Below, piece by piece: positions 1 through 48,862 of a stretch of DNA of 48,862 nucleotides (the stretch's first letter is position 1; each line of letters starts with the position of its first letter). The notes below the pieces were generated by a model, which worked only from the letters and a program-made list of their open reading frames with translations, ran no database searches and was not told where the DNA came from. The position numbers were made by a program, and so were the translations under genes. The stretch lies in contig MEDT01000046.1 of assembly GCA_001724175.1 (NCBI GenBank), forward strand, positions 10,738 to 59,599. The letters run 5' to 3'. This stretch comes from Cytophagaceae bacterium SCN 52-12 (GTDB taxonomy: Bacteria; Bacteroidota; Bacteroidia; Cytophagales; Spirosomataceae).

Positions 1-823
1 CGTAGACCGGTGCGCAGGCGGCTTCTTCCTGCCTCGTGAAAGCGAGCTTCCGGACAGGCGTGCCTTCTTCGTCGATCACTACCGCGTTTATTTCCGGATG
101 GTGCCGGGGAAGATGCGGCTTCAGGATAAAAACCAGCTCTTTGCATTCCTTCTGGTATCCCGGCACATGCACTTCGCTGACCCACCGTAACTGCGAGACA
201 GCCAGGTCTATGTCGACCAGAGGCGACGATTTGATCATAATCTCCGGCGCCAGGTCAGCCAGCCGGGGAAGCAGTTCAAGAATATTGGGGCTGCTGTCCT
301 CGAAGGCCGCAACCTTCCTTTTCCGGGCGTCTCTCCTGGAAGGATCAATGAAAATGCAATCGGACTTTTGTTCGGGGTTTTCGCCGCTTTTGTTCACGAT
401 CCTGACGTTGAGGGCGCCCAGCACCGTCATATTGTGTGCGGTTATCGAAGCGAGACGGGGATCGATTTCGTATCCCGTTACTTTGTTAAACCGTTTTGAA
501 AAGTAAAAAGCGTCTACGCCCATGCCGGTAGTGAGGTCGGTAAGATGCTCCCCGGCAACCAGGGAAGCTTTGTAGCGCGCAGTGGCTTGCGACGATGCCT
601 GCTCAACCGAAACGGGAGGCGGAAAGAAAAGCCTGTCCGACGAATACCAGTCCGGGAGCTTGGACCTGGCCTTCTGGCGGGCTACGATCTGCTGTATTAT
701 TTTCGGCCCGTCAATACCCGTTTTTCCGTGGAGCTTCAACGCCAGCTGAACGGGATCCGATCCCAGGTTTGTCATCACCAGGCGGCGCTCGTCGTCAGTC
801 AGAAGGGTGAATTCGGAGGTCAT
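1..823 (-). CDS. class I SAM-dependent methyltransferase (partial, C-terminus off left edge)
   Basis: This minus-strand gene starts at an ATG at 823 and runs off the left edge, leaving about 274 codons. It begins MTSEFTLLTDDERRLV. A glycine-poor SAM-binding loop (LTDLTTGMGVDAFYFS) sits near residues 95-110, followed by the acidic strand end YEID and a catalytic-type DPSRRD motif. This resembles the Bacteroidota methyltransferases annotated as class I SAM-dependent methyltransferase with a THUMP-like domain, about 400 residues long, so roughly the last third is missing here. The substrate is unknown; an RNA or nucleotide target is an inference from the THUMP-like label. It is divergent from the transporter gene at 1026. 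No Shine-Dalgarno sequence precedes the start. Confidence 0.8.
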   Translation of the reverse strand, partial: MTSEFTLLTDDERRLVMTNLGSDPVQLALKLHGKTGIDGPKIIQQIVARQKARSKLPDWYSSDRLFFPPPVSVEQASSQATARYKASLVAGEHLTDLTTGMGVDAFYFSKRFNKVTGYEIDPRLASITAHNMTVLGALNVRIVNKSGENPEQKSDCIFIDPSRRDARKRKVAAFEDSSPNILELLPRLADLAPEIMIKSSPLVDIDLAVSQLRWVSEVHVPGYQKECKELVFILKPHLPRHHPEINAVVIDEEGTPVRKLAFTRQEEAACAPVY

Positions 824-1025
824 AGAAAAAGCCTGTTAGAGGGAAATTAGTCTCTTTCCGCTTAGTATATCCGGCCCTGCATTAAGATTTAAAGAGAAAA
901 CGAGGAATAAATTGGATATGTCCGGCCGGATTAACAATTTTACCCGGCAAAGAAACATATTTTTGTGGCCAAATCTGTTAAAATAACTGACAAGAACCGA
1001 CAACCTAACCCTTAAAGTATAGTTA

Positions 1026-2537
1026 ATGACGAAAGAAAAGCAGACCGGTATCTGGACGGTCATCACTTCCTCATCGGTAGGAACACTCATCGAGTGGTAT
1101 GATTTTTATATTTTCGGTAGCCTTGCCACCATTTTATCTGTCAAGTTTTTCCCACAGGATAACCCTACGATTGCGTTTCTCAACACACTGCTCACATTTG
1201 CGGCCGGGTTTATTGTAAGGCCTTTCGGAGCCCTGGTTTTCGGTCGTCTCGGTGACATTGTCGGCCGGAAATATACCTTCCTGGTTACGCTTATCCTTAT
1301 GGGCGGGTCTACCTTTCTGATCGGGCTGATTCCCAGCTACGAGACGATCGGCTATGCCGCGCCTCTCCTGGTGCTCCTGATGAGGCTGGTCCAGGGGCTT
1401 GCCCTGGGTGGCGAATACGGGGGCGCCGCTACCTATGTAGCCGAGCACTCGCCTTCCAACCGGCGCGGATTTTATACTTCCTGGATACAGACCACGGCTA
1501 CGCTCGGCCTGTTCGTCTCGCTGGTGGTGATACTGCTGACGCGGACGACCATGGGAGAGGAATCGTTCCGCGACTGGGGATGGAGGGTTCCTTTTCTACT
1601 GTCCTCGATCCTGGTGGGGGTATCTATTTTCATCCGCCTGAAGATGAATGAATCGCCGGTATTTGCAAAGCTGAAGAAGGAAGGAAAGACTTCGACCAAT
1701 CCGCTGAAGGAATCTTTCGGGAAGAAAGAAAACCTGAAGATGGTTCTGCTGGCGTTGTTCGGCGCGGCGATGGGACAGGGCGTGATCTGGTATACAGGGC
1801 AGTTTTATGCCATGTCGTTCATACAAAAAACCTGTAATATCGACCACGTGCAGGTGAACTATATTATTGTATTCTCCCTGCTGCTGGGTACTCCGTTTTT
1901 TGTGTTTTTCGGATGGCTCTCGGATAAGATAGGCAGGAAGTGGATCATGCTTGCCGGGATGCTGCTGGGCGTTTTGTTCTACCGGCCTATCTACACCGCG
2001 ATGTTCAACCTTGCCGACCTGGAGAAAAAGACGGAAGTCGCCGAATTGTACAATATAGAGAGGGAGCTATCGGCCTGGGAAGAAGATCCGGCGAAGCAGG
2101 TAGCGACCATCACGACGGCCCGCACCTATTCCGACAGCACGGTGGTGAAGGAAGTACGGAGGGAGCTGGACGGGAAGCCGTTCGGGGATGCGGTAAAGGG
2201 TACCATCCTCAGCAGCTCGGGATTCTGGGGAATGGTATTGCTGATATTCGTACAGGTAATATTCGTGACGATGGTATATGGGCCGATCGCGGCGTTTCTG
2301 GTTGAATTGTTTCCCACCCGGATCCGTTATACTTCGATGTCGCTGCCTTATCACATAGGAAACGGTATTTTCGGAGGGCTTACGCCGGCGATCGCCACGC
2401 GTTTCTTTGAAGATTCCAAAACAGCAGCCAACCCGTCGGGCGATCCGCTCGCCGGCCTTACCTATGTCATTATAGTGGCCGCCGTCTGTTTTGTCATAGG
2501 CGCGATCTATCTTAAGAACAGTTACAGCAACGAATAG
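1026..2537 (+). CDS. MFS transporter, metabolite:H+ symporter (MHS) family
   Basis: A 503-residue integral membrane transporter of the MHS branch of the major facilitator superfamily (relatives: ProP, ShiA, KgtP). The N-terminal GTLIEWYDFYIFG segment and the MFS motif A copies GRLGDIVGRK (residues 73-82) and GWLSDKIGRK (296-305) are clear, as is RLVQGLALGGEYGGA after TM4. The protein is longer than the usual 430-450 because of a hydrophilic insert at about residues 330-398 between predicted TM8 and TM9. Members move organic acids or osmolytes with protons. The small membrane gene starts 34 nt later and acs follows, so uptake of acetate or another short carboxylate is a reasonable inference, not a proven substrate. 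Confidence 0.88.
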   Translation: MTKEKQTGIWTVITSSSVGTLIEWYDFYIFGSLATILSVKFFPQDNPTIAFLNTLLTFAAGFIVRPFGALVFGRLGDIVGRKYTFLVTLILMGGSTFLIGLIPSYETIGYAAPLLVLLMRLVQGLALGGEYGGAATYVAEHSPSNRRGFYTSWIQTTATLGLFVSLVVILLTRTTMGEESFRDWGWRVPFLLSSILVGVSIFIRLKMNESPVFAKLKKEGKTSTNPLKESFGKKENLKMVLLALFGAAMGQGVIWYTGQFYAMSFIQKTCNIDHVQVNYIIVFSLLLGTPFFVFFGWLSDKIGRKWIMLAGMLLGVLFYRPIYTAMFNLADLEKKTEVAELYNIERELSAWEEDPAKQVATITTARTYSDSTVVKEVRRELDGKPFGDAVKGTILSSSGFWGMVLLIFVQVIFVTMVYGPIAAFLVELFPTRIRYTSMSLPYHIGNGIFGGLTPAIATRFFEDSKTAANPSGDPLAGLTYVIIVAAVCFVIGAIYLKNSYSNE

Positions 2538-2571
2538 TCCGGTAAAAAGAACTTAATTATTTTTCCTTCTG

Positions 2572-2784
2572 ATGAACGCGATACGTAAGGTTTTAGGGGT
2601 TGTCTGGATTCTTTTCAGTATCCTGACCGCCTATTACATTGTTTCTACGGCGATCAGCGAGATAGGCGCCGGTGCGCCGGCTGACGCATCTATATTCTGG
2701 CCGATCATTATTTTTATTTTTTTACCAATTTTGTTTGGTTTTGCATTGTTTGGGTATTATTCCTTAAAGGAAGAATACAACTAA
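2572..2784 (+). CDS. small two-helix inner-membrane protein (possibly DUF6814)
   Basis: A 70-residue protein beginning MNAIRKVLGVVWILF. It has two predicted transmembrane helices (about residues 7-27 and 42-64) joined by a short loop with an acidic residue, and an acidic Lys/Glu tail. It sits 34 nt after the MHS transporter on the same strand, so it is probably cotranscribed and may be a small partner of the transporter. The size and sequence style recall small proteins labelled DUF6814 in Bacteroidota that lie next to MFS transporters; that label is from memory and tentative. Function unknown. Confidence 0.72.
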   Translation: MNAIRKVLGVVWILFSILTAYYIVSTAISEIGAGAPADASIFWPIIIFIFLPILFGFALFGYYSLKEEYN

Positions 2785-2785
2785 T

Positions 2786-2843
2786 CATCCCGGACAGCCC
2801 GGATGTCAGCCCGGGATGGAGAAGTATCCCGGAAAGCTTTTTT
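2786..2843 (+). terminator. intrinsic terminator / possible attenuator before acs
   Basis: Three short segments compete for pairing: 2786-2793 (CATCCCGG), 2811-2818 (CCGGGATG) and 2826-2832 (ATCCCGG). The middle can pair with the third to give a 7-bp GC-rich hairpin (loop 2818-2825) followed by six T at 2838-2843, which has the form of a Rho-independent terminator. Pairing of the middle with the first segment would prevent this. It ends 34 nt before the acs start. It may simply end the transporter transcript, or regulate read-through into acs. Confidence 0.45.
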
Positions 2844-2877
2844 ATTGTCAGTTTATATTTATTCAGAGGATTAACCA

Positions 2878-4767
2878 ATGAAAATTTCGAGTTACGAGGA
2901 GTACAAGGAAGCGTACAAACAGAGCGTGGAGGATCCTGAGGGGTTCTGGGCGGAAGTTGCGCAGGAATTTCTATGGAAAAAGCCGTGGAAGCGGGTGCTG
3001 GATTGGAACTTTTCCGAGCCTAATGTAAAATGGTTTGAAGGCGGGAAGCTGAACATTACAGAAAATGCTCTTGACCGGCATCTCGCAGAGAGAGCGAACC
3101 AGCCGGCGATCATCTGGGAACCTAATGATCCGGAAGACGAGGCGGTAACGCTGACGTACCAGATCTTGTATGACCGGGTGTGTCGTCTTGCCAATGTTTT
3201 GAAAAAATACGGGATTAAAAAAGGAGACCGGGTGTGCATCTACCTGCCCATGGTGCCCGAGCTGGCTATAGCGGTTCTGGCCTGTGCGAGGATCGGGGCC
3301 ATTCACTCCGTGGTTTTCGGCGGGTTTTCGGCCAAGTCTATTTCGGACCGGATCAACGATGCCGGCTGCCGTATGGTGATCACCTCCGACGGTGCTTTCC
3401 GCGGACAAAAGGTAATCCCGATGAAGGAAACGGTCGATCACGCGCTGGAATCGTGCCCGTCGGTGGAGCGGGTGCTGGTCCTGACGCGTACAAGGACGCC
3501 GGTGTCGATGCTGAAGGGCCGCGACCTCTGGTGGGATGAGGAAGTGAAATATGTGGAGGCAAAATGTCCTGCAGAGGAGATGGATGCCGAGGATGTGCTG
3601 TTTATCCTTTATACTTCCGGCTCGACAGGGAAACCGAAAGGCGTGGTCCATACCTGCGGCGGCTACATGGTGTACGCGACGTATACGTTTGCCAACGTGT
3701 TTCAATACAATCCGGGCGAGATCCATTTCTGTACGGCGGATATCGGCTGGATCACGGGGCATAGCTATATTGTCTACGGGCCGTTGTGCTACGGCGCTAC
3801 TACCCTGATGTTCGAAGGGGTACCTACTTACCCGGATGCGGGAAGGCTCTGGGAGATCGTAGACAAGCATAAAGTCAATATTCTTTATACTGCGCCGACC
3901 GCGATCCGCTCGCTGATGAGCTTCGGGCTGCAGTACATCAAAGACCATGACCTCAGCTCGCTGACAAAGCTCGGCTCTGTCGGTGAGCCTATCAATGAAG
4001 AGGCCTGGCATTGGTTCAAGACGAATATCGGTAAAGGAAAGTGCCCGATCGTGGACACCTGGTGGCAGACTGAAAACGGTGGGATCCTGATCTCGGGGCT
4101 GGCCGGTCTCACGCCTGAAAAAGCGACGTACGCCACCCTGCCGCTGCCCGGCGTGCAGCCGTCGATCGTCGATGAGAACGGGAATGAGCTGGAAGGCAAC
4201 GAAGTAAGCGGGAACCTCTGTATTAAATTCCCCTGGCCCGGCATTATCCGGACGACCTACGGCGATCACGAGCGCTGCAAGCAGACCTACTTCTCGACCT
4301 ACCCGGGGAAATACTTCACCGGCGACGGCTGCCTGAGAGATGAAAACGGCTTTTACCGTATTACCGGTCGCGTGGATGACGTGCTGAACGTTTCCGGGCA
4401 CCGGATAGGTACTGCGGAAGTGGAAAATGCGATCAATATGCACCTGGGCGTTGTCGAATCGGCGATCGTCGGATACCCGCATGATATCAAAGGCCAGGGG
4501 ATCTATGCCTTTGTGATCACGGAGAAGAAGCCTAACGAGCCGGAGATGATGAGGAAGGACATTTCCACTACCGTGTCGCAGATCATCGGACCTATTGCGA
4601 AACCCGATAAGATCCAGTTTGTCTCGGGACTACCCAAGACGAGGTCCGGCAAAATCATGCGGAGGATCCTGCGCAAAATAGCAGAAGGGGACGTATCTAA
4701 CCTGGGCGACACTTCTACATTGCTGGATCCCTCGGTTGTCGACGAAATCAAGGATGGGGCTATCTGA
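2878..4767 (+). CDS. acs: acetyl-CoA synthetase (acetate--CoA ligase)
   Basis: A 629-residue AMP-forming acetyl-CoA synthetase that converts acetate, ATP and CoA to acetyl-CoA, AMP and PPi in the cytoplasm. Visible are the ANL-superfamily P-loop [11 protein letters not shown] (residues 245-255), the acetate-pocket region with [11 protein letters not shown], the hinge/adenylate motif [19 protein letters not shown], and C-terminal [11 protein letters not shown] with catalytic Lys592, the usual site of inhibitory acetylation. The length matches the family (about 630-655). It lies downstream of the MHS transporter, which fits acetate scavenging. A hairpin that could act as an attenuator lies just upstream, and the DUF1080 gene overlaps its 3' end by 14 nt. 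Propionate is a possible alternative substrate. Confidence 0.96.
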
Positions 4768-5518
4768 GAAAATATTCCCTGCATGGAGGTTCCTGCTGCT
4801 GTGCGGCTGGCTGTCGGTCCCGGCATTGACAGCTGCCGCACAGCAGCAGGAACCCCTTTTTACGTTCGGCGAGCTCATTCCCCTGGAAAGAAGCCTTGGC
4901 ATTTCTTCCGCAAAACCGAAGCCGCTGCGTTGGCTTGATGTGAATACGGGGAAAGATACATGGGAAGTAAGAGACAGTATCCTGGTTTGCAAAGGGCTCC
5001 CGATCGGGGTGGCCAGAAGCGAGTTCCCTTACGAAAATTATCTGCTCCATGTCGAATGGAAGCATATGGAGCCGGGCGGGAATTCCGGGATGTTTATGTG
5101 GAGCAATGCGGTGCCGGGATCTAACAGGCTGCCCGATGGGGTAGAAGTCCAGATGCTCGAGCTCGACTGGGTAAAATTAAATACGAAAGACGGTGTGGAG
5201 CCGCCCATTGCGTATGTGCATGGCGAGCTTTTCGGGACGGGAGGCGTTGAGACCACTCCTGATAACCCGAGAGGGAAGCGGAGCAAATCGATCGAAAACA
5301 GGTGTAAAGGGAGAGGAGAGTGGAATACCTACGAAGTGGTCTGTGTCGACGGTACCATCAAATTGTCGGTAAACGGCAAATTTGTGAACGGGATCTCCGG
5401 CTCGACGCAGCGAAAAGGCTACATGTGCCTGGAATCGGAAGGGGCTGAAATTCATTTCAGAAATCTGAAAGTTATAGAGCTTCCGGCTGGGTTCGGAAAG
5501 TTTGAGGGCAAAAACTGA
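4754..5518 (+). CDS. DUF1080 (3-keto-disaccharide hydrolase-like) secreted protein
   Basis: A 254-residue protein with an N-terminal signal peptide (hydrophobic core [15 protein letters not shown], cleavage near AAAQQQ) and a single concanavalin/LamG-like DUF1080 domain. Typical features are GNSGMFMWS, the [13 protein letters not shown] segment and the closing [10 protein letters not shown] and [11 protein letters not shown] strands. Some DUF1080 members are now described as 3-keto-glycoside hydrolases; the activity of this one is inferred only. I chose ATG 4754 over the in-frame TTG at 4736 because ATG gives a compact signal peptide. The start lies inside acs (14-nt overlap), which implies translational coupling with a gene it has no obvious metabolic link to. 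Confidence 0.88.
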
Positions 5519-5610
5519 GCTGTTTTCCGACGATTTTCCTATATCAGAGATTTAACTGTATGTTTTTCACGGTGTTATGTTGAAGGACTACAAAGACGTA
5601 GTCTCGTACC

Positions 5611-5800
5611 ATCTAATAGCCCCCGGTTTTAACCGGGGGAGGGTGTCATCAGCCGTTTCAGAGTTCCGGAGGAACGACACATAGAATATCAAAGGTTCCG
5701 ATTCGGTAAATGTGCCTGCCCGGGATATGTGTCGATCCTCCGGATCTTCTTTTATTCCTACAAATACCCAGTTCCCCCGGTTAAAACCGGGGGCTAGTTA
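5611..5800. repeat. long nested intergenic palindromic repeat
   Basis: The outer arms are themselves perfect hairpins: 5620-5639 (9-bp arms CCCCCGGTT/AACCGGGGG) and 5774-5793 (same arms, AA loop). With two flanking bases they are exact reverse complements of each other. Inside, 5665-5682 and 5727-5744 form an 18-nt inverted repeat with one mismatch (TCCGGAGGAACGACACAT and its complement). No protein is encoded. The layout and the CCGGAGGA motif match dispersed intergenic repeats known from Bacteroidota genomes. The rest of the gap 5519-5943 holds a short GC-rich stretch (about 5840-5865) and the leader of the next gene. Confidence 0.7.
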
Positions 5801-5943
5801 ATTGGCCGATGCTACGCATCTTTATTCATCCCGGCTGCGGCGGGCCGCTGTTAGGCGTTAATTTTTAATAGATTTGGCCATAGCGTATGGTTAAAATAAC
5901 AGCTCATGCCTATTTCATGAATCCGGATAGTCCCTGTTTGTAA

Positions 5944-6846
5944 ATGGATGTAGCGATCATATTTGCCGTCGTTTTTGTACCCTTTTTCATTTTTATCTTC
6001 CTGATGTGGCGGATGGGCAGGAAGATGCCTGAATCAGCGTTTGCTCATCTTGAAAAAGCAGTTTACCGGATAGAACCCGGGAGAAACCCGGCAGCGGAAA
6101 TTACTTCCAGCCTGCTTCTGGGTGTGCCGCTGGTAATGTTAATCTTTGCCGGCGCAGTGATTGTTTCGCAGAAAACAGACCCGGTCTACATTTTGCCGGG
6201 GATCAAAGAATGCCTCGTGGCGATTTACCTGCTTGTACTTATTCTTCCGATAACCGCCGTCGGGATAGGCGGTGCTCACAACACCCGGATGATGAAAAGA
6301 GTTGCGCTAGATCTTGACCCGGAGAATGGCATCATTGAATGGGATTCACAAGGGAAAAAGTACAGCCTGCATAAGGAAGATTTCGAGCAGATCAATACGG
6401 TCTTCCGGGATGGAAGATTACTTGAAATGGTGAACGAGTTCGTCCTTAAAAACGGGGAGAAGCTTTATCTTACGTTCTCGCATCCCGGTTATCAGGCGCT
6501 CATGTCCATGTTGAAAAATGTGCCCCGGACCGAGAAGAGATACTATCTGCCGATTGTGCCGGTAGATGTTCCGCCCGTTCTGAGGATAACAAAAAAGGTG
6601 GTTGATATAACGATCAGGTACTGCATCGTAGAGGGAGCAGTCATTGTATTTTCATTATTATGCATCTTTGCGCTACACTACTACGAAAAAGGCCAGAAGA
6701 ACCTGGATCAGCTCTTGCCCGCCAGGGAAGTAACGGATTTTGCCTTTAACCGCTTTCTCAAGTTACTTCTGGGGTTATCGGCTGCTGCTCTGTTCGGAAG
6801 GATCTGCTGGTTATGGCAAAAGCGCCGGAAACAAGCGGTACTTTGA
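5944..6846 (+). CDS. membrane protein of unknown function
   Basis: A 300-residue protein I do not recognise. It starts MDVAIIFAVVFVPFFIF with one transmembrane helix, then two more at about residues 56-76 and 90-110, a soluble middle domain of roughly 120 residues containing a PH-like beta-rich stretch (DPENGIIEWDSQGKKYSLHKEDFEQ), and two further helices at about 228-246 and 272-290. The soluble part resembles YcxB-like or other membrane-tethered PH-type domains only in general character. It stands alone between the palindromic repeat and a convergent minus-strand gene that ends 6 nt away. Confidence 0.7.
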   Translation: MDVAIIFAVVFVPFFIFIFLMWRMGRKMPESAFAHLEKAVYRIEPGRNPAAEITSSLLLGVPLVMLIFAGAVIVSQKTDPVYILPGIKECLVAIYLLVLILPITAVGIGGAHNTRMMKRVALDLDPENGIIEWDSQGKKYSLHKEDFEQINTVFRDGRLLEMVNEFVLKNGEKLYLTFSHPGYQALMSMLKNVPRTEKRYYLPIVPVDVPPVLRITKKVVDITIRYCIVEGAVIVFSLLCIFALHYYEKGQKNLDQLLPAREVTDFAFNRFLKLLLGLSAAALFGRICWLWQKRRKQAVL

Positions 6847-6852
6847 CATCCT

Positions 6853-7242
6853 TTATCTCATTTTATTACGGTAATAATTCTGGTAATCAACCCGTCTTTG
6901 CCCCGGCCTTACCAGGTAGCTTGCGCTAAGCGCCGCCAACCCTCCCGCCAGTCCGCCGACCAGGCCGGTCAGCAGGATGAGCAGTATCGGGCTGCCTTGT
7001 AAAGGAAGGACGAAAGCGATCCTTTCGGACAGGAGGGATTCGTTCAGCTGGTTGATCCAGGATGAGTAGGCAACCCACAGGAGGGCGATGCCCAGAAAAC
7101 CCGAGATGAAAGCAGCGCCCGGGGCCTGGTTAATGACGAGAGAGACCGCAAACGCCGCCACGGCCACAGACCACCACGGCAGGTATTCTCCCAGCACAAA
7201 AGCCGCAAAGGCGGTAAACATGATACTGAGGATCATTTTCAT
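6853..7242 (-). CDS. small multi-pass membrane protein of unknown function
   Basis: A 129-residue hydrophobic protein beginning MKMILSIMFTAFAAFVLGEYLPWW with about four predicted transmembrane helices, including a glycine-rich one (LLTGLVGGLAGGLAALSASYL), and a basic cytoplasmic tail RPGQRRVDYQNYYRNKMR. Its start lies 12 nt after the stop of the penicillin-acylase gene, so it is the last gene of a three-gene minus-strand operon. The family is not known to me; its role may relate to the acylase only through cotranscription. Confidence 0.72.
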   Translation of the reverse strand: MKMILSIMFTAFAAFVLGEYLPWWSVAVAAFAVSLVINQAPGAAFISGFLGIALLWVAYSSWINQLNESLLSERIAFVLPLQGSPILLILLTGLVGGLAGGLAALSASYLVRPGQRRVDYQNYYRNKMR

Positions 7243-7254
7243 ATTAAAAAGGAG

Positions 7255-9753
7255 TTATTTCTGACGTAATGCAATTGTCCATTTTACCCTGGCGTCGCCG
7301 GCATCTTCTTTCCGCATGACCCATAGCTTATACATTTCCCCTTTCACCCAGGTGTCCACAAAATTGTCATAATACCTGCTCCCGGGATTCCCGTTCTGGC
7401 CGGCAGGGTAAACGCCGTATGCCTCGGTTTCGTCCGTCAGGTGCACCACCATTCTCCAGCTTGGCCCATGGTTTACCGTGACCGCATTGATGGTATTGCC
7501 ATACCCTCCCATAGGCAGCCCTCGTCTTGCAAAAGAAGGTAACGCCTCTTTAAGGAGATGGAAAATCGACGTATTCTTAAACTTCGCCCATTCCAGCTTT
7601 CCCTCGTTTTCGGCAGCAGCCAGTTTTCCGGCCGCTTTATTCAATGCTGAAGTGACGACATCCCTGGCGGTCTCCCTTGCCGGTGTATTGATATCGTCAT
7701 AGAAGACGGAAGCAGAGTCTTTCAGGAGCAGTTCAACAAGTACCTGCTCATCAGGCATCGGCGCTTTGGGCGTTACCTGCAGGAGCTCGTCATTCCATAC
7801 CGCGACCCTGAGGCTATCCATCCATACCTGGTAAACCGTTTGGGCCTCCGAGCCGGGATCAGCCTGGAAATCCCAAGTTTTCACCAGGTTCAGGTAACGT
7901 TTTGCCTCCTCATCCAGCTGCCGCTCGCTGGTAAATCTGATCAATGCCGGCACCACTGCCCGGGCTGTGACATTGTCGTAGTCGCTGAGCAGGCGGCGTA
8001 TGTCCTCAGGAGTAGCTTTGGTGATTTTATCCAGTTTCTGCTCTATAGAGATGCCGCGTGCGGTGATGTAGGCTCCGGGAATGTAGTACGGATAAGTAGC
8101 ATCTGCCGGGCGCTGATTGGCGCTTTCCAGGAAACCTCTGGCGGGGTTGACCGCGTGCGGATTTTCATTCTGAGGTATGTATGCCTGCCACTGGTAGGCG
8201 TCATCCTGGCCGGGCATCACGAAGAGTCCCTGCTTGTGCCACCGCGCCGGGAATTTCCCCTGCTGCCAGACGGCAATATCGCCGGTTTTCGAGGCAAAGA
8301 TAAAATTCTGGGCAGGACAGGTAAAGGTCCTGATCGCGTCTGCGTACTCCAGGTAGTTTTTAGCCCTGTTCAGCCGGTAAAAAGTGATACCTTCGTCAGA
8401 ACCGTCATGCCCGGTCCACCTTACTGCCAGGTTGCGGCTTCCGGTGGTTTTGTCAGGGAAGCCGGCCTCGAACATCACCGGGCCGAATACGGTATAGGCA
8501 ACTGTGTCGTATACGGTTTCGCCGCCTTTCACCTTGATTTCCTCGATCCTCAGGTTGGAGGGCTTCCATGCGCCTTTATACCAGTAAGCATCTTTTTTCC
8601 CGTCCCTGAACTTTATTTCAAAATAGTCTCTTACATCGCGTTGGGCATTCGTGATGCCCCAGGCTATGTGATCATTGAAACCGCTGATCACAAAAGGGCT
8701 TCCCGGCAGGCTGGCGCCGTAGGAAGTGCCCGAGTGATCTGTAAGCTGGATCTCGAACCAGATCGAGGGAAGCGAAAGCTCAAGATGAGGATCATTGGCG
8801 AGAATGGGCGCACCGCTGAGCGTTTTGCTCCCCGCCAGCGCCCAGTTGTTGCTGCCGTTATGCGGATCGGGCTTGTAATTTTCGGCAAAAGGTACCGGCT
8901 TAAAGCCGTTGAAATAAAGACTGTCTGCCGTAGCCGGTGCGACAGGGTTGACCGAAGCAGGCGGGAAGGCGGTTCCTTCCGGGACAATCGGCCTCAGGGA
9001 GTCGGGTATTACCTGGTAGACCCGGTCGAAGGCATCGGCTGAAAATACGGCCTTGGCGTTGGTATACCCCAGGTCGTTGTCTGCGCCGCCGGTCAGCATT
9101 TTAGCCATCATCTTCAGGAGCAGCGCGGTGCGCAGGTTGCTCCACGGCTCGGGTGAGACATTCAGGAGCTTGTATTCCACGGGCCACTCTTCCGGGGAAA
9201 GAGATGCTATGTAGGCGTTGACGCCCCTGGTATAGGCATCGTAGATCTTTTTGCTCAACGGGTCTTTTTCCATTTCCGCCAGCGCATTTTCTGCCGCGTA
9301 GACCATTCCGAGCCTCCTTTGCGATCTGTCGAAATCTACCGCCCGGGGTCCCGCAAATTCGGAAGCCCTCCCGGCGGCGGCCCTGGTTTGCAGATCCATC
9401 TGGAACAGACGGAACCTGGCGTGGACATACCCCTGGGCGGCATAGAGGTCTTCTTCGTTTTGTGCAAATATGTGCGGAACCAGGCGGTCGTCGAGAAATA
9501 TCTCAACCTGGTCCCTTAATCCCGGGATATCGGTGGAAGCGCTGAAATCTGCATCCGCAGGGTCGGCATTTTGCCAGAAACCGTGCTGCGGGCTGAGAAA
9601 GGCGCCTAGCGGCATCGGAACGACGTCGCCCAGCGGATTATTTAAAATGTACAGTAATCCTAAAGTAAGAAGCGAGGAGAGGAGGAAGGGGAAAAGACGC
9701 ATGCGGCTATACTGCTTTGAAAATGGTGAGAAACCAGGCCACGCCGGGATCAT
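7255..9753 (-). CDS. penicillin acylase (S45) family Ntn hydrolase
   Basis: An 832-residue precursor of the penicillin amidase family, exported amidases that self-cleave into alpha and beta chains and hydrolyse acyl-amides such as penicillins or acyl-homoserine lactones. The autocleavage site is visible as NGSNNWAL, making Ser301 the N-terminal nucleophile of the beta chain. It is followed by the family's ANDPHLELSLPSIWFEIQL stretch and a later GYGNTINAV motif. A hydrophobic segment (FPFLLSSLLTLGLLYIL, residues 21-37) exports or anchors it. ATG 9753 overlaps the upstream stop by one base (TGATG), which suggests coupling. ATG 9702 gives a more usual signal peptide and may be the real start. 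The substrate cannot be told from sequence. Confidence 0.9.
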   Translation of the reverse strand: MIPAWPGFSPFSKQYSRMRLFPFLLSSLLTLGLLYILNNPLGDVVPMPLGAFLSPQHGFWQNADPADADFSASTDIPGLRDQVEIFLDDRLVPHIFAQNEEDLYAAQGYVHARFRLFQMDLQTRAAAGRASEFAGPRAVDFDRSQRRLGMVYAAENALAEMEKDPLSKKIYDAYTRGVNAYIASLSPEEWPVEYKLLNVSPEPWSNLRTALLLKMMAKMLTGGADNDLGYTNAKAVFSADAFDRVYQVIPDSLRPIVPEGTAFPPASVNPVAPATADSLYFNGFKPVPFAENYKPDPHNGSNNWALAGSKTLSGAPILANDPHLELSLPSIWFEIQLTDHSGTSYGASLPGSPFVISGFNDHIAWGITNAQRDVRDYFEIKFRDGKKDAYWYKGAWKPSNLRIEEIKVKGGETVYDTVAYTVFGPVMFEAGFPDKTTGSRNLAVRWTGHDGSDEGITFYRLNRAKNYLEYADAIRTFTCPAQNFIFASKTGDIAVWQQGKFPARWHKQGLFVMPGQDDAYQWQAYIPQNENPHAVNPARGFLESANQRPADATYPYYIPGAYITARGISIEQKLDKITKATPEDIRRLLSDYDNVTARAVVPALIRFTSERQLDEEAKRYLNLVKTWDFQADPGSEAQTVYQVWMDSLRVAVWNDELLQVTPKAPMPDEQVLVELLLKDSASVFYDDINTPARETARDVVTSALNKAAGKLAAAENEGKLEWAKFKNTSIFHLLKEALPSFARRGLPMGGYGNTINAVTVNHGPSWRMVVHLTDETEAYGVYPAGQNGNPGSRYYDNFVDTWVKGEMYKLWVMRKEDAGDARVKWTIALRQK

Positions 9754-10181
9754 CAGGAAGGCGTAAGCTGTACCGAAACTACTTTCCAGGCCCCTCCCTG
9801 CTTTACAACGACCAGTGTATAGGCGAGCCTGTTGTTGAAGGACTGTCCTTCGATCGAACCTTTGACGTTCCAGATGCCTGTTATAACCCCTGTATCCTGG
9901 TAATGCCGGGTATAGTTACTGTAGGTGTTCCCGGAGTCGATCACCACGTAGCCTCCGCTCACCGCTTCCAGCAGCGTACCGCCGTCTACCGACTGCCCGT
10001 CGAAGCTGAGAAGAACGAAGTCGCTTCCGATCAGCGATCTCAGCGCCCCGGCATTTTCTTCTTCTATTGCTTTGAGAAACTCCTTGCCTGCTGACGCGGC
10101 ATCGGTCGGGATGGCCGTCTGGGAAATTACCGCATTGGCTACGGCCAGGAAAACCAGGATCAGAATATTTTTTCTTTTCAT
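9753..10181 (-). CDS. secreted NTF2/SnoaL-like (DUF4440/DUF4783-type) protein
   Basis: A 142-residue protein with a clear signal peptide (MKRKNILILVFLAVANAVISQ). The rest has the outline of a cone-shaped NTF2-like fold: a helix AGKEFLKAIEEENAGALRSL, then beta strands ending in KQGGAWKVVSVQLTPS. I chose ATG 10181 because it starts directly before the signal peptide; an upstream in-frame start at 10304 would add a 41-residue extension with no signal character. It is the first gene of the minus-strand operon with the acylase, whose start overlaps its stop. Such proteins often act as small ligand-binding or enzyme domains; no specific function can be assigned. Confidence 0.78.
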   Translation of the reverse strand: MKRKNILILVFLAVANAVISQTAIPTDAASAGKEFLKAIEEENAGALRSLIGSDFVLLSFDGQSVDGGTLLEAVSGGYVVIDSGNTYSNYTRHYQDTGVITGIWNVKGSIEGQSFNNRLAYTLVVVKQGGAWKVVSVQLTPS

Positions 10182-10351
10182 TCGTATAAAAATATATTGA
10201 ATTTTTGATCTGACGCTTCGGTAACATTTCTCACTATACCGTGCTTTTTCTAAGTGCGATATAGTATATTCGATAGCACCAAAAATATCAAAAGTTTTTA
10301 ACATTGGACCGTTTTGAGCTTTTTATTGTCCCTATCGCTAACAAACTAAAT

Positions 10352-13300
10352 ATGAGCATCTCATATTCTTCGTGCCTGAAATCTCAACCCGAAAGCCATA
10401 TTGACGAAAAGAAGAAGAGTGCCCGGCTTTCTGGGCCGGGCGGTATCTGGTTGATGATGCTGACATGCATTATGCTTGGCGGGTGCTCGGACAGGAAAGA
10501 GGTAAAGGTAATCGGGAAAAACTTCGGAGAAGAGGTGGAAAACCTGCAGAACCTGGTATTTTCATTCAACCGGAATCTCTGGCCGGAGCATCTCCTCGGG
10601 ACCTGGGATTCTACCCGGTTTATTTCGTTTGAGCCGGAGATGAACGGTAAATTTAAATGGACCGCCCCGAATGAGCTGGTGTTTTCTCCGGCGGGCCCTT
10701 TGAAAGCAGCTACCGATTACCAGGCGGGCATTACTGCGCATATCCTGAAGCACGCCGACCAGTCATTGGGATTGAAGGTGAGTAAAGAAGTTATTTCGTT
10801 TCATACGCCTTTCCTGGACCTGAAGCGTATCAGGAGCTGGTGGACGATCTCATCGCTCAGCGGAAGGCCGGAATCGAGAGTGCAGCTGTTTTTTAACTAC
10901 CCCGTGGACGAAGCAAGTGTGAGGGAAAGGCTCCGTGTTCTCGAAGGAGAGACCGTGCTGGAGCACCGCTTCCTGCCTTCGCAGTCTTCCGGGTCGGTGC
11001 TTCTGGCGGTGCAGGCCAATCCTGAACCCGACGAAGATCTTACGATAGAGCTGGGAAAGGGCGTTAAAATAGAAAGCGAGTCCTTTATAACGAAAGGAAC
11101 CGTTTCGAAGAAGTTCCGGCTGGCTTCACCCCTTGAGCTGAAGGTAGGGGATGTTTCGTCCGGCTTTGCAAATAACCGGGGTTACCTCCAGGTAGAGACT
11201 TCCCAGGAGCTGGTACCCGAAAATATCAGCAGCAGCCTGGAGCTTCAGCCGCAGATTCCCTTTACGGTAGAGCCGCAGGAAAGCGGCTTTATCGTGAGAG
11301 CCGATTTTTCGGAGACGGAAACCTACGTGCTTAAGATCGGCAAAACACTGAAGGGTGTGCTGGGACAAACGCTGCAGGAAGAGGTGACGCAGGACTTCTT
11401 TTTCGGGAAAATGCCCGAATCCATCCGGTTTACCAGCAGAAAGGGGACCTACCTGAGCACGAAGGGCAATCGCAACGTGGGAGTGCAGATCACGAACGTA
11501 CCCTCGGTGCAGGTGAAGATCTCGAAGGTATATGATAACAGCCTGCTGTACTACCTGTATAACCGGAGATATGAGAACTACTCGGAGATAGACGGCACCT
11601 GGGGGCCCGACGGAAGCTACAACTATTCGGAAGACTACGGCAATCAGTACAGCGACGTGCTGGTCGACCGGAAGGTTTCGACCGGAGACCTGCCTGTCCT
11701 GGGCGGCGCGCGCGCGCTGAACCTGGCGGTGCCTGAAGTGCACGGGAAGGCCAGAAAAGGGGTTTACCTCGTCAGCGTTGCCTCTACGGATGCGATGTAC
11801 CTTTCGGCGCAGAAGCTCGTGTCGGTCTCCGACATAGGCCTGATCGTGAAGCAGGGCCGGGATGATGTATGGGTATTTGCCAATTCCATTTACGATGCGA
11901 CACCCGTAAAAAATGCGGAGATCACCCTGATCAGCACCAATAACCAGGAAATGCATGTTATGAAGACCGATGCGAACGGGGTAGCCCATGTATCCGGTCT
12001 AGCCGAAAAAGCTCCCGGTTTCAGGCTTGCTATGGTGACGGCTTCGCTCGACGACGATTTTAATTACCTGGCAGTAGACGACAGCCAAGTGGAGACGTCG
12101 AGATTCGAAGTGGAAGGGATGAGATCGAACAGCACCGGGATACAGGCATTCATTTACGGAGAGAGGGACATTTACCGGCCGGGAGAAACATTGCATTTCG
12201 TTTCGGTGATAAGATCGGAAAGCTGGAAGCCTATGGCAGAGCTTCCCGTGAAGCTGAAACTCGTAACGCCCAACGGGCAGTTGTACGGCTCCTGGCTTAA
12301 GACCACCAATAAGGAGGGAGCGGCCGAAGTGTCGGTTAAGGTGGAAGAAGCATCGCTGACAGGGGCTTATACGATGGAGTTATATAATGCCAACGATGTG
12401 CTTCTTGCCTCATCGGTAGTCAATGTCGAGGAATTCGTGCCGGACCGCATCAAGGTGGATTTAAACGGCGGGAAAGCCCGCTATCTTTCCGGAGAAACTT
12501 TATCGCTTCAGGCCGTTGCCGCCAACCTGTTCGGTCCCCCGGCATCCGGGCGGACCTATGAAATGGAGCTCCAGCTCAGGAGGAAGCAGTTCAAAGCGAA
12601 GGATTTTCCGGAGTTTGAGTTTGAGATTCCCGCCGAAGTGAGCTTCGAAAGAATAAAGAAACAAGGGGTGACCGATGCCGGCGGAAAGGCAAACGGAGAT
12701 TTCATACTTTCGGAGGCATACAAGGATATCGGTATCCTCGACGGGAAAATTTACGTAACCGTTTTTGACGAGAACGGAAGACCGGTCAACAGGATACATG
12801 CTTTTGAGGTAGCAACCCAGCCGGTGCTGTACGGCGTGCGTCTGCCGGATCGCTATGTGGGCGTCAATGCGCCGGTTCAGACGGAAGTCCTCAGCGTAGA
12901 TCCTTCCGGCAAGATCAAGCCGGGAGAATCTGCCGGGATCGAGGTGATGCGGGTGACCTACCAGACGGTGATCGAAAAGCGGGACGGCCGGATGCAGTAC
13001 AAATCCAAAAGAAAGGAAGAAACGGTTTATACGCAGACCCTGAAGCTGGGCAGCGGCCGCGGTACCTTCCGCTATACTCCCACGGTCTCCGGCGAGTACG
13101 AGATCAGGATCCGAAGGCCGGGCGCGGAACACTATACCTCCGTGACCTATTATGCCTACGGATATGGTTTTACGCAATATTCTTCCTTTGAGGTGAGCAA
13201 TGAAGGAAGGGTGCTGATCGAGACGGACAAAAAGAAATACAGCCCCGGAGAGAAGGCCAGGATATTGTTTAAAGCGCCTTTCGACGGCAGGATGCTTGTC

Positions 13301-15841
13301 ACGATAGAACAGGGAGAGGTGCTCCACTACCAGGTGATCGATACGAAGGAAAAAGCCGCGGAGCTGGTATTGCCGATGCTGCAGGGCTACCTGCCGAACG
13401 TTTATGTTACTGCCACCCTCATACGCCCTACGCGTGATGATCAGATCCCGCTCACCGTCGCGCACGGGTTCGAACCGGTTATGGTTGAGTCGGAAGGACG
13501 GAATATGAAAGTGAAGATCACGGCTGAGGAGGTTTCCAGGTCGAAGACCAGGCAGCGCATCCGGGTAAAAGCCGATCCTCACGCCTACGTTACCCTCGGT
13601 GTCGTTGACGAGGGGATTCTCCAGATACGGAATTTCGCAACGCCCGACATCTACGGGTATTTTTACCGGAAAAGAGCGCTGGAAGTACAGGCATCGGATT
13701 TGTATGCCTCATTGTTTCCCGAGTTGGGATTTGTACCCGGGTCCAGCGCCGGAGGTGACGGGTATAACCTGGAAAGGAGGATCAACCCTTTGGGGAACGG
13801 CAACCGGAACCTGGTCAGATTCTGGAGCGGCCTGCTACAGGCAGACCCGAAAGGAGAAGTGGTATTCGATATCGATATCCCGCAGTTCAGCGGCGCGTTA
13901 CGGGTAATGGCGGTAGCATTTAAAGACCAGGCTTTCGGATCTGCGTCGCGGCAGATCCGTGTTTCGGATCCTTTGGTGATCAGCGCGGGAGTGCCGAGGT
14001 TTATGGCCCCCGGCGACCAGCTGATCATGCCGGTGACCCTTACCAATTCGGAAAAGCGCAGCGCCAACGGAACTGTTTCTGTCACTGTAAAGGGCGCGCT
14101 GGAAAGCGATGCCTTTTCCAACCAGCCGGTAGAGATCGCGGAAGGAAGCGAGCAAAGGCTGCTGATCAGGCTTAAAGCTTCCGGCAAGCCCGGTAATGGA
14201 AAGGTGCTCATCACTGCCCGAGCCTTCGGTGAGAATTTTACGCAGGAGTACGATCTCAATGTCAGGCCGGCTTCTCCGTTGCTGAAAGTTGCCGGTTCCG
14301 GCACGGTCAAAGGCGGAGAAACAAAGCAGGTCAACCTGGCACAGGGATTTATGCCCGAGACCTCGGCCGCGCAGTTGCTGCTGAGCGCATCCCCGCTCGT
14401 ACAGGAAGGAGGGAAAGCGCTCTCGACGCTGATAGGGTACCCGCATGGCTGTCTTGAGCAGTCTGTTTCGAAGGCATTCCCGCAGCTGTATTTCGGAGAC
14501 CTGGTCAGGAGTATGGGTGTGCCTGTCTACATGGCGGGCAGCGGAGCGAGTGACCTGAACCCGGCCTTTAACGTACAGCAGGCTATCCGGAAAGTAGAAT
14601 CTTCGCAGCTTTTCAACGGCGGTTTTACGATGTGGCCCGGCGGAATAAAAGACGACTGGTGGGTTTCTGCCTACGCGCTGCAGTTTCTCGATGAGGCGAG
14701 GCGGGCCGGGTTCGAAGTAAACCCGGCTGTATTGCAGGCGGCAGTCACCTACCTCACCACTAAATCGGGCCGTGCAGAAACGGAGGACGTGGCAGTTCAA
14801 CAGGGAGACGGGGGGCGTATTGTGAAGAAGCGCGCGCCTGCCGAAGCGGCCTATTCATTGTATGTACTGGCGGCAACCGGGAATGCCAACAGGGCCATGA
14901 TGAACTATTACAAGCAGCACCAGGAGCTTCTTACAAACGAGGCCCGCTACCTGCTTGCCGGCGCCTACTACTATGTAGGCGACTCCAGGAGCTACCGGGA
15001 ATTGCAGCCGAAAGGCTACAAGGCAGATGATTATTTCCAGGATCAGGCTTACGTCAGCCCGCTCAGCAGCCTGGGACTGATCCTCAATATGCTGATCGAT
15101 ACAGACCCTCAGAATCTGCAGATCCCCGTTCTGGCCAGGCAGTTGTCCCAGGCGTTAGCTTCAGCTGCCAGCCTGAATACCCAGGAGGCTGTTTTCGCCG
15201 TGCTGGGATTGGGGAAGATAGCCAGGAATGCCGGCTCGTCGACTGCCACCGCCGAAGTGTCTTCCGGGTCGAAAAGCCTGGGTGTCTTTAACGGGAAAAA
15301 GGAGCTGAAGCTGACAAGCGGGCTGCTCGACGGACCGCTGAATATAAGGGCGCGGGGCGAAGGACGGGTATACTGGTTTTCTGAGACCTCCGGGTTCGAT
15401 GCGTCAGGAAGGTACACGGAGGAGGACGATGGTCTCAGGGTGAGAAGACAGTACCTGGACCGCAACGGGAAAACAGTGACCGAGTTTCGTCAGAATGACC
15501 TGGTGATAGTCAGGATCACCCTGGCGAGCACCCGCAGGATCGATGTGCCCAACGTCGTGGTGACCGATCTGCTTCCGGCCGGCTTCGAAGTCGAAAATCC
15601 ACGCCTGACCTCGTCAAGGGATCTGCCTTGGATAAAAAATGTTGCCGTACCCGATTATTTTGACATCAGGGATGACAGGATCCATTATTTCGTAACAGCT
15701 ACCCCGGCCGAAAAAGTGTTCTATTACCAGGCCCGCGTTACGTCGGCCGGTACGTTCGTGACCGGTCCCGTTGCGGCAGACGCCATGTACCAGATGAATC
15801 TGAAGAGCTATTCGGGCGGTGGGAAAATAGCGGTGAAATAG
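10352..15841 (+). CDS. alpha-2-macroglobulin family lipoprotein
   Basis: A very large envelope protein of 1829 residues. It is predicted to be a lipoprotein: basic N-region, hydrophobic GGIWLMMLTCIMLGGC and lipobox Cys45. Repeated MG-type beta domains are followed by an MG2 segment (FIYGERDIYRPGETLHFVSV), the A2M domain (RFWSGLLQADPKGEVVFDIDIPQFSG), and the thioester motif GCLEQ with Cys1367. An alpha-toroid TED domain and a receptor-binding-like end (VVVTDLLPAGFEVENPRL) come after it. The family traps proteases covalently; in E. coli the YfhM homologue works with PBP1C. I use ATG 10352; an in-frame TTG at 10304 would add 16 residues. It is divergent from the NTF2/acylase operon. Confidence 0.94.
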   Translation: MSISYSSCLKSQPESHIDEKKKSARLSGPGGIWLMMLTCIMLGGCSDRKEVKVIGKNFGEEVENLQNLVFSFNRNLWPEHLLGTWDSTRFISFEPEMNGKFKWTAPNELVFSPAGPLKAATDYQAGITAHILKHADQSLGLKVSKEVISFHTPFLDLKRIRSWWTISSLSGRPESRVQLFFNYPVDEASVRERLRVLEGETVLEHRFLPSQSSGSVLLAVQANPEPDEDLTIELGKGVKIESESFITKGTVSKKFRLASPLELKVGDVSSGFANNRGYLQVETSQELVPENISSSLELQPQIPFTVEPQESGFIVRADFSETETYVLKIGKTLKGVLGQTLQEEVTQDFFFGKMPESIRFTSRKGTYLSTKGNRNVGVQITNVPSVQVKISKVYDNSLLYYLYNRRYENYSEIDGTWGPDGSYNYSEDYGNQYSDVLVDRKVSTGDLPVLGGARALNLAVPEVHGKARKGVYLVSVASTDAMYLSAQKLVSVSDIGLIVKQGRDDVWVFANSIYDATPVKNAEITLISTNNQEMHVMKTDANGVAHVSGLAEKAPGFRLAMVTASLDDDFNYLAVDDSQVETSRFEVEGMRSNSTGIQAFIYGERDIYRPGETLHFVSVIRSESWKPMAELPVKLKLVTPNGQLYGSWLKTTNKEGAAEVSVKVEEASLTGAYTMELYNANDVLLASSVVNVEEFVPDRIKVDLNGGKARYLSGETLSLQAVAANLFGPPASGRTYEMELQLRRKQFKAKDFPEFEFEIPAEVSFERIKKQGVTDAGGKANGDFILSEAYKDIGILDGKIYVTVFDENGRPVNRIHAFEVATQPVLYGVRLPDRYVGVNAPVQTEVLSVDPSGKIKPGESAGIEVMRVTYQTVIEKRDGRMQYKSKRKEETVYTQTLKLGSGRGTFRYTPTVSGEYEIRIRRPGAEHYTSVTYYAYGYGFTQYSSFEVSNEGRVLIETDKKKYSPGEKARILFKAPFDGRMLVTIEQGEVLHYQVIDTKEKAAELVLPMLQGYLPNVYVTATLIRPTRDDQIPLTVAHGFEPVMVESEGRNMKVKITAEEVSRSKTRQRIRVKADPHAYVTLGVVDEGILQIRNFATPDIYGYFYRKRALEVQASDLYASLFPELGFVPGSSAGGDGYNLERRINPLGNGNRNLVRFWSGLLQADPKGEVVFDIDIPQFSGALRVMAVAFKDQAFGSASRQIRVSDPLVISAGVPRFMAPGDQLIMPVTLTNSEKRSANGTVSVTVKGALESDAFSNQPVEIAEGSEQRLLIRLKASGKPGNGKVLITARAFGENFTQEYDLNVRPASPLLKVAGSGTVKGGETKQVNLAQGFMPETSAAQLLLSASPLVQEGGKALSTLIGYPHGCLEQSVSKAFPQLYFGDLVRSMGVPVYMAGSGASDLNPAFNVQQAIRKVESSQLFNGGFTMWPGGIKDDWWVSAYALQFLDEARRAGFEVNPAVLQAAVTYLTTKSGRAETEDVAVQQGDGGRIVKKRAPAEAAYSLYVLAATGNANRAMMNYYKQHQELLTNEARYLLAGAYYYVGDSRSYRELQPKGYKADDYFQDQAYVSPLSSLGLILNMLIDTDPQNLQIPVLARQLSQALASAASLNTQEAVFAVLGLGKIARNAGSSTATAEVSSGSKSLGVFNGKKELKLTSGLLDGPLNIRARGEGRVYWFSETSGFDASGRYTEEDDGLRVRRQYLDRNGKTVTEFRQNDLVIVRITLASTRRIDVPNVVVTDLLPAGFEVENPRLTSSRDLPWIKNVAVPDYFDIRDDRIHYFVTATPAEKVFYYQARVTSAGTFVTGPVAADAMYQMNLKSYSGGGKIAVK

Positions 15842-15868
15842 CTGACGATCGAAGCCGGTAAAATACGA

Positions 15869-17101
15869 TTACGGGAGCGTTGCTTCCTCGAGGCTGATGC
15901 CGAGAAGTTTTTGCACCAGGGTATCCAATGCGCGATAGTCGCCTTCCATATGACAGGTGACCTGTTTGTAGGTGAAGCTTTCGCCGGGTTTAAGCGGCGT
16001 TGCCGCGGAAGATGATTCCAGCTCGTAGAAGGGCCCCATCTGGCTGCCATTTTCCAGCGGGCCGTCGTTATAGGCGTTCACTGCATCGCCTTTATAGGGG
16101 GCATCCTGTATTTCCCATTTTGAGTTCACGTAGTCACCGTCCCTGCTGACGCTGAAGAGGATAAATGTCAGGATATTCTTCTTGTAGTCAAAGCTGGCGG
16201 CTACGGGCCTGGCTATCAGGGGCGACAGCCCGAGCTTGCTCCGGAGCTTGCCGTCGCATTTCAGAAGCAGGACAGAATCCTTTTTTACCAGCCGGTCGGG
16301 AGGAATCTGACCGAAATAATTGTCCGTGATGAAATTTCCCGCATCCGGCCTGCTCCTGAAAGGAATAATCGCTACCGTTTCTTCGGAAGGAGTGAACATC
16401 CCCAGCAGCCATACCGATAGCAGCCCCGTCTCTCTGGTCCATTCCGACCTGCCGGCATTTTTTACGGTATTTTCGGTTTCATAGGCAACCCATTTCACAT
16501 TTGCAGGGAGTTCCTGGCCCAGTTTTTCAGAAAGCGCGCTGCTGCCGAGCAGGGTGATGCTCCTGTTTATTTCGAGATCGAACCTCGACCCGCTATAATT
16601 TTCCAACGAGGTGGTATGGGAGAAAACGACTTTGTCTTTGCCCGATGAGACTACCGTAAAAGGAAGGGTATCTATGGAGGGCGGAACCTGCCAGTTTTTA
16701 AATTCGAAAGCGTCCCCTTTTCTGAAGTAGAAGGAATTCTGCCCCCCTTCCGGGCCAATCCAGAACCTCTCTTCCCCTCCCACGGGATTGAACTGCGGTA
16801 TCTTTTTCCCTGCGGCGATCAGGTCGTAGTTAATCCAGCCGAAGCTGTTGCCGCCTTCACCGCCGGCAGAGCTGGTCATGACCCTGCCCTGGTAATCAGC
16901 GGTGACAAGCACACGGGCTCCCTCTTCGCCGGTCAGCTCTGTGACGTGATCGAGATGTCCGGATAAAAACGCAGCGTCATATCCATACGTGCCTTTTGAA
17001 AGCCCGACAGACTGGCGGGAGGTATCCCGGAAGCAGGAGACGGCGCAAAGCCCGGCGATGATCAGTAGGAAGGGACGGGACAGGAGAGAGCGGGTTTTCA
17101 T
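15869..17101 (-). CDS. DUF6786-like lipoprotein
   Basis: A 410-residue predicted lipoprotein (signal peptide ending CAVSC, Cys at about residue 22). The mature part is beta-rich, with GRVMTSSAGGEGGNSFGWIN and a conserved-looking RFWIGPEGGQNSFYF segment. I associate this pattern with the Bacteroidota family DUF6786, whose shape resembles the galactose-mutarotase fold; this is recall, not a search. Its stop lies 27 nt from the alpha-2-macroglobulin stop (convergent). A low-complexity GATGAGGC-type repeat lies directly upstream of the start codon. Sugar binding or epimerase-like activity is possible but unproved. Confidence 0.75.
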   Translation of the reverse strand: MKTRSLLSRPFLLIIAGLCAVSCFRDTSRQSVGLSKGTYGYDAAFLSGHLDHVTELTGEEGARVLVTADYQGRVMTSSAGGEGGNSFGWINYDLIAAGKKIPQFNPVGGEERFWIGPEGGQNSFYFRKGDAFEFKNWQVPPSIDTLPFTVVSSGKDKVVFSHTTSLENYSGSRFDLEINRSITLLGSSALSEKLGQELPANVKWVAYETENTVKNAGRSEWTRETGLLSVWLLGMFTPSEETVAIIPFRSRPDAGNFITDNYFGQIPPDRLVKKDSVLLLKCDGKLRSKLGLSPLIARPVAASFDYKKNILTFILFSVSRDGDYVNSKWEIQDAPYKGDAVNAYNDGPLENGSQMGPFYELESSSAATPLKPGESFTYKQVTCHMEGDYRALDTLVQKLLGISLEEATLP

Positions 17102-17156
17102 TGAATGTGAGAATGTAATGATGAGGCAATGTGATGATAAGGCGATGAGGCGATGT
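17102..17156. repeat. short degenerate direct repeat (GATGAGGC-type)
   Basis: This stretch is built from imperfect repeats of GAATGT/GATGAGGC/GATGAT units and would form the leader of the minus-strand lipoprotein gene, whose ATG ends at 17101. The remainder of the gap up to 17450 is AT-rich and I see no gene in it; a plus-strand promoter follows at 17451. Confidence 0.4.
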
Positions 17157-17450
17157 TGAATTTTATCGGGGAAAATAATGAATAATCATGTTTAAAACCC
17201 GGGCTTTGCAATTAATTTCCGGGCATTTAGTTTCGTATATTTATTCTTATTCAAAATTCTTTTTTACGCCGGAGCAACTTTTTCCCCGGGAAAGCATCTT
17301 TAAAGTGTAGCAAATGAAATTTCCCGTCGACGGAAAGAAGACATTTTTATGAAACATTCAGGAATTAAGGCTTGTTAAGATGGCGCTTAATACTTAAATC
17401 CTTAATGTTTAACCTTTTCACAAAAAAAGTTAAAAACAAGGTACTTTGTA

Positions 17451-17482
17451 TTGCATAATACCATACAAAACCTATATCTTTG
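17451..17482 (+). promoter_or_regulatory. Bacteroidota-type promoter for the small secreted protein
   Basis: TTG at 17451-17453 is followed after 21 nt by TATCTTTG at 17475-17482, which matches the -33 TTG / -7 TAnnTTTG consensus of the primary Bacteroidota sigma factor. Transcription would start near 17489, which rules out a translation start at 17451 and supports the ATG at 17538. Confidence 0.65.
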
Positions 17483-17537
17483 TCAGGTAATCAGAAAAGA
17501 ACAACTTGTCAGTATCAGGATAAACCGGAAAGCGACT

Positions 17538-17861
17538 ATGAAAGCATTTAAAATTTTCGCGCTTATATTGGTGATGGGAGCTTCCCAGGCGGGAGCTACC
17601 GGGTTTGCTTATAATATGAGCAAAGCTCAGCAGATGCTTAAGGCAAAAAAGGAGACGGTGGTAACGGGCAAGACGTTGAAATCTGAGACGATCATTAAAA
17701 AAAAGGAGAGGAAAGCTGAGTCCGGACGGGCATCGTATATAGAAAAGGATGTAGAATCGGATGCGGCCGGCGAACCCGTTTCCGAGAAAATGGTGAGTAC
17801 CTTTACGCAGTGGCTTTCGCAGGTGCTGGTGAAATTGCTGACCGCAGGTTTCGGCCTTTGA
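17538..17861 (+). CDS. small secreted basic protein of unknown function
   Basis: A 107-residue protein with a signal peptide (MKAFKIFALILVMGASQAGA). The mature part is Lys/Glu-rich (KAKKETVV, IIKKKERKAES) and probably mostly helical or disordered, and it ends in an amphipathic helix (TQWLSQVLVKLLTAGFGL) that could touch a membrane. The start is fixed by the promoter at 17451-17482. Its TGA stop abuts the stop codon of the convergent DUF5723 gene, forming TGATCA. I do not recognise a family. Confidence 0.65.
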   Translation: MKAFKIFALILVMGASQAGATGFAYNMSKAQQMLKAKKETVVTGKTLKSETIIKKKERKAESGRASYIEKDVESDAAGEPVSEKMVSTFTQWLSQVLVKLLTAGFGL

Positions 17862-19301
17862 TCAATCCCAGGAAGGCTTCCATTTGATTTTCTTGCGATA
17901 GTCGCGCGTTTTCAGGTGGAACAGCGACAAGCCGGCATACCCGTAGCCGCCCCGCGATTCTCCTTTGAATAACCCCAGGAAATTGCTGAATCCCAGGTGA
18001 AAAGGCCCGACTCTTCCGGTCAGGCCGACGGTTACTTTTTTCCTGCCCTCTATAAATGAGACCGGGAAGGAATAATCCGCGTCTTCATACTCCCATCGCG
18101 GCGCAATTGTGAGCACGTTCGGCATGGTGACCGAAAGAAGCGGATCTGCCGGCGCTGAATGAAGGTTTTGACTACGGGAAGCATAAACAAAGAAAGATTT
18201 GAACAATTGAAGGTCCGCTTCGAGATGGTACATTGCAGGAAGCATTCCTTTCCCTCTGAAAGTCCCGTCGGGCTCTCCTCCGAGCAGGGTCCTCATGCCT
18301 TCAGGGCCATAATTGGCGATGGTTTCCATTTCCTCCTGCATCATATTCCATTGAGCGGCTCCCCCGGAAAACCGGTCGGATGACGTCGTCTGGTAGCTGA
18401 TCTGTCCTATATCATTTACCGATGCCGCCAGTCTCAGCACATAGCCCGGCCGGGAATCACCTTCGTCATTCCTGTACCAGTATGAACCTATTTCATACGA
18501 AACCCCGGCGTCGAACCCCACGCCCTGCCCGTATTTTTGTTTATTAAGGAGATCCGAAAAGCCTGGTTTCATCACCGGGTTGGTGTAGCCGGCGCGATAG
18601 GAGAAGTCATGAAGCGTGACCTGGTTTTCTCCCGATGCCCCCACCGTTTCAAAGCTGTAGTCACCGACAGAACCTTCTATAAAGCTGGTTCTTCCACCGG
18701 TAAGGTATTTGATTGTAGCCCCGGCCCTGAACTTGTGCCCCGGTGTATCCAGAAGCTGGACACCGTACGACAAGGCTATTTCCGTGAAGCTGTGCTGCTT
18801 CAGGTGGAAAGGCCCCCAGCTTCCGCTCCCGCCGGATTCCTTAGGCGTATCGAGCCTTTTGGAATAGAGCATTTTTACGTCGGCCGGGATGCCGGCGCCC
18901 TGTACCACACCCCGCGACCGTACCTGCACCGCAAAACCGTGTATCTTGTTTACCGATAGCATGAATGAGGGGAGGTGGAACACGCTGCTTACCTGTATGG
19001 CATCTTCATTGGTCAGCGATCCCATCGTTCTAGACCTCCCGTAAAGCTGCTTCGAGGTTTTCGAAGCCAGGACCGGGTACAGCAGGGAGTTCCTTCCGAA
19101 GTAAAGGAAATACCGGTTGGAGATGGTACTGTTGATTGTCCCCACATTGAGCTGCCATTTGTAGCGCGATCCGCCGAGCACAGACGGGTTGTAGGTTGCG
19201 CGGTAGAGCCCGCCGTAATTGCTCGCGGAAAGGCCCGTCAGATCCTGCGCATATAATAAGGGAGATGCGATTACAGCAAGAAAAATGAAAAATAACCTCA
19301 C
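17862..19301 (-). CDS. DUF5723 family outer-membrane beta-barrel protein
   Basis: A 479-residue protein with a signal peptide (MRLFFIFLAVIASPLLYAQ), then the family start DLTGLSASNYGGLYRATYNPSVLGGSRYKW split over two strands. Alternating hydrophobic strands continue to the end (VTVGLTGRVGPFHLGFSN, GYGYAGLSLFHL). This fits DUF5723, a Bacteroidota outer-membrane barrel family related in style to PorV/PorQ-like proteins. Its ligand is not known. The recQ gene ends 8 nt upstream of its start on the same strand, so the two may be cotranscribed although their roles look unrelated. Confidence 0.85.
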   Translation of the reverse strand: MRLFFIFLAVIASPLLYAQDLTGLSASNYGGLYRATYNPSVLGGSRYKWQLNVGTINSTISNRYFLYFGRNSLLYPVLASKTSKQLYGRSRTMGSLTNEDAIQVSSVFHLPSFMLSVNKIHGFAVQVRSRGVVQGAGIPADVKMLYSKRLDTPKESGGSGSWGPFHLKQHSFTEIALSYGVQLLDTPGHKFRAGATIKYLTGGRTSFIEGSVGDYSFETVGASGENQVTLHDFSYRAGYTNPVMKPGFSDLLNKQKYGQGVGFDAGVSYEIGSYWYRNDEGDSRPGYVLRLAASVNDIGQISYQTTSSDRFSGGAAQWNMMQEEMETIANYGPEGMRTLLGGEPDGTFRGKGMLPAMYHLEADLQLFKSFFVYASRSQNLHSAPADPLLSVTMPNVLTIAPRWEYEDADYSFPVSFIEGRKKVTVGLTGRVGPFHLGFSNFLGLFKGESRGGYGYAGLSLFHLKTRDYRKKIKWKPSWD

Positions 19302-19309
19302 GGATAAGC

Positions 19310-21214
19310 CTAATTTAATTGGAGATTTCCCGACTGGTCATAGACCAGTATCTCGTTCTCTACCAGTGTATGCAATGCCTCGGCAAAAATGCTGACTTCC
19401 ATTTCCGGGAACAGGTCACGCAGGATATTGGGCGGCGCTTTCCCGTTTACCGATAAAAACGCGTGGATAATGTCTGAAACTGTTCCGGTATGCTGCCGCA
19501 CGTCTTTCTTTCGTTGCAGGCAATGATCGCAGATACCGCAATATGAGGCGTCTTTTTCGTCAAAATATTGCAGCAGCATGATCGACCGGCACTGCCCGGG
19601 ATGACTCGCATAGTGAACGACCGCTTCCGTTTTCGCAGTATCTTTTTCCTTCCTTTTTTTTACGGCTGCGGTCTGTATCGGCAGGCTGGAAGCGTCGTAT
19701 CTTTCAGTAAGAAGCTGGATCTGCGGTATATCCCTGCGTTTTTCATAATCGATGATATTCCTGGCAGCGAGGAACCCGAAGCCTTTGTACACTTCTTCAA
19801 CCGGGCATTTCAGCGATTTCGCCAGCGTTTCTTCCGATACATGCACGTAGGATGTGAATATCTCACCCCCGTAGAAGCGAAGCAGCCGTTTTATAAAAGG
19901 GTCATAATTAAAATTCCGGAGCTGGAAATCGTAAAGCGCTATTTTATCGACAAGCATTTTTACCCGTGAGGGACTGTCGAAGGCCTCATTGAGAAGGATA
20001 AATCCCTCCCGTTCCAGGAACCGGATCGCGTGGAAAGCTTCCATACGCGGCAGGTCATAGGTGGCGCAGAATTTGTCGAGGTCAAAGTCATAGCCTGCAA
20101 GATATCCTCCGCCTACCGGGATCTGGAAATAGTTGGCGAGCGCCTGGTATACCCTTTTTACGAAATCGGACGACGGATATTTCTGAAGAACGGCCGACCT
20201 GAGCTGCGTAAGGTCATGATCGTTATAAAGCGCGACCGCATAGGCTTTCAAGCCATCCCTGCCGGCTCTCCCCGCTTCCTGGTAATAGGCTTCCAGGCTT
20301 TCGGGCAGATCCCAGTGGATCACCATCCGCACATTCGCTTTATCGATCCCCATTCCGAAAGCGTTTGTAGCAACCATTACCCTGGTGCGGTCGGCTATCC
20401 ATTCCTGCTGCCTCCCCGATCTTTCCGGAGCTGCAAGGCCGGCATGATAGGAGGAAGCACGGATACCCTGCGTTGTAAGCCAGTTGGCGATCAAAGTCGT
20501 TCTTTTCCTGGTTTTAACGTAGATGATCGCGCTCCCTTCGACAGAGCCGAGCAACCTGAGCAGTTTCGTTTCTTTCGTCTCGGTTTTGAAGACAGAATAG
20601 GAAAGGTTGCTTCTTGCGAAGGTCTGCCTGAAAACATTGGCCCCGCGCATGGAGAGCTTGTCGAGTATATCTTCCTGCACTTCCGCCGTTGCCGTAGCAG
20701 TCAGCGCCATGACGGGCACGCCGGGCAGCAGCATCCTGAAATCAGGGATCTTAAGGTATGCCGGCCTGAAGTCGTAGCCCCATTGAGAAATGCAGTGCGC
20801 TTCATCGATTGCCAGCAGGCCGACATTCATTTTTTTGGCGCGTTCGATCATCAGGTCGGTGGCCAGCCTTTCAGGCGATACGTATAAAAATGAGATCCCG
20901 CCGTATATGCAGTTGTCAAGCACGATATCGATTTCCCGGCGCGTCATCCCGGTGTGTATGGCCGCGGCTTTTATGCCTCTTCTTTTCAGCTGGTCGACCT
21001 GGTCTTTCATGAGCGCGATAAGGGGCGTTACCACGACGCATATTTTACCCGTAGCGAGTGCGGGGACCTGGAAGCAGACAGATTTTCCTCCTCCCGTAGG
21101 AAGCAGCAAAAGCGTATCGTGCCCGGCCAGCACAGAACGTATCGCATCTTCCTGGCCGGGCCGGAAAGATGTGTACCCCCAGTACCTTTGCAGTATTTCG
21201 TGTATCTGAGCCAT
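19310..21214 (-). CDS. recQ: ATP-dependent DNA helicase RecQ (short form)
   Basis: A 634-residue superfamily 2 helicase that unwinds DNA 3' to 5' during recombination and repair. Motif 0 YTSFRPGQEDAI (residues 14-25), Walker A LLPTGGGKSV with Lys44, and the DEAH box AIDEAHCISQWGYDFRPAY (DEAH 137-140) are followed by the second RecA domain (MVATNAFGMGIDKANVR, YYQEAGRAGRDG). A four-cysteine zinc site (CRS, CGICDHC) follows. Only a short C-terminal domain remains and no HRDC domain is visible; full-length RecQ has 610-730 residues and many Bacteroidota carry a long and a short paralog. I use ATG 21214 rather than the TTG at 21238 because it lies directly before the conserved start. Confidence 0.93.
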   Translation of the reverse strand: MAQIHEILQRYWGYTSFRPGQEDAIRSVLAGHDTLLLLPTGGGKSVCFQVPALATGKICVVVTPLIALMKDQVDQLKRRGIKAAAIHTGMTRREIDIVLDNCIYGGISFLYVSPERLATDLMIERAKKMNVGLLAIDEAHCISQWGYDFRPAYLKIPDFRMLLPGVPVMALTATATAEVQEDILDKLSMRGANVFRQTFARSNLSYSVFKTETKETKLLRLLGSVEGSAIIYVKTRKRTTLIANWLTTQGIRASSYHAGLAAPERSGRQQEWIADRTRVMVATNAFGMGIDKANVRMVIHWDLPESLEAYYQEAGRAGRDGLKAYAVALYNDHDLTQLRSAVLQKYPSSDFVKRVYQALANYFQIPVGGGYLAGYDFDLDKFCATYDLPRMEAFHAIRFLEREGFILLNEAFDSPSRVKMLVDKIALYDFQLRNFNYDPFIKRLLRFYGGEIFTSYVHVSEETLAKSLKCPVEEVYKGFGFLAARNIIDYEKRRDIPQIQLLTERYDASSLPIQTAAVKKRKEKDTAKTEAVVHYASHPGQCRSIMLLQYFDEKDASYCGICDHCLQRKKDVRQHTGTVSDIIHAFLSVNGKAPPNILRDLFPEMEVSIFAEALHTLVENEILVYDQSGNLQLN

Positions 21215-21313
21215 TAATAGCGATCGAGCCGAAGTCAATATTACGCCAATTTCGGTTACTTTTAGCCATTATTTTCTCCTAACCCGGTGTCATGATCCGG
21301 TTAACAGTTAAGA

Positions 21314-22603
21314 ATGAAGGATTTCCTGAAGAGGACCGCAGTTGTGCTGCCTGCCGCACTACTTATTTTAGGATGTTCTGCGTCGAAAAAGGTGATGCGG
21401 GAGCTGCAGGACCTGGAAGATGAATACAAATATCATCTGGGAGTTTCTGTTTTGGATTTCGAAGAAGGCAGAAATCTTGTAAGCTGGCAGGATAGCAGGC
21501 ATTTCAATCCTGCATCCAATACAAAAGTATATACTTTGTTTGCCTGCCTGAATGCGCTTGGCGATTCGCTCCCGGGGCTTTCCTGCAGGATTTCGGGCGA
21601 TAGCGTGCTGTTTGAGGGAACAGGCGACCCCTCTTTCCTGCATCCGGAATTGCCTGAAAGCCATGCATTCAGGTTCCTGAGGGATTCGGGTAAGGTGATG
21701 GTGTATTACGGAGGTGACTACAGCGATGAACGATATGGGCCCGGCTGGGCGTGGGACGACTATAACGACTATTACCAGACGGAAAAATCGGCTTTCCCGG
21801 TATATGGAAATGTGCTTCGCCTGACAGGCGATTCGGTCAGCATCCTGCGGGCGGAGCCGTCTTTCTGGAATACCTCGCTGAGCGCTGACGGCTTGAAGCC
21901 GGGGATAATAAGAGATGAATTTCAGAATATTTTCCGGTTTTCGGGAAGGCCGCTGCCCGTGCAGCTAAGGCAGGATATCCCGGTCAGGGTTTCTGACGAG
22001 CTTACCTGCCGGCTTCTGAATTTCGCCATAGGGAAGGAGGTTGCCTATCGCCCGGGGCATGTACCGGGTAAGACTTCCGTTATCTACAGTGTCCCGGCAG
22101 ATACCGTTTACAAAAAGATGATGTATGAAAGCGATAACATGCTTGCCGAGCAGTTGTTGTATACCTATGCAGCAGGTAACGGGCTGGCCCTGAGCTCGGA
22201 GGGGGCGATAGAGCATGCGCTGGGGAAGCACTTCGCCGGGATGCCCGATTCGCTGGTCTGGCGGGACGGGTCCGGGCTTTCGAGGTACAATCTCTTTACC
22301 CCGCGTACGACGGTAGAGGTACTGAACCGGATGGCCAGCCGGTTTCCCCGCGAAAGGGTATTCTCCCTGTTTCCCAGGGCCGGGAAGACAGGCACGATAC
22401 AGTATCTTTTCCGGGACAGCCCGATAGAAATTTATGCGAAAAGCGGCAGCTTCAGCAACAACTATAACCTGAGCGGCTATTTGTACAGCAAAAAGGGGAA
22501 GCTATTGATTTTCAGTGTTATGCACAACAACTTCGCTTATCCCATACGTGATATGCAGAAAGTAACCGAGCGGATCCTGACGATGGTATATGAAAAATAC
22601 TGA
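21314..22603 (+). CDS. dacB: D-alanyl-D-alanine carboxypeptidase/endopeptidase, PBP4 family (S13)
   Basis: A 429-residue penicillin-binding protein predicted to be a lipoprotein (LPAALLILGCSASKK, Cys21). The three active-site motifs are present: SxxK as SNTK (Ser68 to Lys71), SxN as SDN (Ser273 to Asn275) and KTG as KSG (Lys376 to Gly378). It trims or cuts peptidoglycan peptides in the periplasm. The KSG variant is tolerated in this family. It is transcribed divergently from recQ and ends 8 nt before the convergent MORN-like gene. Confidence 0.9.
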   Translation: MKDFLKRTAVVLPAALLILGCSASKKVMRELQDLEDEYKYHLGVSVLDFEEGRNLVSWQDSRHFNPASNTKVYTLFACLNALGDSLPGLSCRISGDSVLFEGTGDPSFLHPELPESHAFRFLRDSGKVMVYYGGDYSDERYGPGWAWDDYNDYYQTEKSAFPVYGNVLRLTGDSVSILRAEPSFWNTSLSADGLKPGIIRDEFQNIFRFSGRPLPVQLRQDIPVRVSDELTCRLLNFAIGKEVAYRPGHVPGKTSVIYSVPADTVYKKMMYESDNMLAEQLLYTYAAGNGLALSSEGAIEHALGKHFAGMPDSLVWRDGSGLSRYNLFTPRTTVEVLNRMASRFPRERVFSLFPRAGKTGTIQYLFRDSPIEIYAKSGSFSNNYNLSGYLYSKKGKLLIFSVMHNNFAYPIRDMQKVTERILTMVYEKY

Positions 22604-22611
22604 CCCTGATC

Positions 22612-23592
22612 TTAATTCGTTTCACCCTGGGCCCGGGTATCTTTTGAGTAGTCGTAAAGGAGCGTCCCTTTCTCGTCCCATTCTTTGACCAGGAAAGGTT
22701 CAGATTCTTCCCAGCAGGTTTTGGCGTGCTGGGTTTCTGTTTTTCGCTGGTTCCGGTACTGGTAGTATTCGAACCAGCGGCCGATCTTTTTCCCTTTTTC
22801 GTATTTACCGATTTCTTTCGGTTGCCCACCTTCATAAAAGGACAGGTATTCGCCTTCTATAACGCCGTACTGGATGGGAATGATCTCTTTGATTTTTGTC
22901 TGCGCCTCATCATAATAGGTAATCTGTGATTCGGCGGGGAAGCCCTTATCCCAGGTAAGCTTATCGAGCAGCGTGTAATTTTTGTCGTATCTCACCCAGC
23001 GGCCATCCTGTGTACCTTTGTAGTAAAAGCCTTCTTCCACCAAATGGCCCGCCACGTATTTTTTGTAGGGCCCGTGAAGAAGGCGGGCGCTTTCCTTGTC
23101 CCTTATGAGCGAAGAGCTCAGTATCTTCTTTTTAAGATCATACCAGCGCGTTTGGGCGAGCCTTACATAAGGATTCAGCGGCTGCACGTCTTTCAATGTG
23201 TAAAAGACTTCTATGTTTGCCCGGTCGCCGCTTCCGTATTTTACCGAGCGCTCTTCCATTTGTATCCCTTTGTACTCAACCTTGGCGAGCTTTGCCGCCT
23301 TTTTCTTTTTTCTCTTTTCAGACCTGCGGCTTTTGAACTCTTTGACCTTCAGTCCCAGGTCGGGAATAGTTTCTCCTACGAGTGATGACAGCGTCTCTGT
23401 ACGGCCTTTCCCGCCCGGAAGCCCGACAGAGAGCTTCGGGTCTGCGGCTGCGTCAATGCCGAAATCGCCCAGCTTCTTTTGAAGGGAGTCGGCTTTGGAT
23501 ACAGGATTGTTTTTCCCGGCTTTTTCAGTCTGGGCCGGCACGATATGACTGCAGGCGCCTAACAAAAATGCTATCAGGAGAGGCTTATACAT
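22612..23592 (-). CDS. MORN/YwqK-like repeat lipoprotein
   Basis: A 326-residue protein with a signal peptide and lipobox (AFLLGAC). After a Lys-rich linker (SRRSEKRKKKKAAK) the C-terminal half carries repeated aromatic/glycine units of the MORN or YwqK type: HGPYKKYVAGHLVEEGFYYKG, QDGRWVRYDKN, IEGEYLSFYEGGQPKEIGKYEKGKKIGRWFEYY (each given in part). Such repeats occur in envelope proteins and in proteins labelled toxin-antitoxin YwqK-like, but there is no toxin partner here, so the name should be taken as fold only. Function unknown. Confidence 0.75.
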   Translation of the reverse strand: MYKPLLIAFLLGACSHIVPAQTEKAGKNNPVSKADSLQKKLGDFGIDAAADPKLSVGLPGGKGRTETLSSLVGETIPDLGLKVKEFKSRRSEKRKKKKAAKLAKVEYKGIQMEERSVKYGSGDRANIEVFYTLKDVQPLNPYVRLAQTRWYDLKKKILSSSLIRDKESARLLHGPYKKYVAGHLVEEGFYYKGTQDGRWVRYDKNYTLLDKLTWDKGFPAESQITYYDEAQTKIKEIIPIQYGVIEGEYLSFYEGGQPKEIGKYEKGKKIGRWFEYYQYRNQRKTETQHAKTCWEESEPFLVKEWDEKGTLLYDYSKDTRAQGETN

Positions 23593-23688
23593 GCTTGGGC
23601 AGGTAATTTGTCTTGAGTAAACGTTATTTTTGTGCTGCTTATTGCAGATTACGGTTACCGGGTTGTAAAGATAACAGATTAAAAATCA

Positions 23689-24630
23689 TTGGAAAAGGAA
23701 GCAAAAATCTATATAGCCGGTCACAGGGGAATGGTGGGATCAGCTATTCACCGCAAACTGGCGGCCGAGGGATTTGAAAACATCGTGGTAAGAAGCTCTG
23801 CAGAGCTTGACCTGAGAAACCAGGGAGCTGTGGCGGCTTTTTTCGGGGAGCAGAAACCCGACTATGTGTTTCTGGCGGCCGCGAAAGTAGGCGGGATCAT
23901 GGCCAATAATATTTACAGGGCGGAATTTCTGATGGATAACCTCCAGATACAGAATAACGTGATCGATTCGGCCCACAGGAACGGGGTTAAAAAGCTGCTT
24001 TTCCTGGGTTCTTCGTGCATCTATCCCAAGCTGGCCCCTCAGCCGCTCAGGGAGGAATACCTGCTGACGGGCCCGCTGGAGCCTACCAACGAGCCATATG
24101 CCATTGCCAAGATCGCAGGGATCAAGCTGTGCGAATCTTACCGCAGCCAGTACGGCGACAATTTTATCTCGGCCATGCCTACCAATCTTTATGGCCCCAA
24201 TGACAACTACGACCTCAACAACTCGCATGTCCTTCCTGCCATGATCAGGAAATTTCATGAAGCCCGGGAAGAAGGCAGGGCCGAAATGGAGCTTTGGGGA
24301 ACAGGCTCGCCTTTGAGGGAATTTCTCCATGTGGATGATCTTGCCGATGCGTGCTATTTCCTGATGCGGGAATACGATGGCCAGGAGCATGTCAATGTAG
24401 GCGTAGGAGAAGACCTCTCGATCCGCGAGCTGGCCGGGCTTATCAGGAAGGTGGTAGGTTATGAAGGAGAGATCAGGTGGAACACCGGGAAGCCCGACGG
24501 TACACCCAGGAAGCTGATGGACGTGAGTAAATTACATGCCTTGGGGTGGAAGCATGCCATCGGCCTGGAAGAAGGGATCAGATCGACCTACGCCGATTTC
24601 CTGGCAAAAAGGCAGGTTTACTCGCTTTGA
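23689..24630 (+). CDS. fcl: GDP-L-fucose synthase
   Basis: A 313-residue short-chain dehydrogenase that turns GDP-4-keto-6-deoxy-mannose into GDP-L-fucose with NADPH, for surface polysaccharides. The N-terminal dinucleotide motif [10 protein letters not shown] (residues 11-20), the catalytic GSSCIYPK region (Ser108/Cys110) and the pair Tyr137 and Lys141 in PYAIAK match the family. The length is normal. Translation must begin at a TTG (23689), because the next Met (Met15) lies inside the nucleotide-binding loop. No gmd gene is beside it here, so GDP-mannose dehydratase must lie elsewhere. Confidence 0.94.
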
Positions 24631-24809
24631 CAAGCAGCAGACAGCCGGAATATACCGTCAGGCAGGCCCAGACCGGTAGGTGCGGGAGCGCATGTTGTAA
24701 TAAAGCATGTTTTTGTTGTCATTTGCCTGGTTTGCCTAATGATTAATAAGCGATTGGCCGGTTTTACCTACGATAATTTTTTTATTACCCCCGGTATCCT
24801 TATTATTTA

Positions 24810-24841
24810 TTGAGAATATTTGGCTTTTCTCTCTAATTTTG
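24810..24841 (+). promoter_or_regulatory. Bacteroidota-type promoter for the Lrp/AsnC gene
   Basis: TTG at 24810-24812, a 21-nt spacer and TAATTTTG at 24834-24841 match the -33/-7 consensus. Transcription would start near 24848, leaving a leader of about 34 nt before the ATG at 24882. Confidence 0.65.
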
Positions 24842-24881
24842 CGGCAAGTCAAATCGTTAAATAATTAGAGGATTTCTGAAC

Positions 24882-25355
24882 ATGTCCACCTTACTGAAAC
24901 TAGATCATATTGATAGAAAAGTTCTGGAAAAGCTCCAGTCGAATGCAAAGATCACGAATGCCCAGTTATCGAAAGATATCGGGCTGTCGCCTGCTCCTAC
25001 GCTTGAGCGTGTTAAGAAGCTGGAGCAGAGCGGGATAATCAAAAGCTACCATGCACATCTCGATCCGCAGAAAGTAGGGTTAGGGGTTACGACCTTTGTG
25101 CAGGTCACACTCGTAGGGCACAGGAAGTCGACTACTGAAAGCTTTGTAGAGAAAGTAGAACTTATCCCTGAAGTTATCGAATGTCATCACATAACCGGCG
25201 ACGGGGATTTCCTGCTGAAGGTAATCTCCAAAGATATCAGCAGCTACCAGAGCCTGATCCTGGAGAAGATCAATGAAATAGAAGAAGTAGCCAATACGCA
25301 TACCATGGTGATCCTGTCTACTTTCAAGGACAGCAAAGTATTGCCGATCCCCTGA
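24882..25355 (+). CDS. Lrp/AsnC family transcriptional regulator
   Basis: A 157-residue DNA-binding regulator. An N-terminal winged helix-turn-helix (DRKVLEKLQSNAKITNAQLSKDIGLSPAPTLERVKKLE, residues 11-48 in outline) is followed by a RAM/AsnC effector domain (ECHHITGDGDFLLKVI). Members bind amino acids and act as octamers on metabolic genes. It stands alone under its own promoter and may be autoregulated. The target genes cannot be read from the window. Confidence 0.92.
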   Translation: MSTLLKLDHIDRKVLEKLQSNAKITNAQLSKDIGLSPAPTLERVKKLEQSGIIKSYHAHLDPQKVGLGVTTFVQVTLVGHRKSTTESFVEKVELIPEVIECHHITGDGDFLLKVISKDISSYQSLILEKINEIEEVANTHTMVILSTFKDSKVLPIP

Positions 25356-25382
25356 GGAAGCGTCAGGATACGAGATCTCATT

Positions 25383-25408
25383 AACGCCGTCCCGCCAAGG
25401 GCGGCGTT
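25383..25408. terminator. terminator-like hairpin between convergent genes
   Basis: AACGCCG (25383-25389) pairs with CGGCGTT (25402-25408), with an inner CCC/GGG pairing. It lies between the Lrp gene and the convergent TPR gene and overlaps the stop codon of the latter. The T stretch after it is broken, so it is a weak intrinsic terminator at best. Confidence 0.4.
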
Positions 25409-26636
25409 ACTTCGTTTTTCTCTGCTTGCGGCGATCCTTTTTCAGGCTTTCGATGGCCTGCTTCGCTTCGGTGTACTGGCTGCTTTTTTTCGAGGCGGCG
25501 TCCATGGCCTCCTTATAGTAGCCGATGGCTTCTTCCGCCTTTTTTTCGCCCTGGGCTATTTTGCCGAGCCCGATGAGGGAAGAAATATAATACCCGGCCT
25601 TTGTATCGCCGGTTTGCCTGGAAAACCCGACGGCCTGGGTATAATATTCCCGGGCTGCTGCGAAATTCCGGAGGTGATGATAGTTGTAGTACCCGAGCAC
25701 ATAGGCCGCATTGCGCCCGCTCACCCCTTCGTAGCCGGTTTTTCCCAGGGAAATCTTGTTTAAAATGCGCTGCGCTGCTGCCTGGGCTTCGGAAGCCCTT
25801 CCTGCCACAAAGGCAGTCCGGCAATAATACCGTTCGAAATAAGGATTGTCCGGGTAAGTTTTGTTCATATACCTGGCCAGCTCCAAAGCTTTTTCATACT
25901 GGTCTTCCATGCTGTAGATCTGCAGCAGGAAATAGCGGGCTTCAGTCCGGGTGTAGAAGGCTTCGTTGGCTACTTCCTCCAGCTGCCTGATCCCGAGCTC
26001 TTTGTTCCCTTTCGGGAAAAACATCAGTATGGGCTTCAGCGCAGGGTATTCCCTGGGAATCCATTGCGCGTAATAATTATAGAGCCCGTCGCCAAAAAGG
26101 AGCTCGGGGCTCAGCTCGCCTTTTCCCTTGCATTCTTCCAGGTATTTCAGAGCATTTTTACCGGCAAAAGTCGCCTTTGTCCATTGTTTTCTTTCGGAAT
26201 GGAGCCGTCCCTTGAAGGCGTAGGAGGCCGCGAGGAAAAAAGCAGGCTCCACTTTGTTCCCTTTTTGGGAATAAAGCTTTTTACCCAGGTAGATGGCAGA
26301 ATCCAGGTGCATCAGCATCTGGTCGTCATAAAGAGTGACATCCGTGTTCGGCACTATTTTCCACCATTCGGCCAGCGCCAGCATAAAATGGGGCATAGGA
26401 TGGGACGGAAAGCGGTATTTCAGCCACCTGATTTCCCGGTCGGCCTCGTGAAAGCGGAAATTATAGAGCAGGTTAATAGCTTCGGTAGACTCGATTTCCA
26501 CGCTCGGGTTTTTCAAAACCATGTCGTAGTTTTTATCCAACTCCGCAGAAGAGTAGAGTTGTCCGTTTACCGGGTAACAGTTAAGAAAAATCATCATCCC
26601 CGGAAGGAAGCAAAAGCCTGCAAGCCGTTTGAGCAT
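25407..26636 (-). CDS. secreted tetratricopeptide-repeat protein
   Basis: A 409-residue protein with an N-terminal signal-like segment (residues about 5-25) and several TPR-type helix pairs, clearest at AYVLGYYNYHHLRNFAAAREYYTQA and GLGKIAQGEKKAEEAIGYYKEAMD near the C-terminus. The final KSLKKDRRKQRKTK-type tail is basic. TPR repeats mediate protein contacts; the partner is unknown. It is convergent with the Lrp gene and divergent from the beta-CASP gene. Confidence 0.8.
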   Translation of the reverse strand: MLKRLAGFCFLPGMMIFLNCYPVNGQLYSSAELDKNYDMVLKNPSVEIESTEAINLLYNFRFHEADREIRWLKYRFPSHPMPHFMLALAEWWKIVPNTDVTLYDDQMLMHLDSAIYLGKKLYSQKGNKVEPAFFLAASYAFKGRLHSERKQWTKATFAGKNALKYLEECKGKGELSPELLFGDGLYNYYAQWIPREYPALKPILMFFPKGNKELGIRQLEEVANEAFYTRTEARYFLLQIYSMEDQYEKALELARYMNKTYPDNPYFERYYCRTAFVAGRASEAQAAAQRILNKISLGKTGYEGVSGRNAAYVLGYYNYHHLRNFAAAREYYTQAVGFSRQTGDTKAGYYISSLIGLGKIAQGEKKAEEAIGYYKEAMDAASKKSSQYTEAKQAIESLKKDRRKQRKTK

Positions 26637-26815
26637 GGGGTCGAATTTAGCAGTTTTTCTTGATTCTTTTCTTTAATACTTATCTTGCAACCTGCTTCTG
26701 AAGGCCGGGCGGATGTCCGGCCCCGCCGCATCCGCGGCAGGAGGCTTATTGACAGAAACCCGATACGACCTGTATTCTAAATGGTTATTATTAAAACGTA
26801 CAAATCTTCTATATC

Positions 26816-28213
26816 ATGCGTCTACAGTTTTTTGGAGCTGCCAGGGAGGTGACCGGCAGCAAGCACCTGATCACAACAGAAAGAGGAACAAAAATCCTGC
26901 TGGATTGCGGCCTTTTCCAGGGGATTCAGACGCACGAGCTTAACCAGGAATTCGGCTTCGACCCGAAAGAAATAGATTACGTGATCCTTTCTCACGCCCA
27001 TATTGATCATTCCGGGCTTCTGCCGCGGCTGGTCAAGAAGGGGTTTCAGGGTCCTGTTTACGCCACCAGCGCCACTGCTTCGCTGTGCCAGATTATGCTG
27101 CTCGACAGCGCCTACATCCAGGAGAAAGACGTAAAGCTGCTCAATGAAAGACGCATCCGCCAGGGACGGCCTACGCTTGAGCTGCTGTATTCTGTCGGGG
27201 ATGCCGAGCAGGCGTTATCGTTGTTTAAGACGATCCCCTACAATATGCCGGTGCAGCTCAACGACGGCGAGGTAGAATTTACGCTTACGGATGCCGGCCA
27301 TTTGCTGGGCAGCGCGGCGGTGCACCTGAATATTGAAAACGGAGGAGAATACGTCCGTCTTACCTTTACCGGCGATATCGGGCGGCCCGGGGACAATATC
27401 CTGCGCTCGCCGGAGCCGTTTCCGCAGGCCGACTATATCATTTGCGAATCCACTTACGGCGACCGGCTGCATGTGGAAGAGCCCGATGTGCTGGCGCATC
27501 TTGAAAGGATCGTGTTTGAAACCTGTGTGTCAAAAAGAGGAAAGCTCATTATCCCGGCGTTTGCGGTCGACCGGACCCAGGAACTCGTATACGCGCTTGA
27601 CCGGCTGAGCAGCTCCGGTCGCCTGGCCCGGATCCCGGTGTATATCGACAGTCCGCTGGCAGTGAAAGCGACAAAAATAATGAAGCAGAACGATGAGTAT
27701 TTTAATCCCGAGATCCTGGAATACATCGAGAAGGACGGGGATGCTTTTGCTTTTCCCAACCTGCACTATATCTCTGAAGTAGCCGAATCGAAGGCATTGA
27801 ATGATAAATCAGAGCCCTGCATCATCATTTCCGCTTCCGGGATGGCGGAAGCCGGACGTATCAAGCACCATTTGCTGAACAACCTGGAGTCGGAGCAGAA
27901 TACGGTGCTGATTGTAGGATATTGTTCGCCGCATACGCTGGGCGCAGCCATCAGGAACGGCGACAGCATGGTCCGTATTTTCGGGCATGATGTGAAGGTA
28001 GCCGCCGATGTGGAGATCATGGATTCGTTTTCCGGCCATGCCGATTACCGGGAAATGCTGGATTTCCTCTCCTGCCAGGATCCGGAAAAAGTAAAACGGG
28101 TGTTTCTGGTCCACGGAGAATTTGAAAAGCAGATAGCGTTCAAGCACCGCCTGCTCGACAAAGGGTTTAAGGACATAAGGATCCCCCTGATGCGGGAATC
28201 GGTGATATTGTAG
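26816..28213 (+). CDS. MBL-fold beta-CASP metallo-hydrolase (RNA-processing type)
   Basis: A 465-residue cytoplasmic metallo-beta-lactamase-fold nuclease. The zinc-binding motif HAHIDHSG (His60, His62, Asp64, His65), FTGDIGRPGD, and the beta-CASP region (ESTYGDR, IPAFAVDRTQELVYAL, ISASGMAEAGRIKHHL) are followed by DSFSGHADYREM and the closing VFLVHGE. This resembles bacterial relatives of CPSF73/YSH1 that cut RNA. Length fits (450-470). The TAG stop lies in a palindrome shared with the convergent response-regulator gene. An in-frame upstream start is less likely than ATG 26816, which begins the conserved MRLQFFGAAREVTGS. Confidence 0.92.
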   Translation: MRLQFFGAAREVTGSKHLITTERGTKILLDCGLFQGIQTHELNQEFGFDPKEIDYVILSHAHIDHSGLLPRLVKKGFQGPVYATSATASLCQIMLLDSAYIQEKDVKLLNERRIRQGRPTLELLYSVGDAEQALSLFKTIPYNMPVQLNDGEVEFTLTDAGHLLGSAAVHLNIENGGEYVRLTFTGDIGRPGDNILRSPEPFPQADYIICESTYGDRLHVEEPDVLAHLERIVFETCVSKRGKLIIPAFAVDRTQELVYALDRLSSSGRLARIPVYIDSPLAVKATKIMKQNDEYFNPEILEYIEKDGDAFAFPNLHYISEVAESKALNDKSEPCIIISASGMAEAGRIKHHLLNNLESEQNTVLIVGYCSPHTLGAAIRNGDSMVRIFGHDVKVAADVEIMDSFSGHADYREMLDFLSCQDPEKVKRVFLVHGEFEKQIAFKHRLLDKGFKDIRIPLMRESVIL

Positions 28214-28232
28214 AGACGCGACGCGTCTCTAC
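28210..28232. repeat. perfect 11-bp inverted repeat over two convergent stop codons
   Basis: GTAGAGACGCG (28210-28220) and its complement (28222-28232) flank a single central A. The TAG in the left arm is the stop codon of the beta-CASP gene; the mirror TAG in the right arm ends the minus-strand response regulator. A hairpin would form in both transcripts and may end both. The GTAGAGACGCG motif resembles dispersed repeats in Bacteroidota and cyanobacteria. Confidence 0.75.
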
Positions 28233-28936
28233 CAAGACATGCGGAAGCCTATGCCATGCACATTGTCGATCTTGACCGACTGATCCTCGGTAGCCAGGTA
28301 TTTCCTCAGGCGCGATATAAAGACGTCGAGGCTGCGGCCCATGTAATAGTCGTCGTCGCCCCAGATGGTTTTCAGCAATTCTTCCCGGCGGACCACCTCG
28401 TTCCGGTGGCATGCAAAATACTTCAGTACCTCGCCTTCCCTGAAGGTAAGCGTCTGGGTTTGCCCGTTGCGGGTAAGCGTAAGTTTCTGGAAATCAAACT
28501 CGAAATTGCCGATGGTATAGTGATTGGCTTCTTTTACGGGACTGGCCTTTGTTCTTCTCAGGAATACTTCCATCCTCAGGATCAGCTCCTGGATGCTGAA
28601 GGGCTTTACGATATAGTCGTCGGCGCCGAGCCTGAGCCCGTGGATCCGGTCTTCCTGGAGCGACCTGGCCGAAAGGAAAAGCACCGGCACATCTTCATTG
28701 AACTCGCGGATTTTTTTTGCCAGGGTAAAGCCGTCCATGTTGGGAAGCATGATATCGAAGATACACAGGTCGAAAGCATATTCTCTGAAAGCTTTCAGCC
28801 CTTCGACGCCGTCGAGGCAATGGATGACCTCGTAGCCCGCCATTTCGAGGTTATCTTTTGTGGCAAAAGCCAGGTTGGGATCGTCCTCAACAAAGAGAAT
28901 AAGAGGTTTCGAGCGTAAAGGATCGGTTTTTTCCAT
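28229..28936 (-). CDS. OmpR-family response regulator (RprY-like)
   Basis: A 235-residue response regulator. The receiver domain shows the acidic pair EDD (17-19), phosphoacceptor Asp61 in IFDIMLPNMDG and Lys111 in the KPF motif; a winged-helix OmpR-type domain with YMGRSLDVFISRLRKYL follows. Together with the histidine kinase gene upstream it forms a pair resembling RprX/RprY of Bacteroides. The gap between kinase and regulator is 25 nt, so they are one operon. The target genes are not visible. Confidence 0.94.
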   Translation of the reverse strand: MEKTDPLRSKPLILFVEDDPNLAFATKDNLEMAGYEVIHCLDGVEGLKAFREYAFDLCIFDIMLPNMDGFTLAKKIREFNEDVPVLFLSARSLQEDRIHGLRLGADDYIVKPFSIQELILRMEVFLRRTKASPVKEANHYTIGNFEFDFQKLTLTRNGQTQTLTFREGEVLKYFACHRNEVVRREELLKTIWGDDDYYMGRSLDVFISRLRKYLATEDQSVKIDNVHGIGFRMSW

Positions 28937-28961
28937 ATTTCACCTTTTGACACATAAATTC

Positions 28962-30206
28962 TCAGGCCAATTTAGCCAATATTTTGAATTGGCTCCCTTT
29001 TCCGGGCCTGCTGTTCAGCTCAAGCTTCCAGTCGTGGGCGCGTATAATTTCCTTTACGTAGCTGAGCCCGATGCCGAAGCCCTTTACGTTGTGGATGTTG
29101 CCGGAGGGAACGCGGTAGAACTTTTCAAAAATTCTTTTTTGCTGATCGGGGGCGATGCCGATCCCCTTGTCAGAAATGGAAATGGAGAGCTTTTTACCGG
29201 TATTGGCGGTTGAGATATGGACTTCGGGCTCGCCGGGTGAATATTTGATGGCGTTGTCGATAAGGTTGCTGATCAATCCCCTGAAATGATCCAGGTCGGC
29301 TTGGATGAAGGCATTGGAGGCATTAAGAGAAGCAGCTACCTTACCATTGTATTTATCCAGCACCGACAGTATTTCCTGGTGGGCATCCAAGGGCTGAAGC
29401 TTCACATCGAGCATGTTCCTTTCCGCCTTTGCCGTAGTAAGCACGAGCTCTACCTGGCGCTGCAGCCGGCCGATTTCCTCTTTTATAATGTTGACATACC
29501 GGTTGTAGCGGTCGGGCTGAGCCGTAATGGCTGGATTCTCCAGCACTTCGGAAGCGATGCGGATCGAGGAAATCGGGGTTTGCAGCTCATGCGTCATGTT
29601 GTTGATGAAATCCTTCTGCTCGTCAGACAGCTGCTTCTGCCTGAGGATGACAAACAGGGCGTAGGCGAAGAAGCCGAGCGCAATAATGATCAGGATCGTA
29701 GACCACATCCAGCCTTCGAGCTCCCAGGGGAGAGTGCCTGCCTGGCTGGGAAATCTTATGCCCACATAGTAGGGGTACTTATCGGTTTTTAGCCAGTTGG
29801 CTGTCTGTGTCGGGGTTTTGGTCTGGTTCCGGGTGCTCAACATCATGCCGTACTGCATGGCATTGGTGTTGCAGTCATAGATGCCGATTTCGAAATCGGT
29901 TACGATATTCTGACGGGTAAAGGCCTCGCGGAGGAAGTGCTCGAGAATATCGGGCTGGGTCCGGGCATTCGTATTGATCAGGAAGTAATCCGGCGAAAGC
30001 TGTTCGACCGGGTTATTCTGGAGCATCACGTTGCTGACCGCGGCGAGCTCCTCGGCAACGTATTGCAGGGCAACATGAGCCTGCTGGCTAAATTCCCTGT
30101 TCCGGATTTCGATGATCCGCTTGACCCAATAAAGCTGGGTGATCAGCACCCCTATAATGGAAAGGGCAGAAAAAACAACCAGCCACTGAATGGTTCTTCT
30201 TGACAC
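28962..30206 (-). CDS. sensor histidine kinase (RprX-like)
   Basis: A 414-residue inner-membrane kinase. Predicted transmembrane helices at residues 8-26 and 166-187 enclose a periplasmic sensor of about 140 residues. There is no HAMP domain evident before the HisKA box FINNMTHELQTPISS with His206. The ATPase domain has NLIDNAIKYSPG, ISDKGIGIAPDQQKRIFEKFYR and GFGIGLSYVKEI. The sensed signal is unknown. It is the first gene of the pair with the regulator at 28229. Confidence 0.93.
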   Translation of the reverse strand: MSRRTIQWLVVFSALSIIGVLITQLYWVKRIIEIRNREFSQQAHVALQYVAEELAAVSNVMLQNNPVEQLSPDYFLINTNARTQPDILEHFLREAFTRQNIVTDFEIGIYDCNTNAMQYGMMLSTRNQTKTPTQTANWLKTDKYPYYVGIRFPSQAGTLPWELEGWMWSTILIIIALGFFAYALFVILRQKQLSDEQKDFINNMTHELQTPISSIRIASEVLENPAITAQPDRYNRYVNIIKEEIGRLQRQVELVLTTAKAERNMLDVKLQPLDAHQEILSVLDKYNGKVAASLNASNAFIQADLDHFRGLISNLIDNAIKYSPGEPEVHISTANTGKKLSISISDKGIGIAPDQQKRIFEKFYRVPSGNIHNVKGFGIGLSYVKEIIRAHDWKLELNSRPGKGSQFKILAKLA

Positions 30207-30469
30207 TGTTCTGAAATCTTGGATGGTTTACTTTACACTTTCTTACCAGGCTCGTGTGCCGGCACCTTCCGCCGCCTATCCCGGGCCTACGGCAATATAA
30301 ACGATTTTTTACGCAAAAAAGTTGGCGGGCACATGCATTGCCGGTTCTTACAACCGAATTAACAGGCCATTAACAAACGTTTGGGGTTTATTAACACCAG
30401 GCTTTTAAATGAAAGCTTAAGTTTGTAGCGTATTAGTCGCGGAACATCCTGTTTTTGGTCTAAAAAAGT

Positions 30470-30850
30470 ATGAAAAGGAATACAATTTTTACAGTTCTGT
30501 TAGCCATGGTGACTGTAGCTATGACCGCTGCCAATTTTGCAGCGGCTAGCTTTAAATGGGCAGAGACGGTTCATGATTTCGGGAAAATTCCCCAGGGAAA
30601 CCCGGTGACCGTCAAATTTGCTTTTACGAACAGCGGCGATGAGCCGTTGATCATCAAGAATGCAACGGGCTCCTGCGGGTGTACGAACGTAGCTTATCCG
30701 AAAGAACCTATATTACCCGGGCAATCGGGAGAGGTGCAGGCTACTTTTAACGCGGAGGCATCCGGACCGTTTACCAAAACGGTATCAGTGGAATCAAATG
30801 CGGCGGAAGGCGTTACGATTCTGACTTTTAAAGGGGAGGTGGTCAAATAG
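30470..30850 (+). CDS. DUF1573 secreted protein
   Basis: A 126-residue protein with a signal peptide (MKRNTIFTVLLAMVTVAMT) and one DUF1573 Ig-like domain: FKWAETVHDFGKIPQGNPVTVKFAFTN in outline, then ATGSCGCTNVAYPKEPILPGQSGEVQATF. This is a Bacteroidota-enriched, ASH-like beta-sandwich found in periplasmic or surface proteins. It lies alone between two two-component systems, divergent from the first, and is followed by a good terminator, so it is probably monocistronic. Confidence 0.9.
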   Translation: MKRNTIFTVLLAMVTVAMTAANFAAASFKWAETVHDFGKIPQGNPVTVKFAFTNSGDEPLIIKNATGSCGCTNVAYPKEPILPGQSGEVQATFNAEASGPFTKTVSVESNAAEGVTILTFKGEVVK

Positions 30851-30873
30851 CCGCATTTTCCTGAAGATTATTG

Positions 30874-30899
30874 AAACGGGTTGCGAAACCCGTTTTTTT
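30874..30899 (+). terminator. Rho-independent terminator after DUF1573 gene
   Basis: AAACGGGTT (30874-30882), loop GCGA, AACCCGTTT (30887-30895), followed by a T run to 30899. It begins 23 nt after the DUF1573 stop. Confidence 0.85.
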
Positions 30900-31009
30900 A
30901 TTGCCTTAAATTTCGGATCCATTGTATATTTAAAGATTCATTACTCCTGTTCCGATGAAACAGCCATGAGCTGTCAGGTTTTAGCGGCGCACAAACCCGG
31001 TATGAATAA

Positions 31010-31028
31010 CCCTTCGACGAGCTCAGGG
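31010..31028. repeat. short dispersed palindrome-like repeat
   Basis: CCCTTCGACGAGCTCAGGG has CCCT/AGGG ends and closely resembles the CCCTTCGACAAGCTCAGGG-type repeat scattered in intergenic regions of many bacteria. It lies in the leader region of the second two-component system. Confidence 0.4.
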
Positions 31029-31069
31029 ACCTAAAACCTTCCAGCTAATAGTTAAAACCTCTTATACAA

Positions 31070-31789
31070 ATGAAACGTATACTCTTAGTGGAAGATGACC
31101 GGCGGATTGCCCAGAATATATCCAAAGGGCTTAAAGAGGAAGGGCTGGGAGTAGAAGTGGCTTTCGACGGCATTACCGGAAAGCAGCTGGCGCTGGAAAA
31201 GAATTTTGACCTCGTGCTGCTCGACCTTAACCTGCCCGGGATCAAGGGGTATGACATATGCAGGCAGATCAGGTATTACAAGCCGTTGCTGCCGGTTATC
31301 ATGCTGACCGCATACGGCGAAATAGAAGACAAGGTCGAAGGGCTGGCCCTCGGCGCTGACGATTATATCGTTAAGCCGTTCGATTTTCGTGAACTGATCG
31401 CCAGGGTTTCGGCCGCGCTCAGGCGGAGCGATGTGGCCTCGGGCACCGGAAAGAACGAAGTTCTGCTGGCTGGGGATTTGTGCCTGAACGCGGTGACCAA
31501 GCAGGTCAGGCGAGGCGACAGGGATATCGAGCTCACCGCCAGGGAGTTTGCGCTGCTCGAGTATTTTATGCGGCATCCCGGGCAGGTAATTTCAAAGATG
31601 GATCTTGCCGAAAATGTATGGCACCTGAATTTCGACCCGGGCACCAATGTAGTGGAAGTGTACATCAATTACCTGCGCAGGAAAGTGGATAAGGATTTCG
31701 ACCGTAAAATAATCCATACCCGTCCGGGGTTGGGTTATATGCTGCAGGCCGATGAGCATGCCGGGCTCCCTAAAGAAGACATGCCTTGA
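31070..31789 (+). CDS. OmpR/PhoB-family response regulator
   Basis: A 239-residue regulator that starts MKRILLVEDDRR. Receiver residues Asp9/Asp10, phosphoacceptor Asp52 in LLDLNLPGIKG, Thr80 and Lys102 (KPF) are intact. The C-terminal winged helix has LTAREFALLEYFMRHPG and VEVYINYLRRKVDK. The kinase gene overlaps its last four bases (TTGA), so the two are translationally coupled. Similar to the heavy-metal/CusR-like or RprY-like subclass; the signal is unknown. Confidence 0.94.
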   Translation: MKRILLVEDDRRIAQNISKGLKEEGLGVEVAFDGITGKQLALEKNFDLVLLDLNLPGIKGYDICRQIRYYKPLLPVIMLTAYGEIEDKVEGLALGADDYIVKPFDFRELIARVSAALRRSDVASGTGKNEVLLAGDLCLNAVTKQVRRGDRDIELTAREFALLEYFMRHPGQVISKMDLAENVWHLNFDPGTNVVEVYINYLRRKVDKDFDRKIIHTRPGLGYMLQADEHAGLPKEDMP

Positions 31790-33153
31790 AGATCAGAAAC
31801 CGTATCGCGCTTCAGTTTACCGTGATCGTAGCGTCGATCCTGGTCACATTTTCCGTGCTGGTATACAGTGTCTCGGCAAATTTCAGGGAAGAAGAGTTTA
31901 ACGACCGGCTGTATAATAAAGCCATTACGACCTGCCGGTTTCTGGTAATGGTAAAAGAGGTGGATGTCGACCTGCTGCATATTATTGACAAGAATACGCT
32001 TACCACGCTGATCGATGAAAATGTCCTTGTATTCAACCGGGAAAACAGGCTGATCTATACAGGCGGCGACAGCATTTTCCTGCAGTATGACCACGACCTG
32101 CTGGAAATGATCAGGCGAGAAGGAGAGATAGAAATGTACCAGGGAGAGAACCAGCTGGTGGGCTTCCTGTATGAAGAAGGAGACGAGCCGCTGGTGGTGC
32201 TTGCCTCAGCAAATGATAAATTTGGGAATGCGAAGCTGCATAACCTCCGTCAGACCTTGTGGTGGAGCCTGTCGATAGGGATCGGGCTTACCGTTTTGCT
32301 GAGCATACATTTTGCCGGTAATTCGCTCAGGCCGATCTCGGAAATAAATGACCAGATCTCTTCGATAACGGCTAAAAACCTCAAGCAGCGTCTGCCGGAA
32401 GCAAATTCTTATGACGAAATAGGCCAGCTTGCCTCCAACTTCAACGACGTGCTTTCCAAGCTGGAGCAGGCATTTGAAAAGCAAAGGAGTTTTGTCTACC
32501 ACGCCTCGCACGAATTGCGGACGCCCCTGGCCGCGCTGAAGTCCGAAATACAGCTGGCTGAAAAACGGATGGCCGACCATGCAGAGGCGGGCGAAGTTTT
32601 CAGCAACCTTTCGAGCGATACGGAAAGGCTGATCAGCATTACGAACAGCCTCCTGCTGTTTGCCAGGTCGCTGGAAGACCTCGGACAGGTTCAGATGGAA
32701 CGGGTGCGAATAGAGGATGTGCTGTTCAGCGCGAAGAAGGAGCTGCAGTTTGCGAACGCCGGAAGCATCGTTCATATAGACTATGCCAACCTGCCGGAAG
32801 ATGAAAATCATACGCTGGTGGAGGGCAACGAGGAATTGTTGAAAAGGGTATGCCTGAACCTGATGGATAATGCATGTAAATATTCGGAGTGCCGGACGGT
32901 AACAGTGACTATCAGGACAGATAAATCTTACTGCTACCTGCTCTTCGAGGATGAGGGTATCGGGATTTCGGAGGACGACCTGCCTCATGTTTTCGATGTA
33001 TTTTACCGGGGAGGAAATGCGATAGGGCACGACGGCTTCGGAATCGGGTTATCTATTTGCCAGCGGATAGTGGAAATACACGGCGGAAAGATACTGGTCT
33101 TGAGCAAGCTGAATCAGGGCAGCCGGTTTTCGGTACAGCTCAGGCATATCTGA
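31786..33153 (+). CDS. sensor histidine kinase with HAMP domain
   Basis: A 455-residue inner-membrane kinase. Transmembrane helices at about residues 9-30 and 158-177 enclose a periplasmic sensor. A HAMP domain (NSLRPISEINDQISSI, PEANSYDEIGQLASNFNDV) leads to HisKA FVYHASHELRTPLAALKS with His242 and an ATPase domain (NLMDNACKYS, EDEGIGISEDDLPHVFDVFYRG, DGFGIGLSICQRIV). The start is a TTG at 31786 overlapping the regulator's stop; it is needed to include the basic N-terminus and first helix, since no ATG lies between. It pairs with the regulator at 31070. Confidence 0.93.
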   Translation: MKIRNRIALQFTVIVASILVTFSVLVYSVSANFREEEFNDRLYNKAITTCRFLVMVKEVDVDLLHIIDKNTLTTLIDENVLVFNRENRLIYTGGDSIFLQYDHDLLEMIRREGEIEMYQGENQLVGFLYEEGDEPLVVLASANDKFGNAKLHNLRQTLWWSLSIGIGLTVLLSIHFAGNSLRPISEINDQISSITAKNLKQRLPEANSYDEIGQLASNFNDVLSKLEQAFEKQRSFVYHASHELRTPLAALKSEIQLAEKRMADHAEAGEVFSNLSSDTERLISITNSLLLFARSLEDLGQVQMERVRIEDVLFSAKKELQFANAGSIVHIDYANLPEDENHTLVEGNEELLKRVCLNLMDNACKYSECRTVTVTIRTDKSYCYLLFEDEGIGISEDDLPHVFDVFYRGGNAIGHDGFGIGLSICQRIVEIHGGKILVLSKLNQGSRFSVQLRHI

Positions 33154-33172
33154 TGTTTGCTGTCAGGGACGC

Positions 33173-33203
33173 AGCTGTTCGGGACTGCAAGTCCCGAACA
33201 GCT
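33173..33203. repeat. perfect 14-bp inverted repeat
   Basis: AGCTGTTCGGGACT (33173-33186), loop GCA, then the exact complement (33190-33203). It lies 20 nt after the kinase stop and has no T run. It could be a dispersed palindrome of the genome. Between it and 33333 I see only degenerate GC-rich hairpin fragments. Confidence 0.65.
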
Positions 33204-33333
33204 ATTATGTCGTCTTTGGCGGCGTTACGATACCCGCTGCGAACGTAATAACGGGGCAGCGAAGCCTGCCGTTTCGCCGGGCAGGGAAATTCAAAATCTT
33301 CCCGTTTTATTCTAATCTATTTCTAATGGAGAG

Positions 33334-33368
33334 TTTGCCTGCCGGACTTTATTATTTCAATATATTTG
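33334..33368 (+). promoter_or_regulatory. Bacteroidota-type promoter in the 33.3-kb intergenic region
   Basis: TTTG at 33334-33337, a 23-nt spacer, and TATATTTG at 33361-33368 match the -33/-7 pattern (spacing at the upper end). No coding gene follows on the plus strand; the predicted start near 33375 leads into a hairpin and then a terminator about 100 nt on. Confidence 0.5.
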
Positions 33369-33374
33369 ATCACT

Positions 33375-33476
33375 GTGCGCTGCTCCGTAACGGGGCGGCG
33401 CGGTCACTAATAAAGTGGTTGAAAAAGTCGTGTTATTAACGTAGAAAGCCGGTGTCTTTTAGATACCGGCTTTTTT
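33375..33476 (+). ncRNA. candidate small RNA with its own promoter and terminator
   Basis: A predicted transcript of about 102 nt. It opens with an 11-bp GC-rich hairpin (33377-33387 with 33391-33401, two G:U pairs, loop TAA), has an A/T-rich single-stranded middle, and ends with a strong terminator (33445-33476). No ORF of useful length is inside. A 13-nt segment (33388-33400) is nearly repeated at 33249-33261. I do not recognise an Rfam family. Confidence 0.4.
33445..33476 (+). terminator. strong Rho-independent terminator
   Basis: AAAGCCGGTGTCT (33445-33457) pairs with AGATACCGGCTTT (33461-33473), one G:U pair, 3-nt loop, followed by T to 33476. It is about 290 nt past the kinase stop, which suits a separate short transcript better than the kinase operon. 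Confidence 0.8.
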
Positions 33477-33482
33477 GATACA

Positions 33483-33517
33483 AAAAAGGCGACTTCCGAG
33501 AGGATGGTCGCCTTTTT
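33483..33517 (-). terminator. terminator of the minus-strand secreted-protein gene
   Basis: AAAAAGGCGAC (33483-33493) and GTCGCCTTTTT (33507-33517) form an 11-bp stem. Read on the minus strand it begins 31 nt after the stop of the 33548-33922 gene and ends in a T run. It could work in both directions. Confidence 0.75.
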
Positions 33518-33547
33518 CACATTGGTTAACTCTAATTAAATGCGGTG

Positions 33548-33922
33548 TCAGAACTTAATTCCCAGGATATTGACGAGTTGTTCAGGACTGTAGCTTGTAC
33601 CGGGAGCAGCCTGCTCTGCCGGGCTTAAAGATGCAGACCGGGAAGGAACGACATTTCCGCGACGTTCAGGCCATACACCCATAATCCTGTTGAGCTGATC
33701 AGGCGTGTACTTGTCGAAAAGACCCGCAGCTTTTTGTACGGGTAACTCCGGTACTTCCTCCAGGACGACAGACGGCATAAAACTGTTAGCTGCGTGCCCT
33801 TTGATTTTATCCTCGTTTAGAGCTATCTTATTAGAATAGTTATTTTTTGCTTCTACATGAGCAGAGGAGAAAAGCAAAGCAACCATTGCAGCACCGGCTA
33901 AAAATGATCTTGTATTTTTCAT
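33548..33922 (-). CDS. small secreted protein with duplicated Y-[TS]-P-[DE]-Q-L motif
   Basis: A 124-residue protein with a signal peptide (MKNTRSFLAGAAMVALLFSSAHVEA). The mature part has two copies of a short motif, YTPDQLNRIMGV (residues 72-83) and YSPEQLVNILGI (111-122), separated by a Pro/Ser/Arg-rich linker. The second copy ends two residues before the C-terminus. I do not recognise a family. The gene has its own promoter (33971-34003) and terminator. The motif copies look like short helical docking segments, an inference only. Confidence 0.7.
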   Translation of the reverse strand: MKNTRSFLAGAAMVALLFSSAHVEAKNNYSNKIALNEDKIKGHAANSFMPSVVLEEVPELPVQKAAGLFDKYTPDQLNRIMGVWPERRGNVVPSRSASLSPAEQAAPGTSYSPEQLVNILGIKF

Positions 33923-33970
33923 GGTTTTTGATTTGCTTTAAATGGATACTTATAATTCTTGTACTTGATG

Positions 33971-34003
33971 CAAAATTAACAAATAATTCTGAATATTGGC
34001 AAA
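33971..34003 (-). promoter_or_regulatory. Bacteroidota-type promoter for the secreted-protein gene
   Basis: On the minus strand TTTG (34003-34000), a 21-nt spacer and TAATTTTG (33978-33971) match the consensus well. The start would be near 33964, giving a leader of about 42 nt before the ATG at 33922. The rest of the gap up to 34277 is AT-rich with a GC-rich patch (34200-34275); I see no gene there. Confidence 0.7.
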
Positions 34004-34277
34004 CACGAAGAGATATAACAGAATAATATTTGTTTGATCGGTTGATATTTTATTTGAACGGAGCAAAAGCCCTATTTTGTTTAATTGCATTATTTTGATT
34101 ATCTGTTAGTAGAACGAAAATAACGGGCCGGTTATTCCACCGTTTTGACCTTGATTTGTTAATTATTGTTAAAGTGCAAAAAACATCCTCGAGTTTCCGT
34201 CTCGCCCCGCCGCCGACCGGGAACGAGGATAAGCCGGCCCGGCCGGATTCCGACGCGCAGGCCGTTTCTACAGCAGC

Positions 34278-34308
34278 TTTGCCAATTAAAGCCAATGCAT
34301 TACTTTTG
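34278..34308 (+). promoter_or_regulatory. fabG: Bacteroidota-type promoter for fabG
   Basis: TTTG at 34278-34281, a 19-nt spacer and TACTTTTG at 34301-34308 match the -33/-7 consensus with ideal spacing. Transcription would begin near 34315, about 36 nt before the GTG start. Confidence 0.7.
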
Positions 34309-34350
34309 AGGTACCGGGATTACAGAATCTTCATTTAAATTCATTTTACA

Positions 34351-35097
34351 GTGTCATTGCTAAAAGACAAAGTCGCGCTTATTACCGGAGCATCAAGAGG
34401 AATCGGCCGGTCGATCGCTATCAGGTTTGCGCAGGAAGGTGCTCAGGTAGCGTTTACCTATTTATCCAGCGTAGAAAAAGGAAAAGCGCTGGAAGCCGAG
34501 TTGGAAGCCTACGGGGTGAAGGCGAAAGGATATCGTTCGGATGCCTCGGATTTTGCCGCGGCGGAAGAACTGGCAACCGAAGTCCTGAAAGATTTCGGTA
34601 AGCTCGATGTGCTGGTCAACAATGCCGGGATTACCAACGACGGATTGTTGCTCAGGATGTCGGAAGAGCAGTGGGACCAGGTAATAAGGGTCAATCTTAA
34701 GTCTGTATTCAACCTGACCAAGGCCGTGACTAAAAACATGATCAGGACCAAATCGGGTTCCATTATCAACCTGACCTCCGTGGTTGGAATCAGGGGAAAT
34801 GCCGGGCAGGCCAACTACGCCGCTTCAAAAGCCGGCATTATCGGCTTTACCAAATCGGTAGCCCTTGAATTAGGATCAAGAAATATCAGGTCCAACGCCA
34901 TAGCGCCCGGGTTTATCGAGACCGAAATGACTGAAGCCATAGATCCTAAAGCCACCGGGGAATGGAAGCAATCGATACCCATGAAAAGAGGCGGGCGCCC
35001 CGAAGAAGTAGCCGACGCCTGCGTATTCCTGGCGTCAGACCTTTCTTCGTATGTCACAGGCCAGGTGCTGCAGGTCGACGGAGGAATGCTCACCTAG
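34351..35097 (+). CDS. fabG: 3-oxoacyl-[acyl-carrier-protein] reductase
   Basis: A 248-residue classical short-chain dehydrogenase that reduces 3-oxoacyl-ACP with NADPH in fatty-acid elongation. Visible are the cofactor loop TGASRGIG (residues 12-19), NNAG (90-93), Asn115-117 region, and the catalytic set Ser143, Tyr156 and Lys160 (NYAASKAG), with the C-terminal YVTGQVLQVDGGM typical of FabG. Translation starts at a GTG (34351); the next Met lies far downstream. It has its own promoter and is followed after 12 nt by the vWA gene, so the two are cotranscribed. Other SDR reductases are possible but less likely. Confidence 0.92.
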   Translation: MSLLKDKVALITGASRGIGRSIAIRFAQEGAQVAFTYLSSVEKGKALEAELEAYGVKAKGYRSDASDFAAAEELATEVLKDFGKLDVLVNNAGITNDGLLLRMSEEQWDQVIRVNLKSVFNLTKAVTKNMIRTKSGSIINLTSVVGIRGNAGQANYAASKAGIIGFTKSVALELGSRNIRSNAIAPGFIETEMTEAIDPKATGEWKQSIPMKRGGRPEEVADACVFLASDLSSYVTGQVLQVDGGMLT

Positions 35098-35109
35098 CGT
35101 CAGGAAGAA

Positions 35110-37188
35110 ATGCAGTCGGGCCTCATATTCACGACATCACCATGGCTCACGCTTTTATGTGTGATTACAGGGATGTTGTATGCCTGGGGCCTTTATGCTC
35201 CCGTTCCGTCGTGGAGCCGGCAGGTCAACTGGTCGCTCGCCGCCATACGGGCGCTGCTGGTTGCCGTTATTTGCTTCCTGCTTCTTGCCCCGCGCATCAG
35301 GCACGTCGAAACTTCGGTCGACAAGGCCCGGGTCGTCATAGCGGTCGACAACTCCATGTCGATGGCTGCCGCTGCCGATTCCGGTGTTTTAAAACAAATA
35401 ACCCGTTTTGAAGAAGAATTGACAGACGCGGGCTATGAAGTGGCGGGCAAAACCCTGTCCGGGAGCAACAGCCTGGATTCGCTGAAGTTTGATGAGGGCA
35501 CTACCGATCTGGCTGGATTTCTAAACTCGGTAAGAGGTGATTTCGAAGGCAGGAACCTGACAGACGTCGTTCTTCTCTCAGATGGCATCTATAACCAGGG
35601 CGCTTCGCCTGCTTTCGGCGTATACCCTTTCAGGATCCATTCCCTTGCAGTTGGAGATACGATTCCGGCCAGAGATATCAGGATCACCCCGGTGAGGGCC
35701 AACCAGGTGGCTTTCCTGGGCAACAGGTTCCCCGTTCAGGCAGATATAACGGCGCACGGCATGGGCGGCCGCCGGGCTACGCTCTCGCTCAGGCAGGGCG
35801 ACCGTGTCCTGGCATCCCGGCAGCTCAATATTTCGGGCGATAATCATTTCGAGACTGTAGAGTTTCTGGTCTCTTCCTCTGAAAAGGGAATGCAGCGGTT
35901 TACGCTCGAGCTGAATGTCTTACCGGGAGAGCGGACCCAGGCCAACAATAAACGCGAGGTTTATGTAGATATCATCGACGGCAGAGAAAATATTCTCCTG
36001 CTGGCGCTCTCTCCCCATCCCGATCTGAAGGCTATCCGCAGCATGATCAGCACTAACGAAAACTATGATTTCGATATGCACATAATGAGCACGGGACCCA
36101 TACCCGCGGAGCTGCTGAAAAAAAAATACGACCTGCTGATCCTTCACCAGATTCCGGATTTGTACAATATGGGAAACAACCAGGCGGTAAGTCCGCTGCT
36201 GTCGGGAGATATCCCGGTTTGGTATATCTACGGAAGCCAGTCGGCCAGCGAGGCTTTTAACCGGGTAAACCGGAACGTAACCATTATGACGGAAGGCGTT
36301 CAGTTTGACCAGGTAACAGGCCAGCTGAACAAGGCTTTCAGCACCGTATTGCTCGATCCCGATAAGCTGAGCCTGCTGGAAAAGCTTCCGCCGGTTTCTG
36401 TTCCGTTCGGAGAATACACGCTTGCTGCGGGAACCGAGGTCGTGCTTTATCAGCGTATAGGCAACCTTGAAACCCGGAAGCCGCTTCTTACGGTGAGGCT
36501 GAGCGGAGAGTCGAAAAAAACGGCGACATTCCTCGGAGACGGTCTCTGGCTCTGGCGCCAGGAAGAGTTTGCCCGGACCGGCAAAACCGAGGTGATCGAC
36601 GAAATGATGCTCAAGCTGATCCAGCTGATGTCGGTGAAGGAAGACAAAAGGAAATTCAGGGTAACGCCTGTTGAGCGCGAATTCAGTACCAGGGAGCCCG
36701 TCATTCTGCAGACAGAGGTCTATAATGATGTATATGAGAAAATTTACGGCCAGGAAATTACCCTGAAGGTGACGGATGAGAAAAACCGGTCCCAGACCTA
36801 TACATATGTCAATACGGAGGGACAGCCTCAATATCAGTTAAGCGGCCTGGCGGAAGGCGCCTACAGGTTTACTGCTTCTGCCAGGATCAAAGATAAGATC
36901 GAAGAGGTGGAAGGGCGTTTCCTCGTACGGGATGTCAATCTCGAATACCTCAATATGACGGCCGACCATGGAATGCTGAGAGAGCTGTCTGCAAAAACCG
37001 GCGGAGAGTTTCTTTATCCCGGAGGGTTAGACGAGCTGCAGGAACGGCTGGCGACCTTAAAATCGCCCGACCGGTTGAACAGCAGAGAGGAAGTAGTACA
37101 GATAATCCACCTTAAATGGTTATTTTTTTTACTGGTCGCGTTGACAGCGTTGGAATGGGCTACCCGGAAATATCTCGGAAGTTACTGA
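35110..37188 (+). CDS. vWA-domain membrane protein (BatA/BatB-like)
   Basis: A 692-residue inner-membrane protein. Two N-terminal helices (about residues 9-29 and 42-60) precede a vWA-like domain with the metal-site motif DNSMSM (Asp80, Ser82, Ser84) and VVLLSDGIYNQG. Long beta-sandwich and Rossmann-like regions follow (ENILLLALSPHPDLKAIRSM), and a final helix (KWLFFLLVALTALEW) anchors the C-terminus. This architecture resembles large vWA proteins near aerotolerance Bat genes in Bacteroidota. Its function is not known. It lies between fabG and the DUF2279 gene, which overlaps its last 34 nt. Confidence 0.85.
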   Translation: MQSGLIFTTSPWLTLLCVITGMLYAWGLYAPVPSWSRQVNWSLAAIRALLVAVICFLLLAPRIRHVETSVDKARVVIAVDNSMSMAAAADSGVLKQITRFEEELTDAGYEVAGKTLSGSNSLDSLKFDEGTTDLAGFLNSVRGDFEGRNLTDVVLLSDGIYNQGASPAFGVYPFRIHSLAVGDTIPARDIRITPVRANQVAFLGNRFPVQADITAHGMGGRRATLSLRQGDRVLASRQLNISGDNHFETVEFLVSSSEKGMQRFTLELNVLPGERTQANNKREVYVDIIDGRENILLLALSPHPDLKAIRSMISTNENYDFDMHIMSTGPIPAELLKKKYDLLILHQIPDLYNMGNNQAVSPLLSGDIPVWYIYGSQSASEAFNRVNRNVTIMTEGVQFDQVTGQLNKAFSTVLLDPDKLSLLEKLPPVSVPFGEYTLAAGTEVVLYQRIGNLETRKPLLTVRLSGESKKTATFLGDGLWLWRQEEFARTGKTEVIDEMMLKLIQLMSVKEDKRKFRVTPVEREFSTREPVILQTEVYNDVYEKIYGQEITLKVTDEKNRSQTYTYVNTEGQPQYQLSGLAEGAYRFTASARIKDKIEEVEGRFLVRDVNLEYLNMTADHGMLRELSAKTGGEFLYPGGLDELQERLATLKSPDRLNSREEVVQIIHLKWLFFLLVALTALEWATRKYLGSY

Positions 37189-38090
37189 CCGCGATTCTTT
37201 TGCTGGTTGCGCTGGATACACCGGCGCAGGAAGATCGGGGCGGCGACGGCAGATACCGTACCCTTCCGGCAGCCGATTCCGCCTCTTCGCCCGATTACAG
37301 GAAGCTGCATGGTATTTTTGCGATCCAGTCGGCCGTTTACGTAGGCTCCCTTTATGCTTTAAGCAAAAGCTGGTATAAGAATCCCTTTACCCATTTTCAC
37401 ATCAGGGACGACCGTCATGTCTGGATGCAGATGGATAAGCTCGGCCACCTGTTTACCGCCTACCAGATCAGCCGCTACACTTCAGAGATTTATAAAAGCA
37501 CCGGCATCAGCCGGAAACAAATGATTTTGTATGGGGCGCTGTCGGGATTTGTATTCCAAAGTCCGATAGAGCTGCTCGACGGCTTCTCTCCCGACTACGG
37601 TTTCTCTCCTTCCGATGTAGTGGCCAACCTGGCCGGATCTGCGTTGTTTGCAGGCCAGATGCTTGCCTGGGACGAGCTCCGGATCCTGCCGAAATTTTCG
37701 GTGCGGCCGACACCTTATGCCGCCTTGCGCCCGGAGCTCCTCGGACGAAACATAACGGAACGCCTTTTAAAAGATTATAACGGCCAGACCTACTGGTTTT
37801 CCGCCAGCCCCGGCTCGTTTTTCCCCGGTCTGAAATGGCCCCGGTGGCTCTGCTTTTCGGTAGGATATGGAATTGAAAACATGATATTTGCAGAGACGGG
37901 CAAAAGCGCTTCAATGGGATATCCTTCTTACAGGCAGTTTTACCTGTCGCTGGATGTCGATTTTACAAGGATTCCGGCAAAAAGGAAGTGGATACGTACC
38001 GCTGCTCTCCTGTTGAATACGGTGAAAGTACCCGCACCCGCGCTTGAGCTGAGCATAGGCAGGCTGCATTTTCACCCGGTTTACTTTTAG
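37155..38090 (+). CDS. DUF2279 family (YfiM-like) envelope protein
   Basis: A 311-residue protein with a signal peptide (MGYPEISRKLLTAILLLVAL). The core has the DUF2279 pattern: DKLGHLFTAYQISRYTSEIYKS, an ISRKQMILYGALSGFVFQSPIELLDGFSPDYGFSPSDVVANL region (shown in part) and GSALFAGQMLAWDE. ATG 37155 gives a compact signal peptide; an earlier in-frame ATG at 37116 would add 13 residues and extend the overlap with the vWA gene. Its stop TAG abuts the convergent ThuA gene's stop (TAGCTA). Function unknown; membrane-associated. Confidence 0.83.
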   Translation: MGYPEISRKLLTAILLLVALDTPAQEDRGGDGRYRTLPAADSASSPDYRKLHGIFAIQSAVYVGSLYALSKSWYKNPFTHFHIRDDRHVWMQMDKLGHLFTAYQISRYTSEIYKSTGISRKQMILYGALSGFVFQSPIELLDGFSPDYGFSPSDVVANLAGSALFAGQMLAWDELRILPKFSVRPTPYAALRPELLGRNITERLLKDYNGQTYWFSASPGSFFPGLKWPRWLCFSVGYGIENMIFAETGKSASMGYPSYRQFYLSLDVDFTRIPAKRKWIRTAALLLNTVKVPAPALELSIGRLHFHPVYF

Positions 38091-39092
38091 CTATTTCACC
38101 TCAAAATCTGCCGGTTTTTTCCCTTTCTGATGTTTTCCGAAGCCGAACATGGTAGGCCGGTAGGTGCCGGGAACCGATACGTTCAGGTCGGGATTGATCT
38201 GGTTTTCCAACCCGACCGACCAGTAGGCGGCGTTTACCACCAGCCGCCGCATATCTTCCCTGTTAAACTCGAGCGCAGTTCCCAGCGTAGAGGCAAAGAC
38301 CCTGTTCTTTTTGCCATTCTCCTGGGTATACTCCCTCGCCCAGGCCAGCGGCATTACCGCTTTCCCGTAGGATAGTTCCGACGCGGGCGTCATGCCCAGG
38401 GTTACCTGGCCCCACAGCAGCACCTTCGCGTCATCAGGCAGCGCGTTGATGGTGTATACATCGGTTTCTCCCCAGATGTCGTCTACACCCTGCAGGACGG
38501 GGTGTTGATGAAACAGGCCGTTTATGAGCGCCCGGGTGCCTTCCTTCCCGTGGTGACCGTGGTGGGCCACCCAGGTTTCGCCCAGCACCTGCCTGCCGAA
38601 GCCGCCGGGCCACTTTCCGTCTTTGGCATTCCAGGAATAATAAGCGAACGGACTGGTTTTATTGCGGCTGTATGCAAAGGCGTGGGTAGAAGTGCGAAGG
38701 GCTACGACGGGTTTCCCGGATTTCAGGTAATCGTCGAAGTATTTCATGTTTTCGTCGGGCAGCTCCCGGAAACGCATCATCAGGATGACCAGGTCTGCAT
38801 CTTTGAGCGTCTCAAGTCCGGAGATATGCGTTTGATTCTCGGGGTTCACGATGCCTGTTGCAGGGTCGGTGGCAAACAGCACGGTGGTATTAAAGCCGTG
38901 ATGCTCGGCCAGCAGCTTGCCCATCAGCGGCATCGCTTCCTCCGAGCGGTACTCCTCGTCGCCGCTGATCAGCACGATATTTTTACCTTTACCCGGGCCG
39001 GATTTACCTTTATATACAAGTCGGTCGGTTTGGGAAAATGAGTTGAAAGCCAGGCATGTAGCTAAAAATAAAAGCGCCAGAATCCGGGTCAT
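38091..39092 (-). CDS. ThuA-domain secreted protein
   Basis: A 333-residue protein with a signal peptide (MTRILALLFLATCLAFNSFSQ). The ThuA-like glutamine-amidotransferase-fold domain covers most of it: KNIVLISGDEEYRSEEAMPLMGKLLAEHHGF in outline, DADLVILMMRFRELPDENM, GKPVVALRTSTHAFAYS and the His-rich HHGHHGKEGTRALINGLF. ThuA-like proteins in Bacteroidota and Planctomycetota accompany carbohydrate metabolism; catalytic activity is unproved. ATG 39092 starts right before the signal peptide; an upstream in-frame ATG at 39125 is less likely. Confidence 0.9.
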   Translation of the reverse strand: MTRILALLFLATCLAFNSFSQTDRLVYKGKSGPGKGKNIVLISGDEEYRSEEAMPLMGKLLAEHHGFNTTVLFATDPATGIVNPENQTHISGLETLKDADLVILMMRFRELPDENMKYFDDYLKSGKPVVALRTSTHAFAYSRNKTSPFAYYSWNAKDGKWPGGFGRQVLGETWVAHHGHHGKEGTRALINGLFHQHPVLQGVDDIWGETDVYTINALPDDAKVLLWGQVTLGMTPASELSYGKAVMPLAWAREYTQENGKKNRVFASTLGTALEFNREDMRRLVVNAAYWSVGLENQINPDLNVSVPGTYRPTMFGFGKHQKGKKPADFEVK

Positions 39093-39352
39093 ATACAAGA
39101 CTTCAGTTAAGTGATAGGGTTTCAAAGTTAATTATTATTGAATATAAATTGTCGGGTACTGTCCGGTATTGCAGTTGTGCAGGTTCTTACTTAACATTAC
39201 GCAAGTTTGCACTATACGAAGAATGGCTTCCGTTGCTTATTCCGATAGCATCTCACTGTATGCTGTCTATCCGCGACGGACGACAACGGGCAGCTGAAGC
39301 CCGATGGAAAACGGGCGACTTTTGTAAAAGAGTAAGGCTTTCGGAACGAGCG

Positions 39353-39385
39353 GATTTTGAGCAGGCATAGCTCCTGCTCAAAATC
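39353..39385. repeat. perfect 13-bp inverted repeat
   Basis: GATTTTGAGCAGG (39353-39365), loop CATAGCT, exact complement (39373-39385). It ends 4 nt before the stop of the minus-strand DUF2892 gene and may end its transcript, although there is no T run. The rest of the gap 39093-39352 shows no gene. Confidence 0.55.
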
Positions 39386-39389
39386 ACGG

Positions 39390-39599
39390 TCATGACTCCT
39401 TCTTCCCGGACGTGTTGATCCCGAAAGGCAGATAGAGGGGGCAAAAGCTCAAAAAGGAAGTGATGACGAAGACGATCGCCAGAACCCCGAGAATAATAGC
39501 CGTCGTACCGGAAATGACGTTTGTGAAGTACAGGATTGCTACCGCAACCGCCACGAGTATGCGAAGCGTTTTGTCTAGAGAACCCATATTCTTTTTCAT
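39390..39599 (-). CDS. DUF2892 small membrane protein (YgaP C-terminal-like)
   Basis: A 69-residue protein starting MKKNMGSLDKTLRILVAVAV, with two transmembrane helices and the SFCPLYLPFGIN ending typical of DUF2892. In E. coli YgaP this domain is fused to a rhodanese domain; here the rhodanese is the separate gene immediately upstream (gap 28 nt), so the two probably work together at the inner membrane in sulfur transfer. I use ATG 39599; an upstream in-frame start at 39644 would overlap the rhodanese gene and adds an atypical tail. Confidence 0.85.
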   Translation of the reverse strand: MKKNMGSLDKTLRILVAVAVAILYFTNVISGTTAIILGVLAIVFVITSFLSFCPLYLPFGINTSGKKES

Positions 39600-39627
39600 A
39601 AGGAAGAAATTATGGCAACCTCGGGCC

Positions 39628-39951
39628 TCATGCCTGGTGTTCAAGACATTTCAGGACATTACGCCAGGAGCCGCCGTTAATAATGTTTTGAAAGCCGTTT
39701 TGCTCCAGTATCCTTTTAGCCTGTCCGCTGCGGTTGCCGCTCATACAGAATACAACTACGTTAGATTTTCCTTTGAACCGCGATAGCTCACCGGCAATCA
39801 GGTCAAGGGGAATGTTGACGGCGCCCTTTACGCTTCCCGAGGCAAATTCTCCCGGGCTTCTGACGTCGACCAAAAACGAGCCTTTCCTGAGAGCTTCCGT
39901 CAATTCACTGTTGTCCGGCGCACCGAATATCTGCTTAAACAAATCGAACAT
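39628..39951 (-). CDS. rhodanese-like sulfurtransferase
   Basis: A 107-residue single rhodanese domain that carries sulfur on a cysteine as a persulfide. The family signatures are LVDVRSPGEFASGSVKGAVNIPL (split by strands, residues 27-49) and the active loop FCMSGNRSG with Cys69. It is the first gene of a two-gene operon with the DUF2892 membrane protein, together matching a divided YgaP. Its partner substrate is unknown. Confidence 0.92.
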   Translation of the reverse strand: MFDLFKQIFGAPDNSELTEALRKGSFLVDVRSPGEFASGSVKGAVNIPLDLIAGELSRFKGKSNVVVFCMSGNRSGQAKRILEQNGFQNIINGGSWRNVLKCLEHQA

Positions 39952-40119
39952 TTTTCAGAATGTTTTAATTGGTGAGCAAAGTTAAATCGGGGGGAAACCG
40001 TGTTCAGCTACTTATGTTACACTAGAAGAAAATAAAGGACGGAGGATATCGATTTTTTCGATTTGACATTTGCTTCCGGGTGATCTAGTTTTACACAAGT
40101 ACTATACTTTGACTATCGA

Positions 40120-41019
40120 ATGAAGAAAAGAAGTTCATCCGGATCGGGTGCCGGCGAGAGGCGCCGACAGGCAGGGAAATACGATAAAATATGGCGGGAG
40201 AATATGCAGTCGATATTACCAGGTATTATAGAAAAAGTGTTGGGAATCAACATAAAAGAGCGGGTGGATCTTCCTCACAAGGTTCAGGTTACACAGGAGC
40301 GGGAGGCAGACTGGCTGAGTATAATCAACGACGAGAATGGTCATACTTCTATTCTTCATCTGGAAACACAGACCCGGGATGACGAGCTAATGCCTTACCG
40401 CATGTTGGAATACAGAGTGATGGTGGAGCGCACCTATAGGCTGCCCGTTAAGCAATATGTTCTATATCTGGGGGAAGAGCGTTCCAGAATGCCAACCGTT
40501 ATCTCGTCACCCGGTCTCTATTTTGAATATACGCTTATCGACTTTTCAACGTTGTCGTATCGCCTGTTTCTTTCTTCAAAGAAGCCTGAAGAAAAATTAC
40601 TGGCGATATTGGCTGATTTTGAAGGTGATGATCCGGAGCAGGTGCTGCAGTCCGTGATTGTGCAGGTGATAAATGCTTCGGATGGGAGCCTGTCGGCAAA
40701 CAGGTATTTGCAGCAATTGCGAATTATTATTCAATTACGTAGATTGGCTATAAAATTTGACAAAGCAATGGAATCAGTAGCAAGTTTTTTTAAAGAGGAG
40801 AATGATCCGTTCTACATAAAAGGTGAGAGAAAAGGCCTGATAAAGGGTGAAAGAAGAGGCCTGGAACGGGGAATGACTAAAAAGGAGCTCGAAAAGAACC
40901 TGGCTTTCACTCAGTCGCTTATCCGTGAAACGGAGTTCGATAATGCGAAGATCGCCGGGTTAGTCGGAGTTACGGAAACATTTGTCAGCAAGGTGCGTAA
41001 ACAAATGCAAGCCACCTGA
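40120..41019 (+). CDS. Rpn-like PD-(D/E)XK nuclease / putative transposase family
   Basis: A 299-residue protein. After a basic N-terminus (MKKRSSSGSGAGERRRQ), the nuclease core shows Asp in READWLSII and ETQ in ILHLETQTRDDELMPYRMLEYR, consistent with a D...ExQ PD-(D/E)XK site, then VKQYVLYLGE. The C-terminal third has KGERKGLIKGERRGLERG repeats and an HTH-like end (NAKIAGLVGVTETFVSKVRKQM). It resembles the Rpn (recombination-promoting nuclease) family, members of which act in DNA cleavage and, in E. coli, phage defence. In-frame ATGs at 40768 and 40873 could start short C-terminal products. It stands alone; no transposon ends are visible. Confidence 0.78.
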   Translation: MKKRSSSGSGAGERRRQAGKYDKIWRENMQSILPGIIEKVLGINIKERVDLPHKVQVTQEREADWLSIINDENGHTSILHLETQTRDDELMPYRMLEYRVMVERTYRLPVKQYVLYLGEERSRMPTVISSPGLYFEYTLIDFSTLSYRLFLSSKKPEEKLLAILADFEGDDPEQVLQSVIVQVINASDGSLSANRYLQQLRIIIQLRRLAIKFDKAMESVASFFKEENDPFYIKGERKGLIKGERRGLERGMTKKELEKNLAFTQSLIRETEFDNAKIAGLVGVTETFVSKVRKQMQAT

Positions 41020-41043
41020 TACGGGGCGAATGTTACCTCCTGG

Positions 41044-41667
41044 CTACATCAAAGTAATCCTGTTCCTCCCCAGCTGAACGACCCCTTCTTCCTCCAGCTG
41101 CTTCAGCAACCTCGAAACCACGACCCGTGCAGTCCCCAGCTCATTGGCAAGCTGCTCATGTGTTACCTGGAGGGTGCGCAAGCCGGTCAATTCAGATTTT
41201 TTATGGAGCAGGCTCAGCAGGCGCTCGTCTACCTTTTTAAAGGCGATGGCGTTGACCATATCGAGCAGTTCTTCAAAACGCTTGTGGTAGAGCCTGAAAA
41301 TGTAGTCCAGCCATTGCGGATATTCCTTTATGAACGACGAGACCTTATCGACCGGAAGGAAGAGGATTTCGGCATCTTCCTCGACCTCGGCTTTCACCTT
41401 GCTGGTTTCGTTATGCAGTCCGCCGAGGAAAGACATGATGCAGCTTTCCCCGCTTTTGATGTAGTAGAGCAGGATTTCCCTTCCATCTTCGTCGGTCCGG
41501 ATCACTTTGATGCTTCCCCGGGTAACCAGGGGAATGGCCCTTATATAGGCATTTTCATTAAGGATGACGCTTCCGGCCGGATAGCTTTTCCGTACGCTGT
41601 ATTTCTGAAGCTTTTCTACCAGCTCGGGGGAAGAGCTGAATTCGGAGATGTGCATGAGGCTTTCCAT
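41044..41667 (-). CDS. Crp/Fnr family transcriptional regulator
   Basis: A 207-residue regulator with an N-terminal cyclic-nucleotide-binding jelly roll (KSYPAGSVILNENAY, GSIKVIRTDEDGREILLYYIKSGESC in outline) and a C-terminal Crp-type HTH (TLQVTHEQLANELGTARVVVSRLLKQLEEEG). The cysteine cluster of Fnr proteins is absent, so a redox Fe-S switch is unlikely. It is transcribed divergently from the NifU-type gene. Ligand and targets are unknown. Confidence 0.92.
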   Translation of the reverse strand: MESLMHISEFSSSPELVEKLQKYSVRKSYPAGSVILNENAYIRAIPLVTRGSIKVIRTDEDGREILLYYIKSGESCIMSFLGGLHNETSKVKAEVEEDAEILFLPVDKVSSFIKEYPQWLDYIFRLYHKRFEELLDMVNAIAFKKVDERLLSLLHKKSELTGLRTLQVTHEQLANELGTARVVVSRLLKQLEEEGVVQLGRNRITLM

Positions 41668-41791
41668 GTTCGTAAAGATATGGGTTTCGCCGGTTAATTG
41701 ATCCGGCCGGTATTTTGGCGAACCGAAAATGACCGGCGCTTGTTATCTTATTTCAGGAATATAAGTTGAGTGTACTTCTAAAATAACCAAT

Positions 41792-42388
41792 ATGCAAAAG
41801 CGTCCCATTTTCATATATACCGAACTAAGTCCCAACCCTAACTCCATGAAGTTTGTCCTCAACTTCGAGTTGGTGCCCGATGGGCTTTCATTCGACTACC
41901 CTTCCCATGCTTCGGCGCTGGAAGAAGGAAAAGTCTCGCCCCTGGCGGCCGATCTCTTCCAGTTCCCGTTTGTACAGAGGGTATTTATCGCCAGCAATTT
42001 TGTTACGCTGACCAAAGATGAGCAGACACAGTGGGAAGAAGTGCTTCGCGATGTGAAAGCATTTATCAAAATATATTTTGAAGAGGAACAGCCAGTTTTC
42101 GACCAGTCGACTATATCGAAGCATACGGTGGTCGTTTCAGCAAATGAGTCCGAAACGGTCCAGAAAATCAAGGCTGTGCTGGACCAGTATGTGAGACCGG
42201 CGGTGGAATCGGATGGAGGCGCCATCAATTTTCACTCGTTCGATGAGACAGACGGGAAAGTAAAGGTGCTGCTCCAGGGGTCCTGCAGCGGATGCCCGTC
42301 TTCTACATTGACGCTGAAGGCCGGTATTGAAAACCTCCTGACCAGGATGGTGCCGGGGGTTAAGGAAGTAGTGGCGGAGGGAGTTTGA
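41792..42388 (+). CDS. NifU-family iron-sulfur cluster carrier (Nfu)
   Basis: A 198-residue protein with an N-terminal Nfu_N domain (IYTELSPNPNSMKFVLNF) and a C-terminal NifU-like domain with the cluster-binding pair Cys165 and Cys168 in GSCSGCPSSTLTLKAGIENLL (split). It delivers Fe-S clusters to apoproteins in the cytoplasm. The metallophosphoesterase gene follows after 25 nt, probably cotranscribed. It is divergent from the Crp/Fnr regulator, which might control it. Confidence 0.93.
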   Translation: MQKRPIFIYTELSPNPNSMKFVLNFELVPDGLSFDYPSHASALEEGKVSPLAADLFQFPFVQRVFIASNFVTLTKDEQTQWEEVLRDVKAFIKIYFEEEQPVFDQSTISKHTVVVSANESETVQKIKAVLDQYVRPAVESDGGAINFHSFDETDGKVKVLLQGSCSGCPSSTLTLKAGIENLLTRMVPGVKEVVAEGV

Positions 42389-42413
42389 CGGTATTCGGAA
42401 ATCATCTGTGACA

Positions 42414-43670
42414 ATGAACTCTTTTTTTGGAGTGCTCCTGTTTGCACTTTTTTTGCTATTGGTCGACAGGTACGTCTGGTCCGGAACCAAAACGCTTATC
42501 CCGGAGGGTAAAACCCGTTTGCTCAGAACTTTTTCTACTCTTTTCTGGGGCTATACAGCTATCTCGCTGCTGGTTTTGCTGCTTTTCCTTGTTTTCCCGG
42601 AAGAGAAGCTGCCGCATGGCATGAGATCTCTCTTTTTCATGGTGATTGGAGTGCCTCTCCTGGGAAAGCTGCTGACGGTTTTCGTGCTTTCTCTCGATGA
42701 CGTAAGAAGGGGTATAACCTGGATGGCAAAGTCTGCGTCCGGGAAACCGGCGAAGGGCGCAGCTGAACCCGGTCATCCGACTATTTCCCGGTCTGAATTC
42801 CTGACGAAAACTGCCGCGGCGGCAGGAGTCGGTCTGGCCGGGACCCTCGTCTTCGGCATTCTGTCGGGGGCTCACGATTACCGCGTAAGAAGAATACGCC
42901 TTTCGCTGAAAAACCTGCCGGCGAAGTTTAACGGCCTGCGGATCGTACAGCTTTCGGATATTCATACGGGGAGCTTCTATAACCAGACGGCTGTAAAAGG
43001 AGGAGTGGAGATGGCGCTGAACGAGAAGCCCGATCTCATTGTTTTTACGGGCGATCTCGTAAATGACCAGACTTCCGAGGCAAATGAATATATCCCTGTT
43101 TTCCGGAAAGTGAAAGCCCCGCTCGGCGTGTACTCGGTTTTGGGAAATCATGACTACGGCGACTACAGGCGGTGGGCCAGCAAGCATGCCAAGGAGCAGA
43201 ATTTTTCAGATATGCTTGCAGCGCATAAGGCATTGGGCTGGGATTTGATGCTGGACGAAAACAGGGCGATTACGGTAGAAGGAGAGTCTATCGGCCTGGT
43301 CGGAATTCAGAATTGGGGAGGAGGACGTTTCCCGAAGTACGGCGACCTGGACAAGGCGCTGGCCGGCGCCGGAGATTTCCCGGTGAAAATTTTATTGTCG
43401 CACGATCCGAGCCATTGGGATCTGCAGGTAATACCGGAACGCCCTGAAATCGATCTGATGCTGGCCGGTCATACGCATGGCATGCAATTCGGGGTCGAAA
43501 TCCCGGGTTTCCGCTGGAGCCCGGCACAGTATAATTACAAACACTGGGCAGGACTTTATGAGGACAAAAACCAGTATCTGTATGTAAACAGGGGGTTTGG
43601 CTATATCGGCTATCCGGGCAGAGTAGGGATATTGCCTGAGATTACCGTGATAGAATTGGTAAAAGGATAG
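42414..43670 (+). CDS. membrane-anchored metallophosphoesterase
   Basis: A 418-residue protein with three or four N-terminal transmembrane helices (within residues 1-95) and a further TAT-like/hydrophobic segment (SEFLTKTAAAAGVGLAGTL). The calcineurin-like domain has SDIHTG (Asp182, His184), GDLV (213), GNHD (244-247) and GHTHG near residue 365, all metal ligands of the family. It resembles YkuE/UDP-diacylglucosamine-type phosphoesterases, but the substrate is unknown. ATG 42414 is preferred to a GTG at 42408. It follows the NifU-type gene after 25 nt. Confidence 0.9.
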   Translation: MNSFFGVLLFALFLLLVDRYVWSGTKTLIPEGKTRLLRTFSTLFWGYTAISLLVLLLFLVFPEEKLPHGMRSLFFMVIGVPLLGKLLTVFVLSLDDVRRGITWMAKSASGKPAKGAAEPGHPTISRSEFLTKTAAAAGVGLAGTLVFGILSGAHDYRVRRIRLSLKNLPAKFNGLRIVQLSDIHTGSFYNQTAVKGGVEMALNEKPDLIVFTGDLVNDQTSEANEYIPVFRKVKAPLGVYSVLGNHDYGDYRRWASKHAKEQNFSDMLAAHKALGWDLMLDENRAITVEGESIGLVGIQNWGGGRFPKYGDLDKALAGAGDFPVKILLSHDPSHWDLQVIPERPEIDLMLAGHTHGMQFGVEIPGFRWSPAQYNYKHWAGLYEDKNQYLYVNRGFGYIGYPGRVGILPEITVIELVKG

Positions 43671-43754
43671 CACGTTTCTTATAGCGGGTCTCCGCAAACT
43701 AAAATCCCGTACCTGACGTTATCATCAGACAATCGTGTTTTGAATATTGAGGTC

Positions 43755-43994
43755 ATGAAAAAAATCCCGTTTCTTTTGCTGCTCCTTTTCGTTTCAGGCG
43801 GCGCCTGGGCTGCAGACAGCATTGTATCCGTAGCCGGCCAGGCTTCTGTTGAAGCAGTCATGAAGCCCGAGACGGTTAACATGAAGCCTGAGACGACTAA
43901 GAGAAAGAAAAATAAAGGCTATAAAAAACCTAAAAAGAAGAAGTTCCTCGGGATTTTCAAGCGGAAGAGCTCCTGCGATTGCCCCAAACACTGA
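43755..43994 (+). CDS. small secreted Lys-rich protein with Cys-Asp-Cys tail
   Basis: A 79-residue protein with a signal peptide (MKKIPFLLLLLFVSGGAWAA). The mature part has a duplicated MKPET motif (residues 36-40 and 43-47), then a strongly basic stretch (KRKKNKGYKKPKKKKF) and ends in SSCDCPKH. I do not recognise it. The basic stretch might bind nucleic acid or polyanionic surface polymers and the CDC end could bind metal; both are guesses. It lies alone after the metallophosphoesterase gene. Confidence 0.6.
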   Translation: MKKIPFLLLLLFVSGGAWAADSIVSVAGQASVEAVMKPETVNMKPETTKRKKNKGYKKPKKKKFLGIFKRKSSCDCPKH

Positions 43995-44066
43995 TTTTGC
44001 GACCGGGTTCCCGGAGTGTTACCGGCACGTTTCTGCAAGGGTGATTTTCTGATAAGCTCATTTTAG

Positions 44067-44105
44067 CCGTCGGTTTTCCGGTACTGGAAAGTTGACGGTT
44101 TTTTT
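44067..44105 (+). terminator. Rho-independent terminator upstream of gcvP
   Basis: CCGTCGGTTTTCC (44067-44079) pairs with GGAAAGTTGACGG (44086-44098), three G:U pairs, loop GGTACT, followed by seven T at 44099-44105. It ends the transcript of the small Lys-rich protein gene. Confidence 0.75.
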
Positions 44106-44106
44106 G

Positions 44107-44114
44107 TACTTTTG
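44107..44114 (+). promoter_or_regulatory. gcvP: Bacteroidota -7 element for gcvP
   Basis: TACTTTTG fits TAnnTTTG exactly, 59 nt before the gcvP ATG. A good -33 TTG at normal spacing is missing (the nearest TTG is 12 nt away inside the terminator stem), so the promoter call is moderate. It directly adjoins the terminator's T run. Confidence 0.5.
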
Positions 44115-44173
44115 CGGGCCGGCAGACAAGACTGTTTGTCGCGAAAAAACAGGGCATTAGCACTTTTCAACAA

Positions 44174-47062
44174 ATGAAAATCAACCTGCACGAAACCGAG
44201 AGGTTTGAGAAAAGACACCATGGCAAATCTGCTTCTGAAACGGAAGAGATGCTCGGGATTCTGGGCGTAGCATCTGTCGACGAGCTGATTGATCAGACAG
44301 TACCCGCCCACATTCGCCTTAAACAGCCTCTGTCGCTGCCTACAGGTGTATCCGAACAGCTGTTCCTGGCTGAGTTTAAGCGGATTGCCAAAATGAATGC
44401 CGTTTTAAAATCATATATCGGTACCGGCTACTATGATACGGTTGTACCGAATGTGATTCTCAGGAATATACTTGAAAATCCTGCGTGGTATACAGCGTAT
44501 ACACCTTACCAGGCGGAGATTGCACAGGGCAGGCTGGAAATGCTGCTGAATTTCCAGACGGTAGTTATTGATCTTACGGGAATGGAGATCGCCAATGCCT
44601 CGTTGCTGGACGAAGGAACGGCCGCCGCCGAGGCGATGACCATGATCCACGCGCTTCGTCCCGCCGGAAGAAAACAGGCTCTTAAATTCTTCGTTTCAGG
44701 GCAGGTACATCCTCAGACCATCGATGTGCTGATGACGAGGTCGGAGCCTCTGGGTATTGAGGTGGTAGTTGGAGATTATAAAGAAATGGATCTTTCAGAT
44801 CCGGACTGGTATGGCGTATTGTTGCAATATCCCGGTACGGACGGACGTGTGGAGGATTATACCAGCTTTATTTCGTCTGCCCATGAAAACGGCATCCAGG
44901 TGGCGGTTGCTGCGGATCTGCTGAGCCTGACCCTCCTCAAATCGCCCGGAGAAATGGGCGCCGACGTAGTGGTAGGCTCGGCGCAGAGGCTTGGCGTGCC
45001 AATGGGTTTCGGCGGTCCGCATGCAGGATTCTTTGCTGCAAAAGAGATCCATAAAAGACATATCCCCGGACGTATTATCGGGGCTACCGTCGACGCAGAG
45101 GGCAACCGTGCGCTGAGAATGGCGCTCCAGACAAGAGAGCAGCACATACGCAGGGAGAAAGCGACGTCCAATATCTGTACGGCGCAGGTGCTGCTGGCGG
45201 TGATGTCGGGAGCATATGCTGTTTATCACGGGCCCGAAGGCCTGAAGGCGATCGCTGCGCGTATACACGGTTTTGCGACCTTATTTGCCGATACTGTTAA
45301 AAAATTCGGCTACAGGGTGCTGCACGACAACTTTTTTGATACAGTTACCATCCAGACGCCTTTTGCCAAAAGGCTCCGGGAGGAATCGGTAAAATGGGGG
45401 CTGAACTTACGTCACTACCCGTTTCCCGATACCCGGATAGGGATATCGTTTGATGAGACCAAGACTTTCCAGGATGTGATCGACCTGCTCAACCTGTTTG
45501 CAGATACTGCTGCATTCCAGGGGGAGCTGGAAATCGGAGATGAAGTCGAGTCTGCTTTACCCGGGGATTTGCTGAGAAAGACAGCCTATCTCAAACACCC
45601 GGTATTCAACTCCTATCATACCGAGCACGAGATGCTGAGGTACCTGAAGTCGCTGGAAGACAAGGACCTGTCGCTTGTGCATTCCATGATTTCCCTGGGT
45701 AGCTGTACCATGAAGCTGAATGCAACCGCGGAAATGATACCGGTTACGTGGCCGGAACTGGCCAATATCCACCCTTTTGTACCGGCCAGCCAGGTGAAGG
45801 GCTATCAGCATATCACCGACCAGCTCGACGGATGGTTATCTGCCATTACAGGCTTTGCAAAGGTTTCCCTTCAGCCTAATTCCGGTGCGCAAGGTGAATA
45901 TGCGGGTCTGATGGCCATCCGCAGGTGGCATTTGAGCAGGGGAGAGGGGTACCGGAACGTGGCGCTTATACCGGCGTCCGCCCACGGGACCAACCCGGCT
46001 TCGGCTGTGATGGCCGGCATGAAAGTGGTCGTAACAAAATGTGACGAAAGAGGGAATATCGATGTGGAAGACTTGAAGGCAAACGCCGAGAAGTACAGCA
46101 ATGAGCTGGCTGCTCTGATGGTGACCTATCCTTCGACATATGGCGTTTATGAAGAAAGCATCCGGGAAATCTGCGAACTGGTTCATTTGCATGGCGGGCA
46201 GGTCTATATGGACGGCGCTAATATGAACGCACAGGTAGGGCTCACCAGCCCGGGTACGATAGGAGCGGACGTCTGCCATCTGAACCTGCATAAGACTTTC
46301 TGTATACCGCACGGCGGCGGCGGTCCCGGGGTCGGGCCAATCGGTGTTGCGGAGCACCTGGTGCCGTTTTTACCGGGGCATGTTCATCCCGGCGCTGAGG
46401 AAACAAAAAACAAGCCTGCAGGTGCGGTATCCGCGGCGGCTTTCGGAAGCGCCAGCATATTGCCGATTTCTTATGCGTATATCGTCATGATGGGCGGAGA
46501 GGGATTGACCAATGCCACTAAAAATGCGATCCTCAACGCCAACTATGTCAAAACCAGGCTGGAGGCGCATTACCCGATCCTGTATACCGGAGCAAACGGG
46601 CGGTGCGCGCATGAGATGATAGTCGACTGCCGGCCGTTTAAAGCTGTCGGGGTGGAGGCCGAAGATCTTGCCAAACGATTGATGGATTACGGGTTTCATT
46701 CCCCGACCTTGTCGTTCCCCGTCGCAGGGACGCTGATGATCGAGCCGACAGAGTCGGAGTCCAAAGCCGAGCTAGACCGCTTTTGCGATGCGATGATTTC
46801 AATCCGCAAGGAAATAAGAGAGATAGAAGAAGGGATTGCGGATAAGTCGGACAACGTTTTGAAGCGGGCTCCCCATACCTACCGGGTGGCGCTTACGGAG
46901 GATTGGAACCGGCCCTATTCCAGGGAGAAGGCGGTTTTCCCGCTTCCGTACCTGCGTTTCAGGAAGTTCTGGCCGAGCGTCAGCAGGGTCGACAATGCCT
47001 ATGGAGATCGTAACCTGATTTGTGCCTGTATCCCGACAGAAGAATATGCCGTGGCAGAATAG
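44174..47062 (+). CDS. gcvP: glycine dehydrogenase (decarboxylating), glycine cleavage P protein
   Basis: A 962-residue single-chain P protein that decarboxylates glycine with PLP and passes the aminomethyl group to the H protein. The first half is the N-terminal subunit-like domain ([20 protein letters not shown] in outline, GGPHAGFFA); the second half has the PLP-lysine motif [18 protein letters not shown] with Lys707. Length is the usual 950-960. gcvT and gcvH are not in the window. It has its own -7 element and is followed by tyrS 48 nt later on the same strand, which may be cotranscribed. Confidence 0.96.
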
Positions 47063-47110
47063 CGGCATGCTGACCTGTATACGGTACCCATACTCATAAA
47101 AAAAAGTAGA

Positions 47111-48415
47111 ATGCCTGTTAATTTTTTAGAAGAGTTGCGCTGGCGCGGTATGCTGCAGGATATCATGCCCGGAACAGAAGAGCTATTGAACAAAGAAAAA
47201 ATCTCGGGATATATCGGTTTTGATCCTACCGCATCTTCCCTGCATATCGGTAACCTGGCGACGATCATGCTGCTTGTCCACCTGCAGAGGGCAGGTCATA
47301 AACCCTATGCGCTGATCGGCGGAGCGACAGGTATGATCGGAGACCCTTCATTTAAGGCAGCTGAAAGGTCCTTTCTTTCAGAGGAAACACTTATTGTGAA
47401 CCAGGAAGGGATCAGGAAACAGCTGATGCATTTCCTGGACTTTGAATCGGGGGAGAACGCCGCCGTAATGGTCAACAATTACGACTGGTTCAAGGATATG
47501 GGCTTCCTGCAGTTTCTGCGTGAGGCAGGCAAGTATCTGAGCGTCAATTATATGATGTCGAAAGACTCGGTTAAGAAACGCCTTGAAACAGGGATATCTT
47601 TTACCGAATTCTCCTACCAGCTGCTACAGGGATATGACTTTTTCTACCTGTACAAGAAATACAATATCAGGCTTCAGATGGGCGGCTCCGATCAGTGGGG
47701 CAATATTACGACCGGTACTGAGATCATACGGAGGAAGGAAGGAGATGAAGAAGGCTATTTCAAAGCTTATGCGCTTACTACGCCTTTGGTAACCAAAGCT
47801 GACGGGACCAAATTCGGGAAAAGCGAAGGAGGAAATATATGGCTGGACCCGCAAAGGACATCGCCCTACCAGTTTTACCAGTTCTGGCTCAACCAGTCAG
47901 ATGAAGATTCGCACAGGCTGCTGAGGGTGTTCACTTTGCTCGGCAGGGAAGAAATCGAGCGGCTGGAAGAGGAACATGCCGGAGCGCCGCATCTCCGGAT
48001 CATGCAGAAGGCGCTTGCAAAGGATGTCACGATCAGGGTTCATTCCCATGAAGATTATGAGCTGGCTGTTAAGGCATCAGAAGTATTGTTCGGGAAGGCG
48101 ACGCTCGACACCCTGAAGAGTATCGGCTCCTCCGAATTTGAAACGATTTTTGAAGGCGTTCCGCAAAGCACGCTTTCACGCAGCACATGGAACGGGACCG
48201 GGAATGTGCTTGATCTGGTCTCGGTAGCTACCAACCTGGAGATCTACCCGTCAAAAGGTGAGGCGCGCAGGGCGATCCAGCAAGGCGCTGTAAGCATCAA
48301 TAAGACCAAAATAACCGCTGCGGAGCAGGCATTGTCAGATTTCGAATTGCTGCAGGATCAGTTCCTCCTGGTGTCAAAGGGAAAGAAGAACCATCTTATC
48401 AAAATAGAGGACTAG
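47111..48415 (+). CDS. tyrS: tyrosine--tRNA ligase
   Basis: A 434-residue class I aminoacyl-tRNA synthetase that charges tRNA-Tyr. The HIGH motif is HIGN (residues 45-48), the KMSKS loop is KFGKS (234-238), the tyrosine site is SYQLLQGYDF with DQWGNI, and an S4 RNA-binding domain (EARRAIQQGAVSINKTKI) ends the protein. The KFGKS form marks the TyrRS type found in most bacteria (TyrS). No T-box leader is visible in the 48 nt before it. Confidence 0.96.
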   Translation: MPVNFLEELRWRGMLQDIMPGTEELLNKEKISGYIGFDPTASSLHIGNLATIMLLVHLQRAGHKPYALIGGATGMIGDPSFKAAERSFLSEETLIVNQEGIRKQLMHFLDFESGENAAVMVNNYDWFKDMGFLQFLREAGKYLSVNYMMSKDSVKKRLETGISFTEFSYQLLQGYDFFYLYKKYNIRLQMGGSDQWGNITTGTEIIRRKEGDEEGYFKAYALTTPLVTKADGTKFGKSEGGNIWLDPQRTSPYQFYQFWLNQSDEDSHRLLRVFTLLGREEIERLEEEHAGAPHLRIMQKALAKDVTIRVHSHEDYELAVKASEVLFGKATLDTLKSIGSSEFETIFEGVPQSTLSRSTWNGTGNVLDLVSVATNLEIYPSKGEARRAIQQGAVSINKTKITAAEQALSDFELLQDQFLLVSKGKKNHLIKIED

Positions 48416-48491
48416 CCGGGAGCAAAATCGGCCCCGCGTCCGGTCCGGAAGAAATGATCAGGAATGAATATGTTTACTATGACATTAGTTT

Positions 48492-48862
48492 ATGGTAGAT
48501 TATAATCCCAAAGAATGGGTAAGAATCATTTTTTCAATTCATAAAGCAGATACGCTTCGGAAGCTTTTTCCGCTGCTTATTTTTATCTTTTTGTACACGT
48601 CAGTCTTCGCCTACCTGGTACTCGGATACTGGCGCATCGGCGAAACGTCTGATCTGCGGAACCTGTCTGTTATCCACTCGCTCCTGGGGTTCGTGATCTC
48701 TCTCCTGCTGGTTTTCAGGACTAACACTGCGTATGACAGGTGGTGGGAAGGCCGCAAACAATGGGGGAGCCTCATCAACGCGAGCCGGAATATTGCCCTG
48801 AAGCTGAACCACCTGCTGAAAGACGCTTCCCAGGAAGAACGCCTTTATTTCGGGAAGATGAT
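48492..48862 (+). CDS. bestrophin/UPF0187-family membrane channel (partial, C-terminus off right edge)
   Basis: The first 123 codons of a gene that continues beyond the window. It starts MVDYNPKEWVRIIFSIHKAD, then a transmembrane helix (LFPLLIFIFLYTSVFAYLVL), a second (SLLGFVISLLLVFRTN) and the family signature NTAYDRWWEGRKQWG. Bacterial bestrophins are pentameric ion channels of about 300 residues; some conduct cations, others anions. It starts 76 nt after tyrS on the same strand; an independent promoter is not obvious. Confidence 0.87.
   Translation, partial: MVDYNPKEWVRIIFSIHKADTLRKLFPLLIFIFLYTSVFAYLVLGYWRIGETSDLRNLSVIHSLLGFVISLLLVFRTNTAYDRWWEGRKQWGSLINASRNIALKLNHLLKDASQEERLYFGKM

Follow-up and report, generated by a model that had tools for sequence, protein, structure and literature searches.

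A candidate small RNA gene with a predicted two-component box in the slot of an efflux operon in a Spirosomaceae genome

A stretch of 48,862 nucleotides (the window) from the draft genome of Cytophagaceae bacterium SCN 52-12 (G000; 5.12 Mb, 274 contigs, 79% complete, and probably metagenome-derived judging from its 274 contigs) carries at 33373-33476 of the forward strand what we read as a free-standing small RNA (sRNA) gene of ~100 nt under the control of the adjacent two-component system. From the sequence features described below, we assign this reading a probability of about 0.6. The original prediction was of a small RNA gene in its own right and not of a terminator for the upstream kinase gene, and the proposal gains support from a predicted regulator box and a promoter of its own upstream of the RNA, and from a different hairpin that lies just past the kinase stop (33174-33202, + strand; terminator-like, with a 13-bp stem found by script and a weak T tail). 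The main new evidence, beyond what was seen at that time, is the combination of the predicted box with a displaced efflux operon.

The predicted +1 of the RNA, 33373, is obtained by placing the -7 box at -12 to -5, as given in the accessible part of PMC9723704, and the end is set by the T run at 33475/33476, resulting in a length of about 103 nt. A 12-bp 5' hairpin (33376-33387/33391-33402) begins at +4, in agreement with the hairpin formerly placed at the transcript start, which had been put 2 nt away at 33375. It is followed by a small hairpin from the fold prediction (33404-33408/33414-33418), by the mostly unpaired stretch TGGTTGAAAAAG (33416-33427), which is like the motif GTTGGAAA that box-controlled RNAs of relatives carry, and by an intrinsic terminator with a 15-bp stem (33443-33457/33461-33475, all on the + strand), in which A-U pairs with the T run are counted and the 13-bp stem reported earlier is contained. 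The segment 33373-33477 folds at -46.7 kcal/mol with a z of -6.6 against shuffles, the terminator being the main contributor. With the terminator left out (33373-33443) the z is -2.65, and 2 of 500 shuffles are equally low; the first hairpin region reaches -3.56 (1 of 500), and the middle part folded alone shows no excess over shuffles (z -0.15). A generic promoter and terminator scan returned no terminator at the RNA and one 9-of-12 sigma-70 match, its rules suiting neither the RNA stem nor the promoters of this phylum. We also note that the near-repeat of a segment of the 5' hairpin, pointed out before, is present as AACGGGGCGGCG at 33389 and AACGGGGCAGCG at 33250; the latter lies between kinase and box, in a part of the gap (33245-33300) that also has a second GC-rich hairpin-like stretch, GCCTGCCGTTTCGCCGGGCAGG.

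ATG is absent from 33373-33477 and the longest GTG/TTG frame beginning ahead of the terminator has 11 codons, consistent with the earlier statement that the RNA contains no ORF. Translation of a very short gene, either the 11-codon leaderless GTG frame at 33375 or some other tiny frame, could be proposed since such frames exist in the RNA and the same box precedes a 59-64-aa ORF in four other genomes (G002, G059, G110 and G089). However, the GTG frame lies wholly inside the 5' hairpin and the window does not encode the 59-64-aa protein; together with the missing ATG, this makes a coding gene extremely improbable.

The -33/-7 promoter is recovered by motif search as TTTG at 33334-33337 and TATATTTG at 33361-33368 (+ strand), separated by a spacer of 23. 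The pattern TTTG N17-24 TANNTTTG has three matches in the window, compared with a mean of 1.07 and a maximum of 4 in 30 window shuffles, so that the motif by itself counts for little. All three matches are intergenic and each is upstream of something plausible, the other two being 5' of the ORF at 33548-33922 (spacer 21) and 5' of fabG (spacer 19). When the region 33154-33547 was shuffled, the pattern appeared on the + strand in 28 of 2000 cases. A separate promoter for the RNA is supported beyond the motif by the predicted upstream box, which has the sequence, the order and, to within 1 nt, the spacing seen in promoters downstream of related kinases. The expectation of about one chance match per window would also suit a reading without any gene, in which the hairpin and terminator come from kinase read-through or from the 3' end of the convergent gene at 33548-33922, and the terminator could indeed serve upstream transcripts as well. 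Nevertheless, the kinase stop already has its own hairpin, an inverted repeat with a T run follows the convergent gene (33482-33517, - strand; its probable terminator as read from the sequence, separate from that of the RNA), and no second place in G000 combines the box with a correctly spaced -7 element. We consider the absence of a gene improbable.

The two genes upstream encode the putative controlling pair. The OmpR-type response regulator (31070-31789, + strand; Pfam Response_reg and Trans_reg_C) is of the heavy-metal type by its best NCBIfam match, TIGR01387, which it matches with 229.5 bits, under the cut-off of 279.2, and its recognition helix, TNVVEVYINYLRRKVD, is the same as in relatives. 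The sensor histidine kinase (31786-33153, + strand; Pfam HAMP, HisKA and HATPase_c) matches TIGR01386 best with 194.3 bits, under the cut-off of 292.55, and is 62-63% identical to the kinase of Telluribacter. By kinase similarity the relatives are Telluribacter, Rhabdobacter, Larkinella and other Spirosomaceae, the genus of the window organism being undescribed. The predicted response-regulator site is the direct repeat TTCTAA-N5-TTCTAA (TTCTAATCTATTTCTAA) at 33310-33326 (+ strand), the only exact copy in the 5.12 Mb of G000, where the reversed control pattern is likewise matched exactly once. If one mismatch is tolerated, 21 of 100 window shuffles contain the box; what carries the argument is therefore an exact match at the expected position, and not just its rarity. 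The box start (33310) is 51 nt from the -7 box, and the two elements at correct spacing are found at only one place in G000.

Downstream of the Telluribacter kinase come tolC, the gene of a periplasmic adaptor and that of an RND pump of the CusA/CzcA family, which passes TIGR00914. The kinase-tolC gap of this type contains a run of TTCTAA half-sites at 11-nt spacing, a -7-like element and the tolC start. Half-sites at 11-nt spacing are the usual layout of OmpR-type regulator sites. The regions downstream of the kinase were taken from 89 Spirosomaceae loci, a subset of the kinase matches, and 87 of them could be read (L231 and L256 were dropped because the kinase end was not found): tolC is present in 66 regions, 63 of them with the box, the box occurs without tolC in six, and 15 have neither. 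Two half-sites matching at least 11 of 12 positions are present in 63 of the 66 kinase-tolC intervals and matching 12 of 12 in 48, compared with means of 0.35 and 0 in shuffles of the same intervals, and the 12/12 box is kept in six of the 21 regions without tolC (shuffle mean 0). In tolC promoters with a recognisable -7 element, the distance to the box is 50 nt or departs from this by multiples of 11 (e.g. L184, L185, L187, L200 and L205); many others (e.g. L190, L204 and L208) have no good -7 match, which makes the spacing argument weaker there. The box-to--7 spacing of 51 in the window compares with 50 in four regions of relatives from which tolC is displaced, and the third and fourth half-sites of the tolC promoters are absent from the window box. 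Because the RNA stands where relatives have the efflux operon, the neighbouring response regulator probably drives the RNA promoter through the predicted box.

A close homologue of the tolC of this slot was not found in G000, where the best match, on contig C56, is 31% identical to the Telluribacter TolC and sits in another, distant set of regulator, kinase, tolC, adaptor and RND genes. As a result, the efflux operon of the window pair is either missing from G000 or located in the fifth of the genome that is not assembled. The C56 kinase is ~27% identical to the window kinase and the C56 RND protein 54% identical to that of Telluribacter; in this second set (L223, 4790-9295), TTTAAG repeats at 11-nt spacing precede tolC. 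In the kinase tree the end branch of the window kinase measures 0.73, compared with a median of 0.074 for end branches, which suggests faster evolution after displacement of the operon. The window kinase stands apart from the RNA-linked kinases of G002, G059, G060, G191 and G197, requiring at least two label changes, so that the window RNA may have arisen, or taken its place, separately. The outgroup, the C56 kinase, is too distant and the window branch is long, and an independent origin of the RNA linkage is accordingly put only as likely.

The chief rival to an sRNA gene is a leftover leader, in which the efflux operon was lost, the regulated promoter was kept, and a short functionless transcript now runs to the terminator. 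The presence of tolC at the slot in most relatives and its absence from the window, where the closest TolC of the genome belongs to another set, would fit such a history, as would the long kinase branch, which relaxed selection would also give, and an RNA body without homologue. On the other hand, the 5' hairpin is stronger than 499 of 500 shuffles, the regulator and the kinase are both intact, and box RNAs elsewhere are conserved between species. Taken together, these points make a leftover leader unlikely, though the most serious of the alternatives, and the control of a free-standing sRNA gene by the pair is preferred.

The conservation is seen in G060, G191 and G197 (L273, L278 and L279), which have the box without tolC and a common RNA of ~131 nt, with its start 12 nt downstream of the first base of the GACCTTTG box and a terminator at its end. 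This terminated RNA is at the same place as the window RNA and the next gene, CsbD-like, is convergent as in the window, which further favours an RNA apart from the kinase terminator. The identity of the RNA exceeds that of the outer flanks in each pair of these genomes: 90% vs 64 and 85%, 71% vs 55 and 56%, and, for G191/G197, 77% vs 63 and 57%. In G016 (L238) the box without tolC leads into a terminated stretch of ~136 nt followed by an nhaD-like gene, and such stretches of ~131-136 nt are found in four of the six regions of this kind. The remaining two, in G002 and G059 (L232 and L241), have a 59-aa ORF after the box, and in both genomes a second kinase copy (L315 and L316) is followed by an 89-nt box RNA. 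The 15 tabulated box RNAs are terminated and 89-134 nt long, with 50-51 nt from box start to -7 in 14 cases and 41 in one; among those of relatives, five are beside a kinase and the others elsewhere. The window RNA, with about 103 nt, its 15-bp terminator stem and a spacing of 51 nt, falls within this description.

A search of 222 genomes for the box with a -7 element at 51-52 nt gave 20 places, compared with three for the reversed control. Eight of the 20 lead to box RNAs (window included), six to tolC-like genes (L332, L333, L336, L339, L347 and L349), two to a 60-64-aa ORF, and four to other or no genes. The ORF of 59-64 aa (M[SN]WLEYS...; L348, L351, L232 and L241), of which the L351 copy lies directly 3' of a CusA-like gene, would be a box-controlled small protein by its predicted box. 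We also observe box RNAs directly upstream of, and on the same strand as, antiporter-like genes in four genomes (L340, L341, L345 and L238). Judged by their N-terminal sequences, the genes that follow these RNA terminators look like Na+/H+ antiporter genes, nhaA-like in G002 and G059 and nhaD-like in G110 and G016. This arrangement is what an attenuator would look like, in which the terminated RNA is the 5' leader of a downstream gene and is read through under some condition. In the window, by contrast, the RNA is followed by a convergent gene (33548-33922, - strand) with a terminator of its own, no same-strand gene lies between the RNA and fabG, and fabG has its own promoter; the next gene is likewise convergent in G060, G191 and G197. 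An attenuator is thus very improbable in the window.

The sequence of the RNA is not conserved in other genera by BLASTN and a model of the window RNA alone (R1). BLASTN with 33330-33482 in 59 genomes found no homologue (54 matches at E <= 1, all short, the best 0.0012), and 33290-33540 gave no match in plasmids. No Rfam family reached its gathering cut-off in the window; EF3314_EF3315 (RF02634; 33.6 bits vs gathering 100) and rli42 (RF01474; 25.4 bits vs gathering 80) were rejected together with 11 other low-threshold matches, all far under the cut-off and resting on the hairpin and terminator. In the loci of 17 relatives Rfam returned only a tRNA, and no family covers the box RNAs. The matches of R1 in 38 of 99 genomes (E <= 0.1) were also rejected as homologues; they are mostly gene ends followed by a terminator, and none of the 19 other loci read has a correctly placed -7 box. 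With fabG and the ORF at 35110-37188 as anchors, the two genes stay linked in relatives, in which the stretch upstream contains no RNA like that of the window, L159 giving 20 bits from a terminator.

A model of the three kinase-linked RNAs of G060, G191 and G197 (R2) has strong matches only in these genomes; weak ones elsewhere had the box upstream and share a 3' half composed of AGTTGGAAA, a small hairpin and an AATAGCC terminator. R2 gives the window RNA 22 bits and recognises nothing beyond the terminator, and R1 does not recognise the three RNAs. A third model (R3) was built from the 3' half of nine RNAs, that is GTTGGAAA, a small hairpin and the AATAGCC...TGTC terminator, with the box not included; six of the nine were chosen knowing box and motif, and hence only non-training matches count as independent. 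R3 has 33 matches in 25 of 222 genomes, three of the 33 without a locus. At E < 1e-11 the box is within 220 nt upstream in 12 of 12, including all three non-training matches (G200, the second of G206, and G065), and among the 18 weaker matches with loci it is found in six, the other 12 being mostly plain terminators. Within the window the RNA is the top match of R3 at 24.0 bits (E 8e-4 over the window; the next match has 7.8), a score that arises from GGTTGAAAAAG against GTTGGAAA and from the AGCC...TGTC terminator arm; in G000 as a whole there is no match at E 0.001. Because lone terminators elsewhere reach 33-38 bits, the resemblance is a hint only. As for the GTTGGAAA motif, 17 of 2000 RNA-body shuffles and 6 of 1338 tiles attain the PWM score of the window RNA. 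The window RNA body may thus weakly resemble the 3' half of the box RNAs, of which it is a possible member. Covariation in the 3'-half alignment (A3, terminator only) is weak, with one pair changed on both sides, and conserved structure is claimed only for the terminator and the layout.

In the proposed mechanism, a metal or envelope signal would be sensed by the kinase, the response regulator would bind the TTCTAA repeat, and the sigma-A-type promoter would be switched on, leading to transcription from 33373 to the terminator at 33475. The first three steps, from the signal to the regulator on its repeat, follow from the families involved. The same promoter slot would serve the tolC-adaptor-CusA/CzcA operon in most relatives and the RNA in the window lineage. 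The RNA ends would be protected by the 5' hairpin at one side and the terminator at the other, and once the signal is sensed the mostly unpaired stretch at ~33416-33428 might base-pair with target mRNAs, the pairing being a guess from the anatomy of the RNA. The promoter, box, spacing, hairpins, terminator, conserved box-promoter layout and similar RNAs in relatives are read from the sequence; from these we infer transcription, binding by the regulator, the metal signal, trans base-pairing and the existence of any target. More tentatively, and at somewhat less than even odds, the Spirosomaceae may possess a hitherto undescribed family of fast-evolving sRNAs, forming the RNA arm of a heavy-metal two-component regulon, in which the box drives either a CusA-type pump operon or an RNA of ~90-134 nt with a GUUGGAAA pairing stretch, the window RNA being a divergent member in the slot of the pump. 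If true, one regulator box switches between pump operon and RNA across genera, which would provide a natural series for an sRNA gene taking over the promoter of a protein operon and a set of RNA genes that lend themselves to testing in culturable relatives.

Two-component-controlled sRNAs of enterobacteria include MicF and OmrA/B under OmpR and MgrR under PhoP. The window RNA is similar to these as a short terminated RNA with an OmpR-type regulator site, here predicted, at its promoter. It differs in phylum and promoter type, in its efflux-operon slot beside its own sensor, and in that no Hfq was found in G000 (79% complete). The CusRS/CzcRS systems with CusCBA/CzcCBA are the best NCBIfam matches of the window regulator and kinase, both under the curated cut-offs, and the Telluribacter pump passes the corresponding model; in contrast to these systems, the operon is absent at the slot. 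To our knowledge, few Bacteroidota sRNAs have a known regulator. The intergenic sRNAs of Bacteroides thetaiotaomicron such as GibS, for which a sigma-ABfr-type promoter and an intrinsic terminator were among the criteria for 49 high-confidence candidates in the accessible part of PMC7366714, are alike by description in promoter type, intergenic position and terminator; the same part of that source states no link to a sensor system, and the start in the window is predicted rather than mapped. Rfp18 of Flavobacterium psychrophilum, linked to proteases and conserved in its genus, is by description likewise a structured Bacteroidota sRNA with TAnnTTTG-type promoters, for which the accessible part of PMC9723704 states no relation to an efflux regulator. 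In the accessible parts of the open-access literature searched, neither Spirosoma sRNAs nor any Bacteroidota sRNA driven by a metal two-component system is described.

The convergent ORF downstream of the RNA (33548-33922, - strand) encodes 124 aa and, by ORF and family searches, belongs to no family; it had no match in any other genome among the 200 of the family searched. Its start is signal-peptide-like, and a TTTG-N21-TAATTTTG promoter of its own lies at 33971-34003.
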